A stretch of DNA of 40,951 bases, taken from the NCBI GenBank assembly GCA_017538195.1, contig JAFYJH010000070.1:1-40951 (forward strand). Reading direction: 5' to 3'. Source of the stretch: Prevotella sp. (GTDB taxonomy: Bacteria; Bacteroidota; Bacteroidia; Bacteroidales; Bacteroidaceae). Shown one piece after another: positions 1 to 40,951 of this stretch. Positions within the stretch are counted from its first letter, which is position 1. Each line of letters starts with the position of its first letter. Position numbers and translations under genes: made by a program. The notes under the pieces are model-generated. The model saw only the letters and a list, made by a program, of their open reading frames with translations. It was not told the DNA's origin and made no database searches.

Positions 1-486
1 GAGGTCGGTATAGACTGCTGGTTTGATTTGGATGGTATCGAAAGCGGGGAGGAATTCAAGAGAGTCATTACTTCCGCGATTGATAAGCATGATACCATTT
101 TATTCATGAAGACTTCTGATTCCATGCGTAGCAAATTCGTAAAAAAAGAAATAGACTATGCAGAAAGTATTGGAAAACGCATTATCCTGGTTGATTTAGA
201 TCATACGCCTTTGACAAGCGATTTCCGGCTTGATTTTTGTTCTAAGGATAATATCGATTGGTATGACAATGTGCAACGTGATAAGCTTATTAGAAATTTG
301 AAGAACTGGTTTCCACACGATTCACGCGCAAATATCCAATACATAAATGAAGCTAAAGCAGAAGAGGAGAAGAATGCAAAACGCAGAGAAGAGGAACATC
401 AAAAGAAGCTAAAGGCACTTGAAAACATAAATCTTACTCTCACTAAAATAGAAAAACGTGATCCTCGTGGTTTTCCTATTACGTGA
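1..486 (+). CDS. TIR-domain protein, 5' truncated by the window edge
   Basis: The frame is open from base 1, so the true start lies upstream. The visible N-terminal part reads like the second half of a bacterial TIR domain: a W-x-D-x-D-G-I-E-S-G-E-E-F segment, then S-D-S-M-R-S-K-F-V-K-K-E, where the Glu at bases 148-150 matches the position of the catalytic Glu of NAD-cleaving TIR domains, and an I-I-L-V-D-L-D strand. The domain ends with a conserved-looking N-W-F near base 315. A charged, Glu/Lys-rich coiled-coil-like stretch follows (about bases 340-430). The frame stops at a TGA at 484-486 and, without shifting, continues into WG repeats. TIR domains act in signalling, NAD+ hydrolysis or antiphage defence; which applies here cannot be told. 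The fold call is fairly sure, the role is inference. Confidence 0.75.
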   Translation, partial: EVGIDCWFDLDGIESGEEFKRVITSAIDKHDTILFMKTSDSMRSKFVKKEIDYAESIGKRIILVDLDHTPLTSDFRLDFCSKDNIDWYDNVQRDKLIRNLKNWFPHDSRANIQYINEAKAEEEKNAKRREEEHQKKLKALENINLTLTKIEKRDPRGFPIT

Positions 487-1071
487 GAGTGTTATGGTTA
501 TTCCGATGATTCAGGCAAAATAGTGATTCCACACAAGTGGGAAGATGCGAAGAATTTTACTGAAGGGTTGGCTCCAGTTCGGAATGATAATTTTCTGTGG
601 GGCTATATCGACAAGACAGGCGAAGTAGTAATTCCATATACATGGTCTGATGCTTATTGTTTCTCTGAAGGCTTGGCTCCTGTTAAGGGCGTCAAAAGCA
701 AGAAATATGGCTTTATCGACAAGACGGGCAAATTGGTGATTCCGCACAAATGGGAGTTTCTTGAATTTCATAATTTTCACGAAGGAATGGCTGCTGTAAC
801 GTTCTGGTGTTGGTTTTCAAAGAGGTGGGGCTTTATCGACAAAAGTGGCAAAGAAGTATTTCCACGCAGATGGAAGAATGTTAAAAATTTCTCCAATGGC
901 TTGGCGGCTGTTCGGGACGACAACGATATGTGGGGCTTTATCGACAAAAGTGGCAAAGAAGTAATTCCATGCAAATGGAAAGAAGCACGAGATTTCTCTA
1001 ATGGCATAGCTGAAGTCATGGACGAGAATGGACAATGGCATTATTTCCGACCAGTTATGAAATCAAGATAA
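487..1071 (+). pseudogene. WG-repeat region in frame with the upstream TIR gene
   Basis: This is the same frame as the TIR gene, right after its TGA. It encodes about five WG (KWG-type) repeats of the form W-G-F-I-D-K-x-G-K-x-V-I-P followed by x-x-W-x-x-A-x-x-F-x-x-G-L-A-x-V. The first unit is already legible directly after the stop (Y-G-Y-S-D-D-S-G-K-I-V-I-P), so homology starts upstream of any possible start codon. The first usable start is a GTG at 523, inside the first repeat. This fits a TIR-WG fusion broken by a nonsense codon, or one read through it, better than an independent gene. WG repeats are short beta-rich units, probably for protein binding. No separate promoter or ribosome binding site is evident. 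An independently translated short protein from 523 remains possible. Confidence 0.6.
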
Positions 1072-1321
1072 ATCACACGAATTAATACCCCAAAATAGAC
1101 TCACCAGCAAAACCCTGTGTTTGAAAATATAGTTTGATTGCCCCTTTCTCGTTATTTGTTTGTACCTTTGCCGCCAAAGAATACAGAATACCAAGGGAAA
1201 AATAGATTTTAACATACCAAAATGTGAGTTCTACAAAAATGTTGAGTAATTTTGCATTTGCTGTTGGACTCTGCACAAATTCCATTAGGTTGTTTGAAAC
1301 ACTAATTTTGTTAGCTATCTC

Positions 1322-1353
1322 TTTGGTGTTTCGCGAAATAATTCGTAATTTTG
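1322..1353 (+). promoter_or_regulatory. Bacteroidetes-type promoter for the Na/Pi cotransporter gene
   Basis: TTTG at 1322-1325 and TAATTTTG at 1346-1353 are separated by exactly 20 nt, the consensus spacing for the primary sigma factor of Bacteroidetes. It predicts a 5' leader of about 85 nt before the ATG at 1443. Confidence 0.75.
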
Positions 1354-1366
1354 CAGCGCAGAAAAA

Positions 1367-1440
1367 ATTGTAAATTGAAGTTCCTTGAGAACTTCGCTCG
1401 AAAAAATTGTCAAATCGTAAATTGTCAAATTGTCAAATAT
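1367..1440. repeat. AT-rich simple repeat (AAATTGTCAAAT family)
   Basis: Repeated AAATTGTAAATTG / AATTGTCAAAT units lie in the leader of the cotransporter gene. The same flavour of repeat recurs at 36487-36545 and, as an ATTGATAATTGACA variant, at 13296-13330 and 40172-40222. Confidence 0.6.
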
Positions 1441-1442
1441 AA

Positions 1443-3185
1443 ATGTCTATTTGGGTATTTTTTAAGCTTTTAGGCTCGCTGGCGCTGCTGATGTTCGGTA
1501 TGAAGAGCATGAGCGAGGCGTTGCAGAAGATGGCTGGCCCGCAGTTGCGCCACGCCCTCGGAGCCATGACCACCAATCGTTTCACGGGACTGCAGACGGG
1601 TACGGTCGTCACGGCTTCCGTACAGTCTTCAACCGCCACGACGGTGATGACCGTCTCGTTTGTGAATGCCGGACTGCTCACGCTGGCGCAGGCCATCAGC
1701 GTCATCATGGGTGCGAACATCGGAACGACGCTCACGGCGTGGATCATGGCGCTCGGAGCGTCGTTTGACATCTCGAACCTCGTCTATCCGGGCTTTTTCA
1801 TCGGCATCGTCCTCATCTACATGAAGAAACGCCGCTACGTGGGCGACTTCCTTTTCGGACTGGCGTTTCTGCTGCTCGGATTGACGACGCTGCGCGTGAC
1901 GGGCAACGACATGGACCTCGGCAACAACCCGACGGTGACGGCGTTTTTCCAGTCGTTCAACCCCGACTCGTTCTTCACCACGCTCGTTTTCCTGTTGCTC
2001 GGCGGCGTGATGACCTTCTGCGTGCAGTCGTCGGCGGCGGTGATGGCAATCACGATGTTGCTTTGCTCGTCGGGAGCCATGCCGATTTACCAAGGTATCG
2101 CGCTCGTGCTCGGCGAAAACCTCGGAACGACCATCACATCGAATCTTGCGGCACTTTCCGCCAACACACAGGCGCGTCGGGCGGCCCTCGCCCACATGTT
2201 TTTCAACATTTTCGGCGTGATTTGGATTCTGTTCGTGTTCCACTGGTTCGTCGATGCCGTCATCTGGCTCGTCGATTACGTGGGCGGAAATATTGCCAAC
2301 AAAGACATGTCGAGCATGGATTCCAAGGAGAAACTGAACTTCGTTCTGGCGGCTTTCCACACCTGTTTCAACGTCATCAATGCCGGTATTCTCATCTGGT
2401 TTATTCCGCAGATTGAAAAGTTCGTCTGCGCGATCATCAAGCCGAAGAAAGTCGATGAGGAAGAGGATTTCCGCCTGCATTTCATCACCGCCGGCTTCAT
2501 GAAAACGCCCGAACTCTCGGTGCTTGAGGCGCAGAAGGAGATTCAAGCGTTTTCCGACCGTATGCAGCGGATGTTCGGCATGGTTCGCGACCTGCTCAAC
2601 GAGTCATCGACCGACACGGGCAAGAAAAAAGGCGAGAAAAGCAACGAGGATTTCAACAAACTTTATTCGCGCATCGAGAAATACGAGGGAATTTCCGACA
2701 ATATGGAAATCGAGATTGCCAAATATCTCGACCAAGTCAGCGACGCCCATCTGTCGGACGACACGAAGGCGAAAATCCGCGCGATGCTGCGTGAAATCAG
2801 CGAATTGGAGTCGATTGGCGATGCCTGCTACAACATGGCGCGCACGATTTCGCGGAAATATCAGGGCAAGCAAGACCACTTCACGGATGCGCAATACGAG
2901 CATCTGCACCAGATGATGCAACTCACCGACAACGCACTGACGCAGATGAACCTGCTGATGGGCGGTCGCAAGGAAACTTTCGACGTGAATCGAACCTTCA
3001 ACATTGAGAACGAAATCAACAACTTCCGCAACCAACTCAAGTCGCAGAACATCATCGACGTGAACAACCACGAATACACCTACGCCGTCGGCACGATTTA
3101 TCTCGACATCATCAACGAGTGCGAGAAACTGGCCGACTACGTGGTGAACGTCGTCGAGGCTCGAATGGGTGTCCGCCAGCGGTGA
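1443..3185 (+). CDS. Na+/phosphate cotransporter family protein with PhoU-like C-terminus
   Basis: This is a 580-residue inner-membrane protein. The first half has two copies of the Na/Pi-cotransporter signature: Q-S-S-T-A-T-T followed by G-A-N-I-G-T-T, and later Q-S-S-A-A-V-M followed by G-E-N-L-G-T-T, set in many hydrophobic helices (to about residue 330). The second half (about 350-560) is soluble, helical and PhoU-like. The family (NptA/YjbB type) moves inorganic phosphate coupled to Na+, often as efflux. The length is normal. The start ATG follows an AT-rich leader with a consensus promoter upstream. The gene is convergent with the PH-domain gene, 37 nt away. No frameshift or odd insertion is seen. 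Confidence 0.92.
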   Translation: MSIWVFFKLLGSLALLMFGMKSMSEALQKMAGPQLRHALGAMTTNRFTGLQTGTVVTASVQSSTATTVMTVSFVNAGLLTLAQAISVIMGANIGTTLTAWIMALGASFDISNLVYPGFFIGIVLIYMKKRRYVGDFLFGLAFLLLGLTTLRVTGNDMDLGNNPTVTAFFQSFNPDSFFTTLVFLLLGGVMTFCVQSSAAVMAITMLLCSSGAMPIYQGIALVLGENLGTTITSNLAALSANTQARRAALAHMFFNIFGVIWILFVFHWFVDAVIWLVDYVGGNIANKDMSSMDSKEKLNFVLAAFHTCFNVINAGILIWFIPQIEKFVCAIIKPKKVDEEEDFRLHFITAGFMKTPELSVLEAQKEIQAFSDRMQRMFGMVRDLLNESSTDTGKKKGEKSNEDFNKLYSRIEKYEGISDNMEIEIAKYLDQVSDAHLSDDTKAKIRAMLREISELESIGDACYNMARTISRKYQGKQDHFTDAQYEHLHQMMQLTDNALTQMNLLMGGRKETFDVNRTFNIENEINNFRNQLKSQNIIDVNNHEYTYAVGTIYLDIINECEKLADYVVNVVEARMGVRQR

Positions 3186-3222
3186 TTTTCAGACCGAAAA
3201 TCGCGTTTGGCGGTCGAAAAAA

Positions 3223-3693
3223 TCAGACCTGCGGATCGAAATTTCGGGAAATCTGCTGATTGATTTGCGTCGAGAAGCGCACGGGGTCTTCGATGAGGCG
3301 GAACTCATTGACGACCTCGCCCGTCGATACCGACACCGTTCCGTAGCGGAAAATGCGGCCCGCAATCGACTGGCGGATGCTCACGCCCTCGCAACGGCGC
3401 AGAATCAAGTCGGTGGATTCGCGACGGATGATGCCTCGCTTGAGAATCAGTCGGCTCGTCGTCAGGATATACTTCCTTCCGCCGTAGATGTTCACCGCCC
3501 AAATCGCCGCCACAACAAGCAGCGTAGCCGAGGCGACCATCTGAATCGTCAGTTCCATATACTGCGACGGAATGGCGAACAAAGCGATAGCCACGAGCAG
3601 CAGCAGAAACGGTTTCCAATAGATAATCCAGTGCTGGCGAGCCTCATAGACAATCTGCTCGCCTTCCATTAAATTCTTTTCAATATAACCCAT
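3223..3693 (-). CDS. PH-domain (bPH2/DUF304-type) membrane protein
   Basis: A 156-residue protein with the bPH2 layout. A short N-terminal segment ends in an E-G-E-Q-I-V-Y-E-A-R motif, two adjacent transmembrane helices follow (about residues 25-70), and then a bacterial PH domain with the hallmark R-K-Y-I-L-T-T-S-R-L-I-L-K-R-G-I-I-R-R-E and a later G-T-V-S-V-S-T-G strand. The function of this family is not established; members are membrane-bound and probably bind proteins or lipids. It is divergent from the hexosaminidase gene. A TAnnTTTG box on the minus strand (3725-3732) supports its own transcription. The start ATG at 3691-3693 has the usual A-rich upstream context. Confidence 0.85.
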   Translation of the reverse strand: MGYIEKNLMEGEQIVYEARQHWIIYWKPFLLLLVAIALFAIPSQYMELTIQMVASATLLVVAAIWAVNIYGGRKYILTTSRLILKRGIIRRESTDLILRRCEGVSIRQSIAGRIFRYGTVSVSTGEVVNEFRLIEDPVRFSTQINQQISRNFDPQV

Positions 3694-3724
3694 AATTATT
3701 CCTAATTCACGTTATTTTCTGCTG

Positions 3725-3732
3725 CAAAGCTA
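3725..3732 (-). promoter_or_regulatory. -7 box for the PH-domain gene
   Basis: On the minus strand this reads TAGCTTTG, a match to TAnnTTTG, about 30 nt upstream of the start codon. No exact TTTG lies 19-21 nt further upstream, so the call rests on the -7 box. Confidence 0.5.
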
Positions 3733-3785
3733 CAAAAAAAAGTTATATCCTTGGCATTTTGACCGTAAATTAACAAAGTTTTTCG

Positions 3786-3793
3786 TATCTTTG
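3786..3793 (+). promoter_or_regulatory. -7 box for the GH20 gene
   Basis: TATCTTTG matches TAnnTTTG and lies about 38 nt before the ATG at 3832. The nearest TTTG (3758-3761) has 24-nt spacing, longer than ideal. Confidence 0.5.
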
Positions 3794-3831
3794 CGTCAAA
3801 ATTCATCAAAATCATCAAAAAAAACATCGTT

Positions 3832-5475
3832 ATGAAAAGAATTTTCGTATTTTTCAGCATGATGACCATGCTCGCAACTGGAGCGAAAGCCCAGACTGCC
3901 CGTTATGACATTGTTCCTTTACCGCGCAGCATCGCCGTGCAGCAAGCGCCGGGCTTCGTGCTCAGCGAAAAGACGGCTGTCGTCTATGCCGACGGATTGG
4001 AAAAAGAGGCTCGTTTCCTGAGCGAATACGTGGAGGAAATGACGCAGATGAAGTTGGGCGTGCGCCCGTTTGCGAAGAAAAGCGACGCACGAGGGAATAT
4101 CACGCTCTCGATTGCCGCGCCCGACAAGAAAAAAGTGGTGGCCGAACCCAACGAGGAGGCTTACACGATTGAAGTGACGGCGAAAGGCGTGGCGATTGGC
4201 GGACAGACGGCTGCGGCGGTGTTCCGTGGCGTTCAGACGCTGAGAAAATCGCTGCCGATTGTCGAGGAAACGGCTCAAGTGGTGTTGCCGGCAGTGAAAA
4301 TCGCCGACGAACCGCGCTTCGGCTATCGCGGAATGCACCTCGATTGCTCGCGCCATTTCTTCCCCGTCGAGTTTGTCAAGCGATACATCGACCTCATCGC
4401 CCTGCACGGAATGAACAAGTTCCACTGGCACATCACCGACGACCAAGGCTGGCGTTTCGAGAGCAAGAAATATCCGAAACTGACTTCGATTGGCGGATGG
4501 CGATCGGGAACGGTCGTGGGTCGTAATTCTGGCATCGACGACGGCATCCGCCACGGCGGTTTCTACACGCAGGACGAGTGTCGCGAAATCGTGCGCTACG
4601 CTGCCGACCGCCACATCACGGTCATTCCCGAAATCGATATGCCGGGCCACATGGTGGCGGCTCTGGCGGCCTATCCCGAATTCGGTTGCACGGGCGGTCC
4701 TTACGAGGTCGAGCACACGTGGGGCGTGTTTGCCGATGTGCTTTGTCCGGGTAAGGAGCAGACCTTCAAATTCGTTGAGGACGTGCTGAGCGAGGTTATC
4801 GACGTGTTCCCCTCGGAGTATATCCACATCGGCGGCGACGAGTGTCCGCGCGACCGTTGGAAGAAGTGTCCGCTCTGTCAGCAGCGCATCAAGGACGAAG
4901 GCATCAAGGGCGAGGGCAAGCAGACCGCCGAAGACCATCTGCAAGGCTATTTCACGAAGCGCGTCGAGAAGTTCCTCCACGCGAAGGGCAAACGTCTCAT
5001 CGGTTGGGACGAGTTGCTCGGCTGCGATGTCGATGTGACTTCGACGATTATGTCGTGGCGCGGTGCCGAACCCGGTGCGAAGGCCGCGAAACTCGGTCAC
5101 GATGTCATTATGACGCCCAATTCGCCGATGTATTTCGACCATTACCAGACTGACAAGACGAACAATGAGCCGCTGAGCATCGGCGGAAATTCGCCGGTGG
5201 AGAAAGTTTATGCCTTCGAGCCGGTGGCTGCCGATCTCACGCCCGAACAGGCGAAGCACATTCTCGGCGTTCAGGCGAATGTCTGGGCTGAATACATCTA
5301 TTCGACGCAACACGTTGAATATCAAGTTCTTCCGCGTATGGCAGCCTTGGCTGAAGTGCAGTGGATGCAGCCCGACCAGAAGAATTTCGAGGCGTTCAAG
5401 GAGCGCGTTGCTCGTCTGAAAGCCATCTACGACCTGCATCATTGGCGGGTGGCGCAGCATTTGTTCAAAAAGTAA
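3832..5475 (+). CDS. Secreted beta-N-acetylhexosaminidase, GH20 family
   Basis: A 547-residue enzyme with a Sec signal peptide (residues 1-20, ending A-K-A-Q). A GH20b-type N-terminal domain (about 25-145) precedes the catalytic barrel (about 150-510). Diagnostic motifs are H-W-H-I-T-D-D-Q-G-W, E-I-D-M-P-G-H and H-I-G-G-D-E-C; the last carries the catalytic Asp336-Glu337 pair used in substrate-assisted catalysis. It releases terminal GlcNAc or GalNAc from glycans, most likely in the periplasm or on the cell surface. The length fits the family. It stands alone with its own promoter box. The DUF559 element's left inverted repeat begins 3 nt after its stop codon, so that element sits exactly at the 3' end of this gene. 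Confidence 0.95.
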   Translation: MKRIFVFFSMMTMLATGAKAQTARYDIVPLPRSIAVQQAPGFVLSEKTAVVYADGLEKEARFLSEYVEEMTQMKLGVRPFAKKSDARGNITLSIAAPDKKKVVAEPNEEAYTIEVTAKGVAIGGQTAAAVFRGVQTLRKSLPIVEETAQVVLPAVKIADEPRFGYRGMHLDCSRHFFPVEFVKRYIDLIALHGMNKFHWHITDDQGWRFESKKYPKLTSIGGWRSGTVVGRNSGIDDGIRHGGFYTQDECREIVRYAADRHITVIPEIDMPGHMVAALAAYPEFGCTGGPYEVEHTWGVFADVLCPGKEQTFKFVEDVLSEVIDVFPSEYIHIGGDECPRDRWKKCPLCQQRIKDEGIKGEGKQTAEDHLQGYFTKRVEKFLHAKGKRLIGWDELLGCDVDVTSTIMSWRGAEPGAKAAKLGHDVIMTPNSPMYFDHYQTDKTNNEPLSIGGNSPVEKVYAFEPVAADLTPEQAKHILGVQANVWAEYIYSTQHVEYQVLPRMAALAEVQWMQPDQKNFEAFKERVARLKAIYDLHHWRVAQHLFKK

Positions 5476-5477
5476 AA

Positions 5478-5506
5478 GCCCCCTAAATTAGGGGGTTGGG
5501 GGTCTT
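5478..5506 (+). repeat. Left inverted repeat of the DUF559 element
   Basis: The palindrome CCCCCTAAATTAGGGGG is followed by TTGGGGGTCTT. It can form a strong hairpin and may also act as a terminator for the hexosaminidase gene. Confidence 0.85.
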
Positions 5507-5531
5507 ATATAATTATGACTACATATTATAT

Positions 5532-5936
5532 ATGATGCATCTCTCGAATGATCCGAGTACCAAGGAATTTCGACAAAAACTACGTCGCGAATCCACCCCT
5601 GCGGAACATCTTCTTTGGAAACAATTACGAGGAAAGCAACTCATGGGGTTGAAATTTCGACAGCAGCATGGATATGGAGCATATATATTAGATTTCTACT
5701 GTCCAACCATTCGATTATGTATCGAAGTCGATGGAGAAGTACATGATTCCCCCGAAGCACAAACTCATGATCAGGAAAGAACTGAGTTTCTGGAACAGCA
5801 AAACATAAAGGTGATTAGGTTTAAAAACGAAGAAATTGAAAACGATATGGAAAATGTCGTATATAAGATAAAGGAGTTTATTAACAATAGGGATTGGGCG
5901 ACAAGATATGTCAAGACCCCCAACCCCCTAATTTAG
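5532..5936 (+). CDS. DUF559 endonuclease-like protein
   Basis: About 134 residues from the ATG at 5532; an adjacent ATG at 5535 is equally possible. An upstream GTG would start inside the inverted repeat and is unlikely. DUF559 features are: S-T-P-A-E-H-L-L-W-K-Q-L-R near the start, F-R-Q-Q-H-G-Y-G-A-Y-I-L-D-F-Y-C-P, then C-I-E-V-D-G-E-V-H-D, and F-L-E-Q-Q-N-I-K-V-I-R-F. The D-F-Y and E-V-D-G blocks hold the acidic residues of a Vsr/PDDEXK-like nuclease core. Family members are presumed DNA endonucleases; the substrate is unknown. The C-terminal residues T-P-N-P-L-I and the stop codon are encoded by the right inverted repeat, so gene and repeat form one unit. The base composition is more AT-rich than its neighbours, which suggests transfer. 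Confidence 0.85.
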   Translation: MMHLSNDPSTKEFRQKLRRESTPAEHLLWKQLRGKQLMGLKFRQQHGYGAYILDFYCPTIRLCIEVDGEVHDSPEAQTHDQERTEFLEQQNIKVIRFKNEEIENDMENVVYKIKEFINNRDWATRYVKTPNPLI

Positions 5937-5941
5937 GGGAC
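5913..5941 (-). repeat. Right inverted repeat of the DUF559 element
   Basis: Reverse complement of 5478-5506 with a single mismatch near its outer end. It supplies the final codons and TAG of the DUF559 gene. It ends 7 nt before the ATG of the next gene. Confidence 0.85.
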
Positions 5942-5948
5942 TATAACA

Positions 5949-6470
5949 ATGCAAATAGATTTGTTTCTTAGAATATTAGCCGCCGCCCTACTCGGCGGAC
6001 TCATCGGACTGGAACGCGAATATCGCGCTAAGGAAGCCGGTTTCCGCACCCATTTCCTCGTGGCGATGGGCGCAGCCCTGTTTATGATTCTCTCGGCGCA
6101 CGGTTTCGACGGCGTTCTGGTCACGGAAAACCACCGTCTCGACGTGTCGCGAATCGCTGCGCAGGTCGTCAGCGGCATCGGATTCATCGGTGCCGGAACC
6201 ATCATTTTCCAGCGTCACGCCGTGCGCGGACTCACCACCGCCGCCGGCCTCTGGGTGACGGCTGCCATCGGTATGGCCGCAGGTGCCGGAATGTATGTGT
6301 TGGCTGCCGAAACCACCGTGCTCGTACTGCTCGGTCTGGAGGCGTTCAACCACGTTTTGCGCCGCTTCAACCGAAATAAAAAATCTTCCGAAATCGAAGA
6401 AACCGAGGCGACTGCTGAAATGGAATCGACTTCGGAAATCAACCCATTTTTCGACTCTAAAAACGATTAA
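5949..6470 (+). CDS. MgtC/SapB family membrane protein
   Basis: 173 residues. The N-terminal MgtC domain is clear: L-R-I-L-A-A-A-L-L-G-G-L-I-G-L-E-R-E followed by R-A-K-E-A-G-F-R-T-H, then G-I-G-F-I-G-A-G-T-I-I-F-Q and V-R-G-L-T-T-A-A-G-L-W-V-T-A-A-I-G. Four to five transmembrane helices precede a charged tail rich in Glu and Thr. Family members affect Mg2+ homeostasis and F-type ATPase activity in some bacteria; the role here is not known. dapB follows after 4 nt, so the two are probably co-transcribed. The upstream region is almost fully occupied by the DUF559 element, so its promoter may lie within or upstream of that element. Confidence 0.88.
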   Translation: MQIDLFLRILAAALLGGLIGLEREYRAKEAGFRTHFLVAMGAALFMILSAHGFDGVLVTENHRLDVSRIAAQVVSGIGFIGAGTIIFQRHAVRGLTTAAGLWVTAAIGMAAGAGMYVLAAETTVLVLLGLEAFNHVLRRFNRNKKSSEIEETEATAEMESTSEINPFFDSKND

Positions 6471-6474
6471 AACA

Positions 6475-7254
6475 ATGAAAATAGCACTAATTGGTTACGG
6501 CAAAATGGGCCGTATGATAGAAGAAATCGCTCGCAGTCGCGGTCACGAAATCGTGAGCATCATCGACATCGACAACCAACAGGACTTCGACAGCGACGCG
6601 TTCCGCTCGGCGGATGTGGCGATTGAGTTCACCGCACCGACGGTGGCCTACGACAACTACCTGAAAGCGTGGGCGCAGGGCGTGAAAGTTGTGTCTGGCT
6701 CGACGGGTTGGATGGCAGAACACGGCGAAGATGTCCGCCAAGCCTGCGCCAACGGCAAAACGCTCTTTTGGGCATCGAATTTCTCGATTGGCGTGGCGAT
6801 TTTCTCGGCTGTGAACCGCTATTTGGCCAAGATTATGAACAAATTTCCGCAGTACGACGTGCGGATGGAGGAAACGCACCACATCCACAAACTCGACCAT
6901 CCGTCGGGTACGGCGATTACGTTGGCGGAGGATATCATAAAAAATTTGGATAGGAAAACGGAATGGAAAAGCCTCACCCCCGACCCCTCTCCAAAGGGTG
7001 AGGGGGGCAACGATGCTTCAAAACCCCTCCCCCAGTCGGGGGAGGACGGGAGGGGGCTTCTTCGTATATCTTCCTTCCGCGAGGGCGAAGTTCCCGGCAT
7101 CCACAGCATCCGCTACGACAGCGATGCCGACGAAATCACCATCACCCACGACGCTCATTCGCGCAAGGGCTTCGCGCTCGGTGCTGTCTTGGCTGCGGAG
7201 TTCACGAAAGACCATAGTGGGTTGCTGACAATCAATGATTTGTTTGATTTTTAG
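6475..7254 (+). CDS. dapB: 4-hydroxy-tetrahydrodipicolinate reductase with a repeat-encoded insert
   Basis: 259 residues. DapB reduces the dihydrodipicolinate precursor with NAD(P)H in lysine and diaminopimelate synthesis, in the cytosol. Seen are the nucleotide-binding G-Y-G-K-M-G-R-M at the start, E-F-T-A-P, G-S-T-G-W, and the catalytic block E-T-H-H-I-H-K-L-D-H-P-S-G-T-A with His135, His136 and Lys139. Between the catalytic block and the C-terminal G-I-H-S-I-R strand, about 30 residues (around 166-195) are encoded by an inverted pair of G/C-rich repeats (6971-7059). The frame stays open through them. I chose the ATG at 6475, because the longer frame upstream overlaps mgtC and lacks family similarity. 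The lepB and wbqC-like genes follow, a grouping often seen in Bacteroidales. Confidence 0.95.
   Translation: MKIALIGYGKMGRMIEEIARSRGHEIVSIIDIDNQQDFDSDAFRSADVAIEFTAPTVAYDNYLKAWAQGVKVVSGSTGWMAEHGEDVRQACANGKTLFWASNFSIGVAIFSAVNRYLAKIMNKFPQYDVRMEETHHIHKLDHPSGTAITLAEDIIKNLDRKTEWKSLTPDPSPKGEGGNDASKPLPQSGEDGRGLLRISSFREGEVPGIHSIRYDSDADEITITHDAHSRKGFALGAVLAAEFTKDHSGLLTINDLFDF
6971..7059. repeat. Inverted pair of REP-like repeats inside dapB
   Basis: The left arm 6971-7008 is a C-rich tail plus hairpin; the right arm 7022-7059 is a hairpin plus G-rich tail. They are separated by 13 nt. Total length is 89 nt, the same as the pair in the WbqC-like gene (9450-9538). Confidence 0.8.
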
Positions 7255-7291
7255 CCCCACCCCTAACCCCTCCCCGAAAAGGGAGGGGAGT
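7253..7291. repeat. Single REP-like repeat after dapB
   Basis: A C-rich tail overlaps the dapB stop codon and is followed by a strong stem, CCCCTCCCC / GGGAGGGG, with a GAAAA loop. It is of the same type as the arms inside dapB and could end transcription or stabilise the dapB mRNA end. No long T-run follows. Confidence 0.7.
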
Positions 7292-7467
7292 TAAAAAGTT
7301 GAAAATCTAGGTTAATAAAACTTCATTTCGCAACGATTTTGTGGTTTAATTCGTCAAAATTATCAGAATATTTACCAAAAAAAATGGGATATAACTTTTA
7401 TCAATTTTTATATGATGCAATTCCGATTGAAATATTTGGAATCTTTAAGAAAAAGAAAAAAACAACA

Positions 7468-8910
7468 ATGAAAAAAGACAAAAAAACACCAAACAAGGCC
7501 GTTCAATGGGCCAAATTCATCGTCGCTCTGACGCTTTTCCTGCTGTTTCTCTACTGGGTGAAATCGTGGTGGGGACTGCTCGTCGTGCCGTTCATCTTCG
7601 ATGCCTACATCACGAAGAAAATCCGCTGGCAGTGGTGGAAAGACGCCGAGGGACCGACGCGCTTCCTGATGTCGTGGGTCGATGCACTCGTGTTCGCCCT
7701 CGTCGCCGTCTATTTCATCAACCAGTTCTTCTTCCAGAACTACGTCATTCCCTCGTCGTCGCTGGAAAAATCGCTGCTCACGGGCGACTATCTCTTCGTG
7801 TCGAAAATCAGTTACGGACCGCGCATCCCGCAAACGCCGCTGACGATGCCGCTCACGCAACACACACTGCCGCTCATCGGCACGAAATCGTATATCTCGT
7901 GGCCGCATTGGGACTATCGCCGCGTGAAAGGGCTCGGACAGGTCGAACTGAACGACATCGTCGTGTTCAACTACCCCGCAGGCGACTCGATCCTGACGGA
8001 AATTCCCTATCAGACGGAATATTATCGCTTGGTCTATGACTCTGGCGAGCAGATTTACCTCCAGAATCTCGGCAATCCCGACTTCTCGACGATGAATCAG
8101 CAGCAGATTTATGAAATGTATAAAGATGTCTATGCTTTCGGACGTAACTACTTGAAAAACAATCCAGTACAATACGGCGACATCAGTTCGCGACCGACCG
8201 ACCGACGCGAAAACTACGTGAAACGCTGCGTGGGACTGCCTGGACAGACACTCGAAATCAAGAACCACATCGTCCATCTCGACGGAAAGGCCAACAAAGA
8301 GCCCGACAACGTGCAATATACCTACCGAATCAAGCTTCGCGAGCATATTCCCGACGATTTGATGAAGGAACTCGGCATTTCGATGGAACAACTGGCGCAA
8401 CTCAACCGCGACGGCGTGATGCCGCTGACCGCCGAGGCCGCCAACGCCCTGAAAAAGCGCACGGACATCGTGGAAAGCATCGCGCTGAACACGGAAATCC
8501 GCCCCGACGACCGCGTCTATCCGCGCAATGCCGCCTACGGTTGGACACGCGACAACTACGGCCCGATTTGGATTCCGAAAAAGGGCGAATCGATCGACCT
8601 GAATATGGACAACATCGCCATCTATGAACGACCGATTCGGGTCTATGAAGGCAACGACCTCGTCGTGAAAAACGGCCAGATTTACATCAACGGACAGCAC
8701 GCGACGTCATATACCTTCAAGATGGACTACTACTGGATGCAGGGCGACAACCGCCACAATTCCGCCGACTCGCGCTACTGGGGCTTCGTGCCTGAGGACC
8801 ATATCGTGGGCAAGCCGATTTTCATCTGGTGGTCGTCCGATCCCGACCGTCACGGTTTTTCGGGCATCCGCTGGAGTCGCCTGTTCAATATCGTGGATAA
8901 AATTAAATAG
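7468..8910 (+). CDS. lepB: Signal peptidase I, long Bacteroidetes form
   Basis: 480 residues from the ATG at 7468, which has an A-rich leader and opens with M-K-K-D-K-K as typical orthologues do. The frame is open back to 7339, but that extension looks like leader sequence. Two transmembrane segments (about 12-45 and 65-85) precede the catalytic domain. Box B is I-P-S-S-S-L-E-K-S-L with Ser98 as the likely nucleophile. Box D is Y-V-K-R-C-V-G-L-P-G-Q with Lys252 as general base. Box E is G-D-N-R-H-N-S-A-D-S-R-Y-W-G near the C-terminus. It cleaves signal peptides of exported proteins at the periplasmic face. The spacing between boxes is longer than in E. coli, as usual for this phylum. The long exoproteins in this window are likely clients. 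Confidence 0.95.
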   Translation: MKKDKKTPNKAVQWAKFIVALTLFLLFLYWVKSWWGLLVVPFIFDAYITKKIRWQWWKDAEGPTRFLMSWVDALVFALVAVYFINQFFFQNYVIPSSSLEKSLLTGDYLFVSKISYGPRIPQTPLTMPLTQHTLPLIGTKSYISWPHWDYRRVKGLGQVELNDIVVFNYPAGDSILTEIPYQTEYYRLVYDSGEQIYLQNLGNPDFSTMNQQQIYEMYKDVYAFGRNYLKNNPVQYGDISSRPTDRRENYVKRCVGLPGQTLEIKNHIVHLDGKANKEPDNVQYTYRIKLREHIPDDLMKELGISMEQLAQLNRDGVMPLTAEAANALKKRTDIVESIALNTEIRPDDRVYPRNAAYGWTRDNYGPIWIPKKGESIDLNMDNIAIYERPIRVYEGNDLVVKNGQIYINGQHATSYTFKMDYYWMQGDNRHNSADSRYWGFVPEDHIVGKPIFIWWSSDPDRHGFSGIRWSRLFNIVDKIK

Positions 8911-8915
8911 GAATA

Positions 8916-9044
8916 GCCCCCTAAAATAGGGGTTGGGGGTCTTGAGAAATCAAAACCTCTAAAAAAATATAGATGATGAAACCAACTGCCTCACTCGGTT
9001 TGCAAAGCCAAATGTCAGACCCCCAACCCCCTAATTTAGGGGGC
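8916..9044. mobile_element. MITE-like inverted repeat pair at the lepB/wbqC boundary
   Basis: The left repeat 8916-8943 and right repeat 9017-9044 match the two ends of the DUF559 element (5478-5941) in sequence and relative orientation, but enclose only 73 nt and no nuclease gene. It looks like a deletion derivative, or two solo repeats that landed close together. The start codon now used by the downstream gene lies between the repeats, and the right repeat is read in frame. Confidence 0.65.
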
Positions 9045-9638
9045 TTTCTGCCGACGACTTATTTCGGCCCCATCAGTTGGTACAGCCGTCTGCTGCGGAC
9101 TGAAAACTGGCGAATCGACGACCGCGAGCACTACGTGAAGCAAACCACGCGCAACCACTGCCTCATCGCCACGGCCAACGGCATTCAGAAACTCACGGTG
9201 CCAGTGGAAAAGCCTTCGAGGAGCGAGGAGCGAGGAGCGAGGAGTGAACCGTTGCTGACCCGCGAAGTCCGCCTCAGCGAGCACGGAAAATGGCGCGCGG
9301 AGCATTGGAACGCGCTCTGCACAGCCTACGGCGAGAGTCCCTTTTTCGACTATTACGCCGACGACCTCCGTCCCTTTTTCGAGCGTCGCGACTGGGAATT
9401 CCTCTTCGACTACAATATGGCGATTTTGCAGAAAATGTTGGAGTTGATTGCCCCCTCCAACTCCCCCGAAAGGGGGAGAGCCGGAAACTCAGAAATTAAG
9501 ACTCCCCTCTCTATTCGGAGAGGGGCTGGGGGTGAGGCTTACTGGCAAGTCTATCAGCAGCGTCACGGCTTCCTGCCCGACCTCTCCATCATCGACCTCC
9601 TCTGCTGCATGGGACCCGAAGCCATTTTGTATTTATAA
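8973..9638 (+). CDS. WbqC-family protein interrupted by three repeat-encoded segments
   Basis: 221 residues. WbqC hallmarks are L-P-T-T-Y-F-G-P-I-S-W-Y-S-R-L-L, H-Y-V-K-Q-T-T-R-N-H-C-L-I-A-T-A-N-G-I, L-T-V-P-V, and later W-R-A-E-H-W-N-A-L with S-P-F-F-D-Y-Y. The family's function is uncertain; some members lie in polysaccharide gene clusters. Three stretches do not belong to the family: the N-terminus up to G-G-F-L-P (from the 8916-9044 element), S-R-S-E-E-R-G-A-R-S-E (9216-9247), and the segment from S-P-E-R-G to G-A-G-G (9450-9538). All keep the frame. The start may be 8973, 8976 or 9012; none resembles a native start. It follows lepB, the usual neighbour in Bacteroidales. It may still be functional, but this is not certain. 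Confidence 0.85.
   Translation: MMKPTASLGLQSQMSDPQPPNLGGFLPTTYFGPISWYSRLLRTENWRIDDREHYVKQTTRNHCLIATANGIQKLTVPVEKPSRSEERGARSEPLLTREVRLSEHGKWRAEHWNALCTAYGESPFFDYYADDLRPFFERRDWEFLFDYNMAILQKMLELIAPSNSPERGRAGNSEIKTPLSIRRGAGGEAYWQVYQQRHGFLPDLSIIDLLCCMGPEAILYL
9216..9247. repeat. GAGGAGCGAG simple repeat inside the WbqC-like gene
   Basis: Tandem GAGGAGCGAG units, in frame. The same family occurs at 15277-15310 (intergenic) and 39521-39553 (inside cysS). Confidence 0.75.
9450..9538. repeat. Inverted pair of REP-like repeats inside the WbqC-like gene
   Basis: Left arm 9450-9481 (tail CCCCCTCCAA, then a stem around CGAAAG). Right arm 9501-9538 (stem, then a G-rich tail). The 89-nt unit is read in frame. 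Confidence 0.8.
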
Positions 9639-9681
9639 TTCAAGTATTTTTCGACATCGCCAAACATTTTCAGAGGAAAAC

Positions 9682-9713
9682 TTTGTATAATCCAATAATT
9701 TTTCATATCTTTG
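9682..9713 (+). promoter_or_regulatory. Consensus promoter for the YhcG-type nuclease gene
   Basis: TTTG at 9682-9685 and TATCTTTG at 9706-9713 with exactly 20 nt between. The ATG at 9733 gives a leader of only about 15 nt. Confidence 0.8.
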
Positions 9714-9732
9714 CGTGCAGAACAGAGATGTT

Positions 9733-10800
9733 ATGAATAGCGAAAAAGAAATCGTACAAATAGCCAAGTCGGATGAGTTGCAGCCTGCAATGCTGAACGG
9801 AACGCTTGTCGAGGATGTGAAGGCCATCATCGACAAAGGTTTGGAGCAGGTCTGTTTTTCTGTCAATCAGGCGATGCTGAACACTTACTGGAATGTGGGT
9901 CGGCGCATCGTGGAGGAAGAACAGCACGGCAACCGCAGGGCAGAATACGGCAAGCAGCAAATCAAACTCTTATCAATGGAATTGGTGCCGCTTTATGGCA
10001 GTTCCTACAACGAGCGAAACCTATATCAGTTTCGTAGTTTCTATCTGACTTTCAACAACTTAGAGATTTTGAACGCGCGCGTTCAAAATCTCAGATGGAC
10101 GCATTTCCGCAGCCTATTGCGTATCGAAAATGAACAAGAGAGGCTTTGGTATATGCAGGAGGCAGCAAATGAAGGTTGGAGTTCGGCGACCCTCGACCGC
10201 AATATCAACACGCAATATTTCCGTCGCATCTTGGCAATGCAGAAAGAAGGAATCGTTGTGTCTAAGGAGAATAATCACGAACCCGACAAACGCGAATTTA
10301 TCAAGAACCCCATTGTGGCCGAGTTCCTGAATATCTCGCCAAATATAAAACTTTACGAGTCGGATTTGGAAAGCGCCATCATCGACAACCTGCAACAATT
10401 CCTGATGGAATTAGGGAAAGGCTATGCATTTGTAGGCAGGCAAGTCCATATCCGAACCGCCGAAAACGACTATTTCATCGACCTTGTTTTCTACAACTAC
10501 CTCTTGAAATGCTTCGTGCTCATCGATTTGAAGACCGACAGGCTTTCTTTCCAAGATGTAGGACAGATGGATATGTATCTGCGATTGTACGACACGCTCA
10601 AAAAGCAACCGACAGACAACCCGACCATCGGCATTGTCCTGTGCTCAGAAACGAATGGCGATGTCGTGCGTTTCTCTTCATTGGCGGACAATCCGCAGAT
10701 GTATGCCGCCAAGTACGAACTCTATCTTCCGACGCAAGAAGAACTGATGCGCGAAATAGAACGGCAAAAGGAAATATATCGCTTGCAGCACAAACCATAG
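9733..10800 (+). CDS. YhcG/DUF1016-family PDDEXK nuclease
   Basis: 355 residues. The N-terminal DUF1016_N part shows the family pattern N-T-Y-W-N-V-G-R-R-I-V-E-E-E, Y-G-x-x-x-I-K-L-L-S, the N-L-Y-Q-F-R-S-F-Y segment, W-T-H-F-R-S-L-L and E-G-W-S-S-A-T-L-D-R-N-I. The C-terminal domain has a PDDEXK core: D-Y-F-I-D-L-V-F-Y-N, with Asp250, and L-I-D-L-K-T-D, with Asp265 and Lys267. Family members often sit near restriction-modification loci or alone; their target is unknown. I took the ATG at 9733 because it is placed correctly behind the consensus promoter. A 30-bp perfect palindrome lies inside the gene (codons 111-120). The gene looks intact and probably cytoplasmic. Confidence 0.88.
   Translation: MNSEKEIVQIAKSDELQPAMLNGTLVEDVKAIIDKGLEQVCFSVNQAMLNTYWNVGRRIVEEEQHGNRRAEYGKQQIKLLSMELVPLYGSSYNERNLYQFRSFYLTFNNLEILNARVQNLRWTHFRSLLRIENEQERLWYMQEAANEGWSSATLDRNINTQYFRRILAMQKEGIVVSKENNHEPDKREFIKNPIVAEFLNISPNIKLYESDLESAIIDNLQQFLMELGKGYAFVGRQVHIRTAENDYFIDLVFYNYLLKCFVLIDLKTDRLSFQDVGQMDMYLRLYDTLKKQPTDNPTIGIVLCSETNGDVVRFSSLADNPQMYAAKYELYLPTQEELMREIERQKEIYRLQHKP
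10063..10092. repeat. 30-bp perfect palindrome inside the YhcG-type gene
   Basis: The half-site GAGATTTTGAACGCG is followed at once by its exact reverse complement, with no spacer. It is read as codons for E-I-L-N-A-R-V-Q-N-L. Confidence 0.95.
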
Positions 10801-10829
10801 AAATATTTAATCCATAAAATTTCAAAACA

Positions 10830-11381
10830 ATGAAAAAAATCAATGTGAAAGTCCTCGCCATTGCAATGGCAGGCACCCTCGTGATGAATTCGTGCATCGG
10901 CTCGTTCAGTCTGTTCAACAAGTACGCCGAATGGCAGCGCACGATGACCGACAGCAAGTTTCTCAACGCCATCGTGGGCTTCTTCCTGATGCCCGTCATT
11001 GGCTCTGTCACGCTGTTCATTGACGCAGTCGTGCTCAACACGATTGAGTTCTGGACGGGCGACAATCCGATGGCTCATCAAGTCGGGAAAACCCAGAAAA
11101 TCCTCGGTGGCGACGGTCGCTACTATGCCGTGAAAACGCTCGAGGACGGCTACGAAATCACCACGCCCGACGGCGAGATGATGAAGTTCCTCTACGACCG
11201 CGAAAACAACGCTTGGATGCAGGTGCAGAACGGCGAAGTGAAGGAAATGTTCCGCTTCAATGCCGACGGCACGGTGAAGGTGAACACGCCCGAAGGACAG
11301 AAGGATGTGGCACTCGACGAAGCCGGACTTTATCAGGTGCAGATGGCCTTCAGCGGTGGCAATTACTGGGCTTGCCGCTAA
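10830..11381 (+). CDS. DUF3332 family lipoprotein
   Basis: 183 residues. The N-terminus is a lipoprotein signal: a hydrophobic stretch ending L-V-M-N-S-C, with the lipidated Cys at residue 22. Then comes the DUF3332 pattern I-G-S-F-S-L-F-N-K and W-Q-R-T-M, a second hydrophobic segment around residues 48-70, and N-T-I-E-F-W-T-G-D-N-P. The C-terminal half is a small beta-rich region with D-G-Y-E-I-T-T-P-D-G-E. The family is common in Bacteroidetes and has no known function. The gene begins 29 nt after the nuclease gene and may be read from its promoter. Confidence 0.85.
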   Translation: MKKINVKVLAIAMAGTLVMNSCIGSFSLFNKYAEWQRTMTDSKFLNAIVGFFLMPVIGSVTLFIDAVVLNTIEFWTGDNPMAHQVGKTQKILGGDGRYYAVKTLEDGYEITTPDGEMMKFLYDRENNAWMQVQNGEVKEMFRFNADGTVKVNTPEGQKDVALDEAGLYQVQMAFSGGNYWACR

Positions 11382-11438
11382 GTCGGAATCCGATTCTGGA
11401 AAATTTTTATAAAATATTGAATTTCAAATAAATACGAT

Positions 11439-12695
11439 ATGAAAATTACTGAGAAAATCCATTACGTCGGCGTGAACGACCGCAACAAATCGCTGTTCGA
11501 GGGTTTGTGGCCGTTGCCCAACGGCGTGAGTTACAATTCCTATCTGATTGACGATGAAAAAGTCTGCCTCATCGACACGGTGGAGGCCGATTTCTTCACG
11601 CAATACCTCGAAAATATCCGCGAAATCATCGGTGAGCGGCCTGTCGATTACCTCGTGGTGAATCACATGGAGCCCGACCACAGCGGCAGCATTGCCTTGC
11701 TCCGAAAATATTATCCTGAGATGCAGGTCGTCGGCAACAAAAAGACTTTCGGCATGATGCAGGGTTTTTACGGCGAGCAGAACGGTCGCGACATCGAAGT
11801 GGCGAATGGTTCGCAACTCTCGCTTGGCAGCGTGACGCTCGACTTCGTGCTCACGCCGATGGTTCACTGGCCGGAAACGATGATGACGTTGGCGGCCCCC
11901 CTTTCGTCCCCCGAGGGGGACACAAAAGTCCAAAATCAGGGTAATGAAGCCCCCTCGGGGGCAGTAGGGGGGGCTGTTTTGTTCTCCGGCGACGCCTTCG
12001 GCTGTTTCGGCGCGTTGAACGGAGCCGTCATTGACAAGGACATGAACTGCGAGGATTATTGGCTCGAAATGGTGCGCTACTACTCGAACATTGTCGGAAA
12101 ATACGGCACTCCCGTGCAGAATGCGCTGAAAAAACTCGCAGGCGTGAAGCTCGACTACATCTGCTCGACACACGGCCCCGTGTGGCACGACTGCATCGAG
12201 AAAGTTGTCGGCATCTACGACCGTCTTTCGCGCTACGAAACCGAGCCCGGACTCGTCATTTGCTACGGCACGATGTACGGCAACACCGAGCGAATGGCTG
12301 AAATCATCGCGCGTGCAGCAAGCAATGCCGGCGTGAAAAACATCGTGGTCTATAACGTGTCGAAAACGCATCACAGCTACATTCTCCGCGACATTTTCCG
12401 CTACCGCGGCCTCATCGTCGGCGCACCGACCTACAACACCGGCCTTTACCACGAAATGGACGTGTTGCTGTCGGAAATCGCGGGGCGCGACATCAAAGGA
12501 AACCATCTGCTCGGTTGGTTTGGTTCGCACGGTTGGGCATCGAAGGCAGTGGCTGAAATTCAGCGTTGGAACGACGAAAAACTGCATTTCACGCCCGTCG
12601 GCGAGCCGGTTGATATGAAACAAGGTCTTTCGCCCGAAATTCGCAGGCAATGCGAGGCTCTTGGCGAGGCGATGGCAGTTGCTTTAAGAAGTTAA
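11439..12695 (+). CDS. Flavodiiron protein (FprA family, A-type flavoprotein)
   Basis: 418 residues. The N-terminal metallo-beta-lactamase-like domain (1-265) binds two irons. The motif H-M-E-P-D-H-S-G-S gives His76, Glu78, Asp80 and His81; His143 in M-V-H-W-P-E-T-M, the Asp of F-S-G-D-A-F-G, and the His of S-T-H-G-P complete the set. The C-terminal flavodoxin domain (about 270-415) binds FMN through Y-G-T-M-Y-G-N-T-E. Such proteins reduce O2 to water or NO to N2O in anaerobes and protect against both. Residues of about 153-178, between the M-V-H-W and F-S-G-D-A-F motifs, come from an inverted repeat pair (11895-11974) read in frame, in a surface loop position. No promoter is clear. Confidence 0.94.
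   Translation: MKITEKIHYVGVNDRNKSLFEGLWPLPNGVSYNSYLIDDEKVCLIDTVEADFFTQYLENIREIIGERPVDYLVVNHMEPDHSGSIALLRKYYPEMQVVGNKKTFGMMQGFYGEQNGRDIEVANGSQLSLGSVTLDFVLTPMVHWPETMMTLAAPLSSPEGDTKVQNQGNEAPSGAVGGAVLFSGDAFGCFGALNGAVIDKDMNCEDYWLEMVRYYSNIVGKYGTPVQNALKKLAGVKLDYICSTHGPVWHDCIEKVVGIYDRLSRYETEPGLVICYGTMYGNTERMAEIIARAASNAGVKNIVVYNVSKTHHSYILRDIFRYRGLIVGAPTYNTGLYHEMDVLLSEIAGRDIKGNHLLGWFGSHGWASKAVAEIQRWNDEKLHFTPVGEPVDMKQGLSPEIRRQCEALGEAMAVALRS
11895..11974. repeat. Inverted pair of REP-like repeats inside the flavodiiron gene
   Basis: Left arm 11895-11921 with stem GTCCCCC/GGGGGAC; right arm 11949-11974 with stem GCCCCC/GGGGGC and a G-rich tail. The pair stays open in the gene's frame. Confidence 0.8.
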
Positions 12696-12732
12696 GAAGT
12701 TAAGGAGTTATGAAGTTATGAAGTTATGAAGA
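12693..12732. repeat. Tandem AGTTATGA repeat at the HAD gene start
   Basis: GTTAAGAAGTTAAGGAGTT is followed by repeated AGTTATGA units running into the start codon of the next gene. It belongs to the TAACTCC/GGAGTTA simple-repeat family (also at 13330-13413, 14383-14420, 15236-15270 and 21665-21695). Confidence 0.75.
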
Positions 12733-13310
12733 ATATCATTTTTGACCTTGGCGGTGTACTCGTCGGTTTCGACCGACAGCGCAGCATCGATGCCTTCGAG
12801 CGAATCGGGTGCGGAAAAGTGGCGGATTACATTCGCGACCACCGCACCGAAGATTTGTTCTACCGCATCGAACTGGGCGAGATTTCCACGCACGATTTTT
12901 GCGAGGAAGTGCGCCAGATGACCGCCACAAACGCCGACGACGGGGCGATTATCCATGCGTGGAACGTGTTGCTGACGCCTGTGACGGAAAATCGGCTGCA
13001 ACGGCTTCGCGAACTCCGCGAAAAGGGCGCAAGGCTCTTTCTGCTGAGCAACACCAACGACATGCACTGGCAATACTGCGGCCACCAGTTGGACGGCTGT
13101 TTCGAGCGCGTTTTCCTCTCCTACGAGATGCGACTGGCGAAGCCCGACACGGCGATTTTCGCCGAGGTGTTGCGGCAGGCCGACATCGATGCTCACGACA
13201 CCCTTTTCATCGACGACAATGCCGATAACATCGCGGCTGCGGCCTCGTTGGGAATCAAGACTTTCCATAATCAAAACATTGATGACTGGACATTGGCAAT
13301 TGATAATTGA
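12726..13310 (+). CDS. HAD-superfamily hydrolase
   Basis: 194 residues. Motif I is F-D-L-G-G-V-L-V with Asp7; motif II is L-F-L-L-S-N-T-N-D; motif III is the Lys of A-K-P-D; motif IV is F-I-D-D-N-A-D-N-I. The helical cap lies between motifs I and II. Gly in place of the second motif I Asp is normal in the YihX/epoxide-hydrolase-N-like group, which often acts on sugar phosphates. The substrate cannot be told. The start ATG at 12726 sits at the end of a tandem ATGAAGTT-type repeat, so several near-identical ATG contexts precede it. The C-terminus (L-A-I-D-N) runs into an ATTGATAATTG repeat, which also supplies the stop. Confidence 0.88.
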   Translation: MKNIIFDLGGVLVGFDRQRSIDAFERIGCGKVADYIRDHRTEDLFYRIELGEISTHDFCEEVRQMTATNADDGAIIHAWNVLLTPVTENRLQRLRELREKGARLFLLSNTNDMHWQYCGHQLDGCFERVFLSYEMRLAKPDTAIFAEVLRQADIDAHDTLFIDDNADNIAAAASLGIKTFHNQNIDDWTLAIDN

Positions 13311-13413
13311 TAATTGACAATTGATAATGCTTCTTAACTCCTTGTAACTCCTCTAACTCCTTGTAACTCCTGTAACTCCTTGTAACTCCTGTAACTCCTT
13401 GTAACTCCTGAAT
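13296..13413. repeat. Compound simple repeats between the HAD gene and ribF
   Basis: ATTGATAATTGACA units (to about 13330) are followed by about nine TAACTCCTTG / TAACTCCTG units up to the ribF start. No coding potential is seen here apart from the last HAD codons. Confidence 0.85.
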
Positions 13414-14394
13414 ATGATAAACAGCGTAGCAACCATCGGATTTTTCGACGGCGTTCACCGAGGCCATCAGTTTGTCGTGCGGCAAGTGGCCGAAGAAGCC
13501 CGAAAACGAGGCTTGGAAGCCGTCGTCGTCACCTTCGACCGCCCCCCGCGAGAGGTGGTGACAGGCCAGAAAAGTCCTTTGCTGACGACGCTCGACGAGA
13601 AAAAACGCCTCATTCTCGCCGCTGGTGCCGACCGTTGCGAAATCTTGCCGTTCACGCCCGAATTGGCGGCACTTTCCGCCCGACAATTCATACAAACCGT
13701 CTTGAAGGAGCGACTGCGCGTCGAGGTGCTGATGCTCGGCTACGACAACCGTTTCGGCCATCGCTCTCCCGACCGTCCCGAAACTTTCGACGACTACCAA
13801 CACTACGCCCGCGAACTCGGCATGGAAGTATTGAAAATGCCTGTTTTTATGGATTTTGAACCAGAAAATTCTCCCCCTTTCGGGGGAGTTAGAGGGGGCT
13901 CATCCTCTACCATCCGCCACGCCCTCCGCGACGGAAATGTTGCCCTTGCCACCGAACTTCTCGGTCGTCCGTACAGCATCACGGGGCGCGTCGTTCACGG
14001 TCGTGGCGAAGGCCATCGCATCGGTTTTCCGACTGCCAATATCGCACCCGAAAGCGTCGCCACGATTCTGCCGAAATCGGGCGTTTATGCGGTCGAAGTA
14101 AAAGCCCCTTCTAACCTCCCCCAACTGGGGGCGGCTACTTCACTGGGCATGATGAACATCGGGACGCGACCGACCTACGACGGCGACACGCTCTCGCTTG
14201 AAGTCCACATCATCGATTTCGACGGCGACCTCTACGGCCAGACGCTCACGGTCGATTTCCTTCGTCGAATTCGCGATGAACAGCCTTTCGACTCGCCCGA
14301 AGCCCTCAGAAAACAATTGGAAAAAGACAAAATGAAGTGTGAAGTGAGAAGTGAGGAGTGTGAAGTGAAAAATACATTTGACTTAACTCCATAA
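13414..14394 (+). CDS. ribF: Bifunctional riboflavin kinase/FAD synthetase with repeat-encoded segments
   Basis: 326 residues. The N-terminal FAD synthetase (nucleotidyltransferase) domain has G-F-F-D-G-V-H-R-G-H, with the nucleotide-binding His15 and His18, and S-S-T-I-R-H-A-L. The C-terminal flavokinase domain has G-R-V-V-H-G-R-G-E-G-H-R-I-G-F-P-T-A-N and M-N-I-G-T-R-P-T-Y-D. It makes FMN and FAD from riboflavin and ATP. Three stretches derive from repeats: S-P-P-F-G-G-V-R-G-G-S just before S-S-T-I-R (13871-13900), K-A-P-S-N-L-P-Q-L-G-A-A inside the kinase domain (14104-14134), and the C-terminal tail from K-C-E-V-R-S-E-E onward (14336 on). The frame is kept. All core motifs are intact, so the enzyme should work. 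The upstream 100 nt is all repeat. Confidence 0.93.
   Translation: MINSVATIGFFDGVHRGHQFVVRQVAEEARKRGLEAVVVTFDRPPREVVTGQKSPLLTTLDEKKRLILAAGADRCEILPFTPELAALSARQFIQTVLKERLRVEVLMLGYDNRFGHRSPDRPETFDDYQHYARELGMEVLKMPVFMDFEPENSPPFGGVRGGSSSTIRHALRDGNVALATELLGRPYSITGRVVHGRGEGHRIGFPTANIAPESVATILPKSGVYAVEVKAPSNLPQLGAATSLGMMNIGTRPTYDGDTLSLEVHIIDFDGDLYGQTLTVDFLRRIRDEQPFDSPEALRKQLEKDKMKCEVRSEECEVKNTFDLTP
13871..13900. repeat. REP-like repeat inside ribF, first copy
   Basis: Stem CTCCCCC/GGGGGAG, then a tail TTAGAGGGGGCT. It is a right-type arm without an obvious left partner nearby. Confidence 0.7.
14104..14134. repeat. REP-like repeat inside ribF, second copy
   Basis: Tail GCCCCTTCTAAC, then stem CTCCCCC/GGGGGCGG. 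It is a left-type arm in frame within the flavokinase domain. Confidence 0.65.
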
Positions 14395-14420
14395 CTCCCT
14401 AACTCCCAAACTCCTTAACT
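14331..14420. repeat. Simple repeats at the ribF 3' end
   Basis: AAGTGTGAAGTGAGAAGTG units encode the last ribF residues. They are followed by TAACTCC units that contain the ribF stop and fill the gap to the CPBP gene. Confidence 0.75.
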
Positions 14421-14432
14421 ACAAAAACAAAA

Positions 14433-15263
14433 ATGAATATGAAAAGATTTCTAACTGTGATACAATATCTCGTGGTGTTCGTTGCCATTCAGGTCGTCAC
14501 CACGATGGCAGTCGTTTTCGCATGGCTGATGATCGAAGGCGACACCGCCCGAATCGCCCTGCAAAACTCCCTCAGCGGAAAAATCGTCACCGACGGCACC
14601 GCCCTGTTGCTCATTTCCGCCGTTTCAAGCCTGCTGACGATTCTCCTTTTCATGCTCGCCCGATGGTCGCCCTTCTCACGCGACTACATCCGCACACGCC
14701 CGTGGTCGCTGCTTTTCTGGGTCGCCATTTTAGCCTGCGGAACCGTCATTCCGTCGGAGTGGCTACTTGAAAAAATCGGCCTCGACATGCCGATTGAAAC
14801 ACAACAACTTTTCGAGCAAATCATCCGCCATCCCGCCGGCTATCTCGTCGTCGGAATCCTCATGCCCTTGGCCGAGGAAATGGTGTTTCGCGGCGCCATT
14901 CTCCGCACCCTGCTCAAAATCTTCGACCGGCGGTGGCACTGGCTGCCCATCGCCCTCTCCGCCCTGCTGTTCGGTGCCGTCCACGCCAATCTTGCGCAGT
15001 TTGTCCACGCCACGCTGCTCGGCCTGCTCCTCGGTTGGCTCTACTACCGCAGCGGAAGCATCGTGCCCGGCCTCGTCCTCCACTGCACGAACAACACCAT
15101 CGCCTACGTCCTCACGAGGCTCCTTCCCCAGTCCGCCAACGCTTCCCTCGCCGAACTCCTCGGCGGCGAACAAAAAGTCTGGTTCGCCCTCGCCTGCTCG
15201 CTCTGCATCTTCCTTCCCGCGCTGTATCAGATTGCGGTTAGGAGTAAAGGAGTTAGGGAGTAA
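14433..15263 (+). CDS. CPBP-family intramembrane metalloprotease (CAAX protease/Abi type)
   Basis: 276 residues with about seven to eight transmembrane helices. The family's motif 1 is P-L-A-E-E-M-V-F-R-G-A, with Glu148, Glu149 and Arg153. Motif 2 is F-G-A-V-H-A-N, with His184. Motif 3 is V-L-H-C-T-N-N, with His217. These form the membrane-embedded metal site. In bacteria such proteins are linked to bacteriocin immunity, protein maturation or signalling; the substrate here is unknown. The start may be 14433 or the in-frame ATG at 14439. The C-terminal residues V-R-S-K-G-V-R-E and the stop come from a GGAGTTA simple repeat, so the original C-terminus has been altered or extended. Confidence 0.88.
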   Translation: MNMKRFLTVIQYLVVFVAIQVVTTMAVVFAWLMIEGDTARIALQNSLSGKIVTDGTALLLISAVSSLLTILLFMLARWSPFSRDYIRTRPWSLLFWVAILACGTVIPSEWLLEKIGLDMPIETQQLFEQIIRHPAGYLVVGILMPLAEEMVFRGAILRTLLKIFDRRWHWLPIALSALLFGAVHANLAQFVHATLLGLLLGWLYYRSGSIVPGLVLHCTNNTIAYVLTRLLPQSANASLAELLGGEQKVWFALACSLCIFLPALYQIAVRSKGVRE

Positions 15264-15345
15264 AGGAGTTAAGTTTTCGAGGAACGAGGAGCGAGGAAGG
15301 AGGAAGGAGGAACGAGTTCACTATTCACTAATCACTCTTCATTAA
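15236..15345. repeat. Compound simple repeats after the CPBP gene
   Basis: GGAGTAAAGGAGTTAGGGAG-type units, then GAGGAACGAGGAGCGAGGA units (15277-15310), then ACTATTCACTAATCACT units. No gene is seen. Confidence 0.8.
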
Positions 15346-15568
15346 TCACTTAAAAAATGTTACCCCCCCCATTTCTTTGTTAAAATTTCGTAAAACTTAG
15401 GGGAAGTTTGGTAAAAATTTCACGCAGAAAGCAGAAACTCCGTATTTTTGCGGTTTGAAATCGCGCATATCCGTGCGCGTACATTGGTAAATCGTGGTGA
15501 AGAAAAAACATCAAATAACGATAAGCAAAACAGAGAAAATATAAAATAGAAATAAAAACTACAACATT
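15264..15568. other. Intergenic region before LRR gene 1, 305 nt
   Basis: It contains the repeats to 15345, a run of eight C at 15363-15370, a TATTTTTG -7 box at 15443-15450, and a leader of about 110 nt. The final 19 bases around the start codon match those of LRR gene 2. Confidence 0.7.
15443..15450 (+). promoter_or_regulatory. -7 box for LRR gene 1
   Basis: TATTTTTG matches TAnnTTTG. No exact TTTG lies at the right spacing (the nearest, 15407-15410, is 32 nt away), so a helper regulator may be needed, or the call is weak. Confidence 0.45.
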
Positions 15569-18500
15569 ATGAAAAGAAAACATTTACTCGTAGCAATTGC
15601 AACGCTGATTCTGCCGCTGAGCACGATGGCGCAGGGCTATCATTTTGTACAAAAAGACGGATTGGAATACATCTGCAAAGACGGCGACGACCCCGACAAC
15701 GACGAAAATCTCTTTATCTATGTTGGATCCTGGGATTGGTGGACGACCACTGGCACATCAGCAGGTGTGCGTATTCTGGTGAAAGACGACGAAGGGAACG
15801 AAGAAGAAATCAAGAATAGCAGGTATTTGTACCACCCCTCACTCCGTGCCAACTGGCGTAAAAACACATTCTGGAACGACAATTCTGCTGGCCACGAAGG
15901 TGAATACTTCCTTTTGTGGTATAAAAAATACCCAGTAGGACATGAGTATCATGGAAAAGGCTTAGATGAGATGACAGACATGTCGAACGTTGGTAAATAT
16001 GCATTTGGTAAAATTGATGATATGAGGGGTGTAGAATACTTCACGGCTCTGCAGAAATTAGCCGTTAGAGGTGAAAGTACCACTTACGGTCTAACTCTCG
16101 ATTTGAGCAACAATCATAGCTTTAATTCGCTGACATACAGTACTAATTCGAGTCAACAACCCAAAATCAGATCATTGAACATCACCGAAACACAAATGAC
16201 CTCGCTGACGTTTCCAACAAGCACAGCAGCCTACTTGGAAGAACTGATCATGGAAGACAATTTGCCTCTTACCACGCTGACATTCCAAGGAACTGCAAAC
16301 TTCACGAAACTGAAGACACTCGACCTCAGCCATACGGGAATCACGACGTTCTCCGGCCAATATCTCACAGCCCTGACTTCGCTGACAGCCCAAAATTCCC
16401 AATTGACCACGCTCGACATCTCGTATTGCACGGCATTGGAGAAGTTAGACGTTTCCGGCAGCAGCAGCCTTGCCACGCTGACAGTGGCAAGCAGTGCTCA
16501 GACAGCATTGGAAGAAATCAACGTGGCAGGAACGGCACTAACCTCGTTAGACCTCTCGAACTATACGAATCTGGCAACGGTGACAATTACCACAGGCCAG
16601 TTCGGTGCGAACAACGAAAATTTGACATTACCAGGGCCGGGTTGGGCAAAAATCGCCGAACACGGAACGACAGAAACGTGGGCAGACGTCTCAAAAATTC
16701 ATGTTTTGACAGTCGATGTGTCGGACAAGACGAACAAAACCGTCGATGTGACGAACTACACTGCGCTGCACACACTGACTGTAATCGGAGCAAACGAAGT
16801 CATACTGCCAAGCACTGCTAACACCACCGACCATTTCACCCTCACGATGACTGGCTGCTCGGATGCCTATGTTGATTGGAGCGACAGAGAAGCAAACCTG
16901 AAAGAACTCACGCTGAACGATGTGAAGAGTTTCAATGCCAGCGATTTCACCAATCTGGAAACGCTGCGCTACATGGGACAGGAGTCAATCGACCTCACCC
17001 TCTCGACAGGAAACACCACGTTGAAAACATTGGACATCACGCGAAGCGGACTCACCGAACTCGACCTTTCAGGTGGCGAAGCCCCGAATCTCGTCACCGT
17101 GAAAACGTGGTATGCGCCGCTCACGAAACTCGACCTCACGAATCACACGAGCCTGCTGAGCGCACCCTACCCAAGCCACGACAATATGCTCCCGAGCACG
17201 AGCAAAATCTATATCAAGGACGGTGCATATAAGACCGAGGCTGAAATCATGGCAAGCAATCCTTCTGATTATGCGGATTATTTAGTCACCGACCCCAACG
17301 AATGGATTGGCTTGAACCTGCTGCCCGTCACCAAGTCGCAACACGACTGGTTCGACATCTACGCCGACGAGCATTTCGAAAATTCCATCACCGACATTGC
17401 AGATTACAACGCCAACAACACGCTGGAAACCATCATTCTGGCAGGTTGCACAAGTCTGACCGACGTCTATCTGACGCACGGTGCCGACGACACGCACACA
17501 TCGGCAGACGATGACCAATGGCTGTACTACAATATACTTAAGACCGTCGATATGTCCGGCTGTACAGGTTTGACGGGCATCCATGCCACAAACACGCTGA
17601 TGACCACGCTGAATTTAAATAATTGTTCGAATCTGGAAGAGATTTCCATCGACCAAGGTCTGTTGGCAGGCAAGGCGGCATCGGCAGGCGCAACGGGCAT
17701 CTGGATCGACGGTTGCGACAATATCAAGATATTCAAGGGAAACCGCCAACAATTCACCAATCTGGATTTCCTGCTCAAGCCAGACGGCTCTCGCGATGCT
17801 TCTGACATTGCGAAACTTCAGGAAATCCACGCAAGCGGCGGCAGTTATACCATCAAGGATAACGAAGGTGCTCCCATCATCAGGGAAAATGGCGGCAACA
17901 AGATTAAAATCACCAATCGCATCGGCGAAATCGACCTGACGAACCTCGCCGGTTGGGATGAAGAAAACCCAAGCAGCGACAGACTTCGGAAACTGATTAT
18001 CGACTGTAACCTGCTGAAAGAACTCGACTTGAGCACAAACAATATCGGTCAAGGATTGCAGCAACTGGTCTGCTCAAACAACATGCTGACCACGCTCGAC
18101 CTGAGTCCGCTGACAGAGGCTGTGAAAAACGGTGTTCTGAATCTGAACGCCTGCGACTGGAAATATCAAGTCAGCTATGCGAGTGCGGAGGTCGTGAAAG
18201 GGCAATGGGAAAGCGGTGCATGGAAAACGTTTGAAACATCGGAAGAAGAGGCTGCACAGTCGGGCATTCACGACTGGGTGGCACTTCACATGGAACACGG
18301 CGGTTTCACCCACTATATGGACAACATCCTCGGCCTTTACTGGAATCTCCACGATGCCCGTTGGGATGAGGAACAAGGCATCAGCCCAGACGCTGAAAAC
18401 TCAAGAAGCCTCGCCAAGGAAGCCGACTCTTGGATGTGCAGAGTAACCGAAGTGCCGACCATCGCCGGAACAAAAGACACCGACAATGAACTCCCCGGAG

Positions 18501-19810
18501 CAGAAAAGTTCGTCGGCGACAATCCCTGCCCTGTAGGTCACCAAGAATATCAGCACATTTTCCTACATTCACAGCCAGAAATCACAACCGATTTCGGTGC
18601 ATTCAAAGACCAAGACCTCACGGGATGCGTACTGGGTTACAAGTACAACACAGGATTTGTGCAGGAGCATATCAAGAATGAAGTTACAGACAAGTTGAAT
18701 CTCGACCCCGCAGAAGGCGACATCCATTATTCTTTGCAAAAATACGAATCTGGTTTCAACTATGAGATTTCCAATTACTATGCTGAAGCCGATAAAATCA
18801 ATGTCAAGAAAGACAAAAATACAGAATACACATCGAACGAGTTGATAGACGAATTCGGCCACATCGTCGTGCGTGTCCACCTGAATCCTTATCTGCTCAA
18901 CATCAATCCGAGGTCGAAAAGCCCGATGTCGGTGCAACAAAAGCAAGTCGATTACTTCTCCAGCACCGTCATACTCGACTACGACGCTGCAATTCCTGCT
19001 GGCGTAACTTGCTATACCACCAGCCGAGTCAAAACAACCAACAAAGTATTTGAGGTTGCAGGACAGGCTTTGGACGGACAACTTGAAATGGTTGCATTCG
19101 GTGGCGAGGAAGACTCCGATGGCAACTGGATTCTACCAGCCAATACGCCAGTTTATGTCAAGTCCACATCGCCGCAGCCTGCCGGACTCTATGCCTTCCA
19201 ACCCATCCGCGAAGTCAATGTGCTCGGTTGGGAGAACGTGCGCGGTGCCTACAATCAAGAAGATTTCATGCTTCACGGTCTCGACGACCTGAATTCGGGA
19301 GAAACTTTTAGAGAGGGATATTCTCAAGAGGATCTCAACAAAGCTAAAGATCGTCTGACAGGATCAGGAAAGAACGCCGGTAACATCTTGGAAGGCTACA
19401 TCGCTCCAAAATATGATGTGGACATCTATAATGAGGACTACAACAAAGTGGTTGATGCAACCAAGACTTTGGGAGTAAATAAGAGAACGGTGCTCGTCTT
19501 AGGCGTTCAAAACCAGAAATCCACATGGCCTGTCATCGGCTTCTGGCCCTACAACGGCACGACGATCCAATCTCATCGATGCTTCATCCGGTCGCACCAT
19601 CTCTATCCGAGCGGGACAGGCTCAGCCAAGGGATTCAACTTCTTCTTTGTCGGAGTAGAGGATGTCGCAGATGTTACTGGCATCAATACGGTGGACGAGA
19701 AGGTAACCGACGAAAACGTGTGGTACAACATGCAGGGTGTGCGCCTCAACGCCCAACCCACGCAGCACGGCGTGTATATCCACAACGGCCAGAAAGTTGT
19801 CATCAAGTAA
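15569..19810 (+). CDS. Giant secreted leucine-rich-repeat protein 1
   Basis: 1413 residues. A Sec signal peptide (1-21, ending M-A-Q) is followed by a repeat region of about 100-850 with many L-x-x-L-D-L-S/L-x-x-L-x-I-x-x-T units of an irregular LRR type. A conserved domain follows (H-D-W-V-A-L-H-M-E-H-G-G near 890), then a region with I-L-P-A-N-T-P-V-Y-V-K and G-W-E-N-V-R-G seen in many Prevotella exoproteins. The C-terminus W-Y-N-M-Q-G-V-R-L ... G-V-Y-I-H-N-G-Q-K-V-V-I-K looks like the family's sorting tail, perhaps for type IX-like secretion or surface attachment. No catalytic motif is seen, so binding or adhesion is likely. It is paralogous to the gene at 21902 but lacks its dockerin. A small acidic protein gene follows after 16 nt. 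Confidence 0.85.
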   Translation: MKRKHLLVAIATLILPLSTMAQGYHFVQKDGLEYICKDGDDPDNDENLFIYVGSWDWWTTTGTSAGVRILVKDDEGNEEEIKNSRYLYHPSLRANWRKNTFWNDNSAGHEGEYFLLWYKKYPVGHEYHGKGLDEMTDMSNVGKYAFGKIDDMRGVEYFTALQKLAVRGESTTYGLTLDLSNNHSFNSLTYSTNSSQQPKIRSLNITETQMTSLTFPTSTAAYLEELIMEDNLPLTTLTFQGTANFTKLKTLDLSHTGITTFSGQYLTALTSLTAQNSQLTTLDISYCTALEKLDVSGSSSLATLTVASSAQTALEEINVAGTALTSLDLSNYTNLATVTITTGQFGANNENLTLPGPGWAKIAEHGTTETWADVSKIHVLTVDVSDKTNKTVDVTNYTALHTLTVIGANEVILPSTANTTDHFTLTMTGCSDAYVDWSDREANLKELTLNDVKSFNASDFTNLETLRYMGQESIDLTLSTGNTTLKTLDITRSGLTELDLSGGEAPNLVTVKTWYAPLTKLDLTNHTSLLSAPYPSHDNMLPSTSKIYIKDGAYKTEAEIMASNPSDYADYLVTDPNEWIGLNLLPVTKSQHDWFDIYADEHFENSITDIADYNANNTLETIILAGCTSLTDVYLTHGADDTHTSADDDQWLYYNILKTVDMSGCTGLTGIHATNTLMTTLNLNNCSNLEEISIDQGLLAGKAASAGATGIWIDGCDNIKIFKGNRQQFTNLDFLLKPDGSRDASDIAKLQEIHASGGSYTIKDNEGAPIIRENGGNKIKITNRIGEIDLTNLAGWDEENPSSDRLRKLIIDCNLLKELDLSTNNIGQGLQQLVCSNNMLTTLDLSPLTEAVKNGVLNLNACDWKYQVSYASAEVVKGQWESGAWKTFETSEEEAAQSGIHDWVALHMEHGGFTHYMDNILGLYWNLHDARWDEEQGISPDAENSRSLAKEADSWMCRVTEVPTIAGTKDTDNELPGAEKFVGDNPCPVGHQEYQHIFLHSQPEITTDFGAFKDQDLTGCVLGYKYNTGFVQEHIKNEVTDKLNLDPAEGDIHYSLQKYESGFNYEISNYYAEADKINVKKDKNTEYTSNELIDEFGHIVVRVHLNPYLLNINPRSKSPMSVQQKQVDYFSSTVILDYDAAIPAGVTCYTTSRVKTTNKVFEVAGQALDGQLEMVAFGGEEDSDGNWILPANTPVYVKSTSPQPAGLYAFQPIREVNVLGWENVRGAYNQEDFMLHGLDDLNSGETFREGYSQEDLNKAKDRLTGSGKNAGNILEGYIAPKYDVDIYNEDYNKVVDATKTLGVNKRTVLVLGVQNQKSTWPVIGFWPYNGTTIQSHRCFIRSHHLYPSGTGSAKGFNFFFVGVEDVADVTGINTVDEKVTDENVWYNMQGVRLNAQPTQHGVYIHNGQKVVIK

Positions 19811-19826
19811 CAGAAAGGAGACTTCT

Positions 19827-20048
19827 ATGGAAAGAAAAAAATATATGATTCCAGAAATCGACGTAATTCCCTACAAAGATCCGTTGATGGATGTTGAAGA
19901 CCCTGTAATACCCGGCTCTATGGGCGTGTCAGAGGGGATGGAATTGGGTAAAGAGTTCGACTTCGACGATAATGAAGACTACGAAGCCGACCTCTGGGCC
20001 AGCGACCGTCAGGGTTTCGGCCTGCAAGATTGGAACGAAGAAGAATAG
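19827..20048 (+). CDS. Small acidic protein following LRR gene 1
   Basis: 73 residues from the ATG at 19827, preceded by AGAAAGGAGA, a clear ribosome binding site, which is uncommon in this phylum. No signal peptide. It starts M-E-R-K-K-Y-M-I-P-E-I-D-V-I-P-Y-K-D-P-L-M-D and later has G-K-E-F-D-F-D-D-N-E-D; the C-terminal half is strongly acidic. The protein at 27053-27241 shares both blocks. Similar short proteins with a Y-x-x-P-E-I-x-V start and an L-M motif are, to my knowledge, common but undescribed in Bacteroidales. The function is unknown; a role as a leader-bearing peptide, chaperone or regulator linked to the exoprotein is only inference. A terminator follows directly. Confidence 0.75.
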   Translation: MERKKYMIPEIDVIPYKDPLMDVEDPVIPGSMGVSEGMELGKEFDFDDNEDYEADLWASDRQGFGLQDWNEEE

Positions 20049-20073
20049 GCATCGGCCTATTCCCGATACAGCC

Positions 20074-20109
20074 ATCTCCCTTCCGCCAGTGAGCGGAAGG
20101 GAGATTTTT
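20074..20109 (+). terminator. Rho-independent terminator after LRR gene 1 operon
   Basis: A perfect 13-bp stem, ATCTCCCTTCCGC with its complement at 20093-20105, a 6-nt loop and a run of five T. A second, smaller stem (AATAGGC/GCCTATT, 20044-20061) overlaps the gene end. Confidence 0.9.
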
Positions 20110-20113
20110 CGTC

Positions 20114-20166
20114 AAAATTGTGAGATTTTCGGCATTTTCCCAAGAAAAAATTGTGAGATTTTCGGC
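20114..20166. repeat. Direct repeat of 20 nt downstream of the DUF234 ATPase gene
   Basis: AAAATTGTGAGATTTTCGGC occurs at 20114-20133 and 20147-20166, exactly repeated with a 33-nt period. It lies between the terminator and the 3' end of the minus-strand ATPase gene. Confidence 0.9.
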
Positions 20167-20181
20167 AGAAAGTCAAATTGT

Positions 20182-21498
20182 TTATAGATTTTCAAGCGAG
20201 AGCGAACCGAGGTGCAGCCTCATCGGGCGGAGTTCGGGCGTTTGTTCCAACATCTTCTCCACTTTGGCCTGCAACACATCCTCCCGATACCTGCCGCCTT
20301 GTTTTTTCAACTCATAAATCCATGCTTCCTTGGCGATGGAATCGACAACGATGAGGTCGATTTCGTTCTCTCCCTTCCTGTCCCACCACTTGCCCACGAT
20401 GTAACGGCCTTGTTCCTGAAACTTCTGTGCGAAATATCGCTCCATCATCAGTCCCGACACGCTGCTGTAGTCGCGTCGGATGATGTCGCCGAGTGCCTTC
20501 AACGCCCTGTTTTCCACGAGAGCCTGATACTTGTAGAAGAAGCGGAACCAGAATGTCAGGAAACTGTCGTTGAGTTGATAGCGGTTTTTTTTGCTGTTCT
20601 CCTTGGCAAAAATGGGCAGCGACTTGGTGATGATTTTGTAGTAGTTTTCTAATTTGACAAGGTAACTGCCGATGTTGTGGTTGCCCAGTTCGTTTTCTAT
20701 CTCGGCGCGTGTCTTCATTCCGTTGGCGATGCAGGTCAGAATGGAGAAATAGGTCGCGTAGTCGGTGCCGAACTCCTCAATCAGAATGTTTTTCCCCTCG
20801 TTGATAAAGGGCGAGTTTTCCTCGGTCAGTGCCGCCAACATGTCGTCGCGCTTCGTTTTTCCCTTGTCGAGCAGCAGCGAAACGTACCAAGGCACTCCGC
20901 CCGTGATGCTGTAGAGTGCCAACAAGTCTTCGGGCGTATAGTCGGGGTTGAAGTCTTTGAGGATTTGCTTCAACACGTCCGTCGTGAAGGGCTGTAGCGC
21001 CAGCATTTCGTTGGCTCGTCCGAAGAGCGGTTCCTCGTAGTCCTCGAAAATCCGCTTCATCAGCGTGAACACCGAACCGCTGATGATGAGGTTCAGGCGG
21101 CTCTTTCCCTTGTATAAGTCCCAGTCGCGCTGCACGTCGCTGACAATGGCGGGATTCACCTTTAGAAAATTCTGGAATTCGTCGATGACGAGTGTGAACG
21201 GGCGGGTTTCAGACAGTTGTAGCACGAATCTGAACACCTCAGAAAATGATGTCGGCTGACCGAGAACTGGCGCGTCTAATTTCTCGCGAATTTCGCGAAG
21301 ATAGTCCTGACACAGCAATGTTTCGGTCTTTTTTCCTACGAAGAAATAAAGCACGGTGTCGTCGCCGCACCGTAGAGAAAGTTCCGTTTTCCCGATGCGC
21401 CTGCGACCCATCAGCACCGTCATTCTCGCCTCCTGCCTGCTCTGCCGGAGCACTTCGCCGAGCATCCGCAGTTCGTTTTCCCTGTTGTAGAATTTCAT
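20182..21498 (-). CDS. AAA-family ATPase with C-terminal DUF234 nuclease-like domain
   Basis: 438 residues from the ATG at 21496-21498; the longer frame adds a low-complexity I/T-rich stretch and is less likely. The N-terminal P-loop is G-R-R-R-I-G-K-T (31-38), Walker B is L-V-I-D-E-F-Q-N-F, and G-G-V-P-W-Y-V lies in the lid region. A winged-helix segment follows, and then the C-terminal block F-W-F-R-F ... G-E-N-E-I-D-L-I-V-V ... Y-E-L-K-K-Q, which has the PDDEXK-like pattern of DUF234. These archaeal-type ATPases are widespread, often with strain-specific distribution; their role is not established. It has its own consensus promoter (21547-21578) and runs against the LRR genes, dividing the two paralogues. 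Confidence 0.88.
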   Translation of the reverse strand: MKFYNRENELRMLGEVLRQSRQEARMTVLMGRRRIGKTELSLRCGDDTVLYFFVGKKTETLLCQDYLREIREKLDAPVLGQPTSFSEVFRFVLQLSETRPFTLVIDEFQNFLKVNPAIVSDVQRDWDLYKGKSRLNLIISGSVFTLMKRIFEDYEEPLFGRANEMLALQPFTTDVLKQILKDFNPDYTPEDLLALYSITGGVPWYVSLLLDKGKTKRDDMLAALTEENSPFINEGKNILIEEFGTDYATYFSILTCIANGMKTRAEIENELGNHNIGSYLVKLENYYKIITKSLPIFAKENSKKNRYQLNDSFLTFWFRFFYKYQALVENRALKALGDIIRRDYSSVSGLMMERYFAQKFQEQGRYIVGKWWDRKGENEIDLIVVDSIAKEAWIYELKKQGGRYREDVLQAKVEKMLEQTPELRPMRLHLGSLSLENL

Positions 21499-21546
21499 TT
21501 TCTTTAAAATAGTAATGGTGGTTATTGTAATTTCTATTACTTTTTG

Positions 21547-21578
21547 CAAAGGTACTGCACTTTTTTCAATCCTCCAAA
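21547..21578 (-). promoter_or_regulatory. Consensus promoter for the DUF234 ATPase gene
   Basis: On the minus strand TTTG (complement of 21575-21578) and TACCTTTG (complement of 21547-21554) are exactly 20 nt apart. The leader is about 45 nt. Confidence 0.8.
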
Positions 21579-21664
21579 TTTTTTGGTGATTTCGTGAAAA
21601 AAATCACTGATTTCTTGCTGATGCGACATTTTCTTCGTCATTTTGCCGCAAAATATGCGACGTT

Positions 21665-21695
21665 ACTTCCCTAACTCCTTAACTCCTTTAACTCC
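21665..21695. repeat. TAACTCC simple repeat
   Basis: CCTAACTCCTTAACTCC followed by a further TTTAACTCC unit; same family as 13330-13413. Confidence 0.75.
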
Positions 21696-21772
21696 AATAT
21701 CTCAAAATGTTAAAGATTCTTAAATACGGGGGGGTAAAGTTGCAAAAGTCGGATTATTCCAAATTTATTTGC

Positions 21773-21780
21773 TACCTTTG
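21773..21780 (+). promoter_or_regulatory. -7 box for the LRR gene 2 operon
   Basis: TACCTTTG matches TAnnTTTG and is followed by GCAGC, a frequent context. No exact upstream TTTG at 19-21 nt. Confidence 0.55.
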
Positions 21781-21901
21781 CAGCCCAAACCCTTTTTGTG
21801 CTCGCACGCGAACATATTAAAGAGAAGGGGGAAGGGAAATAACTAATTCAATAAAAAACTAATAAAAAATAAAACGAAATAACAAAAAAAACTACAACAT
21901 T

Positions 21902-24900
21902 ATGAAAAGGAAACAACTACTCTTAGCAATCGCGGCCATGTTGCTCCCGATGAGCATGGTGGCGCAGACAAACCAGACCGATCCCTATACGGGACTTAAC
22001 TATCTTGACGATGGCGACGGAAAGTGGTACATCAATGCTCTGCAAACCACCTATTTTACCGACCAAGACTTGCGTCCGTTCTGGAGAAGGGCTTTCAACA
22101 ACAATGTGACAAAATTCTACAAAGACGACTTGAATGGTGTGAAAGTAATCGGTCTGTCACATACTTGGAGTGGAGGTACAGCAACTGCACCCAATGGTAA
22201 TAGTGGTCGCCAAATGGTGTTCGGTGGTATTGCGTATTTTCAGGGGCTTGAGGATCTCACCATCAAGTCTGGAAGTGCCAAGTCGGTGGTATTAGATTTG
22301 TCGAAGAACAAAAGCCTGAAATCGCTGACCTTTGATCAGAGTACCATCAAGTTGCAAACGTTGAACATCAGCAACACGCAACTGACCTCGCTGACCATCC
22401 CCACGGGTAGTGCCAGCATGCTGGAATCGCTGACGATGGGCAGTGTGCCAACCCTTACCTCGCTGACATTCGGAGGTTCTAACGACTTCACGAAACTGTC
22501 TAGTTTGGATGTAAGCGAAACGGGGCTGACCTCACTTAACTTGTCTTTGTGTACAGCCCTTGCAAGCGTCAAAATTGACAAGACGAAACTGACCGTGGGA
22601 GATAATTTAACACTTCCCAGCCCATCTGAATGGATTAAGAAAAAGACCGTGGGGGATGTTGAAACTTGGGTTCGTGGTGCAAATATTACGACACTGACGG
22701 TAGATGCTGCCGAGGAAGGAACAACTGATATTGACGTTTCGGCATATCCAAAATTGCACACGCTGACCGTGATAGGTGCCACCAGTGTAAAGTTGCCGAG
22801 CACCGTCAACACAACCAACTATTTCACCCTTACGATGACCGACAGCCCTAACGCAACAGTAGATTGGAACGGCAGAGAGGATATGTTGGTAACACTTACT
22901 TTGAACGATGTGGGAACTTTCGACGGTACGGGCTTCACGAGTCTGACAACGTTGAAATATCTGGGATCAGGATCAAAAAACCTCAAGCTCTATGCCGGTG
23001 ACAACGATGCCCTTACGAAGTTGGATGTTTCCAAGAGCGGAATAACAAGCCTTGACCTCTCGGGTGGAGAAGCGCCGGATCTCGCGGAGTTTAATTGCTG
23101 GTGGTCGGATTTGGAATATTTGGACTTGTCGTATCATACAAAGTTGGAATGTAGAACCGCCCTTACAACGACTAAGCTGAAGATCATCCCCCCGTATAAC
23201 TCAGGAACCAACTATCCCGCAGGCTACGGGATTCCCAATAATGACGATGGCGTTGCCACTTATCACAGTAAGGACAAATTGCGCGTTATCAAACTCCGCG
23301 GGTGTACGGGATTGGGATTGTATAATGGTAACCCCCCGGAGAACTCGGATGAGGAGGGTAGCGTTCATCTTTGGTTGTCGCCGAAAAATGTTAATTCAAA
23401 TCCTGTCATTATGAGTGCATTGGAGGAAGTGGATCTTTCCGGTTGCACGAATTTAAAGCGATTTGAATGTCAAAATTCTTTGTTGAAGAATTTGAATCTT
23501 TCCGAATGCACGTCGCTGAACGTCATTTCTATCAACCAAGGAATGCTTACGGGAAATGGTGACGTCAACATTACAAATTGTAATTCTTTGACAGGTCTGA
23601 TTGCCCACCGCCACCAGTGGGAAACGTTGGACTGGCTTTTGAAAGATCCCCCCTTTGATATTAGCAATCTGACCCAGATTCAGGTGAACGGTGGTAGCTA
23701 CACGATGTATGGCGTTTCGGGTGCGAAGAACACAAGATATGTCAGAGAAGTTTACAATGAGGAAACTGGGCAGATGGAACCGCTGAAATATACGTGTCGC
23801 CTGAGCGAGTTGAGTTTGTCTGGCGTATCCGACAAATTCAAAAAACTTCTCTGCGAAGACAACCTGCTGACAACCTTGGACTTGGGTGCTGCTGCACCTC
23901 ATTTAACATTGTTGCAATGCCGCAACAACTTGCTGACAACCCTCGACCTCAGCGGTTTGAATCATGAGACTTTGTTTGATCCAGACGCTGCTGAAGCTGA
24001 CAAGTACAACTCTCGATGGAGTCCGCAGGTAGGATTTGTGCCAGTGGAAATCGTTCGTGGTGGCTATCAGCATCCTGAGATTCACGGTGGCCACGACTGG
24101 ATTGCCCTGCACATGGAGAACGGTGGCTACTCACACAAATTGGACAACGAGGTCGGCCTCTACAATAATCTCTACAACGCGATGACGGAGGGTGGGGAAA
24201 AAATCGGAGCGAAAGATTATCCGTACATGATGACTGTACAACAGGCCGAAAACCATGCCGATTTTGCAAACGACTATCTGTGTCCCACAAATCACACTGG
24301 GCAGCACATCTTCCTGCAGTCGCAGGCAGACATTTACAATCACACCGGTGGCTACAAGGATCAGGACCTGTATGGAAAACTGCTGACCTACAAATACAAT
24401 ACGGGTTACAACCAGAATAAGACTACAAATCCGATTTCGGGTTTGGAAGACCTGCCTGACGGAACCCCTATTACTCCTGAGTATGGACCGAGCAGGTATG
24501 ATCCGCACATCACCGTGCGTATGCACATCTGGCCCTTTATTCTCAACGTCAATCCAGCTTCGCTTTACACATTTAAAAAGAAGTTAGAAAACTCAGAAGA
24601 GGAAGAAGAAGTTTCCTTCTATTCCAGCACCATCTGCCTCGACTACGACGCTGTGATTCCAGAAGGTGTGGAAGTCTATTTTGTAGAAGGTCTTACAGAT
24701 CCGAATGCCGTCACCAGTGCATTGGGCGGATACGCTTCCAATCCAAATGAAGAAAATGCCCAGTTCGTGATGAACAAGTTTGGCAAAGGAGGCGACATTC
24801 TTCCTGCCAATACGCCAGTGTTTGTGAAAGTTGCCAATGCGGGCCTCTATGACTTCCAAGATGCTCGTGAGTTTGTCTTGAAGGGTTGGGAGAACCTCAG

Positions 24901-25573
24901 AGGCGACGGTGAGGAAAAAGATCATATTTTGCATGGTGTGGAAAGCAATACAGAAAGAAATATCAAGAGCAAATTAGAAACGCAGTACAACGCCGCTGTT
25001 GACTTGAAAGCATTGATGATGGAGAATGGTGGCAACATCCTGACAGGTGTTTACGGTAAAAGAAATGATGCATCGAACATCTACGATCCCCTATACAGCA
25101 CGTGGGACGAAACGGACTTAACTGTCGAGAAGAGGACTGTGCTTACACTGGGTCGTCAGACAGATAAGTTCAACACTAAAATCATGGGCTTCTGGCCCTT
25201 CAATGGCACGAAAGTCACCCATCACCGTTGCGTGATCTTGGAGAGTGATTATAACAATGCAGTTTCTCGCGCCAAACAAAAAGCAGCAGAAGCAGCAGCA
25301 GGAGAAGAAGCAACAGCAAGTAGTGAGGCGACACCGAAGTTCTCTACAATGGGCGGTTCGTTCTTCTTCGTCGATAACATTTTCTTCTCGGAAGATGTGG
25401 GCGATGCCAATGGTGATGGCGTCGTGAGTATTGCCGATGTCACGGCGATTATCAATAAGATTAACGGTGTCGTGACGGGAAAATTTGTGGAAAAGGCCGC
25501 TGACGTCAATAAAGACGGCATCATCAGCATTGCCGATGTAACTGGAGTTATAAACACTATTAACAATCAATAA
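21902..25573 (+). CDS. Giant secreted leucine-rich-repeat protein 2 with C-terminal dockerin
   Basis: 1223 residues. The signal peptide (1-22, ending M-V-A-Q) nearly copies that of LRR protein 1. The repeat region is about 90-750; it shares with the paralogue the H-D-W-I-A-L-H-M-E-N-G-G domain (about 730), the K-D-Q-D-L-Y-G-K block, L-P-A-N-T-P-V-F-V-K and G-W-E-N-L-R-G. The end differs. Residues about 1165-1221 form a type I dockerin with two Ca2+-binding loops, D-A-N-G-D-G-V-V-S-I-A-D-V-T (from Asp1168) and D-V-N-K-D-G-I-I-S-I-A-D-V-T (from Asp1201), 33 residues apart. Just before it is an Ala/Glu/Gln-rich linker. Dockerins bind cohesins, and a cohesin-like gene follows after 9 nt. No catalytic motif is seen. 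It likely acts outside the cell. Confidence 0.88.
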   Translation: MKRKQLLLAIAAMLLPMSMVAQTNQTDPYTGLNYLDDGDGKWYINALQTTYFTDQDLRPFWRRAFNNNVTKFYKDDLNGVKVIGLSHTWSGGTATAPNGNSGRQMVFGGIAYFQGLEDLTIKSGSAKSVVLDLSKNKSLKSLTFDQSTIKLQTLNISNTQLTSLTIPTGSASMLESLTMGSVPTLTSLTFGGSNDFTKLSSLDVSETGLTSLNLSLCTALASVKIDKTKLTVGDNLTLPSPSEWIKKKTVGDVETWVRGANITTLTVDAAEEGTTDIDVSAYPKLHTLTVIGATSVKLPSTVNTTNYFTLTMTDSPNATVDWNGREDMLVTLTLNDVGTFDGTGFTSLTTLKYLGSGSKNLKLYAGDNDALTKLDVSKSGITSLDLSGGEAPDLAEFNCWWSDLEYLDLSYHTKLECRTALTTTKLKIIPPYNSGTNYPAGYGIPNNDDGVATYHSKDKLRVIKLRGCTGLGLYNGNPPENSDEEGSVHLWLSPKNVNSNPVIMSALEEVDLSGCTNLKRFECQNSLLKNLNLSECTSLNVISINQGMLTGNGDVNITNCNSLTGLIAHRHQWETLDWLLKDPPFDISNLTQIQVNGGSYTMYGVSGAKNTRYVREVYNEETGQMEPLKYTCRLSELSLSGVSDKFKKLLCEDNLLTTLDLGAAAPHLTLLQCRNNLLTTLDLSGLNHETLFDPDAAEADKYNSRWSPQVGFVPVEIVRGGYQHPEIHGGHDWIALHMENGGYSHKLDNEVGLYNNLYNAMTEGGEKIGAKDYPYMMTVQQAENHADFANDYLCPTNHTGQHIFLQSQADIYNHTGGYKDQDLYGKLLTYKYNTGYNQNKTTNPISGLEDLPDGTPITPEYGPSRYDPHITVRMHIWPFILNVNPASLYTFKKKLENSEEEEEVSFYSSTICLDYDAVIPEGVEVYFVEGLTDPNAVTSALGGYASNPNEENAQFVMNKFGKGGDILPANTPVFVKVANAGLYDFQDAREFVLKGWENLRGDGEEKDHILHGVESNTERNIKSKLETQYNAAVDLKALMMENGGNILTGVYGKRNDASNIYDPLYSTWDETDLTVEKRTVLTLGRQTDKFNTKIMGFWPFNGTKVTHHRCVILESDYNNAVSRAKQKAAEAAAGEEATASSEATPKFSTMGGSFFFVDNIFFSEDVGDANGDGVVSIADVTAIINKINGVVTGKFVEKAADVNKDGIISIADVTGVINTINNQ

Positions 25574-25582
25574 AGGAAAAGT

Positions 25583-26815
25583 ATGAAAAGGTTTTTGATT
25601 TTGCTGTCACTCTTTGCAGCGGTAATCTTCCCTGCCTCGGCAGACGAGTATATCTCGGTTGAGAATTTGTCCATACCACAGGGCAAGCAGGCAGAAATGG
25701 TTGTATATTTCAATTTCAACGAAAATCATGAGTATGTCAGTTACCAGTTCACCATAGAATTGCCGGAAGGCGTTTCTTTGGTGGCCGACGAATACGGCAA
25801 GGTAGCCGTCACACTGGCCGACAACCAGCCTGCGGCATTGTACACAGCGAGCCTTGTGGCTTCCACGGGCATTGTTTCGGTTTATTCTGACCCGTCCACT
25901 CCGATAGCAGGTTCTTCGGGCACATTGGTTCGCATTCCCGTAGAGGCTTCAGCAGCTTTGGAAGTCGGCACGAATCTGACAGGTCGCCTGAAGACCGTGG
26001 AGTTTACGAAGAATACGGGATCCGTGCGTACTCCGTTTGCCGATGCCACGATAAACATCACGATTGCCGAGCCTCGACTTGTGTTCGACGAGAATTCAAC
26101 TTTTATGCCTACTTTCACCGCAGGCGCAAAGGAGAATGTAAAGATGAACCGCACGATCAAGGCTAATCAGTGGAGTACGATTGTGCTGCCCTTCACGCTG
26201 ACAAAGGCGAAGGCTGAGGCAGCTTTCGGCAGCGATGTTCAGTTGGCGGAGTTCAGCGGCTTTACAGTGGACTATGGCGATGACGACGAAAACGTGACAC
26301 CGCTCGGCATTGCCTTGAACTTCAGCACCTATACGATGAGTTCGAAGAAGCCAATGACGGGTGGCAAAACCTTCCTGATTAAGACGAGCAGCGACATCAC
26401 CAGTTTCGAGGCCGACGACTGTACGTTGGTGGCAACCGTGACTGACACGGAAAAGACCGACGAATTCGCCACCGCTGGCAAGTTCACAGGTTCGTTGGTG
26501 AAGACGAAAGTGCCTGCCGACGGTCTGTTTATCGCAGAAAACAAGTTTTGGTATTCTACGGGCGCAACCAACATCAAGGCTTTCCGCGGTTGGTTTGAAC
26601 TGGGTGCCGTGCTCGACAAGGAAACAGATTTTAGTTCAAAAGTTGCTTTCTTTATTGACGACATTCCGACTTCTATCGATGGTCTGGTCGGTTCTGTTCG
26701 TCAGCAAGGCGATATTTATACGCTCGACGGTCTGTATGTCGGTCGCAACATCCCGACAGAGCGTCTGAAGAAGGGCATCTATATCGTAAATGGAAAGAAA
26801 GTAGTAATTAAGTAA
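25583..26815 (+). CDS. Secreted cohesin-like protein with C-terminal sorting tail
   Basis: 410 residues. The signal peptide (1-20, ending A-S-A) is followed by a cohesin-like domain (about 22-155): S-V-E-N-L-S-I-P-Q-G-K-Q-A-E, V-S-Y-Q-F-T-I-E-L-P-E-G-V-S-L and G-S-S-G-T-L-V-R-I-P-V-E. The middle (about 175-345) is a beta-rich domain with W-S-T-I-V-L-P-F-T-L, G-K-T-F-L-I-K, L-F-I-A-E-N-K-F-W-Y and F-R-G-W-F, frequent in Prevotella exoproteins. The end reads Y-T-L-D-G-L-Y-V-G ... K-K-G-I-Y-I-V-N-G-K-K-V-V-I-K, as in LRR protein 1. Cohesins hold dockerins by a Ca2+-dependent contact, so the natural partner is LRR protein 2 immediately upstream. The domain call rests on pattern, as Bacteroidetes cohesins are divergent. 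Its stop overlaps the next start (TAATG). Confidence 0.75.
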   Translation: MKRFLILLSLFAAVIFPASADEYISVENLSIPQGKQAEMVVYFNFNENHEYVSYQFTIELPEGVSLVADEYGKVAVTLADNQPAALYTASLVASTGIVSVYSDPSTPIAGSSGTLVRIPVEASAALEVGTNLTGRLKTVEFTKNTGSVRTPFADATINITIAEPRLVFDENSTFMPTFTAGAKENVKMNRTIKANQWSTIVLPFTLTKAKAEAAFGSDVQLAEFSGFTVDYGDDDENVTPLGIALNFSTYTMSSKKPMTGGKTFLIKTSSDITSFEADDCTLVATVTDTEKTDEFATAGKFTGSLVKTKVPADGLFIAENKFWYSTGATNIKAFRGWFELGAVLDKETDFSSKVAFFIDDIPTSIDGLVGSVRQQGDIYTLDGLYVGRNIPTERLKKGIYIVNGKKVVIK

Positions 26816-27027
26816 TGATGAAGATGAACAAAACATACTTTAAGCCCAGTATCAAAGTGCTCATGGGGTCGACCGACGAACTGCTGACAGGCAGTTTGAG
26901 CGGTGATGTCGATGGAAATGTCGAAATCGGACATGGTGGCGTTGATACTGACGGAAGTAAAGACCCCGAGGCCAAGGAATTCTTTGGAGAAGGTTTTCAA
27001 AGCGAAAGCGAATGGATTGACTGGTGA
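26815..27027 (+). CDS. Small acidic protein coupled to the cohesin-like gene
   Basis: Up to 70 residues. Possible ATG starts are 26815 (overlapping the previous stop as TAATG), 26818 and 26824; the overlap suggests translational coupling. It reads K-T-Y-F-K-P-S-I-K-V-L-M-G-S-T-D-E-L-L-T-G-S, then a Gly/Asp-rich middle (S-G-D-V-D-G-N-V-E) and an acidic, aromatic end S-E-S-E-W-I-D-W. No signal peptide or membrane segment. The Y-x-x-P-x-I-x-V start resembles the other two small proteins here (19827 and 27053), although the rest is different. The function is unknown. It is a real gene in my view because of its tight packing and similar start. Confidence 0.65.
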   Translation: MMKMNKTYFKPSIKVLMGSTDELLTGSLSGDVDGNVEIGHGGVDTDGSKDPEAKEFFGEGFQSESEWIDW

Positions 27028-27052
27028 TAGGGAAGAAAAAACATATAAGACA

Positions 27053-27241
27053 ATGAAAAGATTACAGTATATCAGACCTGAGATAGAGGTCACACCATAC
27101 CAGGAGCCGTTGATGGAAATCGGAGGTTCTACGGGAACCTTGGATGATTTCGCAAAAGAATTCGATTTCGACGACAACTACGGCGATTTCCTGAGTTCCT
27201 TCGAGCGAGGCAAGGAAATCGAACCCCTTCGCGAAGACTAA
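27053..27241 (+). CDS. Small acidic protein, paralogue of the one at 19827
   Basis: 62 residues from the ATG at 27053, with an A-rich upstream stretch. It begins M-K-R-L-Q-Y-I-R-P-E-I-E-V-T-P-Y-Q-E-P-L-M-E and contains A-K-E-F-D-F-D-D-N-Y. Both blocks are near copies of the small protein that follows LRR gene 1. It is the last gene of the operon LRR2-cohesin-small-small, ended by a strong terminator. No signal peptide, so it probably stays in the cytoplasm unless processed. The function is unknown. Conservation of the N-terminal block with a variable centre would fit a leader and core, but no maturation enzyme is encoded nearby. Confidence 0.75.
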   Translation: MKRLQYIRPEIEVTPYQEPLMEIGGSTGTLDDFAKEFDFDDNYGDFLSSFERGKEIEPLRED

Positions 27242-27276
27242 TCATTAGGATTTTTATCCTGAGACATAAGCGTAAG

Positions 27277-27317
27277 AAAATCGGTGCTAACTTCAGCGAG
27301 TTAGCACCGATTTTTTT
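27277..27317 (+). terminator. Strong terminator after the LRR2-cohesin operon
   Basis: A 16-bp stem AAAATCGGTGCTAACT with its complement at 27299-27314, a 6-nt loop TCAGCG and a T-run. Being symmetrical, it may also end the minus-strand ATPase gene at 27347. It is nearly identical to 28871-28911. Confidence 0.92.
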
Positions 27318-27346
27318 ATTGTGGAGTTCCTTGTCTCATATCAGAA

Positions 27347-28645
27347 TTAATTCTTTAGGCAACCAATCGGAACGACAAATACCCCGTCCTCGCGCCGATA
27401 AGCATACTGGCCTCCTGTGAGAATCATCAAGAACGAGGGTTTCAGCATCCGTTGTTCGTCGATGTCTTGTGACAGTTTGAGCAGGTGTTTCGCCGCTTCG
27501 TCCTCTTCGTTCATCCCCAACTTCACCTCGACGGCAGCCCATCGCCCGTCGTGCAGGGCAATCACCAAGTCACATTCCAGTTCCTTCTTGTCGTGGTAGT
27601 GGAACACATCGCCGTCCAATGCCTGCGCGTAAACTCGCAGATCGCGTGCGCAAAGGTCCTCAAACAGCAGGCCGAAAGTGTTGAAATCTTTGAAAAGTCC
27701 CTGTGGACTGGTGCGCATCAGGGCAGTGGCAATGCTTGGGTCGGCGAAATGGCGCTTTGGCGATGTCCGTATGGTTGTCTTCGACCTCAGCGCAGGCGAC
27801 CATGCGGGCACTTCGTCAATAATAAAAATTCTGCGCAGGGCGGTCATGTAGGAGGCGAATGTATTGGCGGCAATGGTCTGATCGGTCGCCCTTACGTCTG
27901 CCATCAGCGTTTCGTTGGAGGCCATTGTCGAAATGTTTCTGGCATACGATTCCAATAATTTCCTAACGCGCAGAGGGTTCTTTTCCACGCCGTCCACGCG
28001 GTGAATGTCGAAACGAATGACTTCCTCGATATAGTTTTTTGCCATGCGCAACGCGGCCCGTTCCGTGAGTTTGATGCTTGCAGGCCATCCGCCTCGGCAA
28101 ATGGCATAGGCCAGTTGTTCGATGGTCAAGTCGGAGATTGCCGCAATGTCGGGCTGCTCGTCGAATAACGATTGCAGGCTGACTTTTCCGTTTGATTCTC
28201 CCGATTCCCACAGCGACATGGTGCGCATACGCAACGGAGCAATGCGCCCTACGCCCGTGTGCATTCGCCTTTCTTCGTCTGCCATGTCGATGTTTCGGCC
28301 ATCGTCTTTGGGAGTGGCAGAACCAGTCAGGATGAACTGTCCGACTTCCCCTCTCATATCAACGGCAAAGCGCACCGCATCCCAAAGCACGGGTGCTTCT
28401 TCCCATTCGTCGATGAGCCGAGGCGTTTCTCCCTCTAATAGCAATGAGGGTTTTGTGGCTGCGATTTGCTTGTAGCGTTTTGAGTTGTCGCGATCTTGCA
28501 TGAACAATGCACTTTGTGCCGCATGACGGGCGGTATAGGTTTTTCCACACCATTTTGCGCCTTCAATCAACACGGCTCCCGAGGCTTCCAATTGCTCTTG
28601 TAATTCCATGTCGCAGATGCGAGGCTTGTAGTCTTTTATATTCAT
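27347..28645 (-). CDS. AAA ATPase with C-terminal DUF4143 domain
   Basis: 432 residues from the ATG at 28643-28645, the start that sits behind the consensus promoter. The P-loop is E-G-A-K-W-C-G-K-T (to residue 36); Walker B is L-I-D-E-W-E-E; the sensor stretch is I-L-T-G-S-A-T. DUF4143 covers the C-terminal half: F-I-I-D-E-V-P-A-W, R-H-F-A-D-P-S-I-A-T-A, then Y-H-Y-H-D-K-K-E-L-E-C-D-L-V-I and W-A-A-V-E-V-K-L-G, which is the PDDEXK-type metal site. The family is common and patchily distributed in Bacteroidetes; the role is unproven, with links to mobile or defence loci suggested only by distribution. It is flanked on both sides by almost the same terminator hairpin. Confidence 0.9.
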   Translation of the reverse strand: MNIKDYKPRICDMELQEQLEASGAVLIEGAKWCGKTYTARHAAQSALFMQDRDNSKRYKQIAATKPSLLLEGETPRLIDEWEEAPVLWDAVRFAVDMRGEVGQFILTGSATPKDDGRNIDMADEERRMHTGVGRIAPLRMRTMSLWESGESNGKVSLQSLFDEQPDIAAISDLTIEQLAYAICRGGWPASIKLTERAALRMAKNYIEEVIRFDIHRVDGVEKNPLRVRKLLESYARNISTMASNETLMADVRATDQTIAANTFASYMTALRRIFIIDEVPAWSPALRSKTTIRTSPKRHFADPSIATALMRTSPQGLFKDFNTFGLLFEDLCARDLRVYAQALDGDVFHYHDKKELECDLVIALHDGRWAAVEVKLGMNEEDEAAKHLLKLSQDIDEQRMLKPSFLMILTGGQYAYRREDGVFVVPIGCLKN

Positions 28646-28671
28646 AAATATAGCATATTTTGATGACGCTA

Positions 28672-28703
28672 CAAAGTTACTGATAATCTTTGAATTATCC
28701 AAA
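28672..28703 (-). promoter_or_regulatory. Consensus promoter for the DUF4143 ATPase gene
   Basis: On the minus strand TTTG (complement of 28700-28703) and TAACTTTG (complement of 28672-28679) with exactly 20 nt between; about 25 nt leader. Confidence 0.85.
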
Positions 28704-28870
28704 CGAATTGATAAAAAAGTCATGATTTTATTGATAAATTTATCAAATAATTTTTATTTTCATTGATAAGTTTTTCCGATTTCTATTGATAAATTTGGAA
28801 ACATTCCCATTGGCAACTATCTATTCTGGACTCCTACTAATCCTCACGTTCCTGAAAATTGGCTATATAG

Positions 28871-28911
28871 AAAATCGGTGCTAACTTCTGCGAGTTAGCA
28901 CCGATTTTTTT
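28871..28911 (-). terminator. Terminator after the Tricorn-like protease gene
   Basis: The same 16-bp stem AAAATCGGTGCTAACT and complement as 27277-27317, with loop TCTGCG instead of TCAGCG. It lies 15 nt beyond the stop of the minus-strand protease gene. T-runs are present on both strands. Confidence 0.9.
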
Positions 28912-28925
28912 GTGGTTTTGTCGTC

Positions 28926-31900
28926 TTACTGCCCCAACAGGTGGCGGATGGCGGCTTCGAGTTGTGGGTCGCGTCCGTTGATGTAGTCCTCGGGCGAGTT
29001 GTAGACTTCGATGTCGGGCCAGAGTTCGGCGTTTTCGGTCCACTGGCCGCGCAGGTCTTTCTTGCCGACCTGCGGAATGCCGAAGACGAGCGAGCGGTCC
29101 ATCAGCGTTTCCCACCACACACTGGTGGCGGTGCCTGCGACGGGCGTACCGACGAGTTTGCCGATGCCGAGTTCGCGATAGACCCACGGGAAGCCCTCGC
29201 CGTTGCTGTAGCAGTCTTCGTTCATCAGGACGCACGAGGTGCCGACCCATTTCGCCAACGGGTCGCGTCCGACATACTCGCCACGCGGCAGGAAATTATG
29301 GTAGAGTTTGCCGCTGAGCAGCGTGCAGAGGTCGTCGTGGAGCCAGCCGCCGCCGTTGTAGCGCTCATCGACGATAACGCCCTCGCGGTTGCGGTTTTCG
29401 TCGTTGAGGATGTCGCTGTAGAGTTCGCGGAAACTCTCGCTATTCATCGATTTGATGTGGACGTAGGCCAGACGACCATTCGACAGGCTATCAACGAGGT
29501 GGCGGTTGTGTTCCACCCATCGCTTGTAGAGCAAATCGCTGAGTTGTCCGCTGCTAACGGGCTTGATGGTCACGTCGTTGCGCTGCTTCGTGTTCGGGTT
29601 ATAGACCGTCACGCGCACGGGCTTGCCTGCCTTTCCGTCGAGCATCCAGTTATAATCTTCGCCAGCCTTGATGTCGTTGCCGTCGATTTTCTCGATGATG
29701 CAACCGGCGGTGACACCCGTTTTCTTCACGGCGAATGGACCGCGCTTGATGACTTCCTCGATGCGCAGGCCGTCGCCCTCGTAGTTCTGGTCGAAGAAGA
29801 GGCCGAGTTGCGCCGTAGAAAGACCCGACGAAGCCGGACGATAGCGCGCACCCGTGTGCGAGGCGTTCAGTTCACCGAGCAATTCGCTGAGCAGGTCGCT
29901 AAAATCGTAGTTGTTGCTGATGTGGGGCAGGAATTTCTCGTAGGTGGCGCGATAGCCTTCCCAATCGACACCATGCAGATTCGGTTCGTAGAACTTGTCT
30001 TTCACCTGTCGCCAAACGTGGTCGAAGAGGTAGCGACGCTCCTCGTAGGGTTGGAAGTTGAACGGAGCCTCGAAAGCAATGACTTCCGACTTGTTCTTGC
30101 CTAAATCGACCTTCTTGATGGTGTTTGAACTGAGGAAAATGTTCTTGAACGCCTCATCGACCTGCATTCTCGCACCGCCCACATCTTTCAGCACGAGTTC
30201 GGTCTTGTTTTCGAGGAAATCGCGCTTCCAGAGGTCGAGTCCGCCCTCAAACGATGCCTGATAATAGAGCGTGTCGCCCTTCGGCGAGAGGATGGCATCG
30301 CCCATGTGACTCGACGCGGTGGTGAGGCGCACGATGCGATCGCGGCAGTTGTCGAGGTCGAGTTGGAGAGGAGCCACTTTCGACTTTTCGGGCTTGTCGG
30401 CATCCTTTCCTGCCGGTTTTTTGCCTTTGTTTTTATCGTCTTTCTTGTCTTTTTCAGCATTGTTGGCAGCCTTTTTCTTCTCTTTTTCCGCCTCATCCAA
30501 AAGTGCTTTTTCTTCCTTCGTCATACGGAAACGGTCGTAGGCTTCGAGGTCGAAGAACATCAGATAGGCATCGTCCTCCGAGCCCCAACTGCCGTGCGAG
30601 CGATAGCCTGCGCGGTCGCTCTGGTAGAGCATCGCCTTACCGCCGAGCGCCCATTTTCCGCGTCCGTCGCTGTAGGCACTGTTCGTCAGGTTGTGGATTT
30701 CGCCACTGCCCGAGGCATCGACGATGGCAATGTCGGTGCTGTGCCAACCGCCCTTGCCGATGTAACCCGTCATCAGCCAACGGCTGTCGGGACTCCACTC
30801 AAACCACAGGTCGCCGTCGCTGTAGGAATAGTTGAATTTTCCGTCCATCGCCGTGTGAACCTGCTTCGTGGCAAGGTTCATCACGCGCAGCGCACCGCGA
30901 TCTTCAAAGAAGGCGACCATTTTTCCGTCGGGACTGTATTTCGGCTGTTGCGAGGTCAAGTTGGTCTGCGTGAGGCGTTCCTCCTCGAGTTCCGTCGCAT
31001 AAGTAAAGAGTTTTTCATCCTTGTTTTTGATGCCCGTGCGGAAAATCTGCCACACGCCGTTGCGCTCGGCGGCATAGATGACGCTGCGACCGTCGGGCGA
31101 GAAACTGACATTGCGCTCCTGCTCGGGCGTGTTGGTGATGCGCTTCGTGGTTTTGTAGTCGATGGAAGTCACATAGACGTCGCCGTGGGCGATGAAGGCG
31201 ATTTCCTTGCCCGAAGGCGACAAGCCGATTTCCGTCGCGCCGTTGGTCAGCGTCTGGCGCACGAGGTCGCGGTCGCTGCGGTCGGCAACGATGCTCACGC
31301 GCACTTTCTGCGGAATGCCACCCTCGCGGAAGGTGTAGATTTCGCCGTCGTAGCCGTAGCAGAGCGTGCCGTTTTTCGCCGCCGTGAGGAAGCGCACGGG
31401 ATTACCCTTGTGATGGGTCAATTGTGTGCCGCCCTTCTTCCAAACATTAAACGTGCCGTCCTGCTCGCTCAGGTAATAGTACGAGCGTCCGTCAGCAGTC
31501 CATACGGGCGTGCGGTCCTCGCCGCGAAAATCGGTCAGTTTCGTGTATTTTCCGTCCTTCAACAGCCAAATGTCGCGTGTCACGGCACTCTGATGATGCT
31601 TGCGGAATGCGTCCTCGTAGCCTTTCACATCGTGGTAGAGGATGTCGCCGTCGGCGTTGATGCTGATGTCCTCCATCGTGATAACCGAAAACAACTTCGG
31701 ACGACCGCCCTCGGTGCTCACCTCATAGACCTGCGGAAAGATGCTTTCCGCCAACAGACTGCTTTTCACCGTCGGCATCATCGCCGCACGAAACAGCACG
31801 TGGCCGTTGTCGCGGAAGGCAATCGGCGTTTCCTTCACGCTGTTGGTCGTCAGACGCTTCGGAACGCCGCCCTCGCGGTTGATGAGATAGACATCGAAGT

Positions 31901-32162
31901 TGCCTTCACGGTCGGAGGCAAAGGCGATCTGCCGTCCGTCGGGACTCCACACGGGCCACGCTTCGTAGGCCGCATTCGTCGTCAGTTGTCGAGCCTGTCC
32001 GCCCGTCGCAGCGACGGTGTAAAGGTCGCCTTTGTAAGAAAACACAATCGTTTCGCCGTCGGGCGAAATGGCCGGATAGCGCATCCAGAGCGGTTTTTCC
32101 TGCGCTGTGGCGGTCGCGGTTGTCAGTGCAAGGACCGCCGAGAAAAAAATCTTTCGAATCAT
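28926..32162 (-). CDS. Tricorn-like S41 family protease, secreted
   Basis: 1078 residues. Signal peptide 1-20 (A-T-A-Q). The first two thirds form WD40/TolB-like beta-propeller blades with repeated S-P-D-G-x-x-I/V-x-F (for example I-S-P-D-G-E-T-I-V-F and W-S-P-D-G-R-Q-I-A-F). A Lys-rich linker (about 555-600) follows, then a tricorn C1-like region, a PDZ domain (around 770-860) and the S41 peptidase domain. The likely nucleophile is about Ser986 in E-D-C-Y-S-N-G-E-G-F. Tricorn proteases degrade peptides in archaea; bacterial periplasmic forms may act in peptide turnover. The length matches the family. A terminator and its own -7 box separate it from the upstream secDF gene. Confidence 0.93.
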   Translation of the reverse strand: MIRKIFFSAVLALTTATATAQEKPLWMRYPAISPDGETIVFSYKGDLYTVAATGGQARQLTTNAAYEAWPVWSPDGRQIAFASDREGNFDVYLINREGGVPKRLTTNSVKETPIAFRDNGHVLFRAAMMPTVKSSLLAESIFPQVYEVSTEGGRPKLFSVITMEDISINADGDILYHDVKGYEDAFRKHHQSAVTRDIWLLKDGKYTKLTDFRGEDRTPVWTADGRSYYYLSEQDGTFNVWKKGGTQLTHHKGNPVRFLTAAKNGTLCYGYDGEIYTFREGGIPQKVRVSIVADRSDRDLVRQTLTNGATEIGLSPSGKEIAFIAHGDVYVTSIDYKTTKRITNTPEQERNVSFSPDGRSVIYAAERNGVWQIFRTGIKNKDEKLFTYATELEEERLTQTNLTSQQPKYSPDGKMVAFFEDRGALRVMNLATKQVHTAMDGKFNYSYSDGDLWFEWSPDSRWLMTGYIGKGGWHSTDIAIVDASGSGEIHNLTNSAYSDGRGKWALGGKAMLYQSDRAGYRSHGSWGSEDDAYLMFFDLEAYDRFRMTKEEKALLDEAEKEKKKAANNAEKDKKDDKNKGKKPAGKDADKPEKSKVAPLQLDLDNCRDRIVRLTTASSHMGDAILSPKGDTLYYQASFEGGLDLWKRDFLENKTELVLKDVGGARMQVDEAFKNIFLSSNTIKKVDLGKNKSEVIAFEAPFNFQPYEERRYLFDHVWRQVKDKFYEPNLHGVDWEGYRATYEKFLPHISNNYDFSDLLSELLGELNASHTGARYRPASSGLSTAQLGLFFDQNYEGDGLRIEEVIKRGPFAVKKTGVTAGCIIEKIDGNDIKAGEDYNWMLDGKAGKPVRVTVYNPNTKQRNDVTIKPVSSGQLSDLLYKRWVEHNRHLVDSLSNGRLAYVHIKSMNSESFRELYSDILNDENRNREGVIVDERYNGGGWLHDDLCTLLSGKLYHNFLPRGEYVGRDPLAKWVGTSCVLMNEDCYSNGEGFPWVYRELGIGKLVGTPVAGTATSVWWETLMDRSLVFGIPQVGKKDLRGQWTENAELWPDIEVYNSPEDYINGRDPQLEAAIRHLLGQ

Positions 32163-32196
32163 AAATGTTATTAGTAGTTTAGGGTTTGTTGCGATG

Positions 32197-32204
32197 CAAA
32201 GTTA
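32197..32204 (-). promoter_or_regulatory. -7 box for the Tricorn-like protease gene
   Basis: Minus strand TAACTTTG, matching TAnnTTTG, about 35 nt before the start. The region further upstream overlaps the secDF terminator and has no clear TTTG. Confidence 0.5.
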
Positions 32205-32221
32205 CGCATTTTTTGTCGAAT

Positions 32222-32255
32222 AAAAAAGTGGAAAGCCATAAAACTTTCCACTTTT
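32222..32255 (-). terminator. Terminator after secDF
   Basis: A 12-bp stem AAAAGTGGAAAG/CTTTCCACTTTT with an 8-nt loop, followed on the minus strand by a T-run. A GC alternation (CGCGCGCGTGTGCGCG, 32276-32291) lies between it and the secDF stop. Confidence 0.85.
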
Positions 32256-32303
32256 CTCATCAACATTATTTTATCACGCGCGCGTGTGCGCGAGAGCGTT
32301 CAG

Positions 32304-35291
32304 TTATGCTTTCTCGACCTCTTGCTTGATCTTGCGACCCATCACGCGGTAGGCGATGGGCGAAGCGATGAAGATGGACGAGAGCGTTCCGAAGATGACA
32401 CCGAGCGTCATGGCGAAGGCGAAGCCCTTGATGCTGCTGCCGCCGATGAACAGGATGCAGAGCAACACGATCAACGTTGAGAACGAGGTGTTGATGGTAC
32501 GAGCCAGCGTCTGGTTGATCGAGTCATTGAAGACTTGCTGGATGTCTTGTTTCGGATGGAGTTTCAGATTCTCGCGGATACGGTCGAACACCACCACCTT
32601 GTCGTTGATGGAGTAGCCGATCACGGTCAGCACGGCACCGATGAAGGTCTGGTCGATCTCAAGCGAGAACGGCATCACGTATTGCAGCAGCGAGAACAGA
32701 CCGATGACGGTGAGTGCGTCGAACACGAGGGCTGCCGTCGAACCTACGGAGAATGCCACGTTGCGGAAGCGCAGCAGGATGTAGAGGAAGATGGCAATCA
32801 GGGCGATGAATACGCTGATGAATGCACCGTGAGTGATGTTCTTGGCAATCGACGGACCGACCTTCGTAGAACTGATGATCGAGCCACCTTCGCGAATGTC
32901 GGGGTTCTTGAACGATGCCACATCTGCCTGACTAACCAGTCCAGCGGCCTTCAAGCCTTCGTAGAGCATGGCCTCGGCCTCGTCATCGACGGTTGCGCTG
33001 TTCGATTCAATCTTGTAGTTCGTGGACATACGGATGGTCTTGTTGTCCGTACCGAGTGCGAGTGCGCCGTTGTTGGCTTCGGGGAAGGTCTTGGCGAGAA
33101 CTTCACGCACCTGCTCCGGCTCAACGGGTTTCTCGAACTGAATCACGTAGTTGCGACCGCCCGTGAAGTCGATGCTGCGGCTCAGACCCATCGTTGCGAG
33201 GCTGATGGCGAACACGGCGATGGCACCGAGCACGATCCAGCGCGTCGTATTCCAAGCCGACATGAAGCGGAACTTCGTGCCTTGCAGCAGGTTCTTCGAC
33301 CACGGCGTGCTGAAGGTCAGACCGAGCCAGCGGTCTTTGTTCATCTGGTGTTCATAGACGATGCGCGTGAGGAACACGGCGGTGAAGAACGAGCAGATGA
33401 TACCGATGATCCAAGTCGTGGCGAAGCCGCGAATCGGACCTGTACCGAACATATAAAGAATCACACCCGTGATAATCGAAGTCAGGTTGGAGTCGAAGAT
33501 GGCCGAGAAAGCGTTGTCGTAACCGGCTGCGACAGCCTGTTTGATGCGCTTGCCGGCGCGAAGTTCTTCCTTGATGCGCTCGTAGATGAGCACGTTGGCA
33601 TCGACCGCCGTACCAAGCGACAGCACCATACCGGCGATACCGCTCATCGTCAGTGCGGCTTGGAACGAGGTCAGGATTCCGAGCGTGAAGAAGATGTTCA
33701 CCAACAGGGCGAGGTTGGCCATCATACCCGGAATGATGTTATACATCAGGAGCATATAGATAATCAGCAGCACGAAGGCGATGATGAACGAAACGACACC
33801 TTGCTTAATCGACTGTGCGCCGAGCGTCGGACCGACCACTTCTTCCTGCACGATACGTGCGGGAGCAGGCATACGACCCGACTTCAGCGTGTTGGCGAGG
33901 TCTTTCGTGTCTTCAACGGTGAAGTTACCCGAAATGGACGACTGACCGCCGTCGATTTCGCCGTTCACACGCGGAGCCGAATAAACCACGCCGTCGAGGA
34001 CGATGGCGATGGCCTTGCCGACGTTAGCCTTTGTCAAGGCTGCCCAGCGGCGCGAACCTTCCGTATTCATCGACATCGACACTTCGGGAGCACCCGTGAA
34101 GTGGTTGAACTGGTCGGAAGCGTCGGTGACGACGTCGCCTTCCAACGGAGCACGACCCGAACTGTTGGTCACTTTCAAAGCGTAGAGTCCATAGATGTTC
34201 TTGGCCTGAATGCCGTCCTCGGGCTTGGCGCTCCAGAGGAGTTTGCAGTCAGAGGGAATAATCTGCTTGGCAAGTTCCGAGTAGATGATCTTATTGACTT
34301 CAGCCGTGTCGCGCACGTTGGCATAGCCCACGAGCGAAAGCGAACCCTGACCTGTCGTTTGCAGAATGGCGAGCAGCGGATGTTGCTTCTTGGCTTCTTC
34401 GAGTTGCTTCGAATCGGTCGAGGCGGCCTTTTCGCCTTCGCCCTTCACTTGGAACTTCTGCTGAGCCTTCGCGCTGTCGGCCTTCACTTCCTCGGCCTTT
34501 GCCTCAGTTGCCTGTGCGGTCGTGTCAGCCTTCGCAGCGGTGCCTTCGTTGGCTACGCGCGTGTCGAGTTGCACGAGGAAGGGAATGATTTCCTCAGCGT
34601 TGTAGGTCTCCCAGAATTCGAGGTTGGCAGAGCCTTGCAAGAGCTTACGCATACGCTCCGGCTCGCGGATACCCGGCATTTCCACCATAATGCGACCGTC
34701 TTGACCTTCGAGTTTCTGGATGTTGGGCTGTACCACGCCGAACTTGTCGATACGTGTGCGAACCACGTTGAACGAGTTGTCGATGGCGTTCTGAACTTCT
34801 TCGCGCAGGGCTTTCTCGACTTCCTTGTCGGTGCTCTGCGGCGAAACTTTGCCCTGCAACTGCTGCGTGGCGAAGATTTCAGCCAGACGACGCTCGCCGG
34901 CGTTCTTCTTCCAAGCCTTCAAGAAGAGCGAAATGAAGTCGTCCTGACTGCTTTCCTCTTCGGCTTTCGCCTCGTCCATAGCCTTCACGAAGGCAGCGTC
35001 CTTCTTGTGGTCTGCCAACATATCGACTACGTCTGGAACGGAAATTTCCAGAATCACGTTCATACCACCTTTCAGGTCGAGTCCGAGTCCGATTTGCGTC
35101 TCAAGACAGTTCTGATAGGTGTAAGTACCCAGATACCTCACAGAATCTTTGTAATCCTGCTGTTTGATTGGATCTTCAATCTTCGCGGCCTGCTTGTCGA
35201 AGTAGCGCGTGGCAGCCGAGAAAGACAAGTAGAAGATGCTTGCCAGCGTCAGTAAGACGGCTGTTACAATTACAATTCCTTTGTTTTGCAT
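32304..35291 (-). CDS. secDF: Protein translocase subunit SecDF (fused)
   Basis: 995 residues from the ATG at 35289-35291; the frame is open 39 nt further, but the chosen start has the typical M-Q-N-K-G-I-V-I-V-T opening. SecD part: G-L-G-L-D-L-K-G-G-M, V-V-R-T-R-I-D-K-F-G-V, and after the periplasmic domain A-N-T-L-K-S-G-R-M-P-A-P and G-M-V-L-S-L-G-T-A-V-D-A-N-V-L-I-Y-E-R. SecF part: R-S-I-D-F-T-G-G-R and the final D-K-V-V-V-F-D-R-I-R-E-N. It helps Sec-dependent export using the proton gradient. The long periplasmic stretch has an Ala/Glu/Lys-rich segment. The SecD-SecF fusion is normal for Bacteroidetes. A TAACTTTG box (35341-35348, minus) lies about 50 nt upstream. Confidence 0.96.
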   Translation of the reverse strand: MQNKGIVIVTAVLLTLASIFYLSFSAATRYFDKQAAKIEDPIKQQDYKDSVRYLGTYTYQNCLETQIGLGLDLKGGMNVILEISVPDVVDMLADHKKDAAFVKAMDEAKAEEESSQDDFISLFLKAWKKNAGERRLAEIFATQQLQGKVSPQSTDKEVEKALREEVQNAIDNSFNVVRTRIDKFGVVQPNIQKLEGQDGRIMVEMPGIREPERMRKLLQGSANLEFWETYNAEEIIPFLVQLDTRVANEGTAAKADTTAQATEAKAEEVKADSAKAQQKFQVKGEGEKAASTDSKQLEEAKKQHPLLAILQTTGQGSLSLVGYANVRDTAEVNKIIYSELAKQIIPSDCKLLWSAKPEDGIQAKNIYGLYALKVTNSSGRAPLEGDVVTDASDQFNHFTGAPEVSMSMNTEGSRRWAALTKANVGKAIAIVLDGVVYSAPRVNGEIDGGQSSISGNFTVEDTKDLANTLKSGRMPAPARIVQEEVVGPTLGAQSIKQGVVSFIIAFVLLIIYMLLMYNIIPGMMANLALLVNIFFTLGILTSFQAALTMSGIAGMVLSLGTAVDANVLIYERIKEELRAGKRIKQAVAAGYDNAFSAIFDSNLTSIITGVILYMFGTGPIRGFATTWIIGIICSFFTAVFLTRIVYEHQMNKDRWLGLTFSTPWSKNLLQGTKFRFMSAWNTTRWIVLGAIAVFAISLATMGLSRSIDFTGGRNYVIQFEKPVEPEQVREVLAKTFPEANNGALALGTDNKTIRMSTNYKIESNSATVDDEAEAMLYEGLKAAGLVSQADVASFKNPDIREGGSIISSTKVGPSIAKNITHGAFISVFIALIAIFLYILLRFRNVAFSVGSTAALVFDALTVIGLFSLLQYVMPFSLEIDQTFIGAVLTVIGYSINDKVVVFDRIRENLKLHPKQDIQQVFNDSINQTLARTINTSFSTLIVLLCILFIGGSSIKGFAFAMTLGVIFGTLSSIFIASPIAYRVMGRKIKQEVEKA

Positions 35292-35340
35292 TTTTGTTGA
35301 TTTTTTTATTTGATTTGTACTTATTTCCAATTTTAGCGCA

Positions 35341-35348
35341 CAAAGTTA
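35341..35348 (-). promoter_or_regulatory. -7 box for secDF
   Basis: Minus strand TAACTTTG, matching TAnnTTTG; no exact TTTG at 19-21 nt. Confidence 0.5.
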
Positions 35349-35397
35349 CGCATTTTTTGCGATTCACGGAAATTTACGGCCTATATTTATCGTTTTT

Positions 35398-36477
35398 TTA
35401 CGGTTTTGGGCGTTTTTTTAGCCTGCAAACGATGGGATAGTGGTCTGAAAGCTTCGTTTTCGAGTCGATTTTGCAACTTTGCGGTTCCCAGTCGTCGGAA
35501 CAGAAAATGTGGTCGATTCGGACATAAAAATGATTGTCGTTGTAGCTGATGCCGGGTCCGTTGCCCGCTTCGCGATAGCAGTCGGTGAGCAGGTTGGCGA
35601 TGGAGCGTCGGCTGTGGGAAATCGGGCCGTCGTTGAAGTCGCCGCAGAGGATGATGCTCTTGTCGCGATGTTCCTTGATGAAATCGACCAACGCCTCGAC
35701 CTGCGGAACGCGCTTGACGGTGGCTTCGCCCAGTTTTTCGGCGATGCGCTTCGATTTTTCGGTGGCGAAATCGCCCGAATAGTCGCCTTTGACGATTTTT
35801 TTGAAGTTTTCGCGGTCGTCGTGGGTGAGTTGCGTCGATGCCAAGTGGTTGTTGATGACGATCACGGTGTCGCCGTCGATGTCGATGAAGGCTGCCGTCG
35901 AGTGGCGACCTTTCTTGATTCCTTCCGGCACATCCTCGCACTTCAGAATCGGATGGCGGCTCAAAATGGTGATGTAGTCGGTGCCGCCACTGCCGTAACG
36001 CGAACTCACGTAGGGATACATCGCCGAAATCACTTGGTCGTCCTCTTTCTTGAAATAAATCTCTTGCAGGCAGACGATGTCGGCATTTTCCTTGCGCAGA
36101 TAGTCGATGACGCGCTCCTTCGTGTCGTCTTTCGCACGCTCGTAGGCGAAATAAACATTGAAACTGAGCACTTTCAGCGTGCTGTCGGAAACCGATTTCG
36201 GCAGGTTCAGCGGACAATAGGTTCGGATGGGACTATAGCCAATGAGAAAACCCGCAATCGGAATAATCGACCAGCGTTTCTTGAAGATCAGCCAAAAAAC
36301 GAGAAATCCGAAATTGATGATTAGAAACAGCGGAAATGTCAGTCCGATGTTCGACAAGCGCGGAAAATCCACGGGATTGAGTCGGTCGGAATAGCCCACG
36401 AGCAACATCAGCACGATGGTGGCGATGTTGGCTCCGGCAATCATGTTCCGAGTGAAATTCTTCAGTTTTTTAAACAC
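35398..36477 (-). CDS. Membrane-anchored endonuclease/exonuclease/phosphatase family protein
   Basis: 359 residues. Three N-terminal transmembrane helices (about 12-95) precede an EEP domain: V-L-S-F-N-V-Y (first metal-binding Asn), C-L-Q-E-I-Y-F (metal Glu), N-N-H-L-A-S-T, C-G-D-F-N-D (catalytic Asp and Asn), R-I-D-H-I-F-C-S-D-D-W and S-D-H-Y-P-I (catalytic His). The fold covers nucleases, sphingomyelinases and phosphoinositide phosphatases; with the membrane anchor, an envelope phosphodiesterase is likely, but the substrate is unknown. It lies downstream of the rhomboid gene across an AT-rich repeat spacer of about 80 nt, and may be co-transcribed with it. Confidence 0.9.
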   Translation of the reverse strand: MFKKLKNFTRNMIAGANIATIVLMLLVGYSDRLNPVDFPRLSNIGLTFPLFLIINFGFLVFWLIFKKRWSIIPIAGFLIGYSPIRTYCPLNLPKSVSDSTLKVLSFNVYFAYERAKDDTKERVIDYLRKENADIVCLQEIYFKKEDDQVISAMYPYVSSRYGSGGTDYITILSRHPILKCEDVPEGIKKGRHSTAAFIDIDGDTVIVINNHLASTQLTHDDRENFKKIVKGDYSGDFATEKSKRIAEKLGEATVKRVPQVEALVDFIKEHRDKSIILCGDFNDGPISHSRRSIANLLTDCYREAGNGPGISYNDNHFYVRIDHIFCSDDWEPQSCKIDSKTKLSDHYPIVCRLKKRPKP

Positions 36478-36486
36478 CTTGATATT

Positions 36487-36545
36487 TGACTATTTGACAA
36501 TTAGACAATTAGACAATTTGACGATTTTACTATTTAACCTTTTAA
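36487..36545. repeat. AT-rich TTTGACAATTAGACAA simple repeat
   Basis: Tandem units of about 10 nt (TTAGACAA, TTTGACAA, TTTGACGA) fill the gap between the rhomboid and EEP genes. Confidence 0.75.
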
Positions 36546-36559
36546 TTCTTTAACCCTTT

Positions 36560-37495
36560 TCACCCTTTCTTGCTCTGCTCAAACAACTTGCGCTTTTCCT
36601 CGCTCGTCAGGCTGTCGTAGCCATTTTTGCGAATTTTGTCGAGGATGCGGTCTATTTCCTCCTGTTCGCGCTGCTTTCGGGCGTTGTAGTCCCAGTCGGG
36701 ATTGCCCGTGCTGGTTCTCGAACCGCCCCACGATGCCTTGTCGGCACTTTTCTTCGACCGTTTTTCCCACGACGAGCGCAAGTTCTCAAAGAATTGTTCG
36801 CCCTGCGACTTGCCGTAGCCTGCCGTCGGATGCTTCCGCCAATAGCGAATCATAAAGAATCCGAAGACCATTCCGCCGAGGTGGGCGATGTGGGCCACAC
36901 CGTCGCCCGTCGTCGAAATCGCCAAGAACAATTCCAGTCCGGCGTAGAAAATCACGAACCACTTTGCCTTGATGGGAATCGGCAGCGGGAAAATAAAGAT
37001 TCTTTCCTCCGGGAAAATCATTCCGAAGGCCAGCAGAATCGCATAAATCGCACCCGACGCGCCGACCGTCGTCCAATTGCTCAGTCCGGCGGCATTGGCT
37101 CTCACCACAGCCGTCACGCCAAACTCGGCGATTTGATCCGAAGCCATCATATAGAACTGCCCCAACTGCGCCGCTTCCTGAAAAAGTCCGGCTCCGATGC
37201 CGCAGGCAATGTAATAAAAAAGGAATTTCTGCGGTCCCCAGACGCGCTCGACCACGCAACCGAACATCCACAACGCGAACATATTAAAAAAGAGGTGTTC
37301 CCAACCGCCGTGCATAAACATATAGGTGACGAGTTGGTAGATATGGAAGTCGGACGACAGGAAAAAGTGCAATCCGAAGATTTCGTTCAGGACGTAACTG
37401 CCCCGAGAATCGACACCCGAGAATGTCGTGATCAGGAAGATCAAAATGTTGGCAATCAGCAAAAATTTTGTGACCGTTGGTATCTTTTGAAACAT
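36560..37495 (-). CDS. Rhomboid-family intramembrane serine protease
   Basis: 311 residues with six transmembrane helices in the first 220. The family marks are H-G-G-W-E-H-L-F-F-N-M in the loop and second helix, G-A-S-G-A-I with catalytic Ser147, and A-H-I-A-H-L-G-G-M with catalytic His205. The C-terminal about 90 residues are soluble and charged, ending in a region rich in Glu, Lys and Arg (S-L-T-S-E-E-K-R-K-L-F), as in Bacteroidetes rhomboids. It cleaves membrane proteins within or near the membrane; the substrate is unknown. A TACTTTTG box (37522-37529 on the minus strand) lies about 26 nt upstream. Confidence 0.94.
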   Translation of the reverse strand: MFQKIPTVTKFLLIANILIFLITTFSGVDSRGSYVLNEIFGLHFFLSSDFHIYQLVTYMFMHGGWEHLFFNMFALWMFGCVVERVWGPQKFLFYYIACGIGAGLFQEAAQLGQFYMMASDQIAEFGVTAVVRANAAGLSNWTTVGASGAIYAILLAFGMIFPEERIFIFPLPIPIKAKWFVIFYAGLELFLAISTTGDGVAHIAHLGGMVFGFFMIRYWRKHPTAGYGKSQGEQFFENLRSSWEKRSKKSADKASWGGSRTSTGNPDWDYNARKQREQEEIDRILDKIRKNGYDSLTSEEKRKLFEQSKKG

Positions 37496-37521
37496 AACTT
37501 TGATTTTTTCGTTTTACGGCG

Positions 37522-37529
37522 CAAAAGTA
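37522..37529 (-). promoter_or_regulatory. -7 box for the rhomboid gene
   Basis: Minus strand TACTTTTG, matching TAnnTTTG; a TTTG (complement of 37553-37556) is 23 nt away, slightly long. Confidence 0.55.
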
Positions 37530-37609
37530 CGAAAAAAAAACGTGATTTCGTGCAAAAAACCGCTTTTTGACACAAAATTTCAAAAAAAAAGTCATTTTTT
37601 TACGTTTTT

Positions 37610-37642
37610 ATTTGTTTTTTTCAGACGAAAGCCCTAAATTTG
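37610..37642 (+). promoter_or_regulatory. Promoter for the HU-family gene
   Basis: TTTG at 37610-37613 and TAAATTTG at 37635-37642 with 21 nt between. The leader is about 50 nt. Confidence 0.65.
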
Positions 37643-37696
37643 TGGCAAAATTTGTGTTTTATTTTATTTAATGTATCATTTTTAATCAAAAAAAGT

Positions 37697-37972
37697 ATGA
37701 ACAAAACAGATTTGATTGCAAAGATTGCAGAAGGTGCTGGTCTCAGCAAAGTTGATTCGAAAAAGGCACTCGATGCCACGTTGGAAGCTATTAAGGGCGC
37801 CCTCAAGAAGGACGACAAAGTTCAGCTCATCGGCTTCGGCACATTCTTCGTGAAGAAGCAGCCCGCTCGCAAGGGCGTGAACCCTGCTACGAAGGAGAAG
37901 ATTAAGATTGCTGCCAAGAAGGTTGCCAAGTTCAAGCCGGGCGCAGAACTCGCTGAGGCTGTGAAGAAGTAA
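37697..37972 (+). CDS. HU-family DNA-binding protein
   Basis: 91 residues, the usual length. [12 protein letters not shown] is the typical start; [23 protein letters not shown] spans the DNA-binding beta arm with the intercalating Pro, although the arm motif is slightly degenerate (G-V-N-P for G-R-N-P). It is a small, basic, nucleoid-associated protein that bends DNA. I took the ATG at 37697; the upstream extension is AT-rich leader. It has its own promoter and a terminator, so it is monocistronic. It is more Lys-rich than the typical HU, with an [11 protein letters not shown] end. Confidence 0.95.
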
Positions 37973-38000
37973 AAATTTTTTATTCATGATGTTTGTGAAG

Positions 38001-38028
38001 GCGGCTCCGATGAGGGGTCGCTTTTTTT
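38001..38028 (+). terminator. Terminator after the HU gene
   Basis: Stem GCGGCTCC/GGGGTCGC (with G-T pairs), 5-nt loop, then seven T. Confidence 0.75.
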
Positions 38029-38046
38029 GTCGCCTTTTTGTCGAAA

Positions 38047-38096
38047 AATTAAAAACTTTCATCCTTCATCGTTCATCTTTCATCTTTTATTTGCAT
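38047..38096. repeat. TTCATCTTTCATC simple repeat
   Basis: Tandem TTCATCC/TTCATCG/TTCATCT units between the HU terminator and the cysS promoter. Confidence 0.7.
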
Positions 38097-38158
38097 AAAT
38101 TTTTCACGCTCGACATAATAAATTTCATTTATTCTGTCCTCGCTTACTCAAAATTTTG

Positions 38159-38166
38159 TACCTTTG
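38159..38166 (+). promoter_or_regulatory. -7 box for cysS
   Basis: TACCTTTG followed by GCAGC, as before LRR gene 2; about 20 nt before the ATG. The -33 element is not exact. Confidence 0.55.
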
Positions 38167-38186
38167 CAGCGAAAAATTCAGAAATT

Positions 38187-39716
38187 ATGGAACAGACAAA
38201 ACAAATCCTCTTGGTTTACAATACGCTCACGCGCCAGAAAGAGCGCTTCGAGCCGTTGAATGCGCCCCACGTGGGCATGTATGTGTGCGGACCGACGGTC
38301 TATGGCGACCCGCATTTGGGTCACGCTCGGCCTGCGATTACGTTCGACATCGTTTTCCGCTACCTGAAGCACCTCGGCTACAAGGTGCGCTACGTCCGCA
38401 ACATCACCGACGTGGGCCATTTGGAGCACGATGCCGACGAAGGCGACGACAAAATTGCGAAAAAGGCTCGGCTCGAACAGTTGGAACCGATGGAAATCGC
38501 ACAACACTACACGAACCGCTATCACACGGCGATGGATGCGCTCGGCGTGCTGCGTCCGTCGATTGAACCGCAGGCGACGGGCCACATCATCGAGCAGCAG
38601 CAACTTGTGCAGCAGATTCTCGACAATGGTTTTGCGTATGAGTCGAATGGCTCGATTTATTTCGACATCGAAGCCTATAACAAGGCTCAACAGCCATCAC
38701 CCAACAACCAACACCCGACGCCGTATGGCATTTTGAGCGGTCGGTCGCTTGAAAACATCAAGGACGAGAGTCGCACGCTCGCCGGCGTGGGCGAGAAGCG
38801 CAATCAGGCCGACTTTGCGCTGTGGAAAAAGGCTTCGGCGGAACATATTATGCGTTGGCCGAGTCCGTGGAGCGACGGTTTCCCGGGCTGGCACTGCGAA
38901 TGTACGGCGATGGGACGGAAGTATCTCGGCGAGCAGTTCGACATTCACGGCGGCGGAATGGACCTCGTTTTCCCGCATCACGAGTGCGAGATTGCGCAGG
39001 CGGTCGCCTCGCAGGGCAAGCCGATGGTGAAATATTGGATGCACAACAATATGATTACCATCAACGGCCAGAAAATGGGCAAGTCGCTCGGCAATTTCAT
39101 CACCTTGGAGCAATTTTTCACGGGTCAGCACGAGTTGCTGTCGCAAGCCTATTCGCCGATGACGATTCGCTTCTTCATCCTCTCGGCGCACTATCGCTCG
39201 ACCGTCGATTTCAGCGACGAAGCCCTGCAAGCCTCGCAGAAAGGTCTCGAAAGACTGCTCGATGGTCTGAAAAACCTTGAGCGAGTGCCTGTTTCCGAGC
39301 ATTGCGACGCGGAAACCGAGAAATTCGTGAAATCGCTGCGCCAACGCTGCTACGACGCGATGAACGACGACTTGATGACGCAACTCGTCGTGAGTTATCT
39401 CTTCGAGGCTTGCACCGTCATCAACAAACTCATCGACCACAAGGCGACGATTTGCGCCGAATGTCTTGAAGAGTTGAAAACGACGATGAAACTTTTCGCA
39501 GAGGAGTTGCTCGGACTGAGCGAGGAACGAGGAACGAGGAACGAGGAGCGCGAAATGGCCTTCGGCAAGGTGATGGATATGGTTTTGGAACTTCGGGCGA
39601 AGGCGAAAGCCGCGAAAGACTGGGCCACCAGCGACAAAATCCGAGACGAACTCGCCGCCCTCGGCTTCGAGGTGAAGGACACGAAGGACGGCGTAACGTG
39701 GAAACTCAATCGGTAG
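38187..39716 (+). CDS. cysS: Cysteinyl-tRNA synthetase with two repeat-encoded inserts
   Basis: 509 residues from the ATG at 38187, behind a -7 box; the frame is open upstream but AT-rich and non-homologous. It joins Cys to tRNA-Cys with ATP in the cytosol. The class I HIGH motif is H-L-G-H (43-46); the zinc ligand Cys34 is in [15 protein letters not shown] and H-H-E-C-E give more zinc ligands; KMSKS appears as K-M-G-K-S (296-300). Two stretches look foreign: S-P-N-N-Q-H-P-T-P within the Y-F-D-I-E-A-Y ... Y-G-I-L-S-G-R loop (38686-38722), and [12 protein letters not shown] in the C-terminal helical domain (39521-39553). Both keep the frame. It is probably essential and hence functional. Confidence 0.96.
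38686..38722. repeat. CATCACCCAACAACC-type simple repeat inside cysS
   Basis: Units of CCATCACCC, AACAACC and AACACCC, read as S-P-N-N-Q-H-P-T-P. Confidence 0.65.
39521..39553. repeat. GAGGAACGAG simple repeat inside cysS
   Basis: GAGGAACGAGGAACGAGGAA units read as [10 protein letters not shown]. Same family as 9216-9247 and 15277-15310. Confidence 0.8.
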
Positions 39717-39721
39717 TCTGA

Positions 39722-40441
39722 TTATTTTTCATCCAACATAGCATCGACAAGGAGTTTGCCGTCGGCGAGAAGCCAGGTTCGGTCGGCAAATTCCTTGGCG
39801 AGGGCGATGTCGTGGGTGGTGAGGAGGATGGCTTTGTCGTGTTCGTGAGCCAGTTTTTTCAAGAGTTCAAAGACCTCGCGCTTGCTCGGATAGTCGAGAA
39901 AAGCGGTCGGTTCGTCTAATATAATAATAGGTGTCTGTTGGGCGAGAGCCTTCGCAATCACCACTTTTTGTTGTTCGCCGTCGCTCAGGGTTTCAAACGG
40001 GCGGTTGGCGAGAGATTCGATGCCGACGAGTTGCAGCGATTCGGCGACAATGCGGCGGTCGTTCTCGCGCAACGTGCCCCAGAAATTCGTGTGGGGCGTG
40101 CGACCGAGCCCGACGACTTCCGATGCCGTGAAATTGCGGAGGTCGGGACGCTCGGTGAGGACGAGAGCCACCGATAATTGATAATTGACAATTGACAATT
40201 GATAATTGACAGTTGAAAATTGCTTTTCCCTTCGGCCAGCGACCGTTGGTTGACCGTTCAGCGGCGGTTGCAGACCGGCGAGTGTGCGGAGCAGCGTGGA
40301 TTTTCCCGTTCCGTTGCGTCCGAGCAGACAAGTCAGTTTTCCGCTTTCGAGCGTCGCAGAAAGTCCTTCGGCCACGACTTTCGTTTTTCCGCGTCCGATT
40401 TTGTATCCAATGGTCAGATTTTCAAAAAAAAGTTGCTTCAT
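39722..40441 (-). CDS. ABC transporter ATP-binding protein, iron/cobalamin-uptake type, with a repeat insert
   Basis: 239 residues from the ATG at 40439-40441. Walker A is G-R-N-G-T-G-K-S-T-L; the Q-loop is replaced by or near L-T-E-R-P-D-L; the signature is L-S-D-G-E-Q-Q-K-V; Walker B is I-I-I-L-D-E-P-T; the switch His is in L-L-T-T-H-D-I. The pattern G-L-G-R-T-P-H-T between Q-loop and signature is that of FecE/FepC/BtuD-type ATPases, which power siderophore, haem or B12 uptake. No permease or binding protein is seen beside it. About 16 residues, from S-T-V-N-Y-Q-L-S to N-Y-Q-L-S-V, come from an ATTGATAATTGACA repeat (40172-40222). cysS converges on it with 5 nt between stops. A -7 box lies only 6 nt upstream of the start. 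Confidence 0.9.
   Translation of the reverse strand: MKQLFFENLTIGYKIGRGKTKVVAEGLSATLESGKLTCLLGRNGTGKSTLLRTLAGLQPPLNGQPTVAGRREKQFSTVNYQLSIVNYQLSVALVLTERPDLRNFTASEVVGLGRTPHTNFWGTLRENDRRIVAESLQLVGIESLANRPFETLSDGEQQKVVIAKALAQQTPIIILDEPTAFLDYPSKREVFELLKKLAHEHDKAILLTTHDIALAKEFADRTWLLADGKLLVDAMLDEK
40172..40222. repeat. ATTGATAATTGACA simple repeat inside the ABC ATPase gene
   Basis: Tandem GATAATTGACAATT units, in frame on the minus strand. The same family is at 13296-13330. Confidence 0.85.
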
Positions 40442-40447
40442 CGGGTG

Positions 40448-40455
40448 CAAAATTA
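40448..40455 (-). promoter_or_regulatory. -7 box very close to the ABC ATPase start
   Basis: Minus strand TAATTTTG ends 6 nt before the ATG at 40441. Transcription from it would give an almost leaderless mRNA. No exact TTTG at 19-21 nt. Confidence 0.4.
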
Positions 40456-40525
40456 CGAAAAAATGGCGACTTTTCGAGTTTGTAACAATTTTTATATTTT
40501 AAACTGCATATTTTCCTCATTTTTA

Positions 40526-40557
40526 TTTGGAAGTTTCAAATAAAACCTGTACTTTTG
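40526..40557 (+). promoter_or_regulatory. Consensus promoter for the citrate lyase operon
   Basis: TTTG at 40526-40529 and TACTTTTG at 40550-40557, exactly 20 nt apart; about 35 nt leader to citD. Confidence 0.85.
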
Positions 40558-40597
40558 TCGCCGAATCGACTAACAACCTAAAAATTAAATTATCAAT

Positions 40598-40879
40598 ATG
40601 ATGGAAATGAAAGAAGCAATGGCCGGAACACTGGAATCCGGCGACATTTTCGTTCAGATTTCGCCTGCCAACGAGCCGGGGCTCCAGATTGAATTGGACT
40701 CGACGGTGGAGTTTCAATTCGGCAAGCAAATCAAGAAAGTGATTTCTGAAACGCTCGAGGGGCTGAACATCCGCGACGCCCACGTGAAGGCGACCGACAA
40801 GGGCGCTCTCGACTGTACGATTCGTGCCCGTGTGACGGCTGCAGCCGTTCGCGCCACTGGAAACGATGTTTGGAAATAA
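40598..40879 (+). CDS. citD: Citrate lyase acyl carrier protein (gamma subunit)
   Basis: 93 residues, the normal CitD length. The attachment block A-G-T-L-E-S-G-D-I carries Ser14, to which the 2'-(5''-phosphoribosyl)-3'-dephospho-CoA prosthetic group is joined. Later motifs L-D-S-T-V-E-F-Q-F-G and D-K-G-A-L-D-C-T-I-R-A-R-V-T-A-A-A-R-type end fit the family. CitD carries the acetyl and citryl groups in the citrate lyase complex, which splits citrate to acetate and oxaloacetate. It is first in an operon with a consensus promoter, and citE follows after 13 nt. The adjacent second codon is also ATG, so the start could be 40598 or 40601. Confidence 0.92.
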   Translation: MMEMKEAMAGTLESGDIFVQISPANEPGLQIELDSTVEFQFGKQIKKVISETLEGLNIRDAHVKATDKGALDCTIRARVTAAAVRATGNDVWK

Positions 40880-40892
40880 AAAGAGAAATACT

Positions 40893-40951
40893 ATGCAACG
40901 ACTCAGAAGAACTATGATGTTCGTCCCGGGCAACAACCCCGGAATGATGCA
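40893..40951 (+). CDS. citE: Citrate lyase beta subunit, 5' end only
   Basis: The first 19 codons, cut by the window edge: M-Q-R-L-R-R-T-M-M-F-V-P-G-N-N-P-G-M-M. The R-R-T-M-M-F-V-P-G-N-N-P start is typical for CitE, and the position right after citD supports it. CitE performs the citryl-ACP cleavage step. AAAAGAGAAATACT upstream serves as an A/G-rich ribosome binding region. Confidence 0.88.
   Translation, partial: MQRLRRTMMFVPGNNPGMM

Follow-up and report, generated by a model that had tools for sequence, protein, structure and literature searches.

The locus lies in a window of 40,951 nucleotides, the whole stretch of DNA that was analysed, from a Prevotella species; this source bacterium is related to rumen bacteria. 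LRR2 (21902..25573, + strand) encodes a protein of 1223 aa with a signal-peptide-like N-terminus, leucine-rich repeats (LRRs), and a C-terminal dockerin, and it is followed by the gene for a 410-aa cohesin-type partner (25583..26815, + strand) that begins with a signal-peptide-like N-terminus and continues with a cohesin-like domain and a middle domain before its C-terminal tail; both signal-peptide-like N-termini were called by a crude script. The two open reading frames (ORFs) share one frame on the + strand and are separated by only 9 nt between the LRR2 stop and the next ATG (25574..25582), confirming the adjacency and the coordinates reported in a first-pass annotation of this DNA. No + strand match to a Bacteroidetes-type promoter pattern was found just before 21902, and Rfam gave no match anywhere in the window.

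The dockerin of LRR2 is of type I and spans residues 1167-1221 (25400..25564, + strand). Dockerin_1 (PF00404) matches these residues at 4.8e-9, with 36.7 bits against a cut-off of 22.9, and covers both dockerin segments (profile positions 2-57 of 57). The calcium-loop segments, read from the translation, begin at D1168 (25403..25438, + strand) and D1201 (25502..25537, + strand), and the residues SIADVT are common to both. A complete type I dockerin closing the protein, with loops starting at these two aspartates, is what the first-pass annotation had described, and the description is borne out. LRR_4 falls just below its cut-off on LRR2 (3.6e-5), and the chain contains no cohesin-like domain of its own. 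The PDB structure 2jnk, which we take to be a FIVAR-dockerin, is a weak match of LRR2 (0.011).

In the 410-aa protein, the cohesin-like domain, recognised through the family profile described below, spans residues 22-166 (25646..26080, + strand). The middle domain follows at residues 167-354 (26081..26644, + strand); it has no match in Pfam or NCBIfam and is common to other tailed proteins that have no cohesin domain. The C-terminal tail (26645..26812, + strand) ends in KKGIYIVNGKKVVIK, an end also written GIYIVNGKKVVIK, and is a putative sorting tail of type IX-like character. A search with the tail profile gives a match on the 410-aa protein and none on LRR2, in agreement with the earlier placement of the tail.

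A paralogue of LRR2 in the same window, LRR1 (15569..19810, + strand; 1413 aa), has the opposite ending, with a tail (HGVYIHNGQKVVIK) and no dockerin. The two proteins are 33% identical over 1224 aligned columns, and the main match reaches as far as LRR2 residue 1112. Past this point LRR1 carries its tail and LRR2 its dockerin, a relationship that the earlier reading had not seen; the dockerin therefore occupies the place of a tail.

Conservation of the pair was assessed with a four-row profile of the whole 410-aa protein, searched against 301 genomes of the family at a threshold of 1e-25, and 40 of the 301 were matched (76 rows). The set of 53 loci comprises 51 near-full-length rows (the window and L061-L110) together with L029 and L030; among the other rows of the 76, 17 without the N-terminal part were kept as controls and eight partial rows were omitted. 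L031 was set aside as well, since its contig begins inside the gene. Upstream dockerins were called with a profile made from 32 dockerins of these loci. A same-strand dockerin ORF lies just upstream in 48 of the 53 loci, or in 44 of 49 once the four rows that made up the search profile are set aside, and five of the 53 anchors have no upstream dockerin. The distance ranges from -62 to 220 nt and is within 60 nt in 43 of the 48 pairs, and the dockerin lies no more than 31 aa from the C-terminus in 45 of them. The weak pairs among the 48 are L061, with a half dockerin (0.03), and L110, with a match of 1e-4 away from the C-terminus. An order-wide search (393 genomes, 1e-40) gave, beside the source genome itself, one match only, from a genome of another family (L210), and there the pair is present too. 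A failure of the pair to recur in relatives had been set beforehand as a ground for rejecting its interpretation; the pair is conserved in these 48 loci and in L210, and because 48 of 53 loci repeat it, the arrangement is not due to chance.

The source genome (83% complete) has two further loci of the kind, C42 and C46, neither of which the first-pass annotation had seen. In C42, the upstream protein ends in a sub-threshold half dockerin; in C46, a cohesin-like frame cut by the contig end is preceded, at approximately 300 nt, by the gene of a small secreted protein whose half dockerin is N-terminal. Of the three cohesin-like genes that the genome thus holds, the one in the window adjoins a full dockerin and the other two adjoin half dockerins below the threshold. 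It has seven dockerin matches, of which one is over the cut-off, and two others (L002 and L003) are presumably SusC-like frames with chance loop matches. Among the 301 genomes, Pfam dockerins occur in 38 of the 40 with the anchor versus 140 of the 261 without it; therefore, many genomes with dockerins do not have this type of anchor.

The tail follows the anchor rather than the dockerin protein. A tail profile built from these proteins matches 53 of the 53 anchors, a count that is not independent since the loci were selected by a model that includes the tail, and it matches one of the 48 dockerin partners (L067). A signal peptide was placed by the script in 37 of the 48 partners, and no lipobox was found in these 37. 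Some dockerin proteins of dockerin-rich relatives bear tails. The 410-aa protein is like type IX secretion cargo (TIGR04183) in having a C-terminal tail of similar make-up in a genome that also encodes the type IX translocon protein SprA (2636 bits) and the sortase PorU (1033 bits), and it would probably reach the cell surface via type IX secretion. It is unlike such cargo in two respects: TIGR04183, the curated model of the type IX tail, gives no match on the 410-aa protein, and its tail would act on behalf of a docked partner. Sub-threshold TIGR04183 matches overlap five related tails of the source genome.

Searched alone, the 410-aa protein is matched by no Pfam or NCBIfam model (E up to 1) and by no PDB sequence (E up to 10), and PF00963 matches neither the window copy nor anything else in its genome. 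A cohesin reading is therefore impossible from the window copy alone. A profile (A2) was built from 50 related cohesin-like domains of the 53 loci, leaving out the near-duplicates L069, L075, and L095. Against PDB cohesins, A2 has its best match in 5n5p (9.1e-7) and its second in ScaE (2zf9; 9.3e-6), and it also matches further anchoring scaffoldins among the solved cellulosomal cohesins. PF00963, at a limit of E up to 1, matches 16 of the 50 family members (best 6.4e-9; the window copy is not among them) and misses the other 34. The 36 members that do not belong to the subclade of the window copy give a profile that matches this copy at 2.3e-29. The profile of the copy's own 14-member subclade reaches ScaE at just 0.18, ranked after two flagellins, which is not significant. 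The earlier suggestion that the first domain is cohesin-like stands on these family-level matches and cannot be drawn from the window copy alone, and on family homology we take the domain to be a diverged cohesin with a putative cohesin-type jelly-roll fold.

The missing match of the window copy itself and the non-significant match of its subclade would suit a different explanation, in which the domain is no more than a beta-sandwich of structural or adhesive function. The genes would then encode surface adhesins that are expressed together, and the dockerin would either cap its protein, stabilised by calcium, or bind some other target. We regard this explanation as unlikely, as two lines of evidence argue against it. 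The first comes from the control proteins, which share the middle domain. Of the 17, 16 were testable, and one of these has an upstream dockerin, namely L212, which has cohesin-like domains; the controls without a cohesin domain have an upstream dockerin in none of 15 testable cases, compared with 48 of the 53 loci (Fisher 3.5e-11).

The second line is the co-variation of the two domains, examined by mirror tree in 42 of the 48 pairs (L061, L067, L069, L075, L091, and L110 were omitted as half, internal, weak, or duplicate). The dockerin distances correlate at r 0.483 with those of the neighbour's cohesin domain, compared with 0.208 for the middle domain and 0.103 for the tail, although a mirror-tree signal can be inflated by the joint descent of linked genes. 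Given the middle domain, the partial correlation of dockerin and cohesin is 0.461 (p 0.001, 1000 permutations), and the residual correlation of dockerin and middle domain with the cohesin held fixed is 0.134 (p 0.03). With tree distances, the corresponding values are 0.445 for dockerin and cohesin, 0.251 for dockerin and middle domain, and 0.406 for the partial correlation. The cohesin domain follows its neighbour's dockerin better than it follows the middle domain of its own chain (0.483 vs 0.192; difference 0.285, 0.103 to 0.455). When the nearest locus of another genome is chosen by cohesin domain, its dockerin ranks within the closest 5% in 25 of the 42 pairs; when it is chosen by middle domain, this holds in five of 42. 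The dockerins co-vary with the neighbour's cohesin domain beyond the control domains.

Cohesin-like domains are also found within the dockerin proteins themselves, in 35 of the 48, often right before the dockerin. This might suggest that the dockerin binds a cohesin-like domain of its own chain, or of another copy, and that the downstream gene has another role, an explanation that is also consistent with the grouping of in-chain and neighbour domains on the tree in five loci. Apart from these five loci, the two classes are largely separate; the tree has 10 changes, compared with a mean of 23.7 and a least value of 18 in 300 shuffles. Where a cohesin-like domain precedes the dockerin in its own chain (31 pairs), the correlation is 0.603 for the neighbour's cohesin versus 0.36 for the in-chain domain, with a bootstrap difference of 0.243 whose 95% range of 0.01 to 0.507 leaves a narrow margin. 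The neighbour correlation is 0.536 (p 0.001) with the in-chain domain held fixed, while the in-chain correlation drops to 0.158 (p 0.07) with the neighbour held fixed; by the nearest-locus measure, the count is 19 of the 31 for the neighbour's cohesin and 13 for the in-chain one. LRR2 itself has no in-chain domain to which its dockerin could bind, and binding within the chain or to another copy is very improbable here.

The partners were scanned with Pfam at E up to 1e-4 in 46 of the 48 cases, some of them fragments, with two near-duplicates omitted. Dockerin was found in 44, LRR_5 in 21, LRR_8 in 15, Big_2 in 11, Cthe_2159 in two, the hyaluronate lyase N-terminal domain in two, and CotH kinase in one, and no glycoside hydrolase or peptidase was present among the best 25 of the 26 families. 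The partners are mainly LRR and Ig-like proteins, which supports the earlier proposal that the assembly would display a binding surface rather than an enzyme. A cellulosome reading of the pair was considered and rejected, as the anchor has one cohesin-like domain and glycoside hydrolases are absent from the same best 25 of 26 families.

Some relatives carry many dockerins. One of them, G110, has 29 dockerins and one cohesin-like domain by A2. Of its 29 dockerin proteins, 20 were examined; all 20 end in dockerins, none carries the tail, and their dockerins are 78% identical on average versus 42% among the 42 paired ones. Represented in these 20, among the best 25 of 35 families, are LRR proteins along with lectin-like domains, an endonuclease, and three peptidase families. 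PF00963 matches a frame of 1296 aa in G110 (2.4e-5) that A2 misses; frames of approximately 1296 aa recur among the PF00963 matches in the family genomes. Other dockerin-rich genomes have genes that combine a cohesin, a dockerin, and a tail, and also multi-cohesin genes. The five unpaired anchors all sit in genomes with 18-29 dockerins, making five of the 12 loci in such genomes unpaired versus none of 39 elsewhere, by a test made after the pattern had been seen. G110 and the unpaired anchors would fit a 410-aa protein that acts as a shared anchor, receiving many of the dockerin proteins of its genome, and that adjoins LRR2 only incidentally, but a source genome with a single dockerin over the cut-off, and with every cohesin-like gene beside a full or half dockerin, makes this highly improbable.

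The reading that best accounts for the locus, and one that we consider probable from sequence comparison, is a cohesin–dockerin surface anchor that carries a type IX-like tail and would bind an adjacent LRR client; it supports the interpretation of the pair offered by the first-pass annotation. LRR2 would be the client, a leucine-rich-repeat binding protein exported by Sec, with a C-terminal dockerin at the position where its paralogue has a sorting tail. The 410-aa protein would be a single-cohesin anchor, whose tail would direct it to the outer surface by way of the type IX system. The dockerin is predicted to dock with calcium onto the cohesin domain of the 410-aa protein, and the LRR protein would in this way be displayed by its partner.

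Known systems offer partial parallels to such an anchor. ScaE of Ruminococcus flavefaciens and the single cohesin of R. albus are alike in placing one cohesin on a surface-anchored receiver of dockerin proteins; in the case of R. albus, a passage of the source calls the anchoring role likely (PMC6118326). In a review, the anchors described as typical are sortase and SLH modules, with further domains (PMC12484212). The pair described here differs from the ScaE and R. albus scaffoldins in its type IX-like tail, its adjacent client gene, and its LRR or Ig-like clients.

The cohesin and dockerin of Archaeoglobus fulgidus are encoded by adjacent ORFs. To our knowledge, no non-cellulosomal cohesin–dockerin module has a type IX tail or LRR clients. 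A. fulgidus, the ANME archaea, and the C. perfringens GH84 dockerin (2jnk/2ozn) resemble the present case in having cohesins or dockerins outside cellulosomes, and archaeal modules are described as verified to bind in a passage of PMC9012536.

Several published passages concern the Bacteroidetes. In one, metagenome-assembled genomes have dockerins and none has a recognisable cohesin, with the suggestion that the cohesins are perhaps too diverged (PMC7260996); in another, the role of Bacteroidetes dockerins is not defined (PMC7480376); a third states that its genome is without cohesins or dockerins, like other Bacteroidetes (PMC5831590). A passage of PMC6071333 mentions cohesins for some members of the phylum and lists bin 136 with the tandem-cohesin bins as well as with the dockerin-rich Bacteroidetes, and one in PMC5742341 cites a distinct cohesin group in the cow rumen (Bensoussan 2017). 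Cohesins are not new to the phylum, given this mention in PMC6071333 and PF00963 matches over the cut-off in 81 of the 301 family genomes. Unlike the present locus, the rumen Bacteroidetes dockerins and cohesins of these passages are not described as a dockerin gene with a tailed, single-cohesin gene next downstream, and no report of that arrangement, or of LRR clients, was found in the literature passages retrieved.

A broader scheme may be put forward tentatively, in which the dockerin is a detachable export signal. While in the periplasm, tail-less proteins would attach to a cohesin partner that has a tail; this partner would carry them over the outer membrane, and they would remain anchored. 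The arrangements would range from private pairs, as in the window, to a one-anchor hub with approximately 29 clients, as in G110. If true, this would amount to a Gram-negative cohesin–dockerin system with its own anchor, cohesins, and client set.

Under the anchor reading, the reach of cohesin–dockerin anchoring would grow to cover LRR adhesins and an export route across the outer membrane, and the pair suggests a possible surface route for proteins without a type IX tail. It also bears on a published puzzle, that of Bacteroidetes dockerins without cohesins: the pair provides a candidate partner, missed by the Pfam model in the window, for dockerins whose role is left open in passages of two surveys (PMC7260996, PMC7480376). 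The recurring pair may explain the purpose of dockerins in these bacteria.

A C-terminal Pro-(Gln/Glu/Asp) ending, frequently LDPQ, is carried by 26 of the 48 dockerin partners (those of 26 loci ranging from L030 and L062 to L107), the same-strand dockerin ORFs that lie just upstream of the proposed anchor genes. Elsewhere in the same loci, this ending was found in only two of 252 other ORFs, one of which itself reads as a dockerin ORF. The leucine-rich-repeat protein LRR2 of the window (21902–25573, plus strand) is devoid of the motif.

The middle domain and tail of the 410-aa protein (window 26081–26812), which have no match in Pfam or NCBIfam, were found again at the C-terminal end of other large proteins. 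Further along the window, a minus-strand region at 28929–32162 that adjoins secDF has matches to TolB-like propellers and a C-terminal similarity to S41-type peptidases.

In the relative G110, near-alike dockerins (TIADVTALVNIILGK) are common to 20 secreted proteins of varied make-up (L190–L209), and one cohesin-like domain was found in its genome. The top matches to the Pfam cohesin model PF00963 in the family search belong to one frame at L185 (G272:C382), whose C-terminus, by eye, looks like an SLH repeat; this contig is possibly a Firmicutes contamination. Genes with several cohesins are present in dockerin-rich relatives at L171 (G125:C18), L173 (G139:C44), and L174–L177, including a side-by-side pair at L171 that together has six cohesin-like and four dockerin domains. 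These multi-cohesin genes may encode scaffoldins.
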